64,000 nt of DNA from positions 124,001 through 188,000 of the forward strand of contig NZ_JACIZD010000001.1 of NCBI RefSeq assembly GCF_014359565.1, given 5' to 3'. The DNA comes from Immundisolibacter sp. Its GTDB lineage: Bacteria; Pseudomonadota; Gammaproteobacteria; Immundisolibacterales; Immundisolibacteraceae. Below the pieces are notes generated by a model. The model was not told the DNA's origin and did no database searches. It worked only from the letters and a program-made list of their open reading frames with translations. Positions within the stretch are counted from its first letter, which is position 1. Every line of letters starts with the position of its first letter. Both the position numbers and the translations under genes were made by a program. Positions 1-64,000 of the stretch are shown one piece after another.

Positions 1-682
1 CGAGCAGGGTGGCGCCCAGCGTGCTGTCGCCAAACGGCGCCGCCAGGTCCGCGCCGACGGTCTCGACGACCTTGCGCGCCAGCGAATAGCCGTTCGAGTG
101 CAGGCCGCTGGAGGCCAAACCGATGACGGCATCGCCCGCCCGGATGGCCTGGCCGTCCAGGATGCGCGCTTTCTCGACCACGCCGACGCAGAAACCGGCC
201 AGGTCGTAATCGCCGGCCGGGTACATGCCGGGCATCTCGGCCGTCTCGCCGCCGGCCAGCACAGCGCCGGCCAGCTCGCAGCCGTGGGCGATGCCCGCGA
301 TGACGCCGGCGGCGGTGTCCACGTCCAGCTTGCCGGTGGCGAAATAGTCCAGGAAAAACAGCGGCTCGGCGCCCTGCACCAACACGTCGTTGGCGCACAT
401 GGCGACCAGGTCGATACCGACCGTGTCGTGCACGCCAAGATCGATGGCCAGGCGCAGCTTGGTGCCCACGCCGTCGGTGCCGGCCACCAGCACCGGCTCG
501 CGAAAGCGCTTGGGCAGCTCCAGCAGCGCGCCGAAGCCGCCGATGCCGGCCAGCAGCTCCGGCCGGCGGGTGCGCGCGGCCAACGGGCGGATGCGGTCGA
601 TGAGCGCATTGCCGGCGTCGATGTCGACACCGGCGTCGCGGTAACTGAGGCCGGAGGTGGGGCTGACGGGCGCGTCGCCCAT
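1..682 (-). CDS. purM: Phosphoribosylformylglycinamidine cyclo-ligase, C-terminus cut by window edge
   Basis: PurM makes aminoimidazole ribotide from FGAM with ATP in purine synthesis. The frame reads [16 protein letters not shown] near the start, the typical PurM N-terminus, and [12 protein letters not shown] where the window cuts it; about 227 of roughly 350 residues are present. I chose the ATG at 682; an in-frame GTG at 697 would add five residues and neither has a clear ribosome binding site. The gene runs leftward, head to head with the DUF2066 gene. Identity is secure; only the start is open. Confidence 0.93.
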
Positions 683-762
683 GACGTTGAGACTCACGGT
701 GGGGCACGGATCGGGGCACAATGGTAGCCGTTCCCCCCGCTTACCGCCTAGCCGCGCCCACC

Positions 763-1782
763 ATGCGCCTGCCCCTGCCGCTCGTTTGCGTCGTCCTTGC
801 GCTGGGTCTTTGCCGGCCCGCGGCGGCGCTCGATCTGTACCAGGCCAGCGCCCCGCTGGCAGACGCAGGTGATGCAGCCCGCAGCAGCGCCGTGACCACC
901 GCCTTCGGACGCGTGCTGGGGCAGGTCGCCGGCCGTCCGGCGGCGGCAGCGCTGGCCCAGCAGCCGGCCGGACGCGCGGCCGCGCAGCGGGCGCTGCTGG
1001 GCTTCGGCAGCAAAACCGGCCGTGACGGCGAGCCGCTGATCGAGGCCCGCTTCGATCAGCGCGCGGTGCGCGAATTCCTGGCCGCCCAGCACGTCGCCAC
1101 CTTGCCGGACCAGCGCCCGACCCTGCTGCTGTGGCTGCTGGCCGGCACCGATGCAGGACCGACCTGGGTCGGCGCCGACGAGCCGCTGGAGCTGGCATCC
1201 ATGCTGGCGCAAGCCGCCGCCGACCGCGGCCTGCCGTTACTGCTGCCGGTGCTGGATCTGGGCGAGCGGGCCGACCTGCCGACCAGCGCCGACCCCTCGG
1301 ACCCGGCCAGCCTGGCCGCGCTGAGCACGGCCGCCGCCCGCTACCGGCCGGACGGCGTGCTGTATGGCCGGCTGGATGGCAGTGGCGAGCGCTGGCGGGC
1401 CGATCTGCGCCTGGCGCTGCCCGGCAAGGACGATGCCGTGTGGTCCGCGACCGGCACGAGTCAGCGGGCGGCCGTGGATGCGGCGCTCGACCGGCTTGCC
1501 CTGCAGCTTGCGCCGGCCGCTGCGACGCCCGATGGGCCGCTTGCGGCGGTGCAGATCGCCATCGATGGCATCGATGGCATAGCCGCCTACGGACGCGTCT
1601 GGGAATACCTGGGCCAGGTGCCGGGCCTGCGCGGCCTGCGTCCGCTGGCGCTGGGCAACGGCCGGGCGATGTTCCGCTTCGAGCTTGCCGGCGGCCAGGC
1701 CGCGCTGGCCGGCCGTGTGGAGCCGGGCGCACCGTTCACGCGCATGGCCGGCGAGGCCCCCACTTACCGGTATCAGCCATGA
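763..1782 (+). CDS. DUF2066 domain protein, exported
   Basis: 339 residues. The N-terminus ([22 protein letters not shown]) is a good Sec signal peptide, and the next segment, [20 protein letters not shown], matches the start of DUF2066 proteins, which lie beside purM and an AI-2E permease in many gammaproteobacteria. Function is unknown; a periplasmic location is likely. The ATG at 763 is preferred over the in-frame ATG at 721 because it gives a clean signal peptide. The stop overlaps the next gene by four bases (ATGA), so the two are probably translated together. Confidence 0.8.
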
Positions 1783-2846
1783 CCCCTCTGCTGCAACGCC
1801 GCCTGCTGATCGGTGCCGTCGCCGCTGGCGCACTGGTTTTGTTGTATCTGCTGGGACCGGTACTGGCGCCGTTTTTCGGTGCCGCCCTGCTGGCTTACAT
1901 CGCCGACCCGCTGGTGGAGCGCCTGCAGCGCCTGCTGCCCCGCGGCTGGGCCACCGCGCTGGTATTTGCCGTCCTGAGTCTGGCGGGACTGCTGGCGCTG
2001 CTGTTCGCCATTCCGGCACTGCAACGCCAGCTGGTAAGCCTGCTGGAGCAACTGCCGCGCTTTCTGGACTGGCTGGAGCAGACCCTGATGCCGTGGTTGC
2101 AGGCTCACCTACGCCTGCCGCCCGACGTGCTGTCGATGGCCTCCGCCCGTGCCTGGCTGCAGGACCACTGGGCGCAGGCCGGCACCTACGCCGCGCAGGG
2201 CCTGGGGCAACTGCTCACTTCGGGGCTGGGGCTGATCGGCATTCTGGTCAACTTGGTGGTGGTGCCGGTGGTGACCTTCTACCTGTTGCGTGACTGGCCG
2301 CAGCTGCTGGCACGCGTCGATGCCCTGTTGCCGCACCGCTGGCGGCCGGCAGTGCGCGAATTCGCCACCGATGCCGACCGCGTGCTCAGCGGCTTCCTGC
2401 ACGGCCAACTGCTGGTGATGCTGGCGCAGGGAACCTTCTATGCGGTGGCGCTGTCGGTGGTGGGTCTGAATCAGGCGCTGCTGATCGGCTTTGCGGCCGG
2501 TCTGGTCACCTTCGTGCCCTACCTGGGCGGCGTGATCGGCCTCACCCTGGCGCTGATCGCCGGCCTGGTGCAGTTCCAGGACCTGCCGCATCTGCTGGCG
2601 ATCGGCGGCGTGTTTGCCGCCGGCCAGATGCTGGAAAGCCTGCTGCTGACGCCGCTGCTGGTCGGCGATCGACTCGGCATGCACCCGGTGGCGGTGATTT
2701 TCGCGGTCATGGCCGGCGGCCAGCTGTTCGGCTTCTTCGGCGTGCTGCTGGCGCTGCCGGTCAGCGCCGTGCTGGTGGTGCTGCTGCGCCGGGCGCTGAC
2801 CCGCTACCAGGACAGCGCCTGGTACGCGCAGGAACCGCCGTGCTGA
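1779..2846 (+). CDS. perM: AI-2E family transporter (PerM-like permease)
   Basis: 355 residues, nearly all hydrophobic helices: two N-terminal membrane segments, a soluble central part (about residues 80-150) and five or six C-terminal segments, the layout of the AI-2E exporter/PerM family. Family motifs seen are FYLLRDWP and VTFVPYLGGVIG. Substrates of most members are unproven; some act as ion or autoinducer-2 transporters. The frame is open upstream, but the ATG at 1779 overlaps the stop of the preceding gene and begins the conserved region. It overlaps hda by seven bases. Confidence 0.88.
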   Translation: MTPLLQRRLLIGAVAAGALVLLYLLGPVLAPFFGAALLAYIADPLVERLQRLLPRGWATALVFAVLSLAGLLALLFAIPALQRQLVSLLEQLPRFLDWLEQTLMPWLQAHLRLPPDVLSMASARAWLQDHWAQAGTYAAQGLGQLLTSGLGLIGILVNLVVVPVVTFYLLRDWPQLLARVDALLPHRWRPAVREFATDADRVLSGFLHGQLLVMLAQGTFYAVALSVVGLNQALLIGFAAGLVTFVPYLGGVIGLTLALIAGLVQFQDLPHLLAIGGVFAAGQMLESLLLTPLLVGDRLGMHPVAVIFAVMAGGQLFGFFGVLLALPVSAVLVVLLRRALTRYQDSAWYAQEPPC

Positions 2847-3592
2847 GTGGCCAGCAGCCGCTGGCGCTTAGCCTGCGCGCCGACCAGACCTTTGGCAGCT
2901 TCATCAGTCCGCCGGGCACCGCCGCCACGCGCGCGGTCCAACTGGCGCAGTCGCTGGCCAGCGGGCACGAACGCACGCCGCTGTATCTGTGGGGCCCGGC
3001 CGGCTGCGGCAAGACGCATCTGCTGACGGCAGCGCTGGCGGCCGCCGCGACACATGGCCTGCGCTCGGCCTACCTGCCGCTGCGCGAGCTCGGCGCCGCC
3101 GGCGTGGTCGAGGCGGTAAGCGCCTTCGAGCAGTTCGCGCTGGTGTGCGTGGATGATCTTGACGCCATCGCCGGGGACGAGCCGGCCGAGCTGGCGCTGT
3201 TTCATCTGTACGACCGGCTGCGTGCCAACGGCGGGCGCATCATCGTCACCGGCAACGCCACGCCCACGGGCCTTGGCCTGTGCCGCCCGGAACTGAAAAG
3301 CCGCCTCGGCTGGGGCGTGAGCTGCCGGCTTGAGACCCTGGCTGATCCGGACAAGCGCGCGTTGCTGCTGCGCCGCGCCGCCGACCAGGGCCTGAGCCTG
3401 GGCGAGCCGGTGGCCGACTACCTGCTGCGCCACCACAGCCGCGACCTGCACGACCTGCTGGCCACGCTGGATCGGCTGGATCGGGCCACCCTGGCGGCGC
3501 AGCGACATCCGACGCTGCCGTTCGTGCGCCAGCTGCTGGAGTCGGTCGATGCCGAACAGGCAAGCGCCGCCACCCCCGCCGATTCGGCGTGA
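2840..3592 (+). CDS. hda: DnaA regulatory inactivator Hda
   Basis: Hda binds the DNA-loaded sliding clamp and drives hydrolysis of ATP on DnaA so that replication does not restart too soon. 250 residues, an AAA+ protein with Walker A GPAGCGKT at 52-59 and Walker B LVCVDDLD at 101-108. The N-terminal QQPLALSL lies where Hda carries its clamp-binding QLxLPL motif and looks like a variant of it. The GTG start at 2840 overlaps the permease stop, and the stop overlaps mutY by four bases. Confidence 0.87.
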   Translation: MLSGQQPLALSLRADQTFGSFISPPGTAATRAVQLAQSLASGHERTPLYLWGPAGCGKTHLLTAALAAAATHGLRSAYLPLRELGAAGVVEAVSAFEQFALVCVDDLDAIAGDEPAELALFHLYDRLRANGGRIIVTGNATPTGLGLCRPELKSRLGWGVSCRLETLADPDKRALLLRRAADQGLSLGEPVADYLLRHHSRDLHDLLATLDRLDRATLAAQRHPTLPFVRQLLESVDAEQASAATPADSA

Positions 3593-4716
3593 GCGATCTT
3601 CCCGAGTTCGCCACCCGCCTGCTGGCCTGGCACGCCCGCGCCGGGCGTCATGACCTGCCCTGGCAGCGCCCGCGCACGCCATACCGCGTGTGGCTGTCCG
3701 AGATCATGCTGCAGCAGACGCAGGTGGCGACCGTGATCCCGTACTTCGAACGCTTCACGGCGCGCTTCGCGACCCTGCCGGAGCTGGCCGCCGCGCCGCT
3801 GGACGAGGTGCTGCACCTGTGGACCGGCCTTGGCTATTACGCCCGGGCCAGAAACCTGCACCGGGCCGCGCAGCAGGTGTGCGAAAAACACGGCAGCGAG
3901 CTGCCCACCGACCTGGAAGCCTTGTCGGCGCTGCCCGGCATCGGCCGCTCCACCGCCGCCGCCATCCTGGCGCAGGCCCACGGCCAGCGCCAGCCGATCC
4001 TGGACGGCAACGTCAAGCGCGTGCTGTGCCGCCACCGGGCGGTGCCCGGCTGGCCCGGCGAGGCAGCGGTCCAGAAACAGTTATGGCGGATCGCCGATGC
4101 GCTGACACCAGCCGGCCAGGCGGCCGACTACACGCAGGCCATCATGGACCTGGGGGCGCTGGTGTGCACCCGCGCCCGGCCGCGCTGCGCGGACTGCCCG
4201 GTCAGCGCCGACTGCCTGGCGCGCGCTGCCGGCGCGGTGGCCGACTACCCGCAGCCGCGCCCGCGCCGCGCCCTGCCGCAGCGCCACACCAGCCTGCTGC
4301 TGCTGCGCCGGGGTGATGGCAGCGTGCTGCTGGAGCGCCGGCCGCCGGCCGGCATCTGGGGCGGCCTGTGGTCGCTGCCGCAGTATGAGGGCGAGCCGGA
4401 CGCGCTGCCCGACTGGTGCCGGCAGCGTTACGGCCTGCTGCCCGGCGCGCTGCAGGCCGGTGACGGTTTCGTTCACACCTTCAGCCATTTTCGCCTGCAC
4501 ATCACGCCGCTCGAATGCCAGGTGGCGCCCGCCGACGCCGTCTTGGATGCCCCGGACCGGCTTTGGTACAACCCGATCAACCCCCCGCGTCTTGGCCTGG
4601 CGGCGCCGGTGCGCCGTTTGCTGGGAAAGCTGCGAATCGGCCCGCAGGTTACGCGGGACGCGGATGTGCCGCCGACTCAGGGCCTGGAAGGCATCGAGTC
4701 GTACCCGAAGCCGTGA
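3589..4716 (+). CDS. mutY: A/G-specific adenine DNA glycosylase MutY
   Basis: MutY removes adenine mispaired with 8-oxoguanine. 375 residues. Visible: SEIMLQQTQV with the catalytic Glu38, helix-hairpin-helix LPGIGRSTAAA at about 115-125 with catalytic Asp139 (ILDGNVKRV), and the iron-sulfur ligands Cys193, 200, 203 and 209 in C-x6-C-x2-C-x5-C. The C-terminal part (from about 235) is the NUDIX-like domain that recognises 8-oxoG, with SLPQYEG and FVHTFSHFRLHI. GTG start at 3589 overlaps hda (GTGA), making it the last gene of the four-gene run. Confidence 0.96.
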   Translation: MSDLPEFATRLLAWHARAGRHDLPWQRPRTPYRVWLSEIMLQQTQVATVIPYFERFTARFATLPELAAAPLDEVLHLWTGLGYYARARNLHRAAQQVCEKHGSELPTDLEALSALPGIGRSTAAAILAQAHGQRQPILDGNVKRVLCRHRAVPGWPGEAAVQKQLWRIADALTPAGQAADYTQAIMDLGALVCTRARPRCADCPVSADCLARAAGAVADYPQPRPRRALPQRHTSLLLLRRGDGSVLLERRPPAGIWGGLWSLPQYEGEPDALPDWCRQRYGLLPGALQAGDGFVHTFSHFRLHITPLECQVAPADAVLDAPDRLWYNPINPPRLGLAAPVRRLLGKLRIGPQVTRDADVPPTQGLEGIESYPKP

Positions 4717-4809
4717 CGCCTCCCGCCCGCTGCGGCGTGGTCCAGGCCGCTCCCGAACTCGCGGTGGAACGGCCACGGCCCCCGCCTTTGCGCGCGACCG
4801 CTTGACGCG

Positions 4810-5694
4810 TCAGCGCAACAGGCCGTCGATGTACGCGGCGACCTGCGCGGTGTAGGGCGACGGCTTGCCGAGGTCGCGATTGACCTCGGCATGACTCAGG
4901 TTCTCAGGCAGGACCTGCATCGGCACGCCCAGCGCGGCGGCCCGGTCCTGCAGCGCCGATGCCTGCGGGCAGGAATCCGGACGGCGCATGGAACAGACGA
5001 TCAGCATCGGCAGGGCCTCGCCGGTGAGCCGGTGGTAGGGCGAGGCCGCCGTCCAGAACGCCCGGTCGTTGCCGAAGGCATCGCGGTAGAGCTTCGGCAG
5101 GCGCGGCTTTTCCATCATTTCCGGCACGTTCATCGCCGCGCTGTCCAGCGACACCGCGCCGCGCGGACGCAGCGCGCCGGCCTGCGTCCACAGCGCCGGC
5201 GAGGCGCCGACCAGCGCCACCAGATGCGCGCCGGCCGAGTGTCCCATCAGCACCACGCGTGCCGGATCGGCGCCCCAGCGCGGCGCGCGGCGCTGCACCG
5301 CGGCCAGCGCAGCGGCAACGTCACGCGCCTGCTCCAACGGATCGGCGTCCGGCAGCAGGCGATAGTTGGTCGCCACGAACACCCAGCCCCTGGACAGCCA
5401 GTACGCCGCCTTGGCGCCGGCCAGGCCGGGATTGTCCTTGTCGCCGATGCGCCAGGCGCCGCCGTGCACCATCAGCAGGATCGGCGCCTCGTGCGCCGCG
5501 GCCGGCAGGTAGACGTCGAAGCGTTGCTTGGCATGCGGGCCGTAGGCGATGTCGCGTTCGATGCGTGCGCCTTCGGGCAGGGCCGCGGCCTCGCGGCGCT
5601 GCCCCAGCAGCCGTGCGTGCGCGGGGGCCGCGGCAATGACGCTGGCGGCGATGAGCGCGGCGATCAGAAGCGCGGTGTGGGCAGTCCGGTTCAT
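4810..5694 (-). CDS. Exported alpha/beta-hydrolase (BD-FAE/HSL-like esterase)
   Basis: 294 residues with an N-terminal signal peptide ending near AAAPAHA (about residue 27). The oxyanion-hole motif HGGAW is at 77-81 and the nucleophile elbow GHSAG at 151-155 (Ser153); a late His in LSHAE is the likely catalytic base. This pattern is that of the hormone-sensitive-lipase/BD-FAE esterases; the substrate cannot be told from sequence. A GAGG Shine-Dalgarno lies ahead of the ATG. It starts 34 bases after the sensor kinase stop on the same strand, so it is probably the third gene of that operon. Confidence 0.85.
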   Translation of the reverse strand: MNRTAHTALLIAALIAASVIAAAPAHARLLGQRREAAALPEGARIERDIAYGPHAKQRFDVYLPAAAHEAPILLMVHGGAWRIGDKDNPGLAGAKAAYWLSRGWVFVATNYRLLPDADPLEQARDVAAALAAVQRRAPRWGADPARVVLMGHSAGAHLVALVGASPALWTQAGALRPRGAVSLDSAAMNVPEMMEKPRLPKLYRDAFGNDRAFWTAASPYHRLTGEALPMLIVCSMRRPDSCPQASALQDRAAALGVPMQVLPENLSHAEVNRDLGKPSPYTAQVAAYIDGLLR

Positions 5695-5728
5695 ATCCGT
5701 TCCTCAGGATGCGTCCTGCGCAAGCGCT

Positions 5729-6990
<1,262 letters not shown>

Positions 6991-6994
<4 letters not shown>

Positions 6995-7716
6995 GCGCTT
7001 TGTTCCGGCGGCACGTACACATAACCGACGCCCCAGACCGTCTGGATGATGCGCGGCTGGCGCACGTCTTCCTCCAGCAGGCGACGCAGGCGCGCGACGG
7101 TCACGTCCATGCTGCGTTCGAACGCCTCGTGTTCGCGGCCGCGCGCCAGACTCATCAGCCGGTCGCGGCTCAGCGGCTGTCGCGGATGCCGCAGCAGGAC
7201 CGCCAGCACCGCGAATTCGCCCGAAGTCAGCTTCAGCGGCCGGCCGTCGCGGCTCAGCTCGCGCCGGCCGAGGTCGAGACGGAACTGCCCGAAGCGGATT
7301 TCGCCGCCTTCGGCCCGCGGCGCGCCGGGCACCGGGCGGGCACGGCGCAGCACCGAGCGGATGCGCGCCAACAGCTCGCGCGGATTGACCGGCTTGGGCA
7401 GGTAGTCGTCGGCGCCGATCTCCAGGCCGACGATGCGGTCGATCTCATCGCCCTTGGCGGTCAGCATCACGATCGGCGTGGCGTCGTCCTGGCCGCGCAG
7501 GCGGCGGCAGATCTCCAGGCCGTCCTCGCCGGGCAGCATCAGGTCCAGCACGATCAGGTCGTAATGGCCGCGGTCCAGCGCCTGGCGCATCTGCGCGCCG
7601 TCGCCCACGCCCTTGACCCGGAAGCCCTGCGTTTCGAGGTAGCGCACCAGCAACTCGCGCAAACGCGCGTCGTCGTCGACCAGCAGCAGGTGCGGCGGAG
7701 GCGGGGATTCGTGCAT
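6991..7716 (-). CDS. OmpR/PhoB-family response regulator
   Basis: 241 residues: receiver domain with the acidic pair DDD at 14-16, phosphoacceptor Asp58 (LIVLDLMLPG) and Lys88 (MLTAK), then a C-terminal winged helix (LTSGEFAVLAVLLRHP; RSMDVTVARLRRLLEED; IQTVWGVGYVYVPP). The ATG at 7716 is chosen because the upstream extension of the frame is arginine-rich and lacks family similarity. It is translationally coupled to the kinase. It faces the glycine-rich gene across 188 bases that hold repeat sequences suited to an OmpR-type regulator. Confidence 0.93.
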
Positions 7717-7776
7717 GGCCTCACTATCGCGGCACGCCGACGCACCGTGCAAACGCCGCGGGAGTGGAATTTGTAA

Positions 7777-7833
7777 GCGGATGTTTCCACACACCGGCCG
7801 CGAAACATCCGCTGTCGATCGCGACACATCCGC
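7777..7833. promoter_or_regulatory. Operator candidate between the two-component genes and the exported-protein genes
   Basis: GCGGATGTTTC at 7777-7787 is repeated in inverted form as GAAACATCCGC at 7802-7812, and its core ACATCCGC recurs directly at 7826-7833, 21 bases after the copy starting at 7805. Direct repeats two helical turns apart on one face are typical for OmpR/PhoB-type regulators. The site lies in the divergent gap (7717-7904), so it could control both sides. Binding by the adjacent regulator is inference. Confidence 0.45.
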
Positions 7834-7904
7834 GGCGCGGCGCGGCGCTAGCTTTGACGGCACCGCGATGCATGACGCCTCGCGCCGACCCGAAGGAGAC
7901 CATC

Positions 7905-8444
7905 ATGAACAAGACTCCCCTGCTGCTTGCACTGCTGACGCTGACCGGCGCCCTGGCCGCAACGGTCCCCGACGCATCCGCGCAGGGCCGCGTGCGCGGC
8001 CGCGCCGTCGCCCATAGCGCCGACGGCGGCCGCGCTGCCGTGACCGGCGCCGCCGCCCGCGGCGAACACGGTGCCCATGCCCGCGGCCGCAAGATCATCA
8101 GCGACGGCCAGGGCAACGTGGCCGGCCGCAGCGGCGGCTATGTGCAGGGCGCCGACGGTGGCAGCGCCGGGCGCCAGGGCAGCTTCTACCGAAACGCCGA
8201 CGGCAGCGCCGGGCGCCAGGGCAGTGCCTTCGTCGAAGGCCCCAACGGCGGGAGCGCATCGACGTCCGGCAGCGTCGCCCGCGATGCCGACGGCAGTGTC
8301 AACGCCAGCCGCAGCACTACCGCCACAGGCGCCAGCGGCAACACCTACAACGGCTCGACCACGGTCAACGACGGCCAGATCAGCCACACCGGCACCTGTA
8401 CCAACGCCGCCGGCGAAACCATCGCCTGCCGCGGCGGCAACTGA
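7905..8444 (+). CDS. Small exported glycine/serine-rich protein of unknown function
   Basis: 179 residues with a clear signal peptide (cleavage near ATVPDASA, about residue 27) and a strong AAGGAG Shine-Dalgarno. The mature part is low in complexity, with repeated modules around DGGSAGRQGSF and DGSAGRQGSAF (about 86-110) followed by Ser/Thr/Asn-rich sequence; it ends in a short segment with two cysteines (TGTCTNAAGETIACRGGN) that could form a disulfide. No enzyme motif is seen. It lies opposite the two-component genes and ahead of the EF-hand gene, so it may be a target of that system. Confidence 0.7.
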   Translation: MNKTPLLLALLTLTGALAATVPDASAQGRVRGRAVAHSADGGRAAVTGAAARGEHGAHARGRKIISDGQGNVAGRSGGYVQGADGGSAGRQGSFYRNADGSAGRQGSAFVEGPNGGSASTSGSVARDADGSVNASRSTTATGASGNTYNGSTTVNDGQISHTGTCTNAAGETIACRGGN

Positions 8445-8512
8445 TCCGGCGAGCCGTTTCGGCAGCGCGCGCCGCGCCTTTGCCCCCCCTTTCGACCACA
8501 ACGGAGCTCCCC

Positions 8513-8953
8513 ATGCGCATTGCAGCTACATCCGCCCTGGCTCTCGCCCTGGCCGCGGCCGGCACCGCGGCCGGCGCGCAACCGTCGAACGCACCCACCG
8601 CCCAGCAGCAGCAGGCGCTGCAGGCGCGGTGGCAGGCCGCCGACGCCGACCACGATGGTTTCATCGACCGCACCGAGGCGCAGGCACTGCCACCGATCGC
8701 CAAACGCTTCGACGAACTCGACGCCAACGGCGACGGCAAATTGACGGCGGAAGAAACGCGCAAGTCGGCGCAGGACCGTCTGCGCGCCGCCGACGCCAAC
8801 CAGGACGGCTTCATCGACCGCGCCGAGGCCGAGGCCAGCCTGCCGCGCGTCGCCAAGGCCTTCGACCGGCTGGATGGGAATGCGGACGGAAAGCTCTCGG
8901 TCGAGGAAGTGCAGCAGGTCGCGTCGCGCTTCGGCGGCCGGCTCCGGCGCTGA
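8513..8953 (+). CDS. Exported EF-hand calcium-binding protein
   Basis: 146 residues: signal peptide (cleaved near AGTAAGAQ, about residue 22) and four EF-hand loops, DADHDGFIDRTE, DANGDGKLTAEE, DANQDGFIDRAE and DGNADGKLSVEE, each with acidic or Asn residues at the calcium positions 1, 3, 5 and 12. A periplasmic or secreted calcium binder or sensor is likely. A GGAG lies ten bases before the ATG. It follows the glycine-rich gene by 68 bases and precedes the sterol-desaturase-type gene by 17. Confidence 0.85.
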   Translation: MRIAATSALALALAAAGTAAGAQPSNAPTAQQQQALQARWQAADADHDGFIDRTEAQALPPIAKRFDELDANGDGKLTAEETRKSAQDRLRAADANQDGFIDRAEAEASLPRVAKAFDRLDGNADGKLSVEEVQQVASRFGGRLRR

Positions 8954-8970
8954 TCCCGGGGCCGACGACG

Positions 8971-9846
8971 ATGCAGGCGCTACTCGCCGAGCGCCCGTGG
9001 CTGCTGGCGCTGCCGGTCCTGCTGCCGCTGCTGGCGGCAGCCGAGGGCTATTGGCGCATGCGCAGCGGCCTCGGCTACGACTGGAAGGCGTGGTGGGCCT
9101 CGCTTGGCGACGTGTTCGGGCGCGCACTGCTCAACCGCACGATCGGCGGCGGAATGGTCGGTCTGCTGCTGCTGGGCGTGGCTGGGCTGCGCGTCGCCGA
9201 CATCGCCATGGACCGCTGGTGGCACTGGGCCCTGCTGTTGGTCGGCCAGGAGTTCTGCTACTACTGGATGCATCGCGCCGACCACCGCATCCGCTGGTTC
9301 TGGCTGAACCATGCCGTGCATCACTCGTCCGAGCAATACGCGCTGTCCTCGGCCTACCGCTTGGGCTGGAGCGGCAAGATCACCGCCGCCGCGGTGTTCC
9401 TCGCGCCGCTGGTGTGGCTGGGATTCCCGGTCACGGCGGTGCTCGGCGCACTCGCGCTGAATCTGCTGTATCAATTCTGGCTGCACACCGAGCTGATCGG
9501 GACCTTGCCGCGCTGGGTCGAATACCTGTTCAACACTCCCGCGCACCACCGCGTGCACCATGCCAGCAACCCCGAGTACCTGGACTGCAACTACGGCGGC
9601 GTACTGATCGTATTCGACCGCATGTTCGGCACCTTTCGCGAGGCGCACTCCGCGGTCAGGATCCGCTACGGCCTGGTCGAGCCGGTGCGCAGCTACAACC
9701 CGGTCAGGATCGCGCTGCACGCGTGGGTGAGACTGTTCCGCGACCTGCGCGGTGCCGCTGGCTGGCACGAGCGCGCCCGGATCCTGTACGGTCCGCCGGG
9801 AGGATCGGCCAGCCAGCCGGCCTGCAGCCGATCGCCTCCGCCGTGA
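8971..9846 (+). CDS. Sterol desaturase / fatty acid hydroxylase family membrane enzyme
   Basis: 291 residues, integral membrane. The di-iron histidine clusters of the family are all present: HRADH at 101-105 (HX3H), HAVHH at 114-118 (HX2HH) and HHRVHH at 192-197. Such enzymes hydroxylate or desaturate lipids using O2; the bacterial substrate is not deducible. The C-terminal 20 residues (after about 272) are low-complexity and may be unimportant. No strong ribosome binding site; the short gap to the EF-hand gene suggests one transcript. Confidence 0.85.
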   Translation: MQALLAERPWLLALPVLLPLLAAAEGYWRMRSGLGYDWKAWWASLGDVFGRALLNRTIGGGMVGLLLLGVAGLRVADIAMDRWWHWALLLVGQEFCYYWMHRADHRIRWFWLNHAVHHSSEQYALSSAYRLGWSGKITAAAVFLAPLVWLGFPVTAVLGALALNLLYQFWLHTELIGTLPRWVEYLFNTPAHHRVHHASNPEYLDCNYGGVLIVFDRMFGTFREAHSAVRIRYGLVEPVRSYNPVRIALHAWVRLFRDLRGAAGWHERARILYGPPGGSASQPACSRSPPP

Positions 9847-10051
9847 TCGGCAGCGTAGAGCTGGCCGGCACCTTGGCGACGACGCGCGGCGCCGAGATTT
9901 TGCGTAGCTCAGGCATGGCGCCGAAACGCTCGCCTGCGCGCTGCTTGGTCGGCGGCAAACGCGCAGCTGCGTGAGAGAATGATCGAGAAGTCCGGGATGG
10001 ACTTATTCGGGTCTTTATTTGCCTGCCTGACGCCTGTCTGTGGAGCTTCCC

Positions 10052-10321
10052 ATGCGTACCGTTCACTGCGTGATCCTTGGCCGCGAGGCCGAGGGTCTGG
10101 ACCGCCCGCCCTATCCCGGCCCGCTGGGCCAGCGCATCTTCGAGCAGGTGTCGCGCGAGGCCTGGCAGACCTGGCTGGCGCACCAGACCATGCTGATCAA
10201 CGAGAACCGCCTGTCCCTGATCGACCCCGAGGCGCGCAAGTTCCTGCAGCAGGAAATGGAGAAATTCCTGTTCGGCGACGGCGCCGCCAAGCCCGAAGGC
10301 TACGTACCCCCCGCCGACTGA
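10052..10321 (+). CDS. yggX: YggX family probable Fe(2+)-trafficking protein
   Basis: 89 residues, the normal size. [20 protein letters not shown] and the middle part [15 protein letters not shown] match YggX, which protects iron-sulfur proteins from oxidation and often sits with mutY. The ATG at 10052 gives the family N-terminus; an in-frame GTG twelve bases upstream would add an unusual leader. TGGAG lies just ahead. thiO begins two bases after its stop. The roughly 205 bases before it (9847-10051) show no gene I can support; the promoter is probably there. Confidence 0.93.
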
Positions 10322-10322
10322 C

Positions 10323-11414
10323 GTGGCCCATGTAACCGTCGTCGGCGGCGGTGTCATCGGCCTGCTGGCGGGGCGCGACCTGCGCGCGGCGGGCCTCGAG
10401 GTGACCGTGCTCGACCGCGGCGAGGTCGGCCGCGAGGCGTCCTGGGCCGGCAGCGGCATCCTGTCGCCGCTGCACCCATGGCGCCAGCCGGATGCCGTGC
10501 AGCCGCTGAGCCTGTGGAGCCAGCGCGTCTATCCGGACCTGGCCGCCGCGCTGGCGGACGAATCCGGCATCGATCCCGAACTGCTGCCAAGCGGCCTGCT
10601 GTTGCCGGACTGCACCGATGCAGCCGCGGCCCAGGCGTGGGCCAGCCGCTGGCAGGTGCCGCTCGAATCCCTCGACGCCGCTGCGCTGCGCCGGGCCGAA
10701 CCGGCGCTCGTGCCGCACACCGCCGGCCTGTTGCTGCCGCAGGTGGCGCAAATCCGCAACCCGCGCCTGCTGCGCGCCCTGCGCGTGGCCCTGCAGCGGG
10801 CCGGCGTGGCCTTCGAGGAACACTGCGAGGTGCTCGGCTTCGCACAGCGCGAGGACCGCATCGCGGCGCTCGACACCCGCCACGGCCGCCGGCCGGTCGA
10901 TGTGCTGCTGGTCACCAGCGGCGCCTGGAGCGGCGAGCTGCTGCGCGCCTGCGGCCTGGCGCTGCCGATCGCGCCGGTGCGCGGCCAGATCCTGGCCCTG
11001 CAGACCCCGCCCGGCCTGGTCCGCCACGTGGTCCTGGCCGAGGATCACTACCTGGTGCCGCGCCGCGACGGCTTGGTGCTGGCCGGCAGCACGGTCGAGC
11101 ACGTCGGCTTCGACAAAACCCTCGCGCCGAGCTCCGCCGCCGCCCTGCGCGCCGCCGCCGCCCGGCTGGTGTCGGCGCTGGCCGACGCGCCACAGGTGGC
11201 GCACTGGGCGGGCCTGCGCCCCGGCAGCCCGGACGGCACGCCCTACATCGGCCGCCACCCGCAGTTCGAAAACGTGTACGTGAGCGCCGGCCACTACCGC
11301 AGTGGCTTGACCCTGGCGCCGGCTTCGGCGGCGCTGATCAGCGCCCTGATCACAGGCCAACAGCCGCCGCTGGATGGCGCGGCGTATCGGTTGGAGCGGG
11401 CAGGTACGGCTTGA
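10323..11414 (+). CDS. thiO: Glycine oxidase ThiO
   Basis: ThiO is an FAD enzyme that oxidises glycine to iminoacetate for the thiazole ring of thiamine. 363 residues; N-terminal dinucleotide fold VVGGGVIGLLAGRDLRAAGL, then REASWAGSGILSP, and near the C-terminus HWAGLRPGSPDGTPYIGR and GHYRSGLTLAPA, as in ThiO/DAO-type oxidases. GTG start two bases after the yggX stop. No other thi gene is in the window. Confidence 0.9.
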   Translation: MAHVTVVGGGVIGLLAGRDLRAAGLEVTVLDRGEVGREASWAGSGILSPLHPWRQPDAVQPLSLWSQRVYPDLAAALADESGIDPELLPSGLLLPDCTDAAAAQAWASRWQVPLESLDAAALRRAEPALVPHTAGLLLPQVAQIRNPRLLRALRVALQRAGVAFEEHCEVLGFAQREDRIAALDTRHGRRPVDVLLVTSGAWSGELLRACGLALPIAPVRGQILALQTPPGLVRHVVLAEDHYLVPRRDGLVLAGSTVEHVGFDKTLAPSSAAALRAAAARLVSALADAPQVAHWAGLRPGSPDGTPYIGRHPQFENVYVSAGHYRSGLTLAPASAALISALITGQQPPLDGAAYRLERAGTA

Positions 11415-11471
11415 TTCCGGGCGCCGCGAGCGCGGCATCGGGGCGTGGCGTGATCCGCTTGCCGCGCAGGC

Positions 11472-13538
11472 TCAATCCGCCAGCCGCTGCAGCAAGGCCT
11501 GCTGCGCCGACACCGGTGGCGCGTCGCCGGCCTCCAAGCGCCGGTAGCTGCCGTCGGTTTGCAACTCCCAGGCCTGCGCGGTGTCGGCCAGGTACAGCGC
11601 CAGTTCGTCGATCACGCGCTGGCGCATGGTCGGGTCACTGATCGGGAAACAGACCTCGACACGACGGAAGAAATTGCGCTCGGCCCAGTCGGCGCTGCCG
11701 CAGTAGACCTCCGGCGCGCCGTCGTTGTGGAAGTAGAAGACCCGCGTGTGTTCCAGGAAGCGGCCGACGATCGAGCGCACGCGGATGCGCTCGGACACGC
11801 CGGGCACGCCGGGGCGCACGGCGCACATGCCGCGCACCAGCAATTCGATCTCCACGCCGACCTGCGCGGCGGCGTACAGCGCCTGGATGATGCGCGGCTC
11901 GACCAGCGCATTGAGCTTGATCACCAGCCGCGCCGAGCGGCCGGCGGCGGCGTGCTGCGCCTCGCGCTCGATCTTGGCCAGCATGGCCTCGTGCAGGGTG
12001 AAAGGCGACTCGAGCAGACGCTCCAGCGCACCCACGGACCCCAGGCTGGTCAGCTGCAGGAACACCCGCACGATGTCGCCGGTGATGGCCTTGTCGCAGG
12101 TGAACAGACCGTAGTCGGTATACAGGCGGGCGGTGCGCAGGTGGTAGTTGCCGGTGCCAAGGTGCGCGTAGTGACGCAGGCCGCGGCCCTCGCGGCGCAC
12201 CACCAGACTCATCTTGGCGTGCGTCTTGTAGCCGACCACGCCGTACACCACGTGCGCGCCGGCTTCCTGCAGGCGGTTGGCCAGCGCGATGTTGGCCTCC
12301 TCGTCGAAGCGCGCACGCAGCTCGACCACCACCGTCACTTCCTTGCCGGCGCGCGCCGCCGCCACCAGCGCATCGACGATGACGGACGCCTCGCCGGTGC
12401 GGTACAGGGTCTGCTTGATGGCCAGCACGTCCGGGTCGCTGGCCGCCTGCTGCACGAATTCGACCACCGGCAGGAACGATTCGAACGGGTGGTGCAGCAG
12501 CACGTCGCCCTTGGCGATGGCGGCGAAGATGTTGCCGCCACGACCCAGCGGCACCGGCAGGCCGGGCGTGAACGGCGCAAAGCGCAGGTCCGGGCGATCC
12601 GGCAGGTCGCACACCGCCAGCAGGCGGTTCAGGTTAACCGGACCGTTGACGCGGAACAGGTCGATCGGCTCCAGGCCGACCTGCGCCAGCAGGTAGTCGG
12701 TCATGGTCTGCGGGCAGGTGTCGGCCACTTCCAGGCGCACCGCATCGCCGTAGCGGCGGGATTGCAGCTCGCCCTCCACGGCGCGCAGCAGATCGTCCAC
12801 TTCTTCCTCGTCCACGAACAGGTCGCTGTTGCGGGTGACGCGGAACTGATAGCAGCCCTTGACCTGCATGCCCGGAAACAACTGGCCGACGTGGGCATGG
12901 ATCACCGACGACAGGAACACGAACTGGTGCTGGCCCGGCTCATCGTGCGGCAGCGGGATGATGCGCGGCAGCGAGCGGGGCGCCTGCACCACGGCATTGC
13001 CGCTGCGCCGACCGAACGCATCCGTGCCGGACAGCGCGACGATGAAATTGAGGCTCTTGTTGAGCACCTTGGGGAACGGATGGGCCGGATCCAGCCCGAG
13101 CGGGCTCAGCATCGGCGCCAGTTCGTGCTCGAAGAACTCCTGCACCCAGGTTGCCTGCGCGGGCGTCCACTCGCCGCGGGCGACGAAGCGGATGCCCTGC
13201 TCGGCCAGCGCCGGCAGCAGCGTGTCGTTCAGGATCCGGTACTGGATGTCGACCTGCTCGTGCACGCGGGCGCCGATGGCCGCCAGCAGCTCGCTCGGGC
13301 CGAGCTGGTCCGGCCCGGCCTGCGTGGAGCCGAGTGCCTGCAGTTCCTGCAGGCGGGCCACGCGAATCTCGAAAAACTCGTCCAGGTTGGTGCTGAAGAT
13401 GCACAAAAAGCGCAGCCGCTCGAGCAACGGCAGGCGGGCATCGAGCGCTTGCGCCAGCACGCGGCCATTGAACTCCAGCAGGCTCAGTTCGCGATTGATG
13501 TACAAATCCGGACGCTTCAGATCGATGTCGTCGGTCAT
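11472..13538 (-). CDS. ppk1: Polyphosphate kinase 1
   Basis: PPK1 polymerises the terminal phosphate of ATP into polyphosphate. About 688 residues, full length. The phosphorylated histidine lies in YAHLGTGNYHLRTARLYTDYG and the second conserved His in FLEHTRVFYF, followed by YCGSADWAERN. The N-terminal domain begins DLYINRELSLLEFN. I use the ATG at 13538; a GTG six bases upstream is also in frame. It lies 136 bases behind otsA on the same strand, so it may be stress-regulated with the trehalose genes or have its own promoter. Confidence 0.96.
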   Translation of the reverse strand: MTDDIDLKRPDLYINRELSLLEFNGRVLAQALDARLPLLERLRFLCIFSTNLDEFFEIRVARLQELQALGSTQAGPDQLGPSELLAAIGARVHEQVDIQYRILNDTLLPALAEQGIRFVARGEWTPAQATWVQEFFEHELAPMLSPLGLDPAHPFPKVLNKSLNFIVALSGTDAFGRRSGNAVVQAPRSLPRIIPLPHDEPGQHQFVFLSSVIHAHVGQLFPGMQVKGCYQFRVTRNSDLFVDEEEVDDLLRAVEGELQSRRYGDAVRLEVADTCPQTMTDYLLAQVGLEPIDLFRVNGPVNLNRLLAVCDLPDRPDLRFAPFTPGLPVPLGRGGNIFAAIAKGDVLLHHPFESFLPVVEFVQQAASDPDVLAIKQTLYRTGEASVIVDALVAAARAGKEVTVVVELRARFDEEANIALANRLQEAGAHVVYGVVGYKTHAKMSLVVRREGRGLRHYAHLGTGNYHLRTARLYTDYGLFTCDKAITGDIVRVFLQLTSLGSVGALERLLESPFTLHEAMLAKIEREAQHAAAGRSARLVIKLNALVEPRIIQALYAAAQVGVEIELLVRGMCAVRPGVPGVSERIRVRSIVGRFLEHTRVFYFHNDGAPEVYCGSADWAERNFFRRVEVCFPISDPTMRQRVIDELALYLADTAQAWELQTDGSYRRLEAGDAPPVSAQQALLQRLAD

Positions 13539-13673
13539 GGCCACTGTTGCAGTTGAGTTGGCAAAATCGCTGACGCTACCACTATCAGGCTACAGAACAG
13601 TTACCGACCGACCGGCGGCAGTCCATGCGGGCTGTAGTCGGCCCGGCGCCCGGACCATTGCAGGAAAGCCGGC

Positions 13674-15185
13674 TCAGGCCAGCTCGGTATCCCAGTAGGC
13701 CTGCTCGGCCTCGGCGCTGGGCCGGTAGTCGTCGGGCAGGGGAAAGGCGTCCAGATCACCGGCGATGGCGGCTTCCAGAAAACCGTTGACCCAGCGGAAC
13801 ACGTCCTGTCGGCTCACCGCGCGTCGCAGCAGCCGCATTCGCCGGCGCCGTTCGGCCGCGGCCATCGAGCAGGCCTGGTGGATGGCGTCGGCGGTGCCTT
13901 CCAGATCGTACGGGTTCACCAGCAGCGCCCCGTGCTGCAGTTGCGCCACCGCGCCGGCGAACTCGGACAGGATCAGCACGCCGTCGCTGTCCACCGAGCA
14001 GGCGCAGAACTCCTTGGCCACCAGGTTCATGCCGTCCTTGAGCGGGGTCACCAGCGCGATGTGCGCGGCCCGGTAATAGGCCACCAGATCCAGGCGGTCG
14101 AGCGCCCGGTAGACGTAGTGGATCGGCACCCAGCCGCCGGGGCGGGTGAACTCGCCGTTGATCTCGCCGACCAGTTGTTCGATGCGCGTCTTCAGGTCGC
14201 GGTACTGCGGGATGTCGTCCCGGCTGGGCACCACCACCTGGATCAGCGTGACGCGTTCCTGCAGTTCGGGATGGCGGCGCAGGGCGGTGCGAAAGGCCTC
14301 CAGGCGCTGCGGGATGCCCTTGGTGTAGTCCAGCCGGTCCACGCCCAGGATCAGCTCGCGGTTGGGCAGCTCGGCGCGCAGGGCATCGGCGGCCTCGATC
14401 ACCGCCGGCGAGCGCGCCTGGCGCTGGAAGGCGGCCGCATCGATGCCGATCGGAAAGGCCCCGATGCGCACCTGGCGCCCATCCGGCAGGCGTGCCCGAC
14501 TGCCACGGTGCGTGAGGCGCAGCTCGGGCAGCAGCGCGCGCACGCACTGGGTGAAGTTGCGCTGATCGTGCAGGGTCTGGAAACCGATCAGGTCGTACTC
14601 CAGCAGCGCCCGCAGCAGCGTGAAACGCCACGGCAGCTTCAGGTAGATGTCCAGCGGCGGGAACGGAATGTGCAGGAAAAAGCCCAGCGGCGCGGCCAGT
14701 CCGCCGCGCCGCAGCTCGGCTCCCAGCAGCAGCAGCTGGTAGTCGTGCACCCACACGAAATCGTCCGGCCGGGCCTCGGCCAGGACCGCCTGGGCGTAGT
14801 TGTGGTTGACCGCGCAGTAGCTGCGCCAGTAGGCCGGATCGAAGTTGCACAGCGACTGCAGGTCGTGGAACAACGGCCACAGCACCTGGTTCGAGAAGCC
14901 GAAATAGAAGCCGGCCTGATCCTCGGCACTCAGTGCCACCGGCGCCAGGCGGTAGCCGGCCTTGCCGGCGGCACTGGCCAGGGCCGCCTCGAGGTCGCCC
15001 TCGTGATCGACCAGGCCGGGCCAGCCGATCCACACCCCGCCGCGGTCGCGCAGCACCGGCAGCAGCGCCGTTACCAGCCCGCCGCTGCCGGGCCGGCTGA
15101 TCAGGCTCCCATCCGCCGCCGGCGTGATGACGAACGGCAGCCGGTTCGAGACGATCACCAGCCTTCGCGGCCGCGACTCAGCCAC
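13674..15185 (-). CDS. otsA: Trehalose-6-phosphate synthase OtsA
   Basis: OtsA joins UDP-glucose (or another NDP-glucose) and glucose-6-phosphate. About 503 residues, GT20 family. Motifs: RLVIVSNRLPF at the N-terminus, GSGGLVTALLPV, VWVHDYQLLLL, HIPFPPLDIY, GVDRLDYTKGIPQRLEAF (phosphate and nucleotide-sugar ligands) and PLKDGMNLVAKEF. The frame is open upstream through the mscS gene, but family similarity starts here; GTG at 15185 overlaps the mscS stop by eight bases. Last gene of the trehalose operon. Confidence 0.93.
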   Translation of the reverse strand: MAESRPRRLVIVSNRLPFVITPAADGSLISRPGSGGLVTALLPVLRDRGGVWIGWPGLVDHEGDLEAALASAAGKAGYRLAPVALSAEDQAGFYFGFSNQVLWPLFHDLQSLCNFDPAYWRSYCAVNHNYAQAVLAEARPDDFVWVHDYQLLLLGAELRRGGLAAPLGFFLHIPFPPLDIYLKLPWRFTLLRALLEYDLIGFQTLHDQRNFTQCVRALLPELRLTHRGSRARLPDGRQVRIGAFPIGIDAAAFQRQARSPAVIEAADALRAELPNRELILGVDRLDYTKGIPQRLEAFRTALRRHPELQERVTLIQVVVPSRDDIPQYRDLKTRIEQLVGEINGEFTRPGGWVPIHYVYRALDRLDLVAYYRAAHIALVTPLKDGMNLVAKEFCACSVDSDGVLILSEFAGAVAQLQHGALLVNPYDLEGTADAIHQACSMAAAERRRRMRLLRRAVSRQDVFRWVNGFLEAAIAGDLDAFPLPDDYRPSAEAEQAYWDTELA

Positions 15186-16296
15186 CGGCCGGCTCCGCGG
15201 CTGCGGTGGGCAGGGTTTCGACATGTATGGTGCGAGTCGGGAAAGCGAACTCGACGCCCGCCGCCGCGAACCGATTGACCAGCTCCAGGTTGATGGCCTG
15301 CTGGATGTCCATATAGCGGTTGTAGTCAGGGTCCAGCACGAAGTAAACGACCTCGAAATCCAGCGACGAGGCACCAAAACCCTTGAAATGGGCCCGATCG
15401 AAGCGCGTGCCGACTTGCCCGGTGATGATCTCGCGCACCATCTGCGGTATGGCGGCCAGTTGCTCGGGCGGCGTCCGGTACAGCACGCCGAAGCCGAACA
15501 GCACGCGCCGCTCGTACAGGCGCTTGTAGTTGTGAATGCGGCTTTTGAGCAAGTCCGCATTGGCGAACACCACCTGCTCGCCCGACAGGCTACGCACGCG
15601 GGTGGTCTTCAGGCCCACGTGCTCCACCGTGCCGGCGATATCGTCCACGACGATGAAATCGCCAATCACGAACGGCTTGTCGAGCGCGATGGAGAGTGAC
15701 GCGAACAGGTCGCCCAAGATGTTCTGCACCGCCAGGGCCACCGCCACGCCGCCGATGCCCAGGCTGGCCACCAGGGTGGTGACGTTGAAGCCCAGGTTGT
15801 CCAGGATCATCAACAGCGCCACCGACCACAAAGCGATGCGGCCCACGAAGCCGAGCATGCCAACGGTGGTGGCAGCGGCGACATCGGTGGTGCGCGCCCG
15901 GTCCAGGCGCCGCTGCAGCCACACATCGAGCGCGCACTGTGCCCACAAGGCAACCTGCAGCAGCAGGGCCACAGCCGTGATGCTGGCCAGCGCGGCGTCG
16001 ATCTTCGGCGACAGGCTTACCGCCCGCGCGCCGACGAACAGGGCCACCAGCCACATCACGCTGCGCCGCGTGCCGCCGACGATCTGCGCCGCGTACTGGC
16101 TCAGCCGCGCACCGTCGTGCCCCGCCCGGGCCTGCAGGCGTCGTCCGATCTGCCGCTTCAGCAGCGGCAGCACCATGGCCACGACGAGCATCAGGCCGAG
16201 CGCCACCAGCCAGGCGCCCAGCGGGTTGCCAAGCACAGGTACCTGCAGCCATTGCGCCCAACCGGTCCCGGCCCAGTCGATTCCGCCGAAACTCAT
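15178..16296 (-). CDS. mscS: MscS-family mechanosensitive channel
   Basis: 372 residues with five predicted membrane segments. The pore helix and beta domain read VASLGIGGVAVALAVQNILG (glycine/alanine-packed TM3), then LDKPFVIGDFIVVDDIAGTVEHVGLKTTRVRS, as in MscS/YbdG-type channels. Such channels release solutes on hypo-osmotic shock. A very good GGGAGG Shine-Dalgarno precedes the ATG at 16296, which overlaps the otsB stop (ATGA). Its place between otsB and otsA ties solute release to solute synthesis. Confidence 0.92.
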   Translation of the reverse strand: MSFGGIDWAGTGWAQWLQVPVLGNPLGAWLVALGLMLVVAMVLPLLKRQIGRRLQARAGHDGARLSQYAAQIVGGTRRSVMWLVALFVGARAVSLSPKIDAALASITAVALLLQVALWAQCALDVWLQRRLDRARTTDVAAATTVGMLGFVGRIALWSVALLMILDNLGFNVTTLVASLGIGGVAVALAVQNILGDLFASLSIALDKPFVIGDFIVVDDIAGTVEHVGLKTTRVRSLSGEQVVFANADLLKSRIHNYKRLYERRVLFGFGVLYRTPPEQLAAIPQMVREIITGQVGTRFDRAHFKGFGASSLDFEVVYFVLDPDYNRYMDIQQAINLELVNRFAAAGVEFAFPTRTIHVETLPTAAAEPAGG

Positions 16297-17093
16297 CGAG
16301 CCGCCTCCCGGATGTCCGCCCAGCGACCCAGAAACTCCCGCAGCCCCTCCGGCGGGCGCAGCCACACATCGGCCGCCGTGGTGCGCCACTTGGGTCGCAC
16401 CAGCACGCGCAGTCCGCGCCCCTGCAGGGCGCGGAAGGCATCCTCGTCGGTGTGGTCGTCGCCCAGGTAGGCCACGCAGCCGGCTTGTCCGGCATCCTGT
16501 TCCGCCAGCACCTGATCGACCACCTGCCCCTTGTCGCAGCCGGCGGCGCGCAGTTCGATGCCGCCATCGAATTCATGCCACAGCAGTTCGCCCGCCTGCG
16601 CCAGAACGGCGAAACGCGCTTCCAGATCGCGCCGCAGGGAGCGCTGGTGCCCCGGCGCGAGCCCGCGCCAGTGAAAGGCCAGCGAGCCGGGCTTGCGCTC
16701 GACCCGCCCGCCGAGCGCGCACACCGTCGCCGCCCAGCCATCGGCCTCGGCCAGTGCCTGCACGGCCGCCTCGGACAGGGGCACCAGGCTGTCCCGACCA
16801 TCCGGCAGGCGCCGCTCGCGGCCGTGGCAGCCCCACATTTCGGGTTCGAAATCGAGCGTCAGCAATGGCCGCAGGTCCTGCAGCCAGCGCCCGGAGACGA
16901 TCACCAGCCGGTCATTTGGCAGGCGGCCGATGCGATTGAGCAGCGGCTCCACGCCCGGGTAGGGGCGCGCCTGTGCCGGGTCGATATGAAACGGGGCCAG
17001 CGTGCCGTCGTAATCGAGCAGCAGGACCGCCCGCGGGGCGGCGGCCAAGGCGGACCAGAAATCTTCCAGAAAAATCGAATCAGGCAAGCGCAA
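16293..17093 (-). CDS. otsB: Trehalose-6-phosphate phosphatase OtsB
   Basis: 266 residues, HAD superfamily. Motif I LLLDYDGTLAP (the two Asp are nucleophile and acid/base), motif II VIVSGR, and motif IV YLGDDHTDEDAF are all present. It removes phosphate from the OtsA product. The start is TTG at 17093, with GGGAG nine bases upstream, overlapping the upstream gene by 14 bases; a second TTG at 17087 is possible. Confidence 0.93.
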   Translation of the reverse strand: MRLPDSIFLEDFWSALAAAPRAVLLLDYDGTLAPFHIDPAQARPYPGVEPLLNRIGRLPNDRLVIVSGRWLQDLRPLLTLDFEPEMWGCHGRERRLPDGRDSLVPLSEAAVQALAEADGWAATVCALGGRVERKPGSLAFHWRGLAPGHQRSLRRDLEARFAVLAQAGELLWHEFDGGIELRAAGCDKGQVVDQVLAEQDAGQAGCVAYLGDDHTDEDAFRALQGRGLRVLVRPKWRTTAADVWLRPPEGLREFLGRWADIREAAR

Positions 17094-18321
17094 TACGTTC
17101 TTCTCCCGGGTGCAGCAGGCCGGTCATGAGGGTGAGGTAGTCGCGCAGCTGGCGCGTGATCAGAAAGTTCTGGCGCACGAACTCGCGCGCCTTGATACCC
17201 ATTTGCTCGCGCAATTCCTGGTTCTGGTGCAGGTAGCGCACGCGCAGTGCAGCGCCCTCCGGCGTGCTCACCAGAAAACCGGTGTGATGGTTCACCACCT
17301 GCAGGCGAATGCCGCCGGTGTCGCCGCCGATCACCGGCTTACCCTTCCACATCGCTTCGGTGACCGTCAACCCGAAGCCTTCGCGCAGCGACTTCTGCAG
17401 CACGAAATGCGCCGCCCGTTGCAGGGCGTTGATGGTGGTGTGGGCGTCGGACGGCAACAGCAAAACCTTCAGGTCGTCGTCACCCTCGGCGGCGCGCCTG
17501 ACCTCGGCCAGCACTGCCTCGCCCTCGGGATCGTCATCAGCGCCGCCGCCGGCCAGCACCAGTTGCAGACCCGGCATGAAGGTTTTGGCCAGGCGGTACG
17601 CGGCGATCACGCCCAGCGGATCCTTGAAGCGGTCGAAGCGCGACACCTGCAGCATCAGCGGCCGGTCCGGATCGATGTCGAAACGCTGGCAGGTTTCCAG
17701 CACCTGCCAGGCCGGCAGTTCGCAGTTTTTCTCGGCCAGCGGGTCGATGCTCGGCGGGATCAGGTAGACCGGGTGCGGCAGGCGCTGCGCGAAGTCGGCC
17801 AGCGAGAACACACTCGCGTCGTAGTCGGCCACGAAACCGCGCAGGTAGCGCCACACGCCGCGCTGCGGGTGGCTGGCGTCGATGTGGCAGCGCCAGACCC
17901 ACTTGCCCTGGCGATCCGTGACGTGCCGGATCAGCGCCGCCGGCTGCGGGTCGTGAATGAACACCACATCCGCCTCGCGCAGCACCGGACCGAGCGTCTC
18001 GGCGGTACGGGCGTTGGCGTCCTCGTAGGCCTGGATCAATACGTCCGACAGCGGCGCCGGCTGGCCCTGCAAGGCGTTGTGCATGGCCTTGGTGCACTGG
18101 TAGAACGGCCCGTCGCCGGTGATCGTCTCCCAGCGCGAGTCCAGCTCCAGCGCCTGCATCAGCGGCACCAGCTTGTGCAGGATTTCTGCCACGCCGCCGC
18201 CGGCGCGGGTCGAGTTCACGTGCACCACCTTCATGCCGCGCAGCGGCGCGGCCAGCTGGATCAGGTGCTGCACGGCATCCGCGCCGGCCACCTCGGCATA
18301 GGCTTCCAGCAGCGCGTTCAT
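17080..18321 (-). CDS. treT: Trehalose synthase TreT-like glycosyltransferase (GT4)
   Basis: 413 residues. VVHVNSTRAGGGVAEILHKL, FYQCTKAMHNALQG, VFIHDPQPAAL, then REGFGLTVTEAMWKGKPVIG match the TreT/trehalose phosphorylase group of GT4. TreT makes trehalose directly and reversibly from NDP-glucose plus glucose; the retaining phosphorylase relatives split trehalose with phosphate, and sequence alone does not separate the two. It gives this operon a second trehalose route beside OtsA/OtsB. Four-base overlap with the upstream DUF gene. Confidence 0.8.
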   Translation of the reverse strand: MNALLEAYAEVAGADAVQHLIQLAAPLRGMKVVHVNSTRAGGGVAEILHKLVPLMQALELDSRWETITGDGPFYQCTKAMHNALQGQPAPLSDVLIQAYEDANARTAETLGPVLREADVVFIHDPQPAALIRHVTDRQGKWVWRCHIDASHPQRGVWRYLRGFVADYDASVFSLADFAQRLPHPVYLIPPSIDPLAEKNCELPAWQVLETCQRFDIDPDRPLMLQVSRFDRFKDPLGVIAAYRLAKTFMPGLQLVLAGGGADDDPEGEAVLAEVRRAAEGDDDLKVLLLPSDAHTTINALQRAAHFVLQKSLREGFGLTVTEAMWKGKPVIGGDTGGIRLQVVNHHTGFLVSTPEGAALRVRYLHQNQELREQMGIKAREFVRQNFLITRQLRDYLTLMTGLLHPGEERIALA

Positions 18322-18983
18322 GCCGGCACCCCCGCGAAGTGGGCGCCGAACGCGGCGGCGTACTGGTCGCGCAGCTGCGGCAGCGACACGAAGTAGGGAT
18401 CGATCTGCGCCAGGCGCTGGATCAGGCCCTCGTATCCGTCGTCGAGGTCAACCAGCCAGGCGTGGAAATCGTCCTGCCCTGCCGGCGCGCGCCGGCGCGC
18501 GTCGATGGCGTGGTAGAAGACGCTGCCCGGCGACAGCTGCGGCAGCAGTTCCACCAGCTCGCGCGGCTCCTGGACCCGTCTTCCGGTATCGAACACCACC
18601 AGCTGCCCGCGCAGGAAATGAAACTGCCGGTCGCGGGGCGCCCAGGCCGGGGCTTCGATTTCGTCCAGGCGCTGCTCGACCACCTCCAGCACCTCCTGAC
18701 GCAGCGCCTCGGCATCGGCGAAGTCGGCCGGATCGATCACCGCCAGGCGCTCGGCCAGCGGCAGGTCGTGCAGGGCGTGGCGCACCCACACGGCAAAGTC
18801 GTTGTTGAACTCCGGATCGTCGAAGCGGGCGCGCAGCAGGCCGCCCCAGAAGTGGTGATAGACGCTGTCGGCGGGCGCTGCCAGCAACCCCTCGCGCAGC
18901 CCCGGCAGGCTTTGCGCGCGCACCCCGGTGGCCAGCGACACCAGGGCACAGTCCTTGATTGCAAAATCTTGGTGGTTCGGCAT
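18318..18983 (-). CDS. Conserved protein at head of the trehalose operon (DUF5752-like)
   Basis: 221 residues, soluble, no signal peptide. The segments FAIKDCALVSLATGVRAQSL, YHHFWGGLLRARFDDPEFNN and PGSVFYHAIDARRR look like a conserved family that I recall as DUF5752; the domain name is from memory. Function unknown. It leads the operon and overlaps treT by four bases, which suggests a role in trehalose synthesis, perhaps structural or regulatory. The 159 bases to kup hold the divergent promoters. Confidence 0.7.
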   Translation of the reverse strand: MPNHQDFAIKDCALVSLATGVRAQSLPGLREGLLAAPADSVYHHFWGGLLRARFDDPEFNNDFAVWVRHALHDLPLAERLAVIDPADFADAEALRQEVLEVVEQRLDEIEAPAWAPRDRQFHFLRGQLVVFDTGRRVQEPRELVELLPQLSPGSVFYHAIDARRRAPAGQDDFHAWLVDLDDGYEGLIQRLAQIDPYFVSLPQLRDQYAAAFGAHFAGVPA

Positions 18984-19142
18984 GGATGACGTCCCCTGAG
19001 CTCGGCGCCGACCTCAGGCATCCGCCCATGCTGATCGGCCTCGGTCGGTCAGACCCGCATCCGGCGCCGGAAGTTCATGCTGGCCCGCAGGGCAAGCCGC
19101 CGGTACCCTGCCGCCTGCAACCGTCCAGGAGCCCTGTCCCGA

Positions 19143-21041
19143 ATGTCCACCGCCAGCATCGAATCGCCCGTCCCGGCCGGCCACCGCAGTCCACTGCCCC
19201 TGCTGGCGCTGGGGGCGCTGGGCGTGGTGTTCGGCGACATCGGCACCAGCCCGCTGTATGCGCTCAAGGAATGTTTCAGCGGCGCCCATGGCGCACCACT
19301 GACGCCGGCCAACCTGATGGGCGTGCTGTCACTGCTGTTCTGGGCGCTGGCGCTGGTGGTGTCCACCAAGTACGTGGCCTTCGTGATGCGGGCCGACAAC
19401 GGTGGCGAGGGCGGCATCCTGGCGCTGCTGGCGCTGGTGCAGCGACTGACGGCCGACCGCCCGCGGCTCAGCTACGCGCTGGCGATCCTGGGCGTGTTCG
19501 GGGCCACGCTGTTCTATGGCGACGCGATCATCACGCCGGCCATCTCTGTGCTGTCGGCGGTGGAGGGCGTGGGCGTGCTGGCGCCGGCCCTGTCGCACTA
19601 CGTGGTGCCGGTGACGGTGGGCGTGCTGACGGGGCTATTTCTCATCCAGCGCCACGGCACGGCCCGCGTCGGGGCGCTGTTCGGCCCGCTGACGCTGGTG
19701 TGGTTCCTGACGCTGGGCACGCTGGGCGCGACCGGCGTGGCGTCCAACCCGGCCGTGCTGGCGGCGCTCAATCCGCTGTACGGCATCGCCTTTTTGTATC
19801 AGCAGCCCGGGCTGGCCTTCGTGGTGCTGGGCGCGGTGGTGCTGGCGGTGACCGGCACCGAGGCGCTGTATGCCGACATGGGCCACTTCGGGGCCGGGCC
19901 GATCCGCCTGGGCTGGTTCGCGGTGGTGTGGCCGGCGCTGACGCTGAACTACTACGGCCAGGGCGCGCTGCTGCTGGCCGACCCGGCGGCAGTGCAAAAT
20001 CCGTTCTACCTGCTGGCGCCGGACGGGCTGCGGCCGGCCCTGGTGCTGCTCGCCACGGCGGCCACGATCATCGCCTCGCAGGCGGTGATCTCGGGCGCCT
20101 TCTCGCTGACCCAGCAGGCGATTCGCCTGGGCTATCTGCCGCGCCTTCGCATCCGCCACACCTCGGCCAGCGAGCGCGGCCAGATCTATATCCCGATCAT
20201 CAACTGGATGTTGCTGGTCGGCGTGCTGCTGCTGGTGCTCGGATTCCGCTCCTCGTCGGGTCTGGCGGCGGCCTACGGCATCGCCGTGACCGGCGCCATG
20301 CTGGTCGACAGCCTGCTGATCGCGGTGGTGATGGTGCTCGGCTGGCGCTGGCCGGTGCCGGTCGCCGGCGCGCTGCTGGCCGGGTTCCTGGTCATCGATC
20401 TTGGCTTCCTGGGTGCCAACGCGGTCAAGGTGGTCTCCGGCGGCTGGCTGCCGCTGAGCATCGCGCTGGCGCTGTTCGTGGGCCTGACCACCTGGCGGCG
20501 TGGGCGGCAGATACTGGCGGCCCGCCTGCAGGCCGAAACGCTCGGCATGGACGAGTTCCTGCGCACGCTGCAGCCGGAGGTGACGCGCGTGCCCGGCACG
20601 GCCGTTTTCATGACCGGCAACCTGGCGTGGGTGCCCAGCGCCCTGCTGCAGAACCTGGTCCATAACAAGGTACTGCACGAGCGCGTGGTGCTGGTGCACA
20701 TGCGCACCGCCGATGTGCCGTGGGTACACGCGGCCGGGCGCGTGCAGGTTCGGGATCGCGGGCGCGGGTTCTGGGAGGTGCGGGTGAATTACGGCTTCAT
20801 GCAGCGGCCGGACATTCCGCGCGCCCTTGCGCTGTGCGCGTTACACGGACTCGCGTTCGATTTGGACGACACCACGTTCTTCCTGGGCCGCGAGACGATC
20901 ATCCCCACCCTGCGGCCGGGCATGGCGCTGTGGCGGGAATATCTGTTTGCCTGGATGATGCGCAACGCCGGCCCGGCGGCGGAGTTCTTTCGCCTGCCCT
21001 CGGCGCGTGTGGTGGAACTGGGCAGCCAGATCGATATCTAG
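19143..21041 (+). CDS. kup: Low-affinity potassium transporter Kup
   Basis: 632 residues with about twelve membrane segments. [23 protein letters not shown] at the N-terminus, [31 protein letters not shown] and [16 protein letters not shown] are hallmark Kup/HAK motifs; the C-terminal 170 residues form the cytosolic domain. Kup takes up K+ with protons and works at low pH or under osmotic stress, fitting the divergent trehalose operon. ATG at 19143 is taken as start although the frame is open to 19077. Confidence 0.95.
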
Positions 21042-21094
21042 CGTGTGCGCGGTGTAGATTCATCAACGACCACTCCCCGCACGAGGTAATCCCG

Positions 21095-21496
21095 ATGAGC
21101 GACCAATTGCCCGAAACCGAAGACCAATGGCGTCAGCGCCTGAGTCCGGAGCAGTACCGCGTGTGCCGGCAGAAAGGCACCGAGCCGGCCTTCACCGGCG
21201 CCTACTGGGACGAGAAAACACCCGGCGTGTACCGCTGCGCCGGTTGCGGCGCGGTGCTGTTCGACTCGGCCACCAAGTACGACTCCGGCAGCGGCTGGCC
21301 GAGCTTCTGGCAGCCTGCCGACCCGGCCGCCGTGGCCACCGAAACCGACACCAGCCACGGCATGCGGCGGGTCGAAGTGCACTGCGCGCGCTGCGGCTCG
21401 CACCTGGGCCACGTGTTCCCGGACGGGCCGCGCCCGACCGGCGAGCGCTACTGCATCAACTCGCTGTCGCTGACCCTGGAACCGCGCGGCGAGTAG
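21095..21496 (+). CDS. msrB: Peptide-methionine (R)-S-oxide reductase MsrB
   Basis: 133 residues. Catalytic Cys120 in RYCINS, zinc ligands Cys48/Cys51 and Cys97/Cys100, and SGSGWPSFW and [10 protein letters not shown] are all as in MsrB. It reduces R-methionine sulfoxide in proteins. GAGGT lies ahead of the ATG. It is the last intact host gene before the element; six bases after its stop starts the cut-off beginning of the exonuclease gene. Confidence 0.96.
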
Positions 21497-21502
21497 GCCG
21501 CC

Positions 21503-21524
21503 GTGGCGGAGGTCTACGTCAGCA
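21503..21524 (+). pseudogene. First codons of the split DnaQ-like exonuclease gene
   Basis: GTG GCG GAG GTC TAC GTC AGC reads VAEVYVS. The gene's remainder resumes on the other side of the element as VSTDIETDG at 39466. Joined through the shared TACGTCAGCA this gives [14 protein letters not shown], the expected N-terminus of a DEDD exonuclease. After insertion the left frame ends in TGA at 21539-21541, five codons beyond VYVS. Confidence 0.8.
21515..21524. other. attL core
   Basis: TACGTCAGCA, identical to 39463-39472. The next base inside is A on the left and the previous base inside is A on the right, so the identity is limited to ten bases. The core lies in codons 5-8 of the host exonuclease gene. 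Confidence 0.8.
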
Positions 21525-21582
21525 ACCACACAAGCGCCTGAAACCCGCATGGTTGCGCAGTCTTCGAGAAAAGATACCGCGC

Positions 21583-21605
21583 AGTTACCGTCAAAGTTAC
21601 CGTCA
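21583..21605 (+). promoter_or_regulatory. Left arm-type recombinase sites (two copies)
   Basis: AGTTACCGTCA occurs at 21583-21593 and 21595-21605, about 60 bases inside attL. The same 26-base block (21583-21608) recurs at the other end (39321-39346) with 23 of 26 bases equal. Paired short repeats near both ends of an integrated element are typical arm-type sites for a tyrosine recombinase. The remaining sequence between attL and 21786 contains no gene I can support. Confidence 0.55.
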
Positions 21606-21786
21606 GGCGCGCTCGCTGCATGTCGGTCGCCACGCCCGCCGACGGTGGCCGGCAGCAGCACCACCCTTGCGCCCGATCGCGACAGCGGCGACACTGGCGG
21701 CGTTCTGTCCCGTGACCCATGCGGTGAACACCGAGGGATCGAAAGACCCCGGGGCGTATTACCCCCAACGTCGGCGAGTACGGGCC

Positions 21787-21818
21787 AAGGCCGGGCACTC
21801 TTCGGGGTGTCCGGCCTT
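21787..21818. terminator. Hairpin terminator at the left end of the element
   Basis: AAGGCCGGGCAC at 21787-21798 pairs with GTGTCCGGCCTT at 21807-21818 around an 8-base loop, followed by TTCC on the + strand. It sits three bases past the stop of the leftmost ORF (21821), so it can end the long leftward transcript; its symmetry could also stop rightward readthrough from msrB. Confidence 0.55.
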
Positions 21819-21820
21819 TC

Positions 21821-22009
21821 CTATGTGCGGCGCGAGCGGGCCATGGCCTGGTCGATCGCCTGACCTACCCGGCGCCAGTCGTCTCCCATGCGCTTCGCGT
21901 CATCCTTCGGGCTTCGCACGACCGCGCGGCCGGCCGGCCAGATAGTCAAGACCGATGCCGCCCACCGAACTGCGGCTCGAATGCTGATCTGCGTCTTGGT
22001 GGACGGCAT
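21821..22009 (-). CDS. Small ORF, last of the leftward element operon
   Basis: 62 codons, MPSTKTQISIRAAVRW at the start and SPKDDAKRMGDDWRRVGQAI near the end; the rest is basic. No family recognised. Support is position only: same strand as the operon, 65 bases after the preceding gene, and directly before a hairpin terminator. The ribosome binding site is weak, so it may not be translated. Confidence 0.4.
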   Translation of the reverse strand: MPSTKTQISIRAAVRWAASVLTIWPAGRAVVRSPKDDAKRMGDDWRRVGQAIDQAMARSRRT

Positions 22010-22074
22010 CGGGAAGTCCGAAGGTAATGCGCCAGTTCCCGCCGAGTTCCCGGCAGGACAGGCAGGTGTTGGTG

Positions 22075-22686
22075 TCAGCGCCCGATGTGGCTCGCCAGCC
22101 CGGGCCGGCTGTTGAGCGCCTCAAGGCGGGCCGCGATGCGGGCAGCGCAGGAAGGTGACTCGGCCATGATCTCGGCCATCACGGCGCGGTAGAAGTCGCG
22201 GATGCGCCGCTCCTCCAGCAGCGTGTTCGAAATCGCAGCCGCGGTTTTCAGGATGTTCGCCTGCACGTTCACGGCCTGCAGCGCCGTCTTCGATACGCGA
22301 ATCTTGCCGTTCTGGTCGCGCGCGCCGTCGATGATCTCGGTCGCGATTTTCAGGCCCTCGGCCAGCACGGCGTTCGCGTCAATTACGCCAGCACGGCATA
22401 AGTCAGACACGCCGGGCGGCCGGGTCAGCTTCTGCCCCACGGCGGCCTCCACCCCGATGTCGTCGATGGCGTCCTGCGCGGCCTGCGGATCGATGTCGGC
22501 CGGGATCGGCTCGGCGCGGTCCACCAGTGTCTCGGCGCGGACCGCCTTCACCATGCGCCAGAAGGTCCGCTCGTTCACCTGCGGGAAGCGCTGCATCACC
22601 GAACGCCAGTCGGCGGCGCCCTCGTCGGCAAGGTGCTTGGCAATTGCGGCACGGCATGCGGCCTTCGTCGTCTTTCCAATGGCCAT
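22075..22686 (-). CDS. Helical phage-type protein of unknown function
   Basis: 203 residues, mostly helical. The N-terminal part (MAIGKTTKAACRAAIAKHLADEG, then VMQRFPQVNERTFWRMVKAV) looks like a helix-turn-helix; the C-terminal part (RIRDFYRAVMAEIMAESP, ARIAARLEALN) resembles phage small-terminase-like or related packaging proteins in tone, but I cannot assign a family. It stands apart from the tail genes, behind a 222-base gap with repeats (22687-22908), so it may be separately regulated. Confidence 0.6.
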   Translation of the reverse strand: MAIGKTTKAACRAAIAKHLADEGAADWRSVMQRFPQVNERTFWRMVKAVRAETLVDRAEPIPADIDPQAAQDAIDDIGVEAAVGQKLTRPPGVSDLCRAGVIDANAVLAEGLKIATEIIDGARDQNGKIRVSKTALQAVNVQANILKTAAAISNTLLEERRIRDFYRAVMAEIMAESPSCAARIAARLEALNSRPGLASHIGR

Positions 22687-22738
22687 GCGGGTCTGCGGCT
22701 CGTTTGTCGGTGGATGTCAGTCGGGTTTGTCAGTGCAT

Positions 22739-22757
22739 TGTACAGCGCGAATGTACA
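22739..22757. promoter_or_regulatory. Paired TGTACA palindromes
   Basis: TGTACA at 22739-22744 and again at 22752-22757, 13 bases apart start to start, 53 bases upstream of the ATG at 22686 on the minus strand. The minus-strand copy contains TACAAT, a possible -10. An operator/promoter for the downstream gene is plausible but unproven. Confidence 0.3.
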
Positions 22758-22840
22758 GTTCCCGGCCCGGGCGCCGTGGTGCTGGTGGTCCTGGCGAACA
22801 CGTCCCCAGCGGCGAATTTTTCGGGCTGGCTGTTTTTCGG

Positions 22841-22930
22841 TGGGGCAAGTGGGGCAAGTGGGGTAACGCAGCACTGGCGCGGCTTTCCGCCTGCCCCACT
22901 GCAAAAACTCAAGTGGGGCAAGTGGGGCAG
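22841..22930. repeat. 9-bp TGGGGCAAG repeats with an internal hairpin
   Basis: Three near-tandem copies of TGGGGCAAG lie at 22841-22865 and two more at 22914-22930. Between them TGCCCCACT (22892-22900) pairs with AGTGGGGCA (22912-22920) over an 11-base loop. The right block forms the end of the gene that stops at 22909 (codons for CPTCPT). A protein-binding or RNA-structure role is likely; none is known to me. Confidence 0.6.
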
Positions 22931-23235
22931 GCCACCGTGGTGCTGGTGGTGAGGGCGGGCGCCTGCCCTGCCGCCTTGGCGCGCGTGTCGCGGGTTTGCG
23001 GCGCTGGCTTCGGTATCGTGGCCCGCGGCGCTGGCTGCTTGGGCTCGCGTTCGTAGGCTGGCGAAGGAAAGCGTGCCTGAGGCTGCCCGGCGCCATCTTC
23101 GAGTTCGTCGTCCCGTTCAGGAACAAATTCCTGAACGGTGGCGTTTTGCTTGAGCGTTGCCGTCCGCCGTTCCCTCGCCGCCTCCCTCACCGCGGCATAG
23201 GCGTCGGTCAGCTGGTTGCGGCGGGCATCGGCCAT
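22909..23235 (-). CDS. Hypothetical charged protein of the element
   Basis: 108 residues. MADARRNQLTDAYAAVREAA is helical and charged; the centre (VPERDDELEDGAGQPQARF) is acidic and likely disordered; the end is Pro/Thr-rich and finishes ACPTCPT inside the 9-bp repeats, so its C-terminus may be set by repeat expansion. No family recognised. It starts 98 bases downstream of the five-unit 11-bp array. Confidence 0.5.
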   Translation of the reverse strand: MADARRNQLTDAYAAVREAARERRTATLKQNATVQEFVPERDDELEDGAGQPQARFPSPAYEREPKQPAPRATIPKPAPQTRDTRAKAAGQAPALTTSTTVACPTCPT

Positions 23236-23278
23236 CGCTGGAACTGGCGCGGTGCTGGTGCCGGCCTGGCGGGCGTGC

Positions 23279-23333
23279 CCGGTGCTTGTCCGGTGCTTGG
23301 CTCAACGTCGGCTCAACGTCGGCTCAACGTCGG
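23279..23333. repeat. Array of five 11-bp units
   Basis: Two units of CCGGTGCTTGK (23279-23289, 23290-23300) are followed with no gap by three perfect units of CTCAACGTCGG (23301-23311, 23312-23322, 23323-23333). Each unit is about one turn of DNA, so a protein could bind all on one face. It lies in the gap 23236-23349, upstream of the leftward gene that starts at 23235. Confidence 0.75.
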
Positions 23334-23349
23334 CCGTTGATCGGCCCGC

Positions 23350-23619
23350 TCAGCCCCGCGACAACAAGTCCAACACGTAGACCCGCTCGATCATCGGCCG
23401 CAGGTCTTCCGCCAGTCGTGGATGCCGGATGCCGATGGCGTCCACAGCGGACCGGGCCCGGCCGATGTCAGGGACGCAAGGCGCCTCACCGGCGTGCGCG
23501 AACGCCTTCATCACGTCCTGGGCGACCGCGGCATCTTCGAGGCCTACGCGGGCCGCCACCGCCTGCCGGGCGCGCGCCAGCAGGGCGGATACGGTGGCTG
23601 GGTCGTCTGACCAGTGCAT
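23350..23619 (-). CDS. Small helical hypothetical protein
   Basis: 89 residues: MHWSDDPATVSALLARARQA, then EDAAVAQDVMKAFAHAG and HPRLAEDLRPMIERVYVLDLL. Amphipathic helices with no cysteine or membrane segment. It begins two bases after the stop of the tail-module gene upstream (23621) and lies just past the tape-measure block, where phages encode tail completion or chaperone proteins. No family recognised. Confidence 0.6.
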   Translation of the reverse strand: MHWSDDPATVSALLARARQAVAARVGLEDAAVAQDVMKAFAHAGEAPCVPDIGRARSAVDAIGIRHPRLAEDLRPMIERVYVLDLLSRG

Positions 23620-23620
23620 G

Positions 23621-23965
23621 TCAGTCGCCGCTCACAACAATCAAGCGCCACGTCTTGTCCGCGTCCAGGCCGGTGCTGCTGGCCGCGATGGCTTCGAAGA
23701 AACCCTCGATGACCTGCGCTGCCGGCGACGTCAGAACGATGTCGGCCACCTTCGCGAACTGACCGGCGCCCGGCACCCTGGCGCGGACCGTGAGCGTGCC
23801 TGCCGCGGGTGTGGCCGGCGCCCCGGTGGCGCTCGATACGCATTCGGCCTGCATCTGGTGGCGCGCGTAGTGGCCGCCGTGGAATGGGCGCTGCACCGCT
23901 GCCGAGACCGATCCGCCGGCCTGGGTGCCGGACAGGATCGTGGTGGATGTTGGGTCGCCGTACAT
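23621..23965 (-). CDS. Putative phage structural protein
   Basis: 114 residues. Beta-rich pattern with Ser/Thr/Gly loops (TSTTILSGTQAGGSVSAAV; GTLTVRARVPGAGQF; WRLIVVSGD), like small phage tail or decoration proteins, though no family can be named. GGAGG precedes the ATG at 23965; a longer frame to 24088 runs through the upstream gene and is rejected. Position downstream of the tape measure supports a virion or tail role. Confidence 0.55.
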   Translation of the reverse strand: MYGDPTSTTILSGTQAGGSVSAAVQRPFHGGHYARHQMQAECVSSATGAPATPAAGTLTVRARVPGAGQFAKVADIVLTSPAAQVIEGFFEAIAASSTGLDADKTWRLIVVSGD

Positions 23966-23967
23966 GC

Positions 23968-24216
23968 TCAGTCCTCCATTTCGCGAACAAGGGCGATCAT
24001 GTGGTCGAGCAAGCCAGCGATCTCGCGGCACGCCGCAGGGTCGTCCGGGAATACCGACCGCGCCAGATCCTCGATGTCCGCGGCGCACTCGAAGCGGCCC
24101 GAGAACGCGGCCGGTATGAATGCCCGCGCGAATGTAAAAACGCCTTCCGGATCAGCGTCTTGCAACACCATCGCCAGCGCTGCCGTGGTGAAGTCGAGCG
24201 CGGTGGCGGCGCTCAA
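23968..24216 (-). CDS. Small acidic hypothetical protein
   Basis: 82 residues, acidic and helical (DPEGVFTFARAFIPAAF, CAADIEDLARSVFPDD, EIAGLLDHMIALVREMED). The start is TTG at 24216 overlapping the tape-measure stop (TTGA), so it depends on translational coupling. No family recognised. Confidence 0.55.
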   Translation of the reverse strand: MSAATALDFTTAALAMVLQDADPEGVFTFARAFIPAAFSGRFECAADIEDLARSVFPDDPAACREIAGLLDHMIALVREMED

Positions 24217-26336
24217 GGCACGGCCACCGTGGTGACGCCGTTCGACTTCGGCGTCGTCAACGGCATTTCGTGCGCGGTCCGCCCTGTCGTCTTTCCGGTC
24301 GGGTCCTTGACCACGACCTGCAGGTGCAAGTCGTGCATGATCTTCTGCGGGTAGGCCAGCGACTCCGGCCCGATGTTGCTGGGCTTGCCGGCGTAGTACT
24401 TGTCCACGTTGCCAGGGCCTGAGTGGTAGGCCAGCAGCGCCTTGTAAAGGTCGCCGTTGTAGCGCTCAAACATCTGCTTGAAGTACTTCGCGCCGCCCAT
24501 CACGTTCTGATCGACGTTGAACGGATCGCGGACCCCCATATCGCGCGCGGTGCCCGGCAGCAGCTGCATCACGCCTTGGGCGCCCGCCTTGGACACTGCA
24601 TTTGGGTTGCCGCCGCTCTCGGCCTGGATGATGCGATACAGCAGCTGCGCGTTGACGCCTGTCCCCTCGTTAGCCTGCTTGACGGCGTTCGGGAGCATCC
24701 ATGCCTTCGACATCTTGCGCTTGGCGTCCTCGGCCTTGGTGATCTCGACCTGCTTCGCCGCGCTGGCCTTCGCGAACTCCTCGTCCGTCATGTTGTCGCT
24801 GGGCGCCGCGAGGTGCTTCTTGTACGTGTCGCCGGCAGCGAACACCACGGCATCGCGCACGCCGTTCAGGACCTTCAGCAGCGGCTGGCCTTCCTTCGTC
24901 AGCGCGTCGTGGATGGCCGTCATCTTGGTCAGCGTGTCGGCGCCCTGGTTGCCGCCGTACTTGTTGATGATGGCGTCGATGCCGGCCTGGGTCGGCTTCG
25001 TGCCATTGATCTTGGCGTCCATGAACAGCTTGTCGAGTTCGGCGTAGGCGTTGCGCGGAAGGCCGGTCGCGTTGTGCATCGCATCGGCCCGCTGTGCCGG
25101 GTTGGCGTAGTCCTGGCGGGCCTGCTTGAGGACCTTCTCAAGGTTCGTTTCGCCGTCCTCGTTGACGAAGAAGGCACCCTTCTCGGCCCGCAGCTTGTAC
25201 TCGTAAGGGTCCTTGCCGTTCAGCGCGCGGTACATGAAGAACTCGCCGGCCTCACCGCCGCCTGGGTTGGCGATGCCGCTGGACATCTGGCCCAGAATGT
25301 TTGATCCATACTCACCGCGCAGGGCCGGGTTCTTGCTGGCGTTCATGCGGCTGATGGCGTCGAGCATGTAGGGCACCTGACCGCCGGCACTGACGCCGCT
25401 GCGGACCAGTGAGTCGGTCAGCTGGTCCACGGCCTGCAACACCTTTTCGGGCGCGGCCTGCATACCGCCTTCCTTGACGCCGGTGGCGATCAGCGAGGCG
25501 AACCGCCGCTCGCCGGTGCCGTCGAACAGTCCCTTGAAGCGGGACCTGCCCATGAAGGCGACGCCTTCTGCCGGGTCCATGCCGAGACCACGGGCCATGC
25601 CGATGCCGGCGCGGGTGCCGCGCAGCATGATGTTCGTGTCCGCCTCGGCCGCCATGCTGGAAAACGACCTTCCGAGCTTGATGCTCTCCTCGAAGGTCAC
25701 GCCAAGGCCGTTTCCCAGCGATCGCGTTTTCTCGCGCAGTTCGTCGAACGCACCGGCCGTGGACTGCAGCCGGCGCCACAGCGGGTCTAGCGTGATCGCT
25801 TCCTGCTGGGCCTGCTCGACGCCTTTCTTGGCCATGCCGGCGATGGTGCCCAAACCGGCCATGCCCAGCGTGAATTTCAGGATGCCGCCGAGTCCGCCAG
25901 GGATGCCAAGGCCCGGGATGCTCGGGATGCCGCCGCCGCCACCACCGCCACCGCCGCCACCACCACCACCGGGCGGAAGGCCGGCACCGGCCGACGTGTT
26001 GCGCAGCAGCCGGCGGGCCAGTTCCTCGCGCTGCCGCTGCGCCCCGCTGGTGGTGGTGTGCCACTTCGACACGTCCAGGTCCCACGGCGCCACGCCGGAC
26101 TGGCCGGTCTGCTTGACGTGCGTGCGCAGGGACTGCGACGACCGCAGCAGCATCTCGTACTCGGCGTTCACCGCCTTCATGTCGTCGGCCAGCCTTGCCA
26201 GCGACGGCTGGGAGAAGTCGATCTTCGAGAACTCTCGGCCCTGCTGTCCTGCTTCCTTCAGCGCAGTGCGGAACCGCTGCAGCACCTGGAATGCCTGGCC
26301 GCCGTCGGCGTCGATGCGGACTTTTACGTCGGACAT
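24213..26336 (-). CDS. Tape-measure-like tail protein with C-terminal lytic transglycosylase
   Basis: 707 residues. The C-terminal domain is an SLT-type transglycosylase: LLYRIIQAESGGNPNAVS (catalytic Glu), GVMQLLPGTA, then MGGAKYFKQMFERYNGD and LLAYHSGPGNVDKYY. Ahead of it are long helical stretches (residues 1-100 and 190-520), a glycine-rich hydrophobic segment near 150-180 (GIPGGLGGILKFTLGMAGLG) and, before that, a run of 14 glycines. Together this is a tail tape measure that cuts peptidoglycan during DNA entry. 707 residues would suit a short tail. The frame is open to 27104, but the N-terminus MSDVKVRIDADGG fits and the extension overlaps the hub gene. Confidence 0.8.
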   Translation of the reverse strand: MSDVKVRIDADGGQAFQVLQRFRTALKEAGQQGREFSKIDFSQPSLARLADDMKAVNAEYEMLLRSSQSLRTHVKQTGQSGVAPWDLDVSKWHTTTSGAQRQREELARRLLRNTSAGAGLPPGGGGGGGGGGGGGGIPSIPGLGIPGGLGGILKFTLGMAGLGTIAGMAKKGVEQAQQEAITLDPLWRRLQSTAGAFDELREKTRSLGNGLGVTFEESIKLGRSFSSMAAEADTNIMLRGTRAGIGMARGLGMDPAEGVAFMGRSRFKGLFDGTGERRFASLIATGVKEGGMQAAPEKVLQAVDQLTDSLVRSGVSAGGQVPYMLDAISRMNASKNPALRGEYGSNILGQMSSGIANPGGGEAGEFFMYRALNGKDPYEYKLRAEKGAFFVNEDGETNLEKVLKQARQDYANPAQRADAMHNATGLPRNAYAELDKLFMDAKINGTKPTQAGIDAIINKYGGNQGADTLTKMTAIHDALTKEGQPLLKVLNGVRDAVVFAAGDTYKKHLAAPSDNMTDEEFAKASAAKQVEITKAEDAKRKMSKAWMLPNAVKQANEGTGVNAQLLYRIIQAESGGNPNAVSKAGAQGVMQLLPGTARDMGVRDPFNVDQNVMGGAKYFKQMFERYNGDLYKALLAYHSGPGNVDKYYAGKPSNIGPESLAYPQKIMHDLHLQVVVKDPTGKTTGRTAHEMPLTTPKSNGVTTVAVP

Positions 26337-26362
26337 GTGTTTCTGCCTCAGTTGTTGGCGGC

Positions 26363-27814
26363 TCAGCCGTACGCGCCGGCTCTGCCTTCGGTGGCGTAGG
26401 GACTGGCCGGCATCTTCGAGCGCTCGATGAGGCCGGTGCCGCGGATGCCTTGCACGCTCGTGGTGAAGCCCTGGAATGGTCGGAACTCGTGGGACACGGC
26501 CTGTGCGTAAAACTCGAACCGGAAACCGCCGCGGTTCACGCGGATGTAGTTGCCGGCCCGGATACCCTCGTCGCCGCGCAAGGTCATCGACACGTCTTCG
26601 AACGCCACGTTGTCGCGGTTGATCGCCTTGAGCGCGTCGCGCCGGACCTTGGCCCAGCCGGCTATCGACTCGGCAAACGCGGTGGCCTCGGAGGCTGGCA
26701 GACCCACGCCGCGGCCACCGCCCGTGTGGGCCTGCGACATCACCACATCCATGACGCGCGCGCCGTACAGCGCCCGTGCCGAGTTCGGGCCGTCCTCGAT
26801 CAGATCGCCAAGCTGAAAAGCTGCGGCCTTCTGGGAGCCTTCGGTGTTCAGCGAGACTGCGGACGGGTTTGCCCAGTAGATGTTTGCCACGTTGGCATCG
26901 GATCGCGACACGTCCAGCGAAACGATGGCGTCGTCCGTCACGCCGATCGTCCCGGCCATGGCCTTGCTGGCGCCCTGATCGATCCAGTGGCCGTTGATGT
27001 CCTTGAATGGCAGCGCGCGGTAGACCAGCACCGGGCCGTCCTCGCGGTCTTCGATGAACAGCTCGTTCCAGGCCAGGTCGCAGCGCTCGACCATCCACTC
27101 CCATGCTGGCCGGTCGTAGGGATTTACGCCGAACGGGTTCACTGTGCCTTCGTTCACGGTCGCGTCCACGCCGATCAGGCGCTCGACCGATGGCGTGGCG
27201 TTCGGGTCAGCGCTGCCGATCGACCGCGCGAAGAATTCTTCGAGCCACGGGTTGATCACCGAGTGTGTGATCTCCCGCACAAAGTCGCTGGCCGGATACG
27301 ACCGAAACGGCATGCCGGCGGCTTCGAGGCGCGCGAAGTTCGACAGGGCATCGCCGGTGCCGGCCGCTTCCAGCCACGTCAGTCGCACCCGGGCGAAGGC
27401 CAGCCCGTAGTCGGCGCCCTCGATCACCACCTGCCGCTGCGGCCGGCCGTTCGGGCCCATGCTCTCGCTGCGGTGGACCTGCGTGACGAAACCGCGCATG
27501 ACGATGGGCAATTCGCCGGGCGTCTTGTGCGGTTCGCGGGCCATGCGGATTTCGATGGAATCCATCGGCTCGGCCATCGCGTACAGCGTGTCCTGCGTCT
27601 GCCCGTCCCGCTGATCGGTCAGCGTGATGCTGAACTGGCCCATCGGCGCGAGGATGGACTTATGCGTCGTCACGGCGCCGTTCTCGCCTAGGAAGGGCGT
27701 CAGGTCCACCGTGGTGCGCGCGCCGGTGTAGCGCTTGGACACGCCGGCCTCGTCACGGCGGATGTTTTTCATCAACGTGACTTTGACCTGCGGCGTGTAC
27801 GTCCTGACGCTCAC
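26363..27814 (-). CDS. Phage baseplate/tail hub-like protein
   Basis: 483 residues. VDLTPFLGENGAVTTHKS, MGQFSITLTDQ, DSIEIRMAREP, VMRGFVTQVHRS and QVVIEGADYGLAF follow the beta-strand order of gp27/gpD-type hub domains (ring-forming beta barrels at the tail tip); the end returns to beta sequence (AGNYIRVNRGGFRFEFYAQAVSH). Hub proteins sit next to tape measures in tailed phages, as here. GTG start overlapping the upstream gene (GTGA). Assignment is by pattern, not by a database match. Confidence 0.65.
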   Translation of the reverse strand: MSVRTYTPQVKVTLMKNIRRDEAGVSKRYTGARTTVDLTPFLGENGAVTTHKSILAPMGQFSITLTDQRDGQTQDTLYAMAEPMDSIEIRMAREPHKTPGELPIVMRGFVTQVHRSESMGPNGRPQRQVVIEGADYGLAFARVRLTWLEAAGTGDALSNFARLEAAGMPFRSYPASDFVREITHSVINPWLEEFFARSIGSADPNATPSVERLIGVDATVNEGTVNPFGVNPYDRPAWEWMVERCDLAWNELFIEDREDGPVLVYRALPFKDINGHWIDQGASKAMAGTIGVTDDAIVSLDVSRSDANVANIYWANPSAVSLNTEGSQKAAAFQLGDLIEDGPNSARALYGARVMDVVMSQAHTGGGRGVGLPASEATAFAESIAGWAKVRRDALKAINRDNVAFEDVSMTLRGDEGIRAGNYIRVNRGGFRFEFYAQAVSHEFRPFQGFTTSVQGIRGTGLIERSKMPASPYATEGRAGAYG

Positions 27815-28023
27815 GGGCGGCCCTCCGGCTGGCCGGCCTGGTCAGGCACCTGCGGCACTGGCCACGCACGATCGATGCAGACCTTCAGGCAGATCGGATC
27901 GCCAAGCAATGCCAATTCAACGGTGCGCTGCACCAGATCGGGCAGTCGGTCGAGAACCATGCGCTGCGCCCGGCGCTGGGCCGACTTCGACATCGGCCCG
28001 GGCCGGCCCTTGATGGCGCTCAT
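27811..28023 (-). CDS. Small basic protein of the tail module
   Basis: 70 residues, basic N-terminus (MSAIKGRPGPMSKSAQRRAQ) and a helix VQRTVELALLGDPICLKVCIDR. The GDP..LK.C.DR pattern recalls the conserved strip of small phage proteins catalogued as DUF5681; that link is from memory. ATG at 28023 overlaps the coiled-coil gene (ATGA), and its stop overlaps the hub gene. Confidence 0.55.
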   Translation of the reverse strand: MSAIKGRPGPMSKSAQRRAQRMVLDRLPDLVQRTVELALLGDPICLKVCIDRAWPVPQVPDQAGQPEGRP

Positions 28024-28826
28024 GCGACCCTCCGCGGCGCGTTGTACTCGAAAAGGTGTCGAAGGTCGTTGCCGGCTCGCCATGCCTGGACGGTGCCGGA
28101 CAGGCGGTGCGGGTACAGCGCGGAGGCGATGGCCACCAGTGATGCCTCGACTGCCGAGCACATCTGCGCCAGCGCCACAGCTTCGGCCTGCGTGACGGCC
28201 TGCTGCCACATCTGCTCGGCGCCGGCGATGGCGTTGGCGGCTGCCTCGGCCTGGCGAGTCGGCCCTTCGGCATCGGCGGTGGCCTGCGCCAGCAGTTCCG
28301 ATAGGCCCGAACTATCGGCAGCGATCAGGGCCAGTTCGGCACCGTCGCGGGCATCGTCGCCCTGGCCGGCCTGCCGCTTTGCCGTGATCGCGGCGCGCCG
28401 CTGCTCCAGTTCCTGCTGACGGGCCCGAAGGTGCGCAACCCGTGCCCGCGCAGCGCTTGCGGCATCGGCAGCCGCTGCGGCCCGCTGGCGTGCCTCGAGA
28501 ACGGCAGCCACGATGCCTGCCGGCAGTTCGATGGACGGCACCGGGATGGCGACCATCTCGCGCAGGCGGGCCGCAACCTGCTGCGCGGCGGCCCGGGCCT
28601 CGGCGTTGGCGGTCTCGGCCACCTGGTGGCGGCGGGCGGCTTCGGCCTGCTCGGTCGCTGCGGCGGCCTGGGCCAGCATGGCGGTCAGGTCGCGCTGGGC
28701 CTGCTCCACGCGGGCGCGCTCATCGCCGGTCGGCGCTCCAGCCACGAGCGCATCGGCGAGGGCCTGCTGTGCCGCGCCCAGTCGGTTGCGGGCTGCATCG
28801 ACCAGCTTGACGTTCGCGGTGCTCAT
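28020..28826 (-). CDS. Coiled-coil protein of the tail module
   Basis: 268 residues, about half Ala, Gln, Glu and Arg, with continuous coiled coil from about 5 to 90 and 108 to 210 split by a proline-containing stretch (PVPSIELPAGI). No enzyme motif. In this place, ahead of the hub and tape measure, a scaffold, tail chaperone or rod function is possible. The bias in composition may hide distant family similarity. Confidence 0.6.
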   Translation of the reverse strand: MSTANVKLVDAARNRLGAAQQALADALVAGAPTGDERARVEQAQRDLTAMLAQAAAATEQAEAARRHQVAETANAEARAAAQQVAARLREMVAIPVPSIELPAGIVAAVLEARQRAAAAADAASAARARVAHLRARQQELEQRRAAITAKRQAGQGDDARDGAELALIAADSSGLSELLAQATADAEGPTRQAEAAANAIAGAEQMWQQAVTQAEAVALAQMCSAVEASLVAIASALYPHRLSGTVQAWRAGNDLRHLFEYNAPRRVA

Positions 28827-29143
28827 GAGCGGCTCCGGATCGCCAGTGCGTCGATCAAAACATGCTGACGCGCCTCAAGCTGCGCAAGCTCGCTGCCGGT
28901 GATCCGGCCAGCCTTGAACGCCTCGAAAGCCTTGGCCATGATCTCGGCCGGGCTCGGCACGGGCGGTGCCTTCGGCGCGGCTGGCGGGACGATCTTGCCC
29001 AGCCCGCGGGCAACGTCGCCCATGGACTTCTTGAAGCTGCGGGTGCCGGCGGCGATGTCGCTCGCGTCGAGGGCCGGCGCAGGTGGCTGGTGCTGTTCGG
29101 CTCCGCGCAGTTCGCGGACAAGCTGGTCGTAGTAGGAAGGCAT
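28823..29143 (-). CDS. Hypothetical protein of the element
   Basis: 106 residues. MPSYYDQLVRELRGAEQHQP is helical, a Pro/Ala-rich linker follows, and the end (AEIMAKAFEAFKAGRITGSELAQLEARQH) has two helices with a turn. GAGGT precedes the ATG at 29143. Overlaps the coiled-coil gene by four bases. No family recognised. Confidence 0.6.
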   Translation of the reverse strand: MPSYYDQLVRELRGAEQHQPPAPALDASDIAAGTRSFKKSMGDVARGLGKIVPPAAPKAPPVPSPAEIMAKAFEAFKAGRITGSELAQLEARQHVLIDALAIRSRS

Positions 29144-29148
29144 TCGAG

Positions 29149-29388
29149 TTACCTCGCGGTGGTGGAAATTTCGACAACAACAACGGGTGCGCCAGCTGGC
29201 CTGCCCGATACATTCGGTACGCATCTCAGCCGGGACTGGCCGATGCCGTCCGCACCGCAGGCGCAGATGTCGGTCACGTCGTGCCCGGTCGCGCCGCAGT
29301 CAGCGCAGCAGGCTTCGTCGCCATCGGCGGACAGCAGGACTCGGCCGTAGCAGGCTGCGCAGGCATGGCTGGTAAGCGTCCAGTGCAT
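29149..29388 (-). CDS. Small cysteine-rich (zinc-ribbon-like) protein
   Basis: 79 residues with CAAC, CCADC, CAC pairs spaced like a double zinc ribbon (LTSHACAACYGRVLLSADGD, then DEACCADCGATGHDVTDICAC). It could bind DNA or another protein. It starts MHW, as do two other element genes. A three-unit 11-bp array lies 33 bases upstream of the start. Confidence 0.55.
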   Translation of the reverse strand: MHWTLTSHACAACYGRVLLSADGDEACCADCGATGHDVTDICACGADGIGQSRLRCVPNVSGRPAGAPVVVVEISTTAR

Positions 29389-29420
29389 GGCCGTAGTATC
29401 CCGTCACGACCACCCGCCGT

Positions 29421-29453
29421 GCAGCGAACCTGCGGCGAACCTGCGCCGAACTC
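29421..29453. repeat. Three imperfect 11-bp units
   Basis: GCAGCGAACCT, GCGGCGAACCT and GCGCCGAACTC run in tandem (29421-29431, 29432-29442, 29443-29453). The array sits in the 105-base gap upstream of the Cys-rich gene, the same position and period as the array at 23279, though the unit sequence differs. Confidence 0.65.
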
Positions 29454-29493
29454 GCCCGTTGCAGCGCGCAACATGCCGGTATCTCGCATCGGC

Positions 29494-30081
29494 TCAGCCC
29501 GGCGTTTTCAGCAGCGCGAACACGGCCTGGCGCCGCGGCATGGCCGGGTAGGGTGCAGATGGCGCGCCTGGCGGGACACGGCCGAAGGTGGTGGTGCCGG
29601 TGGCCCGGGCGATGGTCAGCAGCGCCTCAAGGTGGGTGGACACCGCGTCCACCCGAAGCGGTCGAACGTCGCCGCCCTCGGTGATCGCGCCGACGGTCGC
29701 GCAGTACAGCGGCACGTGGTGGCTGCACGGCCCGCCCTTGCCGTTGCGGCCGGCCTCGTACTCGCGCTGGCGGTTGTAGCAGGACACGCACAGCCGGCTG
29801 CCGACCAGGCGCCGGGCGCCGCTTCTGCCACAGCGGACGCAGGACAGGACGCTGGCGGTGGCCTGCGCCGGTGCTTCCAGCGGCCGGACCTTCACGCCTG
29901 CATGGCCAGCGCCTACCGGACAGCCGCGGCAGGCCTCAAGCCGGATCTGGTCTGCCTCGGCGTTGCGCCTGGCGCGGGTCCAGGCGGCTGCGCAGGCGGC
30001 TGGTGTGAGTCGCAGGGCGCCAACGTGGCGCTGGCACTCGAACGTGACCGGGAATTCGTCGGCGTTGGTGGTGGTGCTCAA
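29494..30081 (-). CDS. Cys-rich protein with CxGCPxGAxxAG motif and zinc ribbon
   Basis: 195 residues. The N-terminal part reads FECQRHVGALRLTPAACAAAW and then EACRGCPVGAGHAG; the second part is a zinc ribbon, LSCVRCGRSGARRLVGSRLC followed by VSCYNRQREYEAGRNGKGG. The N-terminal block matches the start of another element protein (36332-37222). Possible nucleic-acid-binding regulator. No function known to me. Confidence 0.6.
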   Translation of the reverse strand: MSTTTNADEFPVTFECQRHVGALRLTPAACAAAWTRARRNAEADQIRLEACRGCPVGAGHAGVKVRPLEAPAQATASVLSCVRCGRSGARRLVGSRLCVSCYNRQREYEAGRNGKGGPCSHHVPLYCATVGAITEGGDVRPLRVDAVSTHLEALLTIARATGTTTFGRVPPGAPSAPYPAMPRRQAVFALLKTPG

Positions 30082-30446
30082 ATCAGTGCCTCGTCGTCGC
30101 CGTCCAGGTCGGCCAGGTGCACGATGTCGATGGTCTGTCCGCGGTGCAGGTGCCGGCCGGCCGGTGGCGGCTGCAGGCCAAGGGCGTCCAGCACGTCCAT
30201 TGAAAGCTCGATGGTGTCAACCGGGCAGTCGCCAGCCGCCAGCGTGATCCGCGTGACTGCGGCGGACACGCCAGCGCCGAACGTGTCCAGCCAGTCGAGG
30301 AACACCAGCACGGCAGCGAATCGGGCGCCTGGCGCTTCGGACAGGCGAAACCAGCGGGTGGTGCCGGCGAGGCGCAGGTCAACGTCGGCGCGGCGCTCCC
30401 AGACGAATTTCTGCTGCGGCGTCATTTTTTCGGAAAGCCAGGTCAT
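30078..30446 (-). CDS. Hypothetical protein of the element
   Basis: 122 residues: MTWLSEKMTPQQKFVWERRA, then RFAAVLVFLDWLDTFGAG and PVDTIELSMDVLDALGLQPP, ending in an acidic tail (ADLDGDDEALI). Mixed alpha/beta, no motif recognised. ATG at 30446 overlaps the preceding stop and its own stop overlaps the next gene, so it is embedded in the operon. The frame's upstream extension to 30626 is rejected. Confidence 0.6.
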   Translation of the reverse strand: MTWLSEKMTPQQKFVWERRADVDLRLAGTTRWFRLSEAPGARFAAVLVFLDWLDTFGAGVSAAVTRITLAAGDCPVDTIELSMDVLDALGLQPPPAGRHLHRGQTIDIVHLADLDGDDEALI

Positions 30447-31051
30447 TTCGTGCCCTCCATCGCCTTGATCGCGTGCTCGCGCGCCATCCGCTGGAATTCC
30501 GGCGTGGCGGCAACCGCCTTCGGAACCCAGCCGGCATGTCGCCCGCAGTCGCCGCATCGCATCCCGGCCGCGTGCGTCACGGTGCCGGCCTCGATACGGA
30601 TGTCCGCGCTGCCGCAGTACCGGCATTCGTGGACCGGCAGTCCCACGCTGGCGGGTGGCGTGGTCGTTGGCGCCGAATCCCTGTTCACGATGTCGGCGGC
30701 AAGGCTGCTTGCGATGCCCTTCACCATGTCAAGGGTGCACCCGTCGCGCCGGACGGCGGACCCGGCGAGCCCGATGCCGTGGACGATGACTGAGACATGC
30801 AGGTTTTCGTCGTCGTCCACACTCCACGTCCAGTCATCGGCTTGCGCCGCTTTCTCGGCTTGCGCACCCACAGCGGTCGCGCGCTGTGCCCTTATCCGTT
30901 CCATCTCCTCCGAAAGAAAGCGGGTTGTCGTGTCGATGTCCGTGACCGCCCACCTGGTAAAGGCGCGCCGCTCCTCGGCCATCCACCCGTAAGCGGCGGC
31001 AACGCACAGCAGCATGGCGTTCAAGTCGCCCGGCAATCTCGTCGCATTCAT
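30443..31051 (-). CDS. Protein with C-terminal zinc ribbon
   Basis: 202 residues. The C-terminal part has a two-knuckle zinc ribbon, HECRYCGSADIRIEAGTVTH then GMRCGDCGRHAGW, resembling the Lar/restriction-alleviation type of zinc ribbon used in phage proteins; the N-terminal helix (AMLLCVAAAYGWMAEERRAF) and central coiled coil are of unknown role. It lies just downstream of the helicase. Confidence 0.6.
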   Translation of the reverse strand: MNATRLPGDLNAMLLCVAAAYGWMAEERRAFTRWAVTDIDTTTRFLSEEMERIRAQRATAVGAQAEKAAQADDWTWSVDDDENLHVSVIVHGIGLAGSAVRRDGCTLDMVKGIASSLAADIVNRDSAPTTTPPASVGLPVHECRYCGSADIRIEAGTVTHAAGMRCGDCGRHAGWVPKAVAATPEFQRMAREHAIKAMEGTK

Positions 31052-31073
31052 TCTCGTGCCCTCGTGTTGCTGA

Positions 31074-32570
31074 TCAAGCCCGTGGCCCGTGGCCCGCCTG
31101 GTTCTGATTGGCTTTCGCGCGCGCTTTCGCGAACCGGATTCTGTCCGCGGTCAGCCAATTACTTACGGCATCGTCCGGTGGCATCGTCGGTGTGTCTGAC
31201 GGGAACGGCGGCCACGTCCCGAACTTGGCGCGGAACTTCACCTCGGCCGCGTTGGGTCTCCAGTTGGGCTTCCTCTCGGCGACGTACTTGAGCATCGCGT
31301 ACCACCGCAGCTTCTCGGTCATGTCAGCCACCTCGTACCGCTTCAGGTCGCCGGGCACCGCCGTGACCTTGCTCTTCCGCTCGGGTGCGAACCCGCATTC
31401 CGGGCACTCGTGCACACCGGCTGGCTTCATGAAGAAGCACTTCGGGCACGGTGTGGGTAACGATTCCTTCTTTTCAGGCGCCTCGCCCTTCTTGCGCTCG
31501 CCACTATCCAGCGTGGTCGGCAGGTCATCGGTGACGAATCCAAGGCGGGCCGTGTTGCCGGCATGGTCGAGGATGATCGCATCGGGCTTCCCGGGTGAAG
31601 TTCGCAGCACCCGGCCCACCTGCTGGACGTGCAGCATCAGGCTCTTCGTCGGCCTGGCCGCAATCAAACAGGACGCGCTGGGTTCGTCGAAACCCTTCGA
31701 AAGAATATCGACGCTGGACACGATCTTTGTCTCGCCGGACTTGAACCGCGCCAGTACCGCGCGGCGTTCGTCTGAATCGCTGTACGCATCGACGTGTTCA
31801 GCCTTGACACCATGCGCCACGAATTCCGCAACGATGGCTTTGGAATGCGCGATGCTGACTGCGAACACGATCGTCTTTCGATCCTCGCCGCGAGTCAGCC
31901 ATGTCTTGATGATATCGCCGACCAGTTTCGGCTTGTTCACCGCGTCGCCCAGTTCGGTCTGGTTGAAGTCGCCCGCCAGGGTGTGAACGCCGCGCAGATC
32001 CGGACCGGGCGGGCCGAACACCGTGAAGGGCACCAGATACCCGCCGGCAATCAATTCCGCCGTGGTGGCGCCGACCACCAGCGACTGCCAGTGCTTGCCC
32101 ATGCCCTTCGCCCATGGCGTTGCCGAAAGGCCGACCATCGGGACGTTGTTCCATTTCATCAGGATGTTGTTCATGGCTGCGTACTGGGAGTGACATTCAT
32201 CGACGATGACGAGCCTGGCATCCGGGAATCGCCGGCGGGCCAGCGTCTGAATGGAGGCAATCTGGACCGGCTGCCACGGCTGTACGCGCTCGTGGTCGGC
32301 CTGGATCACACCGTGCGGGATGCCGTCAAGGTCGAAACGCCGACTGGTCTGGTCGATCAGTTCGATCCGGTCGGCGATGAACAGGCATCGGCGCCCTTTC
32401 GCGACTGACCGCTTGATCATTTCCGCGGCGATCGCGGTCTTGCCGGCGCCGGTGGGCAGCTGCAACACCACCCGCTTGTGTCCGGCCACGAATTCCCTGT
32501 GCAGGGCGTCGATGGCGCTAAGCTGGTACGGGCGCAGGACCGACGCAGCGGGCTTGTGTGGCGCGTTCAT
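31074..32570 (-). CDS. SF2 DEAD/DEAH-type helicase
   Basis: 498 residues. Motif I LPTGAGKT, motif Ia, motif II VIVDECHS (DECH variant), motif III GLSATPW, motif V SKGFDEPSASCLI and motif VI QQVGRVLR are present. A zinc ribbon follows near 370 (TPCPKCFFMKPAGVHECPEC). Proteins like this serve DNA replication or restriction-type functions in phages and islands. ATG overlaps the primase stop (ATGA), so helicase and primase are made together. Confidence 0.9.
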   Translation of the reverse strand: MNAPHKPAASVLRPYQLSAIDALHREFVAGHKRVVLQLPTGAGKTAIAAEMIKRSVAKGRRCLFIADRIELIDQTSRRFDLDGIPHGVIQADHERVQPWQPVQIASIQTLARRRFPDARLVIVDECHSQYAAMNNILMKWNNVPMVGLSATPWAKGMGKHWQSLVVGATTAELIAGGYLVPFTVFGPPGPDLRGVHTLAGDFNQTELGDAVNKPKLVGDIIKTWLTRGEDRKTIVFAVSIAHSKAIVAEFVAHGVKAEHVDAYSDSDERRAVLARFKSGETKIVSSVDILSKGFDEPSASCLIAARPTKSLMLHVQQVGRVLRTSPGKPDAIILDHAGNTARLGFVTDDLPTTLDSGERKKGEAPEKKESLPTPCPKCFFMKPAGVHECPECGFAPERKSKVTAVPGDLKRYEVADMTEKLRWYAMLKYVAERKPNWRPNAAEVKFRAKFGTWPPFPSDTPTMPPDDAVSNWLTADRIRFAKARAKANQNQAGHGPRA

Positions 32571-33673
32571 AGATATTCCTCGCTGTGGGTTGATTGATCG
32601 GTCTCATCGCCTTCTGGGCGCGGCCCTGGGCCGGCAGCCGTGTTTCTGGTGAAGGTCGTGCGGCAGAACTGGTCGGCGTCGCCGAAAAGGGCCATCACGT
32701 CCGCGATGCGGCGGTGGTCGCAGTGCGCGTGCAGGCATCGGAACGAAGGCCATCCACCGGCCGCTTCCCAGACCACGGTCGCGCTTTCGGCGCCGCCTTC
32801 TGAGTGCTCGCCGGCCCATGGGCATGTCACGGCGTGTTTACCGCCGCCCATGTCCTTCAGGTACTGGCCGTGCGAGGCGAACCAGGCCACCACGTCGAGG
32901 GTCCGGTAGTCGCCACGTCCCATCGGCGCGTTCGTCGCCCTGGGCAGGCTGACCAGCTTCGGCGGCGGCGGACGCACTTCATCGGCCAGCGCCTCGATCA
33001 GATCAAGATCGACGTGCTGCCACCGTTCGGGCGTCCAGCACCGGGTCACACGCTGCGGGCGGTCCGGCGTGGCATCGCCTTTGCGGGCCGTGGTGCCGTA
33101 AAACCGAAAAATCCGGGCCGGGTTGCGGATGGATGCGTCGAAGCTGACCTCGGGCGAGCCGAACCGCAGCCGCAGCCCGCGGTAGATGGCGTCCAGCAGG
33201 GACTTCGTTTGCTGGTCGGCCGGCAGGTCAACGCGGTACTGCAGGTGCCAGCCGTTTCCGCTCAGGGCGTGCAGCGGTTCGGGCCAGCCGCGGGCCGTCA
33301 GGAAGCGGGCCAGCGCCTCGGCACGGGCCCTCGCCTCGGCCATCTCTTCGTCGGTCGAGTTCGCCTCGTCACGGACCGGATCGAAGTCGAACGGCAGGCG
33401 GGTGATCCGCTCGATGTCCTGATCCCGGGTCGTGCGGTATGCCGGACCGCCTCGGTTTGTCGCCCGCCGCTTGATCGGGCGGTTCAGCAGCGCGTAGAGG
33501 CCCTTGAACTGGCCGCAGTCGTCAGCCTCCCGCATGTCTCTCACCAGCGCCGCCGGGTCGTCGTAGATGCCGGACCATGCGTTTGCACCATCCACCGGCG
33601 TCCGCAGCAGTCCGCGGACCTCGACCTGGGCGTTGTCCTCGAATGCGGCTCGTAGCCATCGGGCGTTGCTCAT
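32567..33673 (-). CDS. AEP-superfamily (PrimPol-like) primase
   Basis: 368 residues. ITRLPFDFDPVRDEANSTDEE with the acidic metal ligands, then EPLHALSGNGWHLQYRVDLP and NPARIFRFYGTTARKGD follow the archaeo-eukaryotic primase core of phage and plasmid PrimPols. A C-terminal zinc-like cluster follows (HAVTCPWAGEHS; FRCLHAHCDHR). It should make primers for element replication. ATG start overlaps the small upstream ORF; stop overlaps the helicase. Confidence 0.78.
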   Translation of the reverse strand: MSNARWLRAAFEDNAQVEVRGLLRTPVDGANAWSGIYDDPAALVRDMREADDCGQFKGLYALLNRPIKRRATNRGGPAYRTTRDQDIERITRLPFDFDPVRDEANSTDEEMAEARARAEALARFLTARGWPEPLHALSGNGWHLQYRVDLPADQQTKSLLDAIYRGLRLRFGSPEVSFDASIRNPARIFRFYGTTARKGDATPDRPQRVTRCWTPERWQHVDLDLIEALADEVRPPPPKLVSLPRATNAPMGRGDYRTLDVVAWFASHGQYLKDMGGGKHAVTCPWAGEHSEGGAESATVVWEAAGGWPSFRCLHAHCDHRRIADVMALFGDADQFCRTTFTRNTAAGPGPRPEGDETDQSTHSEEYL

Positions 33674-33873
33674 TCGTCGTCCCTCGCTCGTTCAGATTCA
33701 GTCGTCGCCGCCATCCGCTGGCCCGTCCGTTTCGTCGTCATCGGCCGGGCGGAATCAGGAAGGCAGCCCGTGATGGGCGGACAAGTACGTACAGTTACTA
33801 ATAAGGGAGGCCAGATTCTGACCATCTGCATTAATGACCAGTATTCCGGCCTTATGGTCAGTGGTTGCGTCAT
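33670..33873 (-). CDS. Small coupled ORF between initiator and primase
   Basis: 67 codons (MTQPLTIRPEYWSLMQMVRI; later MTTKRTGQRMAATTESERAR). Its ATG overlaps the initiator stop and its TGA overlaps the primase start, both as ATGA, so it fills the gap exactly; that is hard to explain by chance. The first half runs over two iterons and may be constrained by DNA function. No family recognised. Confidence 0.5.
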   Translation of the reverse strand: MTQPLTIRPEYWSLMQMVRIWPPLLVTVRTCPPITGCLPDSARPMTTKRTGQRMAATTESERARDDE

Positions 33874-33995
33874 TTCAGCGCCTCGCGCAGGGCCGGAATC
33901 TGGCCATCATGTTTTTTGTGATGGTCAGAATCCGGCCCTGCAAACGGGGTGTGATGGTCAGAATCTGGCCCTGACAGGGCCAGAATCTGGCCCTG
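33809..33995. repeat. Iteron cluster, replication origin candidate
   Basis: Units of the form GGYCAGAATCYGGCCCTG: minus-oriented at 33809-33825; plus-oriented at 33891-33907, 33921-33940, 33954-33973 and 33977-33995; a degenerate copy around 33837-33853 is framed by TGACCA/TGGTCA. Units at 33954 and 33977 are joined by a TGGCCCT/AGGGCCA palindrome. Four copies lie inside the 3' part of the initiator gene, giving it repeated GPDSDHH peptides. Origins within the initiator gene are known from lambda O. That this is an origin is inference. Confidence 0.65.
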
Positions 33996-34478
33996 TGTTT
34001 TTTGGCTTTGGCTGGGCTGGCTGGTATTTTTCTCACTGATGCTCGATACAGCGGCCTCAGCCTCAGCGTCTGTCCTGAACCCGCGCCAGTCCATGGTTGC
34101 GGTGAACGCAATGACACCCTTGTCCGGGTGCGGCGGGCTCGGCTGGTCTGTGAACCTGTACAGCGAGCACGTCACGTCGGCGCGGCCTTTGTGGCCCCGG
34201 CGGGTCTTGGCAATAAACCCCAGCGCCTCAAGCTCGGCGAGCGCCAGGTAGATCGTCGTTTTCGACTTCCAGCCGACCCCTTTCATGCTCGACGGCGTGC
34301 ATTCGATGTTGCCGTTGCCGCCCTTTCTGAGCCTGGCCCGCAGGTCGGTGTACAGCCCCCGCGCCGTATAGGACAGCGCCTTCCAGGCTGGCGATGACGT
34401 GATGTCGTGGCGTATGCGCGAGTGCGGCACGCCCTTCCACGAGTCCTCATCGGCGGCTGGGCGCCATGTCTTGCTCAC
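33870..34478 (-). CDS. Winged-helix replication initiator candidate
   Basis: 202 residues. SPAWKALSYTARGLYTDLRA, then TPSSMKGVGWKSKTTIYLAL and AELEALGFIAKTRRG form the winged-helix pattern found in phage replication proteins. The C-terminal third is repetitive (QGQILALSGPDSDHH, AGPDSDHHKKHDGQIPAL) because it is coded by the iterons. Together with the downstream primase and helicase this is a compact replication module. Initiator function is inferred from context and pattern. Confidence 0.65.
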   Translation of the reverse strand: MSKTWRPAADEDSWKGVPHSRIRHDITSSPAWKALSYTARGLYTDLRARLRKGGNGNIECTPSSMKGVGWKSKTTIYLALAELEALGFIAKTRRGHKGRADVTCSLYRFTDQPSPPHPDKGVIAFTATMDWRGFRTDAEAEAAVSSISEKNTSQPSQSQKTQGQILALSGPDSDHHTPFAGPDSDHHKKHDGQIPALREALK

Positions 34479-34699
34479 GGCTGCCCCTCCACCGCACCCA
34501 GGGCGATCTCAGGTGTGAGTCGTGGCGATGCAGCCATCAACCGAACGGCGCGCCGCTGGCGGTCGCTCAGGCGGTCGGGGCGGGCTTTGCGCGCCCAGTG
34601 ATGCCATGGGTTAGAATTGGGCGCGTAGGTACTTTGGTTGAATGCTTCGCCCGCGCCGCCGGCCTCCACCGGCGCGCGGGCTTCTTTTTGCCAGTGCAT
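34475..34699 (-). CDS. Small ORF overlapped by the RNA module
   Basis: 74 codons. The first 20 or so (MHWQKEARAPVEAGGAGEAF) are the complement of a + strand hairpin, so part of this frame may exist only because of that RNA; the second half (ARPDRLSDRQRRAVRLMAAS and TPEIALGAVEG) reads like a normal helical protein. Start overlaps the ParB-like stop by one base; stop overlaps the initiator gene. Confidence 0.5.
   Translation of the reverse strand: MHWQKEARAPVEAGGAGEAFNQSTYAPNSNPWHHWARKARPDRLSDRQRRAVRLMAASPRLTPEIALGAVEGQP
34612..34689 (+). ncRNA. Short + strand RNA module 1 (C4-like candidate)
   Basis: TAGAAT at 34612-34617 could be a -10 (possible TTGCGC at 34587-34592). About 35 bases on, GCCCGCG-C-CGCCGG (34649-34662) pairs with CCGGCGCGCGGGC (34669-34681), followed by TTCTTTTT: a factor-independent terminator. 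The predicted RNA of about 65 nt is antisense to the start of the leftward ORF at 34475-34699. It resembles the module at 35888-35964. Phage C4/CI-type antisense RNAs have this size and form; the family link is a guess. Confidence 0.45.
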
Positions 34700-35763
34700 C
34701 AGTAGCCCTCCGTCGTGCGCCGGTAATCCTCGGCGGTGCACTGACTCGCGGGCGGTGTTGCGGTGGCTGCTGGCTTGGTACTGGCGACCGCGGTCAGTTC
34801 CCGCTCAATGCCTGCCAGCAGCCCGGCAAACACGGCCCGGTCGACGACCACCCGGCAGCCCTCAACGTCCAGCCACGGCAGCCCGTGCGGCCAGTCAGGC
34901 GGCGCGCACGCGATCGATGTGACGCTCGACAGGTCCGCGCCCAGCAGCTCGCCGGCTGGCGCTGGTGGCCTTTCGGGTGTCGCCTTTCCGCCACCGTGCT
35001 GCTGCGCGCGCTCGCGGACCTCACGCTCGGCGCGGCCCAGCGACACCTCGCCGGACGCGACTTTCGCCGCCAGACCGGGGTCTGTCTTTTTGACGCGGAC
35101 GAACTTCTCCACGGTGGCCGACGACACGCCGACCGCCCTCGCCGCCTGCTCGGATGCCTTGCCAGCGTGGGCCGTGGCCCCAGATTTGGCGGGCACAATA
35201 GGTTCGCTTTTTTTTACGCTGACCTTTCCCTGCCCGCGGCCATGCTCCTTCCCAGCCTGCCGCTTACGCTCCTTCGCCTCGCGCTCGAATAACGGCAGCA
35301 ACCGCTCGGCTATGCCGGCCCGCTCTCCGACCGACAGGTGTCGTCGATGTAGGTTTTGCGAAAGTGCGAATCCCAGTGGATCGTCGCCTTCGAAGTAACG
35401 AGTCGCAGGCTCGACTCCGATTAATTCGCATGCGGCGAGTCGGTTGCGGCCGTCGAGAAGGACTTCGCCGTGCCCTGGGTCTTTGTACAACCACAGCGGC
35501 TCTCGCAGGCCGTGTTCGGCAATGTCGTCCGCAAGCGCGTCAAGTTCTTCGGCGGCCAGCATCGGGAATATGTCGGCCGCTGGATGCACCCTGTACCGCG
35601 GCGGCGGCGGCTGGCCGTGGTCGGCCGGTCGCTCGCTCAGGTTGTTGATGGCGCTTTCCCAGTCATCTTCGACCGGCGGATCGACTCGGGCCGAAAGGCG
35701 GTCGAACACGGCCCGGATTCGCGGTGACTCCTGGTCATCGTCGTCTGGTGTTTCTAGGTTCAT
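34699..35763 (-). CDS. ParB/Spo0J-like DNA-binding protein
   Basis: 354 residues. IFPMLAAEELDALADDIAEHGL, EVLLDGRNRLAACE and FALSQNLHRRHLSVGERAGI are the ParB N-terminal (CTPase-type) core; a helix-turn-helix follows near 190-215 (ASEQAARAVGVSSATVEKFV). Such proteins serve partition, regulation or plasmid/phage maintenance. ATG at 35763 overlaps the upstream ORF (ATGA). No ParA partner is present, so partition in the classical sense is unlikely. Confidence 0.8.
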   Translation of the reverse strand: MNLETPDDDDQESPRIRAVFDRLSARVDPPVEDDWESAINNLSERPADHGQPPPPRYRVHPAADIFPMLAAEELDALADDIAEHGLREPLWLYKDPGHGEVLLDGRNRLAACELIGVEPATRYFEGDDPLGFALSQNLHRRHLSVGERAGIAERLLPLFEREAKERKRQAGKEHGRGQGKVSVKKSEPIVPAKSGATAHAGKASEQAARAVGVSSATVEKFVRVKKTDPGLAAKVASGEVSLGRAEREVRERAQQHGGGKATPERPPAPAGELLGADLSSVTSIACAPPDWPHGLPWLDVEGCRVVVDRAVFAGLLAGIERELTAVASTKPAATATPPASQCTAEDYRRTTEGY

Positions 35764-35975
35764 TGCGCACCTCCCGCGAGTGCAGCAGCGGCGGCGGACA
35801 TGCGGTCGAGGATCTGCGCGATGCCGCGAATCAATACCTGCGACCGGCGTATCAGTGCGAGGGATTCGTCGGCGCTGATGCCGGTGGTATGATTGCCGCT
35901 CGTGCTTTCGGATTGACGTGCCCCTGCCCCCGATCCGGCTCCTTCCGGGCTGGGGGCATCTTTTGGGGCGGCCAT
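35760..35975 (-). CDS. Small ORF overlapped by the second RNA module
   Basis: 71 codons. The first 25 (MAAPKDAPSPEGAGSGAGAR...) are the complement of a + strand terminator hairpin and recall the start of the ORF at 34475-34699; the rest, SADESLALIRRSQVLIRGIA and QILDRMSAAAAALAGG, is a plausible helix pair. It overlaps both neighbours by one to four bases. It may be a real small protein whose true start lies inside, or partly a by-product of the RNA. Confidence 0.45.
   Translation of the reverse strand: MAAPKDAPSPEGAGSGAGARQSESTSGNHTTGISADESLALIRRSQVLIRGIAQILDRMSAAAAALAGGAQ
35888..35964 (+). ncRNA. Short + strand RNA module 2 (C4-like candidate)
   Basis: TTCGTC (35865-35870), 17 bases, TATGAT (35888-35893), then CTTTCGGATTGACGTGCC and a hairpin: TGCCCCC and TCCGG (35925-35938) pair with CCGG and GGGGGCA (35945-35958), followed by TCTTTT. 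Against module 1 the order TA..ATTG, CTTT.GG.TTGA and the hairpin agree. Antisense to the 5' end of the leftward ORF at 35760-35975. The predicted transcript is about 65 nt. Confidence 0.5.
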
Positions 35976-36223
35976 TACGCGCCACCCGATTCGGTCTCGG
36001 TCTCCGGCTTTTCACCAGCGACCTGATCCTCAAGCCATTGACGAACGTCGCCCCAGCGCCATAGCACCGCTTTGTGCTGCCGCACGACAGGCTGAGGCGC
36101 AAGGCCGGCGCTGACTAGCTCCTTCCACTTCGTCCTGGATACCGGAACGGGACCATTGGGTCGAGTGACTTCGATCTGATGGACCAGCGCCTCGTCTGGC
36201 AGGTTTCGATAGTCGAGAGACAT
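35975..36223 (-). CDS. AlpA/excisionase-like small DNA-binding protein
   Basis: 82 residues. PVSRTKWKELVSAGLAPQPV followed by LWRWGDVRQWLEDQVA is the MerR-like winged helix of AlpA and excisionase proteins, which bend DNA for excision or activate the recombinase gene. With the tyrosine recombinase it likely controls excision. An AT-rich promoter candidate lies about 50 bases upstream. Stop overlaps the next ORF start. Confidence 0.75.
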   Translation of the reverse strand: MSLDYRNLPDEALVHQIEVTRPNGPVPVSRTKWKELVSAGLAPQPVVRQHKAVLWRWGDVRQWLEDQVAGEKPETETESGGA

Positions 36224-36270
36224 GTGTGTGTCCGCCTATGTGATCGGCTGCGGGATGCGGCCGGCGGACG

Positions 36271-36300
36271 TTATTATTCAGCACGTATTTGCGACAAAAA
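36271..36300 (-). promoter_or_regulatory. AT-rich promoter candidate for the AlpA-like gene
   Basis: On the minus strand TTTTTG (36295-36300), 18 bases, TAATAA (36271-36276), in an AT-rich island (36270-36301) within otherwise GC-rich DNA, 47 bases upstream of the AlpA-like ATG. The -35 match is poor. Confidence 0.35.
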
Positions 36301-36331
36301 TTCGACCTATGCGCCAGTCAACCGGCGCGGC

Positions 36332-37222
36332 CTACTCCTCGGACTGGCGCTGCATCCATCTTTCGAAGGCGCGTTGCTTCATCTTGGCCGGTCGCGGCGC
36401 TGATGCGAATGCCTGCTTGATCGCGGCGAACGTCTCTGCGTTCGACAGCCCGTTGGCGCGCAGCAGGCGGTAGCGCAGGTGGATCGTCCGGTCGATGGTG
36501 CTGGCGATCTTGGCCGGCGCGCCGCTGTGGCTGTCTCGGTTGGCGCGCCGCTCCAGTTCGAGCGCCCTGGCTACCGGCGGGTACTCGACCAGCCACGGGC
36601 GATCTGCGACGTGCTGTGTGATTGCCTGGCTGGAAAGTGCATCCTCAGCGGCCGCCGCGTCCTCAATGTCGCAAAGCGCCAGCAGCGCGTAGGCGTCGAT
36701 GCCGGTCGCAAAGATCGGGCCTTGAAGATTCAGTGCGGCGGCGAAGCGATCCCAATTGCGCGGGCGAATGAGAAGAAGATGCTGCCGGACAGTGCTGTGC
36801 AGCCACACGCCTTCGGGGTCGGCGGTAATTCCTCGAACCTCGAACGCGGGGCGGCCGTTTATTGGCTTGCGGAATACCGTGAAGCGGTGTCTGAGTCCTC
36901 TGACCTCATCGCCCAGAAACGGACCGAACCTGAAGGCGATGTTGATGCTCTCGCATACGAATGTCAGGTTGCCGCGCGCGAGCGGCGCATCACTCGGCGG
37001 ATTCTTGGGTGGGGGCGTCTTCCGGCGGGCTTTGCGCGCAACGGCGGGCGCAATGTCTCGCGGCGGTTCGCCGGCATTGGTGGCGCCGATAGGGCAGCCG
37101 AGGCATGGCCGCAGCTGGTGTAGCGGGTCTCTCTTGGTCTTCTCGGGCGCCAGTCTCCAGTCGCTTGCGCAACCGCGCGTTGAAAGTACCGCGTCCCGCG
37201 CCGTGCAGCGAAACAGTTCCAT
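36332..37222 (-). CDS. Protein with N-terminal CxGCPxGAxxAG motif
   Basis: 296 residues. LFRCTARDAVLSTRGCASDW and then RPCLGCPIGATNAG at the N-terminus match the start of the protein at 29494-30081 in cysteine spacing. The rest is alpha/beta with AKIASTIDRTIHLRYRLLRA near the end. Function unknown; the four cysteines could hold zinc or a cluster. AGGGGGT precedes the ATG at 37222, preferred over a GTG at 37243. Confidence 0.6.
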   Translation of the reverse strand: MELFRCTARDAVLSTRGCASDWRLAPEKTKRDPLHQLRPCLGCPIGATNAGEPPRDIAPAVARKARRKTPPPKNPPSDAPLARGNLTFVCESINIAFRFGPFLGDEVRGLRHRFTVFRKPINGRPAFEVRGITADPEGVWLHSTVRQHLLLIRPRNWDRFAAALNLQGPIFATGIDAYALLALCDIEDAAAAEDALSSQAITQHVADRPWLVEYPPVARALELERRANRDSHSGAPAKIASTIDRTIHLRYRLLRANGLSNAETFAAIKQAFASAPRPAKMKQRAFERWMQRQSEE

Positions 37223-37319
37223 CGCGCACCCCCTTTGGTGCACCCCTCGAAAAGGCGCCGCGCCAGGCCGGCAAGGGTTTCCGGCTTTTCGGGGATCAGC
37301 CTAGGCGCGGCAATTCGGG

Positions 37320-37979
37320 TCAGGTCTGCTTGGCGCTGTCGTCGGCGCTTGCTGCGGCCTTCGCGGCCTTCTCGTTCATGTACTTCTGGACCTCAGGCGG
37401 CGGTGTCCGCGGCGCTGTCTCGGCTGGCTTCGGCGGGCCAGACGGCGTACCTCGGCCGGGCATTGACCGCAGCTTTGACAGCCCGGTCTGCGCATGGTCG
37501 AGTTCAGCCCGCTGCGCGGCAGACAGTTCGTCGCGAGGGATCGCAGACAGCCATGCGTGGGTCGCTTCTAGCCGGGCGCTGATTTTGTCCAGCTTCGCCG
37601 CCCGGGATGCCGGCACCACCACCCGCTCAGGGCTGGGATCGCCATCGGGCAGCATCACCACCGAGACCACCCGCTCAGGGCTGGGATCGCCATCGGGCAG
37701 CATCACCACCGAGACCACCCGCTCGGGCCTGGGCTCCCCCTCGGGCAGCACCATCGCCGACCCCAAGTAACCACAATCGCGCAGGATCGCCAGCGCCTGA
37801 TCGACCGACTTGAATACGCGCAGCCCGCCGCGCTGGGTCGTCAGCTTGCGACCGACCTGCGGGTCCTTGTGGTCGATGTCCAGCCACCAGCCGCCGCCAT
37901 CTGAGGGCGTGATGAACACGCGGTGGACGGCGCATGTGCGCGCCAGCATGGCCAGTTTGTCGAGTTTCAGGTCCTTCAT
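37320..37979 (-). CDS. Hypothetical protein with 16-residue tandem repeats, first gene of the operon
   Basis: 219 residues. The N-terminal part (MKDLKLDKLAMLARTCAVHR; GGGWWLDIDHKDP; RGGLRVFKSVDQALAILRDC) looks like a small alpha/beta domain; then MLPDGDPSPERVVSVV is repeated twice exactly with a diverged copy before them, from a 48-bp DNA repeat; the C-terminal part is helical and Lys/Ala-rich. GGAG and a good promoter precede it. No family recognised. Confidence 0.6.
   Translation of the reverse strand: MKDLKLDKLAMLARTCAVHRVFITPSDGGGWWLDIDHKDPQVGRKLTTQRGGLRVFKSVDQALAILRDCGYLGSAMVLPEGEPRPERVVSVVMLPDGDPSPERVVSVVMLPDGDPSPERVVVPASRAAKLDKISARLEATHAWLSAIPRDELSAAQRAELDHAQTGLSKLRSMPGRGTPSGPPKPAETAPRTPPPEVQKYMNEKAAKAAASADDSAKQT
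37623..37718. repeat. 48-bp perfect tandem repeat inside a gene
   Basis: Two identical 48-bp units (37623-37670 and 37671-37718) and a diverged third from 37719. 48 is a multiple of three, so copy-number changes would alter the protein by 16 residues without a frameshift. Confidence 0.85.
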
Positions 37980-38012
37980 AGGTGTGCTCCGTGGGTTATT
38001 GACACGGGCATC

Positions 38013-38041
38013 AGTGTAGCATCATTGCGCGGAATTGTGAA
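38013..38041 (-). promoter_or_regulatory. Sigma70-type promoter for the element operon
   Basis: On the minus strand TTCACA (38036-38041), 17 bases, TACACT (38013-38018), 34 bases upstream of the ATG at 37979. Good match and spacing. It would start the long leftward transcript downstream of the recombinase gene. Confidence 0.6.
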
Positions 38042-38082
38042 GCATCACAAGACCGCTTCTTGATGACGTACGCGACGGCAGG

Positions 38083-39294
38083 TCAAGCGCCACGCCGTAG
38101 CGGCACCACGTCCCCGCCGGCCTTGAGCCCGTCCAGGTAGCCCGCCCACGCCTGCATCATCTTCCGGCGCTCGGGCAGGTGCTCGGCGCGGTTGTAGGCG
38201 GCCTTGATCTTGTTGCGCTCGGCATGGGCCAGCTGGCGCTCGATGATGTCGGACGGCCATCCCTGCTCGTGCAGTACGGTGCTGGCCATCGCCCTGAACC
38301 CGTGGCCGGTCATCGTGCTGCTGTCGAACCCCATGTAGCGCAGCGCGGCACCGACGGCGTTCTCGCTCATCGGCATGCTGGCATTGCGGGCGCCCGGAAA
38401 CACATACCGGCCGCGCCCGGTCAGCGGGTGCAGTTCGCGCAGGATGGCCAGCGCCTGATCGGCCAGCGGCACCACGTGCGGGGCGCGCATCTTCATCTTG
38501 GCGGCAGGGATTCGCCACTCGGCGGCGTCCAGGTCGATCTCGGCCCACTCGGCACGGCGCAGCTCGCCCGGGCGCACGAACACCAGCGGCGCGAGGCGCA
38601 GGGCGCAGGCGACCACGAAGCTGCCGTTGTAGCCGTCGATGGCCCGCAGCAGCCCTGCTATCGCACGGGGCTCGGTGATGGCGGCGTAGTGGCTTTTGCT
38701 GGCCGGCGGCAAGGCGCCGCGCAGGTCGCCGGACGGGTCACGCTCGGCGCGGCCGCTGGCCACGGCGTAGCGGAGCACCTGCCCGCAGTTCTGGTGCACC
38801 CGGTGCGCCGTCTCAAGTCGGCCGCTGGCCTCGATCCTGCGCAGCACGGCCAGCAGTTCGGGCGCTGTGATCTGGCCGACGGGTCGTGCGCCGATCCACT
38901 GGAACACGTTCAGCGACAGGCGCCGCAATATCCGGTCGGCGTGCTCCCTCGTCCAGGTCGGCGAGAACTTGGCGTACCACTCGCGCGCCACGGCCTCGAA
39001 GCTGTCCGCATCCTGCAGCGGCGCGTTCTTCGTCATCTTGCGGTGCTCGCCCGGGTCGATGCCCTGGGCCAGCAGGCGGCGGGCCTCATCGCGGCGCTGG
39101 CGGGCGTCGCCGAGCGTCACGTCGGGGTACACGCCCATGGACAGCGTTTTGCGCTTACCGTCGAAGCGGTAGTCGAGGCGCCACCACCTACCGCCGGCCG
39201 GCTGGATCAACAAGTAGAGGCCGCCACCGTCGGCCAGCTTGCGCGGCTTGTCGGCAGGCTTGGCGTTACGGATGGCCGTGTCGGTGAGTGGCAT
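38083..39294 (-). CDS. int: P4-type tyrosine recombinase (integrase)
   Basis: 403 residues. N-terminal arm-binding domain MPLTDTAIRNAKPADKPRKL, GGGLYLLIQPAGGRWWRLDY and LGDARQRRDEARRLLAQGIDP, then the catalytic domain with Arg241 (RPGEL), His331/Arg334 (TGHGFR), His357 and Tyr367 (AAYNRAEH). It should integrate and excise the element at TACGTCAGCA. P4-type integrases usually choose tRNA genes; this one is in a protein gene. The ATG at 39294 is chosen; the frame extends to 39369 through the arm sites. Confidence 0.95.
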   Translation of the reverse strand: MPLTDTAIRNAKPADKPRKLADGGGLYLLIQPAGGRWWRLDYRFDGKRKTLSMGVYPDVTLGDARQRRDEARRLLAQGIDPGEHRKMTKNAPLQDADSFEAVAREWYAKFSPTWTREHADRILRRLSLNVFQWIGARPVGQITAPELLAVLRRIEASGRLETAHRVHQNCGQVLRYAVASGRAERDPSGDLRGALPPASKSHYAAITEPRAIAGLLRAIDGYNGSFVVACALRLAPLVFVRPGELRRAEWAEIDLDAAEWRIPAAKMKMRAPHVVPLADQALAILRELHPLTGRGRYVFPGARNASMPMSENAVGAALRYMGFDSSTMTGHGFRAMASTVLHEQGWPSDIIERQLAHAERNKIKAAYNRAEHLPERRKMMQAWAGYLDGLKAGGDVVPLRRGA

Positions 39295-39343
39295 GACGGT
39301 AACTTCCGCGCGGTAGGTGAAGTTGCCGTCAAGGTTACCGACA
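39294..39343. promoter_or_regulatory. Right arm-type recombinase sites (three copies)
   Basis: TGACGGTAACT (39294-39304, exact inverse of AGTTACCGTCA), AGTTGCCGTCA (39321-39331, one mismatch) and GGTTACCGACA (39333-39343, two mismatches). They cover the int start codon and its likely -10, which would let Int limit its own synthesis. Confidence 0.5.
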
Positions 39344-39360
39344 GGCTTACCGGCTGTCAA
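39332..39360 (-). promoter_or_regulatory. Promoter candidate for int
   Basis: On the minus strand TTGACA (39355-39360), 17 bases, TAACCT (39332-39337), 37 bases before the ATG. The -35 is perfect and the -10 weak; it overlaps the arm-type sites. Confidence 0.45.
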
Positions 39361-39462
39361 CGGCTGCAAGCGATACTAAGCGCCGGTACGGAATGGCTGA
39401 AACCTAGTGTTTATGCGGGCCTCAGTCGCCATGCGTACCCATGCGACCTTTCATGTGGGTGA

Positions 39463-39472
39463 TACGTCAGCA
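39463..39472. other. attR core
   Basis: TACGTCAGCA, identical to attL. An in-frame TGA (39460-39462) directly precedes it, so the exonuclease frame has no start ahead of its catalytic DIE motif. Confidence 0.8.
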
Positions 39473-40011
39473 CCGACATCGAAACCGACGGCTTCCTGCC
39501 GGGCGACAACTCCATGCTCAGTCTGGGTTCGGCGGCCTTCCTGGCCGACGGGCGCCCGGTCGGCACCTGGACCGCCAACTTCGCGACCCTGCCCGGCGCG
39601 CACGCGAATCCCCGCACGGCGCAGTTCTGGGCCGCGCAGCCTGCCGCCTGGGCCGCCTGCCGGCAGAACCTGCGCCCGCCGCAGCAGGCCATGCCCGAAT
39701 ACGCCGCCTGGCTGCGTGCGCTGCCGGGCCGGCCGGTGTTCGTCGGCTACCCGGTCACCTTCGATTTCAGCTTCGTTGCCTGGTACCTGGCGCGCTTCGC
39801 CGGCGACAACCCGTTCGGCTTCTCGGCGCTGGACATCAAGAGCTTCGCCATGGCGGTGCTGGGCTGCGAATTCCGCCAGACCACGAAACGCCACATGCCG
39901 CGCGAGTGGTTCGATCCGGACCTGCCGCACACGCACGTGGCGCTGGACGACGCCCTGGAACAGGGGGCGCTGTTTCTGAATCTGCTGCGGGCGAGCAGGC
40001 TGCATCGTTGA
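39463..40011 (+). pseudogene. DnaQ-like 3'-5' exonuclease, 5' end removed by the element
   Basis: The frame resumes as [13 protein letters not shown] with the metal-binding DIE, then [27 protein letters not shown] and [14 protein letters not shown] (the HxAxxDA of DEDDh enzymes), to the stop at 40011. About 182 residues remain of about 187. A TGA is immediately upstream and the first internal ATG (39514) lies beyond the DIE, so no active protein is expected while the element is present. Excision would restore the gene exactly. Confidence 0.85.
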
Positions 40012-40075
40012 CGGCGCGCGGGCGCCGCGCGTGCCCGACGCGGCGTATGGCGGCTGCCCATTTCTCAGGGCGGGT

Positions 40076-40152
<77 letters not shown>

Positions 40153-40214
40153 GCTTGAGCAGGGCCGGTCCCGCGTACCGCGGGGCCGGTGAGGGCGTCA
40201 GCTTGCCAGCGGCC

Positions 40215-42074
<1,860 letters not shown>

Positions 42075-42125
42075 GGGACACCTCGATGCGATTTGGGCGG
42101 AACCGGTGATTATAGTTCAGCAGCG

Positions 42126-43862
42126 TCAAGTCGGGGCGCCGCCGCGATGTTTCAAGAGCGCCAGTACCTCGGCCCGCTGCTGGGCGTCGAGCTGGCTGGG
42201 CGCCGCGCCGTGCAGCAGCTCGCCGAGTCGGCCGCGCGTCGCCTGCGGCAACAGCCGGGCGACGATCTGCTCCAGTTCCTGGGCAGCCAGGGCAGCTTCC
42301 TGCGGCACCAGTTCGCTGCCGGTCAGCACCCGCGCCAGGGCCTCGCCGTCGGGGGTGCCACGCCAATGCTCGAGTAGGCGATCGAGTCGGGGTTGCGGCA
42401 GGCCGGCAATCGCCTCCAGCAGGCGGTTCAAAAAATCCATGCCGGGCCGGCGCACGGCCGCCAGCGCCGACAGGTCGCCCAGCTGCGCCGCCAGGTGCGG
42501 GTAATGGGCCAGCAACAGGACGGCGCGTCGCACCAGCGAGGGGTGACTGCCCGAGCGAGGTGTGGGCCGCGCGCGGGCAGCCTTGGCGACCAGCGCGGGC
42601 AGGGCGCGCCCAACGTGCCGGGAAATCTCGTCGCCCAGCAGGTCCCGGTAGGTGCCGGCTGGCAGCTTGTCGAGCAGGGGCTTGGCCAGCGCCGCCAGCT
42701 TCGCCCGGCCTTCCGTGGACGTCAGGTCCACCTCGCGCAGCAGGCGATCGATCAGGTGACGCGACACCGGCACCGCCTGGCCGGCGAGCTCCAGAAACGC
42801 ATCCTTGCCGATGCGCCGCACCAGCGAGTCCGGGTCTTCGCCCTCGGGCAGGAACAGCAGGCGCAGCTCGCGCCCGTCGGCCAGTTCCGGCAGGGCATTG
42901 TCGACGGCCCGCTCGGCCGCCCGTCGCCCGGCGTTGTCGCCATCGAAGCACAGCACCAGCCGCGGTGTGACCCGAAAGGCGGCCCGCAGGTGCTCGGCCG
43001 TCAGTGCGGTGCCGAGCACGGCGACGGCGTGGTCAATGCCATGCTGGGCCAGCATCACAACGTCCATGTAGCCTTCGACCACCAACAGCTGCTGCGGGTT
43101 GCGTGCCTGCCGGAGCACGTTGGGCAGGCCGTACAGTTCGCGGCCCTTGTGAAAGACGGGGGTTTCGGGCGAATTGAGGTATTTGGGCTCGCCCCGGCCG
43201 ATGATGCGGCCGCCGAAGCCGATCACCCGGCCGCGACGGTCCTCGATCGGGAACATCACCCGGCCACGAAAACGGTCATGGCCGCGCCCGCCATCGTCGC
43301 CGGTCAGCAGGCCGGCCTGGCGCAGCAAATCGACTCCGTACCGCTCGCCCAGCGCGCGGCCCAGGCCATCCCACCCGTCCGGCGCGAAGCCGAGGTGAAA
43401 ACGCGCCGCGGTTTTGCCATCCAGGCCGCGATTTTTCAGGTACTCGACCGCGCCGGCTGCGGCCGGGTGATGGCGCAGTTGCTTGCGGTAGAAGGCACTG
43501 GCCGCGGCCAGCACCTCGTACAGCGCCGCCAGCGAGGTCCCTGATTCGTGCGCCTGCGGGCTCTCCTCCGGCAGCGTCATGCCGGCGCGCTGGGCAAGCT
43601 CCGCGATGGCCTCGCGAAAGTCGAGCCGGTCGAGCGCCATCAGAAAGCCGATCACCGTGCCGTGCGCGCCGCAGCCGAAGCAGTGATAGAACTGCTTTTG
43701 CGGACTGACGGTGAACGACGGGGTTTTTTCTTCGTGGAACGGGCAGCGGCCGGCCAGTTCGCGGCCGCTGCGGCGCAACGGCACGCGCGCGCCGATGACC
43801 TCGGCGATGTCGGTGCGCGCCAGGACGGCGTCGATGAAGTCTTCGGGTATCCGGCCGCTCAT
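42126..43862 (-). CDS. dnaG: DNA primase DnaG
   Basis: 578 residues. CHC2-type zinc site CPFHEEKTPSF...CFGCG (Cys40, His43, Cys61, Cys64), RNA polymerase/TOPRIM core with LLVVEGYMDVVML and FDGDNAGRRAAERA, and the C-terminal DnaB-binding helices. It makes primers for chromosomal replication. Start at ATG 43862 follows the family; the longer frame to 43937 has no support. Confidence 0.96.
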   Translation of the reverse strand: MSGRIPEDFIDAVLARTDIAEVIGARVPLRRSGRELAGRCPFHEEKTPSFTVSPQKQFYHCFGCGAHGTVIGFLMALDRLDFREAIAELAQRAGMTLPEESPQAHESGTSLAALYEVLAAASAFYRKQLRHHPAAAGAVEYLKNRGLDGKTAARFHLGFAPDGWDGLGRALGERYGVDLLRQAGLLTGDDGGRGHDRFRGRVMFPIEDRRGRVIGFGGRIIGRGEPKYLNSPETPVFHKGRELYGLPNVLRQARNPQQLLVVEGYMDVVMLAQHGIDHAVAVLGTALTAEHLRAAFRVTPRLVLCFDGDNAGRRAAERAVDNALPELADGRELRLLFLPEGEDPDSLVRRIGKDAFLELAGQAVPVSRHLIDRLLREVDLTSTEGRAKLAALAKPLLDKLPAGTYRDLLGDEISRHVGRALPALVAKAARARPTPRSGSHPSLVRRAVLLLAHYPHLAAQLGDLSALAAVRRPGMDFLNRLLEAIAGLPQPRLDRLLEHWRGTPDGEALARVLTGSELVPQEAALAAQELEQIVARLLPQATRGRLGELLHGAAPSQLDAQQRAEVLALLKHRGGAPT

Positions 43863-43947
43863 GTCGCCCACGATAGCGCGGGCGGGCGGGCCGGGGAAGG
43901 CGGGCTCGCGGCCGTCATGGCGGCCGCGAGCTGCCAACGACCTTGAG

Positions 43948-44424
43948 TCAGATGGGATACACGATGTAGCGTGGCGCGACGTTGGTATCCATCACCGCGC
44001 GGCGGGACTTGAGCTTGGCGCCGCCGTTGCCGACCACGATCTGATCCACGTAGCGGCCGCAGACCAGGGTGCCGGTGTTGCCGGCCGAGTCGGTATAGAA
44101 CACGGTGAAGTTGCTCACCGTCTCGTACAGGTCGCCGCCCTTGGGCGTGCAGGCGATGCGCTGCACGAAATGGCGGGTCTGGTAGTCCTCGAAGGTGCCG
44201 GCCCAGACCTTGGTCACGTAGGTGACACGGTCTTCCAGGCGCTCGTGGCAGTCGTCCATCATCAGCGCCAGCGGCAGGCCGCTTTCCTCGTTTTCTTTGG
44301 CGATGCAGATGTAGGAACCGTCACTGGCGAAGGTGTCCAGCCAGCCGGACATGTCCTTGTTGTCCAGCGCGGCGATGTAGCGGGTCTGCAGCGCGTCGAT
44401 CTGCTGCAACGCTTCCTGGGTCAT
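43948..44424 (-). CDS. Ring-hydroxylating dioxygenase beta subunit
   Basis: 158 residues, SnoaL/cystatin-like fold typical of the small structural subunit: YIAALDNKDMSGWLDTFASDG, DDCHERLEDRVTYVTKVWAG and the late CGRYVDQIVVGN. The beta subunit shapes the hexamer and helps substrate choice. It lies three bases from the alpha subunit gene stop and probably pairs with it. Confidence 0.85.
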   Translation of the reverse strand: MTQEALQQIDALQTRYIAALDNKDMSGWLDTFASDGSYICIAKENEESGLPLALMMDDCHERLEDRVTYVTKVWAGTFEDYQTRHFVQRIACTPKGGDLYETVSNFTVFYTDSAGNTGTLVCGRYVDQIVVGNGGAKLKSRRAVMDTNVAPRYIVYPI

Positions 44425-44427
44425 TGA

Positions 44428-45615
44428 TCAGTTCTCCTCTCGTACGAAGCCCATGACGCGCCGGTAGTACTCCCACTTGGGCAGATTCCCGGCCTCGTCG
44501 TTTTGTTTGAAATCGAACCACATGCCCTGTTCCTGCTTGACGCCCTTCTGGAACACGGCGTTGCCCGGCGTGCGATTGCCCTGCTGCACGCGCAGGAATA
44601 TGGACGCATCCTCCATCGACACCATGCCGCACGGCCCGAGCATGTTCGAGGACTGGCGCAGGCGGTGGCGCACCATGTCCGCGTCGTCGTCGAGGTGGGC
44701 GAAATAGGCGTAGTGCACCTCGGTCTTGAGCAGCGAGCGAGCCACCGCGAAGCGCACGTTGATCATGTCCAGGTGCTTGGTCATCACCGTCAGCGGATTC
44801 AGGCTGACGATGACCGAGCCCTTGGAGGTGTGGCTGCCCTTGAAGGCGATCAGCGACGGGTCCTTCAGGAAGCCAGGGTTGTTTGGCACCTTCAGTTCCG
44901 ACTCGAAGGCGAGGTGCCCATTCTCGGTGGCGTACTGGGAGCCCTTCCCACCCTGCCAGTTCAGCATCTTGAAGGCCAGGTGCAGCAGCGGGGCGTGGTA
45001 GCCGTCGTTGTCGACGTAGGCCTTCCAGTTGCAGTCGTAGCTGACCTTCTGGTAGCCGAGCAGTTGCAGGCGTCCGTCGCCGCCCAGCAGCTGCAGCAGC
45101 GCCGGCTGCGTGCGCCCCAGCCAGGTGTCGATGTCGGGCGTGCCCTCGTGCAGGGTGGCGAAGATCAGGCCGCCGACGATGGCGCTGCGCACTTGCGCCA
45201 GGCCCGAACTTTCCATGGTGAAGCTGGGCGAGAAGTCTTCTTTGCCCGGGCAGCCGCGCAGCTCGCCGGTGCTGTCGAACAGCCAGCGGTGGTACGGGCA
45301 CTCGAACTCGGTCTTGTTGCCGCGGTTGTTGGTTTCAAGCAGCGTGCCGCGGTGCGAGCAGGCGTTGTAGAACACCCGTACCTGGCCGTCCTGGCCGTGC
45401 ACGATCAACAGCGGCCGCTCGCCGATATGAAAGGTCTTGAAGTCGCCGATGTTCGGGATTTCGCCGGTGTGCGCCACCGGGTGCCACTCGGGGCCGTAGA
45501 AGATGCGCTCGAGTTCGAGCCGGAACACGTCCTCGCGGTCGAAGATGTCCTTGGGTATCTCGTTGATCTTGGCCGGCCAGTGGACCGGCGCGCCAAACAC
45601 GGTGGGGGCGTTCAT
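44428..45615 (-). CDS. Ring-hydroxylating dioxygenase alpha subunit (Rieske)
   Basis: 395 residues, slightly shorter than typical alpha subunits. Rieske 2Fe-2S ligands Cys86/His88 (NACSHRGTLLE) and Cys106/His109 (FECPYHRWLFD); mononuclear iron site with Asp204, His207 and His212 (VDNDGYHAPLLH) and a late Asp in SMEDASIF. It inserts both atoms of O2 into an aromatic ring; the substrate is not predictable. The electron-transfer proteins (ferredoxin, reductase) are not in the window. It lies downstream of the dehydrogenase gene on the same strand. Confidence 0.92.
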   Translation of the reverse strand: MNAPTVFGAPVHWPAKINEIPKDIFDREDVFRLELERIFYGPEWHPVAHTGEIPNIGDFKTFHIGERPLLIVHGQDGQVRVFYNACSHRGTLLETNNRGNKTEFECPYHRWLFDSTGELRGCPGKEDFSPSFTMESSGLAQVRSAIVGGLIFATLHEGTPDIDTWLGRTQPALLQLLGGDGRLQLLGYQKVSYDCNWKAYVDNDGYHAPLLHLAFKMLNWQGGKGSQYATENGHLAFESELKVPNNPGFLKDPSLIAFKGSHTSKGSVIVSLNPLTVMTKHLDMINVRFAVARSLLKTEVHYAYFAHLDDDADMVRHRLRQSSNMLGPCGMVSMEDASIFLRVQQGNRTPGNAVFQKGVKQEQGMWFDFKQNDEAGNLPKWEYYRRVMGFVREEN

Positions 45616-45695
45616 GGCGGCACTCTCCAGTACGTGGGGGAAGCGTTACCGAATGATTGTATATGTCGACCCGCCGGGCAACTGGCGGGCGGGGT

Positions 45696-46511
45696 TCACA
45701 AGTCCTCGCCGCCGGCCATCTTGGTGAAACCGCGCACCCCCAGGCCGCCGTCGGTATTGATCACCACGCCGGTCATCGGCGCCGAGTTGGCACGCGAGGC
45801 GAGCAACACGTAGGGGCCGCAGTAGTCGTCGGGCGCGGGCGCGATCTGCAGGGGCGAGATGGCGCGCAGCATGTCATCGAGCCCCTCCATCTGGCTGAGC
45901 TTGACCCCGGCCGAGCCGGTGGCCGCCAGGCCGCCCAGTTCCGTCTTCATGCCGCCGGGAGCGACGCCGTTGACGCGCACCTTGGGCGCCAGTTCATAGG
46001 CCAGTTCCCGCACCAGGCCGACCACGGCATGCTTGGACGCCGTGTAGATCGGACCGCCGCCGGCTGGGTAGAAGCCGGCATTGGAGATGGTGTAGATGAT
46101 GCTGCCGCGGGTCTTGAGCAGCTCCGGCAGGGCCGCCTTGGCACCCAGCAGGTAGCCTTTGACATTGACCGCGAACAGCTCGTCGAAGGCGGCCGAAATC
46201 CGCTCGGCGTCAATCTGCGGCAGGGTCTGGAAGTAGTCGAACACGCCGGCGTTGCCGATGAAGGTATCCAGCTGCCCGAAACGCGCCACGGTGTCCTGCA
46301 CCACGCGCGCGTTGTCGGCGTAGGTGGTGACGTCGCCGGTGACGGCCAGCACGCGGTCGCCGAAGTCCCGCGTCAGCTGCGCCGCCTTGGCCGGATCGCG
46401 CTCCAGCACACCCACGCTGGCGCCCTCGGCGATGAAGCGCTGCACCAGCGCCCGGCCGAGGCCCGAGCCGCCGCCTGTGACGATTGCAACCGTATTGTCC
46501 AGCCAGCCCAT
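45696..46511 (-). CDS. cis-dihydrodiol dehydrogenase (SDR, BphB-like)
   Basis: 271 residues. NAD-binding VTGGGSGLGR (11-20), catalytic Ser143, Tyr156 and Lys160 (IIYTISNAGFYP; PIYTASK). FIGNAGVFDYFQTL and RVNGVAPGGMKTELGG are close to BphB, which oxidises cis-dihydrodiols to catechols after ring dioxygenation; 2,3-dihydro-2,3-dihydroxybenzoate or other diols are alternatives. AAGGAGG precedes the ATG. First gene of the leftward catabolic run. Confidence 0.88.
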   Translation of the reverse strand: MGWLDNTVAIVTGGGSGLGRALVQRFIAEGASVGVLERDPAKAAQLTRDFGDRVLAVTGDVTTYADNARVVQDTVARFGQLDTFIGNAGVFDYFQTLPQIDAERISAAFDELFAVNVKGYLLGAKAALPELLKTRGSIIYTISNAGFYPAGGGPIYTASKHAVVGLVRELAYELAPKVRVNGVAPGGMKTELGGLAATGSAGVKLSQMEGLDDMLRAISPLQIAPAPDDYCGPYVLLASRANSAPMTGVVINTDGGLGVRGFTKMAGGEDL

Positions 46512-46716
46512 CGGTGCCTCCTTGCGCTTGTGTTGATCGAGCCGTGGCGCCGTCCGGCGGCGCGGCGCGTGATTGTACAAGCGGCGGCCTTGCGCGATTG
46601 CGGCCATCCCTACCCATCGTTAAGATGACAGATCACCTCGCACGCCCGCCGCCCCCGAACAGGCGGGCGTGCCTACACCGATCCCAGCGGCGCAATGCCG
46701 AACCGGAGGCTCCCCC
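46512..46716. promoter_or_regulatory. Divergent control region of the aromatic genes
   Basis: 205 bases between the leftward dehydrogenase and the rightward benA-like gene. On the minus strand TACAAT (46572-46577) is a possible -10. GGAGG-like sites serve both genes. No gene and no strong palindrome seen; a regulator gene is not next to it. Confidence 0.35.
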
Positions 46717-48042
46717 ATGAAACCCTTCGAATCCATCAACCTCGATGCCTACCTCGACGAACGTCCGGCCGAGGGCGTGATCCGCGTCGACCGCTCCATC
46801 TTCACCGACCCGGCCATCTTCGAGCTGGAGATGGAACGCATCTGGGAGCGCAGCTGGCTGTACGTCTGCCACGAGAGCCAGATTCCGAATCATGGCGATT
46901 TCCTGACCACCCACCTGGGGCGCCAGCCGGTCGTTGTGATTCGAGGCGCCTCGGGCAAGGTCAACGTCTTCATCAATGCCTGTTCGCACCGTGGCTCACA
47001 GCTGGTGCACGAGGAGCGCGGCAACAAGACCGACATGACCTGCTTCTTCCACGGCTGGTGCTTCGATACCGACGGCAAGCTGATGTCGGTGACACGCGAG
47101 AAGGGCGGCGGCTATCCGGACCAGTTCCGCAAGGAGAATTTCCACCTCACCGCCGCGCCGCGGGTGGAGTCCTACCGTGGCTTCGTGTTCGCGTCCCTGA
47201 GCGACGAGGTGCCGACGCTGGCCGAGCACCTGCGCGACGCGCGGGTGATGATCGACCTGATGGCGGACCAGGGCGGCGAGCAGGGGCTGGAGGTCCTGCG
47301 CGGCCATTCGACCTACACCTATGCCGGCAACTGGAAGCTGCAGGCCGAAAACGGTGTCGATGGCTACCACGTGCACGGCCTGCACGTGAACTTCGCGCTG
47401 ACCACGCAGAACCGCGAGCGCATCCGCGCCGGCGCCAACCAGATCAAGTCCATGGACGTGTCGCAGCTTGGGAGCCTCGACGCCGGCTTTTTCGACTTCG
47501 GTAATGGCCACGTGGTGCTGTGGGGCGACTGGCCGAACCGCGGCGACCGCCGGCCCAATTTCCACATGTACGACGAGTGGACGGAAAAGTTCGGCCAGGT
47601 TTACGCCGAGTGGATGATCGGCAAGCTGCGCAACACCCTGATCTATCCGAACGTGTTCCTGATGGACCAGATGTCCTCGCAGATTCGCGTGTTCCGGCCG
47701 ATCGCCGTGGACAAGACCGAGGTCACCATCTACGCCATCGCACCCAAGGGCGAGTCGCCGAAAATGCGCGCCCACCGCATCCGCCAGTACGAGGATTTCT
47801 TCAACGCCTCCGGCATGGCGACACCCGACGACCTGAGCGAATTCGCCTACGCGCAGAATGCCGCACAGGGCCGCCTGGCGCGCTGGAACGACCTGACGCG
47901 CGGCGTGAAGTTCCTGACCAAGGGTGCCGACGCACGCGCCAAGGCACTGGGCGTGAATCCCGAGTACTGCGGCGGCAAGGTGGAGGACGAAGGCATTTTC
48001 CTGGCCCAGCACCGGCATTGGCTGAATGCGATGCAGAAATAA
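46717..48042 (+). CDS. Benzoate 1,2-dioxygenase-like alpha subunit
   Basis: 441 residues. Rieske ligands Cys89/His91 (NACSHRGSQLV) and Cys109/His112 (MTCFFHGWCFD), mononuclear iron Asp215/His218/His223 (AENGVDGYHVHGLH). The blocks GYPDQF, VESYRGFVFASLSD, VLRGHSTYTYAGNWKLQAEN and LTTQNRE match BenA/XylX/AntA closely. Likely substrate is a benzoate or related aromatic acid. The next gene is its beta subunit. The reductase (BenC) is not in the window. Confidence 0.93.
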   Translation: MKPFESINLDAYLDERPAEGVIRVDRSIFTDPAIFELEMERIWERSWLYVCHESQIPNHGDFLTTHLGRQPVVVIRGASGKVNVFINACSHRGSQLVHEERGNKTDMTCFFHGWCFDTDGKLMSVTREKGGGYPDQFRKENFHLTAAPRVESYRGFVFASLSDEVPTLAEHLRDARVMIDLMADQGGEQGLEVLRGHSTYTYAGNWKLQAENGVDGYHVHGLHVNFALTTQNRERIRAGANQIKSMDVSQLGSLDAGFFDFGNGHVVLWGDWPNRGDRRPNFHMYDEWTEKFGQVYAEWMIGKLRNTLIYPNVFLMDQMSSQIRVFRPIAVDKTEVTIYAIAPKGESPKMRAHRIRQYEDFFNASGMATPDDLSEFAYAQNAAQGRLARWNDLTRGVKFLTKGADARAKALGVNPEYCGGKVEDEGIFLAQHRHWLNAMQK

Positions 48043-48087
48043 TCGGCCGCCGCCACAATATCTCGCACAGTTTCAAAGGCATAGACC

Positions 48088-48576
48088 ATGGACGACGTCG
48101 CGCGCTGCGCCGACCTGCTGTACACCGAAGCCCGCCTGATCGACCAGAAGGCCTGGGACGACTGGCTGGCCCTTTACCTGCCGGATGCCGAGTTCTGGAT
48201 TCCGGCCTGGGAGTCGGAGCACAGCTACACCACCGACCCGCAAAACGAGATCTCGCTGATCTACTACGCCGACCGCAGCGGCCTGGAAGACCGCGTGTTT
48301 CGCCTGCGCACCGGCATGTCGTCGGCCTCGGTGCCGCTGCCGCGTACCAGCCATCTGGTCGGCAACGTGCAGGCCAGCAAGCAGGCCAATGGGGATTTCG
48401 AGGTTCACGCCAGTTGGCAGGTGACCTACTACAAGCACAAGGAAACGCACTTCTTTGCCGGCCAGTACGAGTACACGCTGCGCCCGCAGGATGACGGCAG
48501 TCTGCGCATCGCGCGCAAGAAAATCATCGTCATCAACGACCTGATCCCGCAGGTGCTGGACTTCTACCACGTCTGA
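48088..48576 (+). CDS. Benzoate-type dioxygenase beta subunit
   Basis: 162 residues. LLYTEARLIDQKAWDDWLAL, YLPDAEFWIPAWESEHSYTT and ISLIYYADRSGLEDRVFRLR match BenB/XylY/AntB. It forms the hexamer with the alpha subunit 45 bases upstream. Confidence 0.92.
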   Translation: MDDVARCADLLYTEARLIDQKAWDDWLALYLPDAEFWIPAWESEHSYTTDPQNEISLIYYADRSGLEDRVFRLRTGMSSASVPLPRTSHLVGNVQASKQANGDFEVHASWQVTYYKHKETHFFAGQYEYTLRPQDDGSLRIARKKIIVINDLIPQVLDFYHV

Positions 48577-48605
48577 CGACGGCCGCCCGGTCGCCGGAGT
48601 TCGCC

Positions 48606-49499
48606 ATGGATACCGTCAACTGGGGCACGCCGCCGGTCGGCCTGTTCAACTTCCCGATCGAGCTGTGGCAGACGAGCGGCCGGTTTGCGCCGCTTGGCCT
48701 GGATCTGAAACTCTCCAGCCACCTCACCGGCGAGGAATACGCCGCCCGTATCCGCGCCGGCGCCTACGACATGGGCCAGATCGGCACGCCGGTGTTCCTG
48801 CCGGCCGCCGTTGGCTCGCGCGAGTACGCCGTCGTCAGCGTGGGGTTTTGCGACTTCGCACCCTTCTATCTGGTGGCCGCGCCGGGCGTGAACCGGCTTT
48901 CCGACTGCCGCGGCCAGAAGGTCGTCATCAACAAGCGCATGACCTGCCCGGGCAGCCTGCTGGAGTGGCATGCCCGCCAGGAAGGGCTGACGATTGACGA
49001 CTTCAAGGTGGTCGAGCTGATGCAGGACAGCCGCTTCGACAACTACGGCCAGGCCTTCGCCGACGGCATCGAGCGCGGTGCCTTTCGCATCGGCATCCTG
49101 TACGAGCCCTACGTCAGCCTGGTGGAGCGCCGCTTCGGCTGGCGCGTGCTGGCCGACTATGCCGAGCTGCTGCGCCCGGCCAACTACGGCATCCTGCTGT
49201 ACGCCCGCCGGCGCTGGATCGAAGACAAACCGGACCTGGTGCGGCGCGTGGTGCAGGCCTATTTTGCCGCCGCGAACTACGGCGTCGAGCACCCAGCGGC
49301 GCTGCGGCCGTTCGCCTCGCAGCTGCCGTTCGTGACCGAGGACGACATCGAGCGCGCCATGCGCCGCGACGGCCCGCACTGGCTGCGCGAGCCCAGCCTC
49401 GACTGGGCGTTCCTGGAGCGGGTGGAGCAGGAACTGAAAACGCAGCGGCGCGTGCCGGCCGACTACGCCATCCGCGACTATGTCGCCGCCACGTATTGA
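48606..49499 (+). CDS. NMT1/SBP-like protein without signal peptide
   Basis: 297 residues with the two-lobed binding-protein fold of NMT1/THI5-type ABC solute-binding proteins: GEEYAARIRAGAYDMGQIGT, VFLPAAVG, GQKVVINKRMTCPGSLLEW and IGILYEPYVSLVERR. It starts MDTVNWGTPPVGLFNFP with no signal peptide or lipobox, so it probably stays in the cytosol. Enzymes such as 4,5-dihydroxyphthalate decarboxylase share this fold, so a catabolic enzyme or a ligand sensor is possible. It follows the dioxygenase beta gene by 29 bases. Confidence 0.75.
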   Translation: MDTVNWGTPPVGLFNFPIELWQTSGRFAPLGLDLKLSSHLTGEEYAARIRAGAYDMGQIGTPVFLPAAVGSREYAVVSVGFCDFAPFYLVAAPGVNRLSDCRGQKVVINKRMTCPGSLLEWHARQEGLTIDDFKVVELMQDSRFDNYGQAFADGIERGAFRIGILYEPYVSLVERRFGWRVLADYAELLRPANYGILLYARRRWIEDKPDLVRRVVQAYFAAANYGVEHPAALRPFASQLPFVTEDDIERAMRRDGPHWLREPSLDWAFLERVEQELKTQRRVPADYAIRDYVAATY

Positions 49500-49527
49500 C
49501 CGCTTGTCGACACCGTCGGAGCACCCC

Positions 49528-50418
49528 ATGCAGCTTGGATTCGTGGGCGTCGGCACCATGGGCGTACCCATCGTCGGTCACCTGGTAGCCGCCGGGCACA
49601 CGGTCAAGGCCTTCGACCTGTCGGCCGACGCGCTGGCCAAGGCACAGGCGGCCGGCGCGCAGGCGGCAGGCTCGGTCGGCGAGGCCGCCGCCGGGGCACA
49701 GGCCGTGTTCGTCGCCGTCTCCAACCAGGACGTGCTGGGTGAAGTGCTGCGACAGCCAGGTGGCATATTCGAGTGCGGCGCGCCAGGGGCGATCGTGGTC
49801 GATCTTGGCACCACCGCGCCGCCGCGTTGCCGCGCCTTCGCCGCCGAGGCCCGCGCGCGGGGCATGGATTACGTGGACGCCCCACTGAGCGGCTCCACGC
49901 CCTGGGCACAGGCCGGCACGCTGGCCGTCATGGTCGGCGCCGAGCAGGCCGCCTGGGGCACCGTGCTGCCGCTGCTGCAGACCTTCGGCGGCAGCATTTT
50001 TCATCTGGGTCCGGTCGGCAGCGGGCAGACCGCCAAGCTGTGCCACCAGCTCGCCTTCATGGGCACGCTGCTGGGCCTGAGCGAAGCGGTGGTGCTGGGC
50101 GAGCGCTGCGGCATCGACGGCGTCAAGCTGATGGACGTGCTGGGCGCCTGCGTGTCGCCGCGCCACGTGATCGATTTCTACAAGCCCCAGCTCGCCGCCC
50201 GCCCGCTGGGCGAGGGGCCGACCGGCCTTGGCATCTTCTACAAGGATCTGCGGGCCGTGCAGGAACTGTCGCAGCAGGATGCCGGCATCACGCTGCCGCT
50301 GGGCGAGGCGCTGCTCGGCCTGTTCCAGCAGGCGATGGACGCCGGCTACAGGAATTTCGATCCGTTCGGCCTGAGCGAGCTGATCGACAAGGGCGTAATC
50401 AAACACCGCGAAGGCTGA
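49528..50418 (+). CDS. Beta-hydroxyacid dehydrogenase family (3-hydroxyisobutyrate dehydrogenase-like)
   Basis: 296 residues. N-terminal Rossmann motif LGFVGVGTMGVPIVGHLVAA, substrate loop VDAPLSGSTPWAQAGTLAVM, and catalytic Lys in GSGQTAKLCHQ. It oxidises short hydroxyacids with NAD(P). Its place in the run suggests a late step of ring-cleavage product breakdown or a different acid; not provable. The ATG at 49528 starts the fold. Confidence 0.85.
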   Translation: MQLGFVGVGTMGVPIVGHLVAAGHTVKAFDLSADALAKAQAAGAQAAGSVGEAAAGAQAVFVAVSNQDVLGEVLRQPGGIFECGAPGAIVVDLGTTAPPRCRAFAAEARARGMDYVDAPLSGSTPWAQAGTLAVMVGAEQAAWGTVLPLLQTFGGSIFHLGPVGSGQTAKLCHQLAFMGTLLGLSEAVVLGERCGIDGVKLMDVLGACVSPRHVIDFYKPQLAARPLGEGPTGLGIFYKDLRAVQELSQQDAGITLPLGEALLGLFQQAMDAGYRNFDPFGLSELIDKGVIKHREG

Positions 50419-50460
50419 GAGCAAGGCTTGCGCGACCGGGCCGCGCCGGTCAGCGGTCGG

Positions 50461-50961
50461 CTATTTCGCGTCCTGCTCGCGGATGCGACGCAGCAGATCG
50501 CTGGTCGAGCGTGTGTGACGGAAGCGGATCGAGTGCACCTGCCCGGCGTAGCTGCGCACGAAGTCGGCGCCGACGATGGACTCGACCGGCCAGTCGCCGC
50601 CCTTGACCAGATGATCCGGACGCACGGCGTGGATCAGCGCCAGCGGCGTGTCGTCGTCGAAGGCCACCACCAGGCTCACCGCCTCCAGCGCCGCCAGCAC
50701 CGCCATGCGCTCGGCCAGCGGGTTGATGGGTCGGTCCTCGCCCTTGCCCTGGCGGCGCACCGAGGCGTCGCTGTTGACGCCCACCACCAGGCTCGCGCCC
50801 AGCGCGGCGGCGCGGTCCAGGTAATCGACATGCCCGGCGTGCAGGATGTCGAAGCAGCCGTTGGTGAACACGATCGGTCGCGGCAGGGCGGCCAGACGAC
50901 CCGCCAGCTCGGCCGGGTCGGTGACCAGTTTTCTGGCGTAGCGGGGTGGGGCCTCGCTCAC
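50461..50961 (-). CDS. rfaE2: D-glycero-beta-D-manno-heptose 1-phosphate adenylyltransferase
   Basis: 166 residues. [20 protein letters not shown] carries the HxGH nucleotidyltransferase motif (His41-His44); VKGGDWPVE and [15 protein letters not shown] complete it. It makes ADP-heptose precursor for LPS core. It is the stand-alone C-terminal half of HldE. GTG start overlaps the gmhA stop. Confidence 0.9.
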
Positions 50962-51539
50962 CGTGGCAGCTCGTCGATCAGCTCGCACAGGCAGTGCAGG
51001 ATCAGGATGTGAACTTCCTGGATGCGCGCGGTGACCTGCGCCGGCACGCGTATTTCGATATCGGCCGGTCGCAACAGGGGCGCCAGCGCGCCGCCGTCCC
51101 GGCCGGTGAGTGCGACGACTCCCAGTCCGGCCTGCTGGGCGGCTTCGATCGCGCGCAGGATGCCCGGCGAGTTGCCGCTGGTGCTGATGGCCAGCAACAC
51201 ATCCCCCGGCCGGCCCAGCGCCTGCACCTGGCGGGCGAACACATGCTCGTAACCGTAGTCGTTGGCGACCGCGGTCACGGTGGAGCTGTCCGCGTGCAGG
51301 GCGATCGCCGGCAGGGCGGCGCGTTCGCGCTCGTAACGGCCCAGCAGCTCGGCGCTGAAATGCTGGGCATCCGCCGCGGAACCGCCGTTGCCACACACCA
51401 GCAGCTTGCCGCCGCCGCGCAGACTGGCCGCCAGCAAGCTGCCGGCGCGCGAAATGGCCGGCGCCAGCGCATCCGCGCTGGCCAGTTTCAGCTGCGCGCT
51501 TTCGTGGAAGCGCGCGGCAACGAGGGCAATCGGGTCCAT
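50958..51539 (-). CDS. gmhA: SIS-domain phosphoheptose isomerase (GmhA/DiaA)
   Basis: 193 residues. [20 protein letters not shown], the phosphate loop [16 protein letters not shown], and ALTGRDGG are those of GmhA. In Escherichia coli the paralogue beside yraN is DiaA, which aids DnaA; the next gene here makes ADP-heptose, favouring the sugar isomerase. Either or both roles are possible. Confidence 0.85.
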
Positions 51540-51557
51540 GCGGCTCAGGTAGCCCGG

Positions 51558-51932
51558 TCAGTCGTTGGTGAAGGCATTGCGCAGCCATTCCAGGTGCCCG
51601 CCATCGACCGCGCCGGTGATGCTGACGATGTCGAAACGGCACGGCGGCGGCGTGCGCTGGTCCAGGCTCTGCAGATAGTGCTGTGCGGCCAACAGTATGC
51701 GGCGGCGTTTGGTCGGGGTGACCGACTCGGCAGCAGTCCCGAAAGCGGCGCTGCGCCGACTGCGCACTTCCACGAACACCAGCTCCTTGCCGTGACGGGC
51801 GACCAGATCGATCTCGCCACCGGCGACGCGGTAATTGCGCGTCAGAATCTGCAAACCCTGCGCCGTGAGGTGCGCGGCGGCCCGGTCTTCGGCCGCCCGG
51901 CCGCGCTGCAGATGCAGTGCGCCGGTGCTCAC
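51558..51932 (-). CDS. yraN: YraN family (UPF0102) endonuclease-like protein
   Basis: 124 residues. [37 protein letters not shown] carries the restriction-endonuclease-like fold (D and ExK). The cellular role is unclear. GTG start at 51932 overlaps the lpoA stop; the longer frame to 52280 lies inside lpoA and is rejected. Confidence 0.9.
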   Translation of the reverse strand: [124 protein letters not shown]

Positions 51933-53542
51933 GGCAATCCGCCGGGCGTCAGCGGCACCGGCATGCCGCCGCTGAAACGGGCGCAGGCGAGCACGCGCCG
52001 GTGCAGGGTGCCGTCGGCTTCCAGGCCCAAGGCACCGGTCAGGCCCTCGGGCAGGGCATCGACCGTGCGCCCCAGACGAAGCTCCCGGCCCACCGCGTAG
52101 GCATCGGCGCCCAGTGCCAGCAAACGCGGCGGTTCGCGGTCCAGCTGCGGCCAAGCCTGGCGCGCCGCGGTCAGGGGCCCGCCGTCGCCGGACAGCGTCT
52201 GCCGGTTCAGCGCCCACGGGCTGTCGCAGAACACGACGTTCTGGAGGTCGGCATCGGCCGGATCCGGACTGCCACTCCATACCTGCGAGGTGGTCAGCAC
52301 CGGCAGGTCGAACAGGCCCACGTAGGCCAGCTGCGGCACGATCTGGCGGGCGTCGGTCGCGCTCGCGATGACGATCAGCGCCTGCGGGCCAGGCGGTGTC
52401 GGTGCGGCCACGGACGACACGCCCGGCGCATCCGGTGCGGCCGGCACCGTGGCTGCCAGGCGCGCGCCAAACAGGCCGCGCAGGGCGGCCGCAAAATCGG
52501 TGTCGCCAGCGTCGAAGGGAACAGCACCCGACAGCCGCCCGCCCTGCGTGGTCAGGGCCGCGCTGTACAGGTCGCGCAGGCGCCTGCCCCAGGCATCGTC
52601 CACGTACAGCATGGCCACGTCACGATAGCCGGCGGCCGCCAGCCACTGCGCGCCGGCGGCGGCCTCGTCGGCCGGATCCAGCGACAGGCGGTACAGGTTG
52701 ACCTGGCCGACGGCCGGTTCGGGATTGTTCAGCGCCAGGGTCGGGCGCGGCAGGGGGGATTTGGCCAGCGCCGCCACCTCCGCCTTCTGCAGCGGGCCGA
52801 TGACCGCGGCCGCCCCGTCCGCCAGCGCCTGCCGATAGCTCGTGAGCACGTCGTTGCCGCTGGCGTAGAAACGCAGCTCGGGCCCGCTGCCGTCGTGCAG
52901 GCGCGCCGCGACGATGCCGGTCGTGATGGCCTGTGCCGCACTGTCGAGGCTGCCGCCGTACGGCAGCAGCACTGCAAGGAAATCACCGCCAGTCAGCGCT
53001 GGGCCGGGTGCCGCAAAGCTGCCGGGAGGCAGTCGCTGCACGAGCGCATCGCGCTCGGCGGCCAGATCGGCCGGCGGGTGGAGCTCGAGAGTCGGCGCCA
53101 GCGCCGCGGCGGCAGCGACCGGATCACCCCGTCCCAGCGCCAGGCGGGCCAGCAGGAGCTGCTTTTGCGTGATCAGCCCATCGCCCAGCGGCGCCACGTC
53201 GATCTGGCCGAGCAGCGCCTGGCTGCTGGTGGTGTCGCCGGCCGCCAGCCACGCAGCGGCGGCGCGCAGTTGATATGCTTCGCGCCCCGGCGACGGGCGG
53301 CTGGCCGCCAAGGCCTGCCAGGCCTGCGCCGCGGCACCGTAATCGCCCCGCGCCTCGGCCTCGCGGGCCGGCTGTTCAGGGTCGACCGGCACCTGCGCCG
53401 GAGTGGGCGGCGGGGTCGGCGGCGGGCTTGCGCAGCCACCGCCGAGCACCACCAGCAACGCGGCCGCCGCCAGCTTCAGAAGCGGAACGTTCAAGGGACG
53501 GGCCGACCGGCTCCCGGACACAGGCAATGGAAACCAGGACAT
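51929..53542 (-). CDS. lpoA: Penicillin-binding protein activator LpoA
   Basis: 537 residues. N-terminal signal with Cys in VVLGGGCAS (lipobox weak but located right), a TPR-like domain to about 200, then a periplasmic-binding-protein-like domain (FLAVLLPYGGSLDSAAQAIT; AVIGPLQKAEVAAL; VAMLYVDDAWGRRLRDLY). LpoA activates PBP1A from the outer membrane. The ATG at 53542 overlaps the rsmI 5' end; a TTG at 53494 would give a neater signal peptide. Confidence 0.85.
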   Translation of the reverse strand: MSWFPLPVSGSRSARPLNVPLLKLAAAALLVVLGGGCASPPPTPPPTPAQVPVDPEQPAREAEARGDYGAAAQAWQALAASRPSPGREAYQLRAAAAWLAAGDTTSSQALLGQIDVAPLGDGLITQKQLLLARLALGRGDPVAAAAALAPTLELHPPADLAAERDALVQRLPPGSFAAPGPALTGGDFLAVLLPYGGSLDSAAQAITTGIVAARLHDGSGPELRFYASGNDVLTSYRQALADGAAAVIGPLQKAEVAALAKSPLPRPTLALNNPEPAVGQVNLYRLSLDPADEAAAGAQWLAAAGYRDVAMLYVDDAWGRRLRDLYSAALTTQGGRLSGAVPFDAGDTDFAAALRGLFGARLAATVPAAPDAPGVSSVAAPTPPGPQALIVIASATDARQIVPQLAYVGLFDLPVLTTSQVWSGSPDPADADLQNVVFCDSPWALNRQTLSGDGGPLTAARQAWPQLDREPPRLLALGADAYAVGRELRLGRTVDALPEGLTGALGLEADGTLHRRVLACARFSGGMPVPLTPGGLP

Positions 53543-54483
53543 GTGGCGGCCGATTGTACGTGGTGGCCACGCCGCTCGGAAATCTGGCCGATCTGAGCCC
53601 GCGCGCGGCGCAGACTCTGGCGGCGGTGGCCGTGATCGCCGCCGAAGACACCCGCCACAGCAGGCCGCTGCTGAATCATTACGGCATCCGCACGCCGCTG
53701 CTGGCGCTGCATGAACACAACGAGGCGGCGCAGACCGGCCGCCTGATCGAGCGCCTGCGCCAGGGCGAGGATGTCGCCCTGATCAGCGATGCCGGCACGC
53801 CGGCCATCAGCGACCCCGGCCAGCGTCTGGTGGCGGCGGCGCATGCGGCGGGCGTCAGTGTGGTGCCGCTGCCCGGACCCTGCGCCGCCGTGGCGGCGCT
53901 CAGTGCCAGCGGCCTGCCGTCGGCGCGCTTCGCCTTCGAAGGTTTTTTGCCGGCGCGCGCGGCGGCCCGGCGGGCGGCGCTGGCGGCGCTGGTGGAGGAG
54001 CCGCGCACGCTCATCTTTTATGAAGCGCCGCATCGCCTGCTGGACCTGCTGGATGACATGGCTGCCGTGTTCGGCGATCGCCCGCTGGCGCTGGCCAAGG
54101 AATTGACCAAGATCCACGAGGCGGTGATCAACGGCGATGCCGAGAGCCTGAAAGCCTGGCTGCGGGCCGAGTCCGGGCGCGAGCGGGGCGAGTTCGTGCT
54201 GGTCGTGCAGGGCGCGCCTGAGCGCCCGCAGACCACGGACGACCTCGATGCCTTGCTGGGTCGGCTGCTGGCGGTGCTGCCGCTCAAGCAGGCCGTAACG
54301 GCCGCGGTGGCCGTGAGCGATGCGCCACGTAATCGCGTGTATCGATGTGCGCTTGCCTTGCAGACGGCGCCCCCGCAGCCCACACTTGCGCCCGCGGGGA
54401 GCCGGACAGGCAATCGCGCCCACCTGGATGATCTCCCGGAGGGCGAGGAAAGTCCGGGCTCCACAGGACGGGGTGCCAGGTAA
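53527..54483 (+). CDS. rsmI: 16S rRNA (cytidine1402-2'-O)-methyltransferase RsmI
   Basis: 318 residues. LYVVATPLGNLADLSPRAAQ, IAAEDTRHSRPLL, ALISDAGTPAISDPG, VVPLPGPCAAVAALSASGLP and FYEAPHRLLD are RsmI. It methylates C1402 of 16S rRNA. The last 29 or so codons lie inside rnpB, making it about 30 residues longer than typical. The ATG at 53527 lies inside the lpoA 5' end. Confidence 0.93.
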   Translation: METRTCGGRLYVVATPLGNLADLSPRAAQTLAAVAVIAAEDTRHSRPLLNHYGIRTPLLALHEHNEAAQTGRLIERLRQGEDVALISDAGTPAISDPGQRLVAAAHAAGVSVVPLPGPCAAVAALSASGLPSARFAFEGFLPARAAARRAALAALVEEPRTLIFYEAPHRLLDLLDDMAAVFGDRPLALAKELTKIHEAVINGDAESLKAWLRAESGRERGEFVLVVQGAPERPQTTDDLDALLGRLLAVLPLKQAVTAAVAVSDAPRNRVYRCALALQTAPPQPTLAPAGSRTGNRAHLDDLPEGEESPGSTGRGAR

Positions 54484-54774
54484 CGCCTGGGGGGCGCGAG
54501 CCTACGGAAAGTGCCACAGAAAACACACCGCCGATGGCGTCGCAAGGCGCACAGGCAAGGTTGAAAAGGTGCGGTAAGAGCGCACCGCGCGGCTGGCAAC
54601 AGACGTGGCAGGGTAAACCCCACCCGGAGCAAGACCAAATAGGGGGACGGCTGGCCGAAAGGTCACGACGCGTGGTCCGCGCGGTCCCCGGGTAGGTCGC
54701 TAGAGGCGGTCGGTGACGGCCGTCGCAGACGAATGATTGCCCTCGACAGAACCCGGCTTATCGGCCGGCTCCCC
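54396..54774 (+). ncRNA. rnpB: RNase P RNA (type A)
   Basis: RNA part of RNase P, which matures tRNA 5' ends. Conserved blocks GAGGAAAGTCCGGGCTCC (54444-54461), GGTGCCAGGTAACGCCTGGG, GGTGCGGTAAGAGCGCACCG, CCACCCGGAGCAAGACCAAA and the 3' ACAGAACCCGGCTTATC. The 5' GGGAGCCGG pairs with the 3' CCGGCTCCC (P1). The first 88 bases overlap the rsmI frame. Confidence 0.95.
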
Positions 54775-54796
54775 GCCTGAATTCTTGTCGGCCCGG

Positions 54797-55936
54797 TCAG
54801 AATCCCTGAAAGCGCAGCTTCAGGTCGGTCACGTTGGTCGCGTTACTCAGCGCCGTGTCCTGGCTGATGTGACCGGCCTCGGCCAGGTCGTACAGGTAAT
54901 CGTCGAAGGAGATCATGCCGTGCTGGCGGCCGGTCTTGATGACCTCGATGATGTCCGACTGGCGCTGCGGGTCCTCGATCATGTCGGCGATGGTCGGCGT
55001 GACCACCATCACCTCGAAGGCCGCCACGCGGCTGCTGCCGTCGGCCCGCGGCAGCAGCCGCTGGCTGATCACGCCGCGCAGGTTGGCGGCGATGGCCTTG
55101 CGCTGGGTGTCCTGCTCCTCGGGCGGGAAATACGACACCAGGCGGCTGATGGCGTCGTAGCAGTTGGGCGCGTGCAGGGTCGACAGCACCAGATGGCCGG
55201 TTTCGCTGGCGCGCACGGCAGTGGTGATGGTCTCCGCGTCGCGCAGCTCGCCGATGAAGATCACGTCCGGATCCTGACGCAGGGCGGCGCGCATGGCGCT
55301 GCCGAAATCGGGCGTGTCGATACCCACCTCGCGCTGGTTGATGACGGCCTGCTTGTCCTTGAACAGGTACTCGATCGGGTCCTCGATGGTGACGATGTGG
55401 CGCCGGTCGCGAAGGTTGATCATCTCGATCAGCGCCGCCAGGGTAGTTGACTTGCCTGAGCCGGTGGCGCCGGTCACCAGCACCATGCCGCGCTTTAGCT
55501 GGCTGAACATCTCGATCGTCGGCGGCAGGTTCAGGTCTGCGGCGGTGGGGATCTGCATCGTGATTGTCCGCAGGGACATGGCGATGGTGCCGCGCTGGCG
55601 ATAGATGTTGGCGCGCACCCGGGCGACGCCCGAGAAGCCATGCGACAGGTCCACTTGATGGCGATCGGCGAACACCGCGCTCAGGCGCTCGTCCAACAGG
55701 GCCTTCGCCAGGATGTCCATGTCCTCGCTATTGAGCATGGGCTGGTCGGCCATCGGCTCGAGCTCGCCCAGGCGCCGCCAGTAGGGTGGTGCGCCGGACT
55801 TGAAGTGCAGATCGGATACCCGCTCGGCCACTGCCAGGGTGACCAGATGACGCAAGAACGGTTCCCCGTCACGGGCCGTGAGCGGCCTGCCGGCGGCGGC
55901 ATTGGACGGTTCCGGGGCGGTGAATTGATCGGACAT
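54797..55936 (-). CDS. pilU: PilT/PilU-family type IV pilus ATPase, PilU-like
   Basis: 379 residues. Walker A VTGATGSGKSTTLAAL, Asp box and Walker B VIFIGELRDAETI, His box GHLVLSTLHAPN. The C-terminal EVIKTGRQHGMISFDDYLYD and ALSNATNVTDLKLRF is of PilU rather than PilT type, so it likely aids pilus retraction. The ATG at 55936 is chosen; the upstream frame to 55984 has no similarity. Convergent with rnpB. Confidence 0.87.
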   Translation of the reverse strand: MSDQFTAPEPSNAAAGRPLTARDGEPFLRHLVTLAVAERVSDLHFKSGAPPYWRRLGELEPMADQPMLNSEDMDILAKALLDERLSAVFADRHQVDLSHGFSGVARVRANIYRQRGTIAMSLRTITMQIPTAADLNLPPTIEMFSQLKRGMVLVTGATGSGKSTTLAALIEMINLRDRRHIVTIEDPIEYLFKDKQAVINQREVGIDTPDFGSAMRAALRQDPDVIFIGELRDAETITTAVRASETGHLVLSTLHAPNCYDAISRLVSYFPPEEQDTQRKAIAANLRGVISQRLLPRADGSSRVAAFEVMVVTPTIADMIEDPQRQSDIIEVIKTGRQHGMISFDDYLYDLAEAGHISQDTALSNATNVTDLKLRFQGF

Positions 55937-56048
55937 CGTATTCGGACTCCCGTCACTGGTATGCAAGCGACGCAGTTTAGCCAAGCCGGATACAGGCTGC
56001 CGTACCGAAGGTCATAAAAAGCCGCGGGGCGATGCGCAAATTCCTGCC

Positions 56049-56078
56049 TTGACAGGCCGTGAGCGCAGTTCCTATAGT
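56049..56078 (+). promoter_or_regulatory. dcw cluster promoter
   Basis: TTGACA (56049-56054), 18 bases, TATAGT (56073-56078): near-consensus sigma70 promoter, 73 bases before the mraZ ATG. Confidence 0.75.
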
Positions 56079-56089
56079 GGCCACTCAAG

Positions 56090-56125
56090 TGGGGATTAGT
56101 GGGTCATTTTGGTTGAAATGTGGGG
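56090..56125 (+). promoter_or_regulatory. MraZ operator (four TGGKN boxes)
   Basis: TGGGG (56090-56094), TGGGT (56100-56104), TGGTT (56110-56114, one mismatch) and TGGGG (56121-56125), spaced by 5, 5 and 6 bases. MraZ is known to bind runs of TGGGN with 5-bp spacers and to repress its own cluster. Confidence 0.75.
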
Positions 56126-56150
56126 GCTGCACCCATAACCCGAGGGGAGC

Positions 56151-56609
56151 ATGTTTCGCGGTATCACGGCGCTCAGTCTGGACGCCAAGGGTCGGATGGC
56201 CATTCCGAGCCGTTACCGTGAGCGCCTGCAAACCGACGCACAAGGCCAACTGATCCTGACTCTGGACCACCGCGGCCAGTGCCTGCTGCTGTATCCGCTG
56301 CCGGTGTGGGAAGCGATCGAGCGCGAGCTGATCGGCGCCCCCAACCTGCTCGAGGTCGTCGACCAGCTCAAGCACACCCTGATCGGCCACGCCACCGAGT
56401 GCGAGCCGGACGGCCAGGGGCGCATCCTGCTGCCGACGATGCTGCGCGAGCTGGTCGGCATCGATCGCCAGGTGACGCTGGTAGGTCTTGGCAACAAATT
56501 CGAACTGTGGGACGAGCAGGCCTGGGATCAGCGCCGCAAGGGCTGGCTGCGGGCGGCCCAGGACGGTGCGGTGAACCTGCCGGAGCAGCTCAGCCGGCTG
56601 GCGTTTTGA
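56151..56609 (+). CDS. mraZ: Transcriptional regulator MraZ
   Basis: 152 residues, two AbrB/SpoVT-like DNA-binding halves: MFRGITALSLDAKGRMAIPS and CEPDGQGRILLPTMLRELVG. It represses the dcw cluster through the TGGGN boxes just upstream. GAGGGG before the ATG. Overlaps rsmH by one base (TGATG). Confidence 0.96.
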   Translation: MFRGITALSLDAKGRMAIPSRYRERLQTDAQGQLILTLDHRGQCLLLYPLPVWEAIERELIGAPNLLEVVDQLKHTLIGHATECEPDGQGRILLPTMLRELVGIDRQVTLVGLGNKFELWDEQAWDQRRKGWLRAAQDGAVNLPEQLSRLAF

Positions 56610-57547
56610 TGAGCCATACAGGCGCCGGTACCCACCGGCCGGTCATGCTGGACGAGGTAATGCAGGGCCTGGCAATCCAAACGAGCGGCTGCTATGTCGA
56701 CGGCACCTACGGTGGCGGCGGGCATGCGCGCGCGCTGCTGGCGGCGCTGGGACCCAACGGCCGGCTGCTGGCCATCGACAAGGATCCGGCGGCCGCCGCG
56801 CGGGCGCGGGCCGAATTCGCCGGCGATGCGCGCGTCAGCATCCACCACGGCAGCTTCGCGCGCCTGGGCGAGTTCGTGGACGCGCACGGTCTGCGCGGGC
56901 AGATCGCCGGGGTGCTGCTGGACCTTGGCATGTCGTCCATCCAGCTGGACGATGCCGGACGGGGTTTCAGCTTCATGCGCCCCGGGCCGCTGGACATGCG
57001 CATGGACACCAGCCGCGAACCGACCGCCGCGCAGTGGCTGCAGGACGCCGACCAGGGGCAGATCGAACAGGTCCTGCGCGAATTGGGCGAGGAGCGCTAC
57101 GCGCGCCGCATCGCCGCCGCCGTGGTGGCGCGCCGCGCGCAGGCGCCGATCACCACCACCGACGACCTGGTCAACGTGGTGCGCGGCGCCATGCCGCGGC
57201 GCGAGCAGCACAAGCACTTTGCAACGCGCACCTTCCAGGCGCTGCGCATGGTGGTCAATCACGAGCTGGACGATCTGGCCGCCGGCCTGGACCAGGCGCT
57301 GTCGGTGCTGGCGCCCGGCGGACGGCTGGTCGTGCTGAGCTTTCATTCCCTTGAAGATCGTCCGGTCAAGCAGTTCATGCGCCTGCACGCGGGCCGCTTC
57401 GAGGGTGCGCACGAGCCGCCCGTGCTGCGCCTGGTGCGGGTGCCCAAGAAGGCCGCCGCGGCCGAACTGGCGGTCAATCCGCGCGCGCGCAGCGCCATCC
57501 TGCGCGTGGCCGAGCGCCTGCCCGATCCGGTGCCCGCCCATGATTGA
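56609..57547 (+). CDS. rsmH: 16S rRNA (cytosine1402-N4)-methyltransferase RsmH
   Basis: 312 residues. THRPVMLDEVMQGLAIQTSG, VDGTYGGGGHARALLAALG (AdoMet site), LLDLGMSSIQLDDAGRGFSF and LSFHSLEDRPVKQFMR are those of RsmH (MraW). It methylates the same C1402 that RsmI modifies. Confidence 0.96.
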   Translation: MSHTGAGTHRPVMLDEVMQGLAIQTSGCYVDGTYGGGGHARALLAALGPNGRLLAIDKDPAAAARARAEFAGDARVSIHHGSFARLGEFVDAHGLRGQIAGVLLDLGMSSIQLDDAGRGFSFMRPGPLDMRMDTSREPTAAQWLQDADQGQIEQVLRELGEERYARRIAAAVVARRAQAPITTTDDLVNVVRGAMPRREQHKHFATRTFQALRMVVNHELDDLAAGLDQALSVLAPGGRLVVLSFHSLEDRPVKQFMRLHAGRFEGAHEPPVLRLVRVPKKAAAAELAVNPRARSAILRVAERLPDPVPAHD

Positions 57548-57815
57548 GCGCATTGGACATCTGCTGCTGGCGGCGCTGCTGCTGGTCTGCTTCGCGTCGG
57601 CGCTGGGCGTGGTGCACATCAAATACCGCGAACGCCGCCTGGTGACCGAGCTGAGCGAGCTGCGCGAGAGCCGTGACCGTCTCGACAGCGAGTGGAGCCG
57701 CCTGCTGCTGGAAGAGGCCACGTTGACCACGCATGCGCGGGTCGAGGGCAAGGCGCGCGACGAGCTGGGCATGGTCCTGCCGCAGCCGCAGGAAATGGCG
57801 CAGGTGCGACGATGA
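57540..57815 (+). CDS. ftsL: Cell division protein FtsL
   Basis: 91 residues: short cytoplasmic part, one membrane helix (about 7-27, HLLLAALLLVCFASALGVVH) and a periplasmic coiled coil (ELSELRESRDRLDSEWSRLL). Works with FtsB/FtsQ to activate FtsWI. It overlaps rsmH and ftsI. Confidence 0.9.
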   Translation: MIERIGHLLLAALLLVCFASALGVVHIKYRERRLVTELSELRESRDRLDSEWSRLLLEEATLTTHARVEGKARDELGMVLPQPQEMAQVRR

Positions 57816-59545
57816 GCGCCGTGTTCTCGCGCCCGCGTCACTACCTGGTGCTGGCCCTGCTCCTGCTGGCCGGTGGCGCGCTGATGGTGCAGGCCGTGTA
57901 CCTGCACACGCTGCGCACGCAGTTCCTGAAAGGCCAGGGTGATGCGCGCGCCCTGCGCACCGTGTCCATCAATGCCCATCGCGGCATGCTGCTGGACCGC
58001 AACGGTGAGCCGCTGGCCATCAGCGCGCCGGTCGATTCGGTATGGGTCGTGCCGGAGGATTTTCGCAAGGCGCGGCAGCGCTGGCCCGAACTGGCGCATG
58101 CGCTGGGGCTGGACCCGACGCAACTGTCGGCCACCGTGGCGGCGCGGGCCGACACCAAATTCGCCTATCTGCGCCGCGCGGTGCCGCCGGAAATGGCCGA
58201 TGCCGCCCTGGCACTGAAGCTGCCCGGCGTCTATCGCCAGCGTGGCTACCGCCGTTACTACCCGCTGGCCGAAGCCGCCGGCCACGTGGTCGGCTACACC
58301 GATATCGACGACCACGGCCAGGGCGGGCTCGAAGCCGCCTATGACGGCCACCTGCGCGGTACGCCGGGCAAAGAACGCATCGTGCTCGACGCCCGGCGTC
58401 AACGCGTCGCCCTGCTCGAAACCATCGCCCCGCCGCGACCGGGCAAGGATCTGCGGCTGTCCATCGACCGGCGCATCCAGTACCTGGCCTACCGTGAGCT
58501 GAAAGCCGCCGTGCTGCGCCACAAGGCCGCCTCCGGTATGGCGGTGATGCTGGATGTGGCCAGCGGCGAGGTGCTGGCCATGGTCAACCAGCCGACCTTC
58601 AACCCGAACGATCGCGCCGACCAGGATCCGGACCGCCGCCGCAACCGGGCCGTCACCGATCCGTTCGAGCCGGGCTCCACCATCAAGCCGTTCACCGTGG
58701 CCGCCGCCCTGGCGCACCACAGCTTCGATCCGCACCGCGTGATCGACACCTCCCCCGGCTACCTGCGCGTGGCCCGGCATACCGTGCGCGATGTGCACAA
58801 CTACGGCGCGCTGGACATGGCCGGCGTGATCCGCAAGTCGAGCAATGTCGGCGCGGTGCAGATCGGCCTGTCCATGACTCCGGCGCAGATGTGGGAAAGC
58901 TTCGCCCGCTTCGGTTTTGGCGTGCCCACCAGCACCGGCTTTCCGGGCGAAGCCAGCGGCCTGCTGCGCGCCGCGCAAAGCTGGCGACAGGTCGAGCAGG
59001 TGACCATGGCCTTCGGTTACGGCGTATCGGGCACGGCCCTGCAATTGGCACGTGCCTATGCCGCGCTGGCCAGCGGCGGCCTGCTGCGGCCGGTCAGTTT
59101 CCTGGCCGTTCCGGCCAGCGAGCAGCCGGCCGGTGAGCGCGCCCTGCCGGCGGATGTCGCGGCCGAGGTCAACGCCATGCTCGAAGGCGTGGTCGGGCCG
59201 GGAGGCACGGCCACCAAGGCGGCCATCGCCGGCTACCGGGTGGCCGGCAAGACCGGCACCACGCACATCGCGGCCGGCGGCAGCTACGACCGTCGCCGCT
59301 ATCTGGCCACCTTCGCCGGCTTCGCGCCGGTCAGCAATCCGCGTCTGGTGCTGCTGGTCAGCCTGCGCGACCCGCAGGGCGCCTATTACGGCGGTGAAGT
59401 GGCGGCGCCGGTATTCCAGAGCGTGATGGCGGGCGCCCTGCGCATGCTCGGCGTGGCGCCGGACGCGCTACCGGCGGCGCCGCTGATCCCGCCGACGCCG
59501 GCTGCGACACCGAACCTGCTGCAGGCGGCGGAGCGCCGCCTGTGA
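57812..59545 (+). CDS. ftsI: Peptidoglycan transpeptidase FtsI (PBP3)
   Basis: 577 residues. One N-terminal membrane helix (about 11-30), the PBP dimer-type domain (INAHRGMLLDRNGEPLA), and the transpeptidase with Ser289 in EPGSTIKPF, SSN in RKSSNVGAVQ and KTGT in VAGKTGTTHIA. It crosslinks septal peptidoglycan. ATGA-type overlap with ftsL. Confidence 0.96.
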   Translation: MSAVFSRPRHYLVLALLLLAGGALMVQAVYLHTLRTQFLKGQGDARALRTVSINAHRGMLLDRNGEPLAISAPVDSVWVVPEDFRKARQRWPELAHALGLDPTQLSATVAARADTKFAYLRRAVPPEMADAALALKLPGVYRQRGYRRYYPLAEAAGHVVGYTDIDDHGQGGLEAAYDGHLRGTPGKERIVLDARRQRVALLETIAPPRPGKDLRLSIDRRIQYLAYRELKAAVLRHKAASGMAVMLDVASGEVLAMVNQPTFNPNDRADQDPDRRRNRAVTDPFEPGSTIKPFTVAAALAHHSFDPHRVIDTSPGYLRVARHTVRDVHNYGALDMAGVIRKSSNVGAVQIGLSMTPAQMWESFARFGFGVPTSTGFPGEASGLLRAAQSWRQVEQVTMAFGYGVSGTALQLARAYAALASGGLLRPVSFLAVPASEQPAGERALPADVAAEVNAMLEGVVGPGGTATKAAIAGYRVAGKTGTTHIAAGGSYDRRRYLATFAGFAPVSNPRLVLLVSLRDPQGAYYGGEVAAPVFQSVMAGALRMLGVAPDALPAAPLIPPTPAATPNLLQAAERRL

Positions 59546-61032
59546 TGGTCGCTCGCAAAGCCAACCCGACGACGGTGCCACTGGCCACGCTGCTGGCCGG
59601 TTGGCTGGACGGCGAACCGAGCGCCGGCCGGGTCGGCGACCTCGCCGTCAGCGGCCTGTGCAACGACAGCCGGTTGGCACAACCGGGCGATCTGTTCCTG
59701 GCGGTGCCCGGGCGGCGCACCTCGGGCGCCCGGCACCTGGAGCAGGCCATCGCGGCCGGCGTCGCGGCGGTGCTGATCGACGCCTCCCTGCCGCTGCCGA
59801 CCGGCTTGCCAGTGCCCGTGCTGGCGCTGGCGGACCTGGCCGCCCGGCAGGGCATCATCGCCGCGCGCTTTCATGGCGAGCCGTCCAAGGCGCTGGCCGT
59901 GATCGGCATCACCGGCACCAACGGCAAGACCTCGGTCAGCCATTTCCTGGCCCAGTGCCTGCCTCGCTGCGGCATCCTGGGCACCGAGGGCAACGGCTTT
60001 CCCGGTCGGCTGGAGCCGGCCAGCCACACCACACCCGACCCGCTGGCCCTGCAGTCCTGGCTGGCCCGCCTGCGCGACCAGGGCGCCCGCGCGGTGGCCA
60101 TGGAAGTGTCCTCGCACGCCCTGCACCAGCAGCGCACGGCCGGCGTGCGCTTCGATACCGCCGTCTATACCAATCTGGGCCACGACCACCTGGACTATCA
60201 CCGCGATCTGGACGACTACGCCGCCGCCAAGGCCGGCCTGTTCGCCAGCCCCGGCCTGCGCGCGGCGGTGCTCAACGCCGACGATCCCTACGTCGAGCAC
60301 ATGGCATCCGCCCTGGCGCCCGGCGTGCGCGTGCTGCGCTACGGCCTGCGCCACGGCCAGCTGCGCGGCCGTGCCGATGCCCGGCCGGGCGGGCTGCTGA
60401 TCGACATCGACAGCCCGTTCGGTCAGGCGCGCTTCGCCAGCCCGCTGCTGGGCGAGTTCAACCTGTACAACCTGCTGGCGGTGCTGGGCGCCTTGCTGCT
60501 GGCGGACGTGCCGTTTGCCGAGGCCATCGAGAAACTGCAGGCGCTCACGTCCGTGCCCGGCCGCATGCAGGCCCTGCGCCGGCCCGGCGCGCCGCTGGTG
60601 GTTATCGACTACGCCCACAACCCGCCGGCGCTCGAATCGGTGCTGACGGCGCTGCGCGCGCATGTGCCGGCCGGCGGGCGCTTGTGGTGCGTGTTCGGCT
60701 GCGGCGGCGAGCGGGATGCCGCCAAGCGGCCGGTCATGGGTGAACTGGCCGTGCGCCTGGCCGATCGGGTGGTCGTCACCGACGACAACCCGCGCGGCGA
60801 GGCGCCGGCCGCCATCGCCGCCGCCATCCTGGCCGGCATGCCGCAAGGTGACGGTGTGGAGCTGATCCACGACCGCGCCTTGGCCATCACCCACGCCATC
60901 GCCAGTGCCGATGTGCGCGACGTGGTTCTGATCGCCGGCAAGGGCGCCGAGCGCTTCCAGATCGTCGGCACCGAACGCCGGCCGTTCAGCGATTTCGACT
61001 GCGCGCAGAACGCGCTCAAGGGGCGATCGTGA
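59545..61032 (+). CDS. murE: UDP-MurNAc-L-Ala-D-Glu ligase MurE (meso-DAP)
   Basis: About 495 residues. ATP site IGITGTNGKTSVSHFL, central AVAMEVSSHALHQQR, and the C-terminal DNPR motif (VVTDDNPRGEAP), which marks meso-diaminopimelate as the amino acid added. The ATG at 59545 shares a base with the ftsI stop; a GTG three bases upstream is possible. Confidence 0.95.
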   Translation: MVARKANPTTVPLATLLAGWLDGEPSAGRVGDLAVSGLCNDSRLAQPGDLFLAVPGRRTSGARHLEQAIAAGVAAVLIDASLPLPTGLPVPVLALADLAARQGIIAARFHGEPSKALAVIGITGTNGKTSVSHFLAQCLPRCGILGTEGNGFPGRLEPASHTTPDPLALQSWLARLRDQGARAVAMEVSSHALHQQRTAGVRFDTAVYTNLGHDHLDYHRDLDDYAAAKAGLFASPGLRAAVLNADDPYVEHMASALAPGVRVLRYGLRHGQLRGRADARPGGLLIDIDSPFGQARFASPLLGEFNLYNLLAVLGALLLADVPFAEAIEKLQALTSVPGRMQALRRPGAPLVVIDYAHNPPALESVLTALRAHVPAGGRLWCVFGCGGERDAAKRPVMGELAVRLADRVVVTDDNPRGEAPAAIAAAILAGMPQGDGVELIHDRALAITHAIASADVRDVVLIAGKGAERFQIVGTERRPFSDFDCAQNALKGRS

Positions 61033-62381
61033 TGTCCCTGGCACAGGCCGCCGTCATCGTCGGGGCCAGCGGTCGGCCGACCGGCGACTTCAGTGGCGTC
61101 AGCACCGACAGCCGCACGCTGCGCCCCGGCGAGCTGTTCGTGGCGCTCGAAGGTCCGCATTTCGATGGCCATGACTATCTGGCTGCGGTAGCCGCCGCCG
61201 GCGCCGCCGGGGCGCTGGTGCGCCGCGCCCACCCGGCGCTGCCGTGCCTGGAAGTGGCCGACCCGCTGACGGCGCTGGGCCAGCTGGCCGCCGCCTGGCG
61301 GGCGCGTTTCGACATCCCGGTGCTGGCGATCACCGGCAGCAGCGGCAAGACCACGGTCAAGGAACTGCTGGCCGCCGCCCTGGCCGGTCTGGGCCCGGTG
61401 CTGGCCACGCGCGGCAACCGCAACAACCACATCGGCGTGCCGCTGACGCTGCTCGAACTGCGGGACACCCACCGTGCGGCGGTGGTCGAGATGGGCATGA
61501 ACCACGCCGGCGAGATCGCCCACCTGACCGACCTGACACGCCCGACGCTGGGCCTGATCAGCAACGCCGGTGCGGCGCACCTGGAAGGCCTGGGCAGCGT
61601 GGCGGCCGTGGCGCGCGCCAAGGGCGAGCTGATCGAGCGCCTGCCGCCGCAGGCGGTCGCGGTGCTCAACGCTGACGATGCGCACTGCCCGCTGTGGCGC
61701 CAGCTGGCCGGCGCTCGCCGGATCGTCAGCTTTGGGCTCGATCAGCCCGCCGAGGTGACGGCCGACTTCGAGCTCTCGGCCGACGGCACGGACATCGAGC
61801 TGCGCACGCCCGCCGGCAGCGCCCGCACCCACCTTGGCCTGCTCGGCCGGCACAACGTGCAAAACGCGCTCGCCGCCACCGCCGCCGCGCTGGCGGCCGG
61901 CGCGCGCCTGGCGGACATCGCCGCCGGCCTGCGCGCTGCCCGGCCGGTGCCGGGGCGGCTGTGCCCGCTGCCGGGGCTCTGCGGCGCGCGGCTGATCGAC
62001 GACAGCTACAACGCCAATCCCTTGTCGGTGCGCGCGGCCATCGCCGTGCTGGCCGAGCTGCCCGGCGAGCGGCTGCTGGTGCTCGGCGACATGGGCGAAC
62101 TGGGTGCCGACGCCGCGGCCCTGCACGCCGAGTGCGGCGCCGCCGCGCGGGCGGCCGGAATCGAGCACCTGATCACGCTGGGACCGCTGTCGGCACACGC
62201 GGCGGCGGCATTTGGCGCCGGCGCTGTCGCCTGCCGTGAACTGGCGCAGCTTGTGGACGTCGCCGGCCGCCTGCTGCGAGCGGACGTGACCGTGCTGGTC
62301 AAGGGCTCGCGCAGTGCCGGCATGGAACGTGTGGTGCAGGCGCTGGCCGCGCACGGCGCGGACGCGGGCGGGCTGCACTGA
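61032..62381 (+). CDS. murF: UDP-MurNAc-tripeptide D-Ala-D-Ala ligase MurF
   Basis: About 449 residues. [23 protein letters not shown] site [31 protein letters not shown] and [17 protein letters not shown] are MurF. It completes the pentapeptide. Starts at ATG 61032 (GTG 61029 also in frame) on the murE stop. Confidence 0.95.
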
Positions 62382-63463
62382 TGCTGTACCACCTGTTCGA
62401 TGCCCTGAGCGATCAAATCAGCGGCTTCAACGCCTTTCGCTACATCACCCTGCGCGCCATCCTGGCGGCCCTGACGGCGCTGGTCATCTCGCTGGCCGCT
62501 GGCGGGCCGGTGATCCGCTACCTGACGGCGCTGCGCCTTGGCCAGCAGGTGCGCACGGACGGGCCGCAGTCCCATCTTGGCAAGGCCGGCACGCCCACCA
62601 TGGGCGGCGCGCTGATCCTGCTGGCGATCGCCGTCACCACGCTGCTGTGGGCGGACCTGCGCAGCGCCAAGGTGTGGATCGTGTTCGCGGTGGCGCTGGC
62701 CACCGGCCTGATCGGCTGGCTGGACGATTACCTCAAGGTCACGCGCCGCAACTCGAAGGGCCTGAAGTCAAGGCACAAATTCCTGGGGCAGCTGGTGGTG
62801 GGCATGGCCGCCGCACTGGCCATCTACAGCCTGGTGCGGGTGCCGGCCGAGACCGTGTACATCGTGCCGTTCATCAAGGACGCCACCTTCCATCTGGGCT
62901 GGCTGTTCGTGCCGGCGAGCCTGTTGGTGATCGTCGGCTCCAGCAACGCGGTGAACCTCACCGACGGCCTGGACGGGCTGGCCATCCTGCCCACGGTGAT
63001 GGTGGCCGCGGCGCTGGGCGTGTTCGCCTACGTGGCCGGGCATCAGGTGTTCGCCCGCTATCTGGGCCTGCCGTTCGTGCCGGGCGCGGGGGAGCTGGCC
63101 ATCGTCTGTGGCGCCATGGTCGGCGCGGGCCTTGGCTTTTTGTGGTTCAACGCGTACCCGGCGCAGGTCTTCATGGGCGACGTCGGCGCCCTGGCGCTGG
63201 GCGCCACGTTGGGCACGGTGGCGGTGCTGATCCGCCAGGAACTGGTGCTGTTCATCATGGGCGGCGTGTTCGTGATGGAAACCGTGTCGGTGATGCTGCA
63301 GGTGGCCTCGTTCAAGCTCACCGGCAAGCGCATCTTTGCCATGGCGCCGCTGCACCACCACTTCGAGCTCAAGGGCTGGCCGGAACCGCGCGTGATCGTG
63401 CGCTTCTGGATCATCACCTTCATCCTGGTGCTGGTGGGTCTGGCCAGCCTGAAGATTCGCTGA
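62381..63463 (+). CDS. mraY: Phospho-MurNAc-pentapeptide transferase MraY
   Basis: 360 residues, ten membrane helices. [22 protein letters not shown] (the two catalytic Asp), [13 protein letters not shown] and the histidine loop [14 protein letters not shown] are MraY signatures. It makes lipid I. ATG overlaps the murF stop by one base. Confidence 0.97.
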
Positions 63464-63467
63464 CGGC

Positions 63468-64000
63468 ATGCACGCAGTGGCCTCACAACTGAAAAAACGC
63501 GTCCTGGTGGTCGGGGCCGGTGCCACGGGCCTGTCCTGCGTGCGCCACCTGTTGGCGCAGGGCTGCGAGGTACGGGTGCTCGACACGCGCCAGATTCCGC
63601 CCGGCCTGGCCGACTTGCGCCAGCTTGTGCCGGTCAGTGACATCTATCTGGGCGACTGGCCGGCGGCGGCGTTTGCCGGCGTGGACCAGATCGTCGTCAG
63701 CCCCGGCATCGGACTGGACAGCCCGGCGCTGGTCGATGCCGCCGCGCGCGGCCTGCCGCTGCTGGGCGACATTGAGCTGTTCGCCCGTGCCGTCAGGCGG
63801 CCGGTGCTGGCCATTACCGGCTCGAACGGCAAATCCACCGTCACCACCCTGGTCGGGCAGATGCTGAGCGGTGCCGGACGCTCGGTGGCGATGGGCGGCA
63901 ACCTGGGCACGCCGGCACTGGACCTGCTGGCCGAACCGACGCCGGATGCCTATGTGCTCGAGCTTTCGTCGTTCCAGCTGGAACGCACGGCGAGCCTGCG
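63468..64000 (+). CDS. murD: UDP-MurNAc-L-Ala:D-Glu ligase MurD, cut by window end
   Basis: First 177 residues. VLVVGAGATGLSCVRHLLAQ, IVVSPGIGLDSPAL, ATP site AITGSNGKSTVTTL, GNLGTPALDLL and YVLELSSFQLE identify MurD, which adds D-glutamate. ATG four bases after the mraY stop. Confidence 0.95.
   Translation, partial: MHAVASQLKKRVLVVGAGATGLSCVRHLLAQGCEVRVLDTRQIPPGLADLRQLVPVSDIYLGDWPAAAFAGVDQIVVSPGIGLDSPALVDAAARGLPLLGDIELFARAVRRPVLAITGSNGKSTVTTLVGQMLSGAGRSVAMGGNLGTPALDLLAEPTPDAYVLELSSFQLERTASL

Follow-up and report, generated by a model that had tools for sequence, protein, structure and literature searches.

The open reading frame at 48606 to 49499 on the plus strand of the window, the 64-kb stretch of Immundisolibacter sp. 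DNA analyzed here, starts with ATG and encodes a 297-residue protein that has a solute-binding fold of the NMT1/THI5-like type without an export signal. That this protein is intracellular and works with dioxygenase genes is well supported, because it has no signal peptide, no ABC transporter partner lies nearby, and its gene order is conserved. We consider it quite possible, if a little short of an even chance, that it is a cytoplasmic protein derived from a solute-binding protein (SBP) of the SsuA/TauA/THI5 type, with export and transporter lost, and that it acts as an enzyme in the aromatic pathway encoded by the surrounding gene island.

An earlier note on this DNA had described a solute-binding fold that starts directly without a signal peptide, and had named a missed upstream start giving a signal peptide as one finding that would refute it. 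The reading frame (C1:172606-173496 in the window genome, G000) proved exact, with no hydrophobic N terminus. A Shine-Dalgarno-like GGAG, read from the sequence at 48596 to 48599 on the plus strand, precedes the ATG by 6 bases. Upstream of this ATG the frame stays open for 37 codons, a stretch that overlaps the beta1 gene and reads as charged and non-hydrophobic; no ATG, GTG, or TTG was found in it, so that an upstream start supplying a signal peptide was ruled out. In the nearest relative (G001), an in-frame GTG lies 11 codons upstream of the ortholog and adds no signal. On a simple hydropathy index, the highest 9-residue average within the first 40 positions is 1.22. The same measure gives 2.94 and 2.89 for two SBPs of the window genome that have a linked permease and a start resembling a signal peptide, and 2.71 to 2.94 for three SBP controls; the index is unspecific, as a DszB-like protein with no obvious signal also reaches 2.49. 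By this index and the missing upstream start, the protein carries no Sec/Tat or lipoprotein signal peptide.

The statement that no ABC transporter partner is near also held, both within the window and beyond its edges. Searches with PF00528 and PF00005 placed the closest ABC permease at C1:219367, ~46 kb from the end of the gene (~107 kb on the other side), and the closest ABC ATPase at C1:218765, ~45 kb away; an ABC partner just outside the window was thereby ruled out, with none present within ~45 kb. The SBPs encoded on C4 and C17 of the window genome each have a permease within 3 kb.

The two-lobe NMT1/SBP pattern that had been claimed from the sequence is borne out by Pfam profiles, by a structural model, and by structure comparison. 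The protein scores 29.5 bits with PF09084 (NMT1; cutoff, 20.5) and 25.7 bits with PF13379 (NMT1_2; cutoff, 24.7), while its best NCBIfam match, to the SsuA family, reaches 38 bits, far under the cutoff of 163; no domain other than the SBP fold was matched by Pfam or NCBIfam profiles. Structure prediction, a check that the earlier note had proposed, was carried out with AlphaFold on an input of ten sequences (pLDDT, 81.7; pTM, 0.81; range of the five models, 58 to 82). The model has the SBP fold and aligns full-length to both SBPs and SBP-fold enzymes, with Z scores of 23.4 for SsuA (2x26), 20.2 for THI5, 18.2 for DszB, 18.1 for MqnA, and 14.8 for 4,5-dihydroxyphthalate decarboxylase (9jp7).

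The gene belongs to an island of seven, with beta2, alpha2, and a short-chain dehydrogenase (SDR) gene on the minus strand and alpha1, beta1, the gene itself, and a 3-hydroxyisobutyrate dehydrogenase (HIBADH)-like gene on the plus strand. The description of a dioxygenase cluster thus stands, since the island contains two Rieske dioxygenases and a dihydrodiol-dehydrogenase-like SDR. Alpha1 (46717 to 48042, plus strand) is a BenA/XylX-like Rieske large subunit (TIGR03229, 578 bits against a cutoff of 781; PF00355 and PF00848), and beta1 (48088 to 48576, plus strand), which ends 29 bp upstream of the gene, is a BenB/AntB-like small subunit (TIGR03231, 183 bits, and TIGR03232, 174 bits, both below their cutoffs; PF00866). 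Downstream, the NAD(P)-dependent HIBADH-like protein (49528 to 50418, plus strand) matches PF03446 and PF14833 and falls under the cutoff of every listed NCBIfam model. The SDR (45696 to 46511, minus strand) resembles the cis-dihydrodiol dehydrogenase HcaB (NF004849, 403 bits, cutoff 330; NF042950, 393 bits, cutoff 450). Alpha2 (44428 to 45615, minus strand), a second large subunit, is distantly AndAc-like (NF041684, 168 bits, cutoff 750; PF00355), and beta2 (43948 to 44424, minus strand), a second small subunit, is distantly AndAd-like (NF041685, 95 bits, cutoff 230; PF00866). Profile matches revealed no regulator among the seven genes. The island is flanked by dnaG and rpoD, identified by Pfam, after beta2 and by a SIS-domain gene near the other side. 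At 40215 to 44424 of the window, beta2 ends a short way before dnaG and rpoD, which share its strand, and this arrangement recurs in G006; catabolic transcription might read through from beta2 into the genes for primase and the main sigma factor.

Rieske large-subunit genes are numerous in the window genome (3.09 Mb), which has 44 places matching alpha1 at E values up to 1e-20. Counting the query itself, 16 of these have alignments to its 443 residues that start no later than residue 17, end no earlier than residue 438, and show at least 38% identity. A neighbor resembling our protein is known at only one of the 44 places, and among the six NMT1 members of the genome, it is the only one encoded within 10 kb of a Rieske alpha gene. 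The closest alpha1 paralog (59%; L052, 3851 to 7420, on C1 of the window genome) lies beside two ABC-permease domains at C1:500850-502213.

The island is kept in four genomes representing two genera of the Immundisolibacteraceae (the window genome, G001, G004, and G006), and the gene is accordingly present in four members of a family set of seven genomes that includes its own; the three orthologs are 94, 59, and 61% identical to it. G001, of the same genus, retains all seven island genes at 94 to 97%. In the other genus, represented by G004 and G006, identities are 65 to 67% for alpha1, 59 to 61% for our protein, 46 to 47% for the HIBADH-like protein, 68% for the SDR, 68 to 70% for alpha2, and 58% for beta2, with beta1 at 63% in G006. 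The beta gene preceding the G004 ortholog is split over two frames (L009, 3215 to 3706), which reflects either an assembly error or real breakage. Both of these islands carry extra alpha and beta copies, and in G006 a zinc-type dehydrogenase gene is inserted between the ortholog and the HIBADH-like gene. Since the island of G006, in the other genus, also abuts dnaG and rpoD as it does in the window, the island was probably present in the common ancestor. In all five loci of the clade (the window, L008, L009, L010, and L016), the gene directly follows a Rieske beta gene; L014, L015, and L017 duplicate the contigs of L009, L010, and L012, judged by equal lengths, and each pair was counted once. 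Comparison with G001 gave pN of 0.034 and pS of 0.225, and dN of 0.035 and dS of 0.267, for a dN/dS ratio of ~0.13 (0.06 to 0.17 for the six island neighbors); the protein is under purifying selection.

No match to the gene was found at 1e-20 in G003 or G005, which are 72 and 60% complete, respectively. The relevant contig of G003 carries rpoD- and dnaG-like genes, beta2, alpha2 (69%), and the SDR gene (69%), then additional copies of alpha and beta, and stops before the site where G006 carries the gene. G002 (95% complete, 6% contaminated) has only a sister protein at 31% identity, and it also lacks alpha2 at the level of an ortholog (matches of 44 to 59%, the best full-length one at 58%); therefore, the gene and alpha2 go together. 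The best alpha2 match is 50% in G005 and 44% in G007, a genome of another family from an order set of eight, in which the gene itself was not detected at 1e-30. Judged by gene content, the gene travels with an island that not every genome of the family carries.

At 1e-20, a sample of 369 genomes from the class yielded three with a match, all of the same family and one of them the window genome, and a phylum sample of 398 genomes returned only the window genome among the matches shown (at most five scored candidates per genome). Plasmids gave no match at 1e-10. At E values up to 1, the plasmid search returned 207 records; the 30 listed, at 21 to 27% identity, are SBPs or unannotated proteins, with one labeled a regulator, and the lowest E value among them is 7e-11, for a Paenibacillus SBP. 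A scan of a genome collection found nothing with the single protein and 10 loci with an alignment. One of these, L016, is a partial copy at 65% identity from a bin assigned to the Deltaproteobacteria; it may be mis-binned, since its contig is only 3.7 kb and has the gene order of G006. Sister proteins with 24 to 31% identity were found in G002, G004, G006, Binatia, and a single bin labeled Desulfurellaceae, and six of six sister rows tested lack a hydrophobic start by hydropathy. Rieske alpha genes lie near the sister genes at L011 (G002), where LigB, hydrolase, and UbiD genes are also found, and at L012 (G006), where the sister gene adjoins a TetR gene. Comparison of a single Binatia locus, L018, revealed no alpha gene near the sister gene, which there adjoins a luciferase-like monooxygenase gene. 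The four full-length members of the clade, together with the partial L016, all combine the lack of a signal peptide, a cysteine at position 114, and a gene position after a Rieske beta gene. A search of the open-licence literature revealed no description of NMT1 proteins with ring-hydroxylating dioxygenases, nor of signal-less cytoplasmic SBPs with aromatics; that literature contains, as far as our search shows, no account of this distinct clade of SBP-fold proteins without a signal.

A tree of 20 NMT1 proteins set our protein and its sisters apart (96/94) from the rows of SBPs and of decarboxylase-like and DszB-like proteins, with the long-branched NMT1 protein G006_C31 falling on the side of our protein and its sisters. 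The rows were chosen by hand, leaving out L016, L020, L021, L022, L037, L044, and the second DszB-like gene of L049; the tree is midpoint rooted, carries long-branch warnings, and does not unite the three SBPs, and only the 96/94 split is used here. Among proteins of known structure, the SsuA/TauA SBPs (2x26, 3ksj, 6ssy) are the most similar, sharing the two-lobe fold over the full length (Z, 23.4) and giving the best PDB profile match (E = 1.1e-9). Our protein differs from them in that it lacks a signal peptide, has neither an ABC permease nor an ABC ATPase encoded within ~45 kb, and takes its place in a dioxygenase gene order.

The earlier note had pointed out that decarboxylases for dihydroxyphthalate share this fold. 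4,5-Dihydroxyphthalate decarboxylase is cytoplasmic, and the structure of the Comamonas testosteroni enzyme (9jp7) belongs to the same fold class (Z, 14.8). The comparison holds at the level of the fold and not of the sequence, and SsuA, THI5, DszB, and MqnA are all nearer. A sequence search with E values up to 1 and a profile search with E values up to 0.2 did not return 9jp7, while a homolog from the same bacterial family used as a positive control (L034, from G004) finds it at 2e-26; identity with this decarboxylase was thus rejected by sequence, and the two proteins stand apart in the tree.

Three further SBP-fold enzymes were compared. The pyrimidine synthases THI5/THI13 (4h6d, 4esx) are cytoplasmic, and their lysine and CCCFC motif have functional roles. 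They are the top Foldseek matches (profile E, ~1e-6; Z, 20.2). By eye, however, THI5 His66, whose position is fixed by the H66G entry 4esw, aligns to Val63 of our protein, the lysine four positions earlier to Ile59, and CCCFC to residues 190 to 194, RPANY. The chorismate dehydratase MqnA (7an5 to 7an9), also cytoplasmic, shares the fold (Z, 18.1) and gives only a weak C-terminal profile match (E = 0.035). DszB, the 2'-hydroxybiphenyl-2-sulfinate desulfinase (2de2, 2de3), is an aromatic enzyme of the SBP fold (Z, 18.2) with homologs in the family of the window organism, among them L042 of G006 (1e-19). We take C27 of DszB to be its catalytic cysteine, placed in the N-lobe and acting with a catalytic histidine. 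Both residues are kept in five of five DszB-like rows of the joint alignment, and their columns are gaps in all four rows of our clade. An hhalign comparison of our profile with the DszB-like proteins of the family (probability, 97.9%) paired His39 with the DszB-like histidine and began too late to offer a partner for the cysteine; the joint alignment did not reproduce this pairing, which therefore carries no inference. In these alignments, no active site of a known SBP-fold enzyme is present, and by the sequence tests the protein is none of 4,5-dihydroxyphthalate decarboxylase, DszB, and THI5.

The same comparisons turned up relatives of these enzymes within the family. DszB-like proteins keeping Cys, His, and RxGG are encoded at L044 (2033 to 3070, on C3 of the window genome), L042, L030, L035, and L043, so that such proteins with RxGG occur in several Immundisolibacteraceae genomes, including that of the window. 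In G004, a DszB-like gene and a decarboxylase-like gene both lie near a Rieske alpha gene: at L048 (7857 to 13384, contig 193), DszB-like and 4,5-dihydroxyphthalate-decarboxylase-like genes adjoin and are followed by a deiodinase-like gene and the alpha gene, with a luciferase-like monooxygenase gene upstream and a 151-residue open reading frame without a Pfam match after alpha.

Cys114 is present in nine of nine rows of the clade and its sisters, and a cysteine in none of nine other NMT1 rows of the joint alignment, although how it lines up with the distant rows is alignment dependent. In the model, it marks the predicted start of a helix (H114-125). SsuA has a serine at the aligned position, within a serine-rich stretch, and Cys114 may therefore only bind. 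Within this alignment, the polar residues Asn109, Lys110, Asn146, and Asn193 are kept in our clade only; Asp145 is not clade specific, as an aspartate is also found in the DszB-like rows.

We favor an enzyme acting on a carboxylated ring because the gene keeps company with those for a BenAB-like dioxygenase and a dihydrodiol dehydrogenase, because the protein is probably cytoplasmic and has two lobes, and because there are precedents for SBP-fold enzymes in aromatic pathways. SBPs are known to have given rise to enzymes (PMC7683729). In such a scheme, an SsuA/TauA/THI5-type ancestor would have shed export and transporter, and the lobes of its descendant would shut around the carboxylate of an aromatic or dihydrodiol compound made by the BenAB/XylXY-like alpha1-beta1 dioxygenase, alone or after the SDR. 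The carboxylate might be held at the N terminus of the helix starting at Cys114, and Cys114, together with Asn109, Lys110, Asn146, and Asn193, could help to protonate the ring as CO2 leaves, without a cofactor; Cys114 would serve as the acid or as a ligand holder. Decarboxylation is our leading guess, made by analogy with the phthalate 4,5-pathway, in which a dioxygenase and a dihydrodiol dehydrogenase are similarly joined by a decarboxylase of the SBP fold. Here, the third place would be taken by a separately derived SBP-fold protein. In that pathway, 4,5-dihydroxyphthalate decarboxylase acts after the ring dioxygenase and the dihydrodiol dehydrogenase (PMC13040137). Catalysis, the substrate, decarboxylation, and the roles given to Cys114 and the cleft residues are all inferred in this scheme. 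Several points temper it. SsuA, which the model matches best (Z, 23.4) and whose family is also the best, if far subthreshold, NCBIfam match, is a non-catalytic SBP. The protein has no active site of a known SBP-fold enzyme, a neighbor of this kind is known at one of the 44 alpha places only, and the Binatia sister gene at L018 has no alpha gene near it. BenD-type SDRs can release CO2 during oxidation, so that a separate decarboxylase may not be needed. More tentatively still, the protein could represent a new SBP-derived class, a cofactor-free, Cys114-dependent decarboxylase or related lyase acting on a dihydroxylated aromatic acid from the breakdown of polycyclic aromatic hydrocarbons (PAHs), a class that arose independently of DszB and 4,5-dihydroxyphthalate decarboxylase and has stayed with a BenAB-like dioxygenase in two Immundisolibacteraceae genera; we regard this fuller proposal as possible and not probable.

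The main rival, which fits the same facts somewhat less well than an enzyme and which we think unlikely while taking it seriously, is a non-catalytic cytoplasmic binder that holds a poorly soluble or reactive aromatic acid, the substrate or product of the dioxygenase, and delivers it to the pathway enzymes or buffers it for them. The closest folds and families are those of binding proteins, the two-lobe fold is kept, and the gene is coupled to dioxygenase genes, all as a carrier would have it; however, mere carrying would not obviously call for the shared cysteine and the polar residues specific to the clade, and we know of no cytoplasmic SBP carrier of this kind.

The earlier note had offered a new intracellular enzyme or an aromatic sensor. 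The intracellular location is upheld and an enzyme is plausible; a sensor is less likely, because no other domain was matched in the protein. We consider it improbable that the protein is an intracellular sensor or an accessory subunit whose ligand alters contact with a regulator or with the dioxygenase, for example by stabilizing the alpha-beta oxygenase. Its gene position directly after the beta gene in five of five loci, and the TetR gene adjoining the sister gene at L012, would suit such a role, but no DNA-binding or signaling domain was matched in the protein and no regulator is found among the seven island genes.

Very improbable is a desulfinase-like enzyme that would release sulfite from an aromatic sulfinate in the manner of DszB: the shared fold, the profile match with its histidine pairing, and the DszB-like genes of the same lineage speak for it, but the columns of the DszB cysteine and histidine are gapped in all four rows, the pairing of His39 was not reproduced, and none of the seven island genes encodes a desulfurization-type flavin monooxygenase. 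A relic transporter component, decaying or functionless after loss of its signal peptide and partners, would agree with the SsuA-like ancestry, but this reading is largely refuted by the conservation of the protein (dN/dS of ~0.13 against G001, and a frame kept open in three other genomes of two genera at 59 to 94% identity), and we give it scarcely any weight.

The passage from binding protein to enzyme is a known evolutionary route that is not known to be common; if our protein is an enzyme, as we favor, it would be a further case of this route, in a clade of its own. The setting is one of PAH breakdown: stable-isotope probing has linked the group of Immundisolibacter to the breakdown of high-molecular-weight PAHs and has tied "Pyrene Group 2," to which I. 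cernigliae TR3.2 belongs, to pyrene and other PAHs (PMC5054325), and 21 xylX variants are reported for I. cernigliae in another study (PMC9535955). The island neighbors suggest reactions to test, and a testable protein tied to one of many Rieske dioxygenases offers a handle on their lower pathways.
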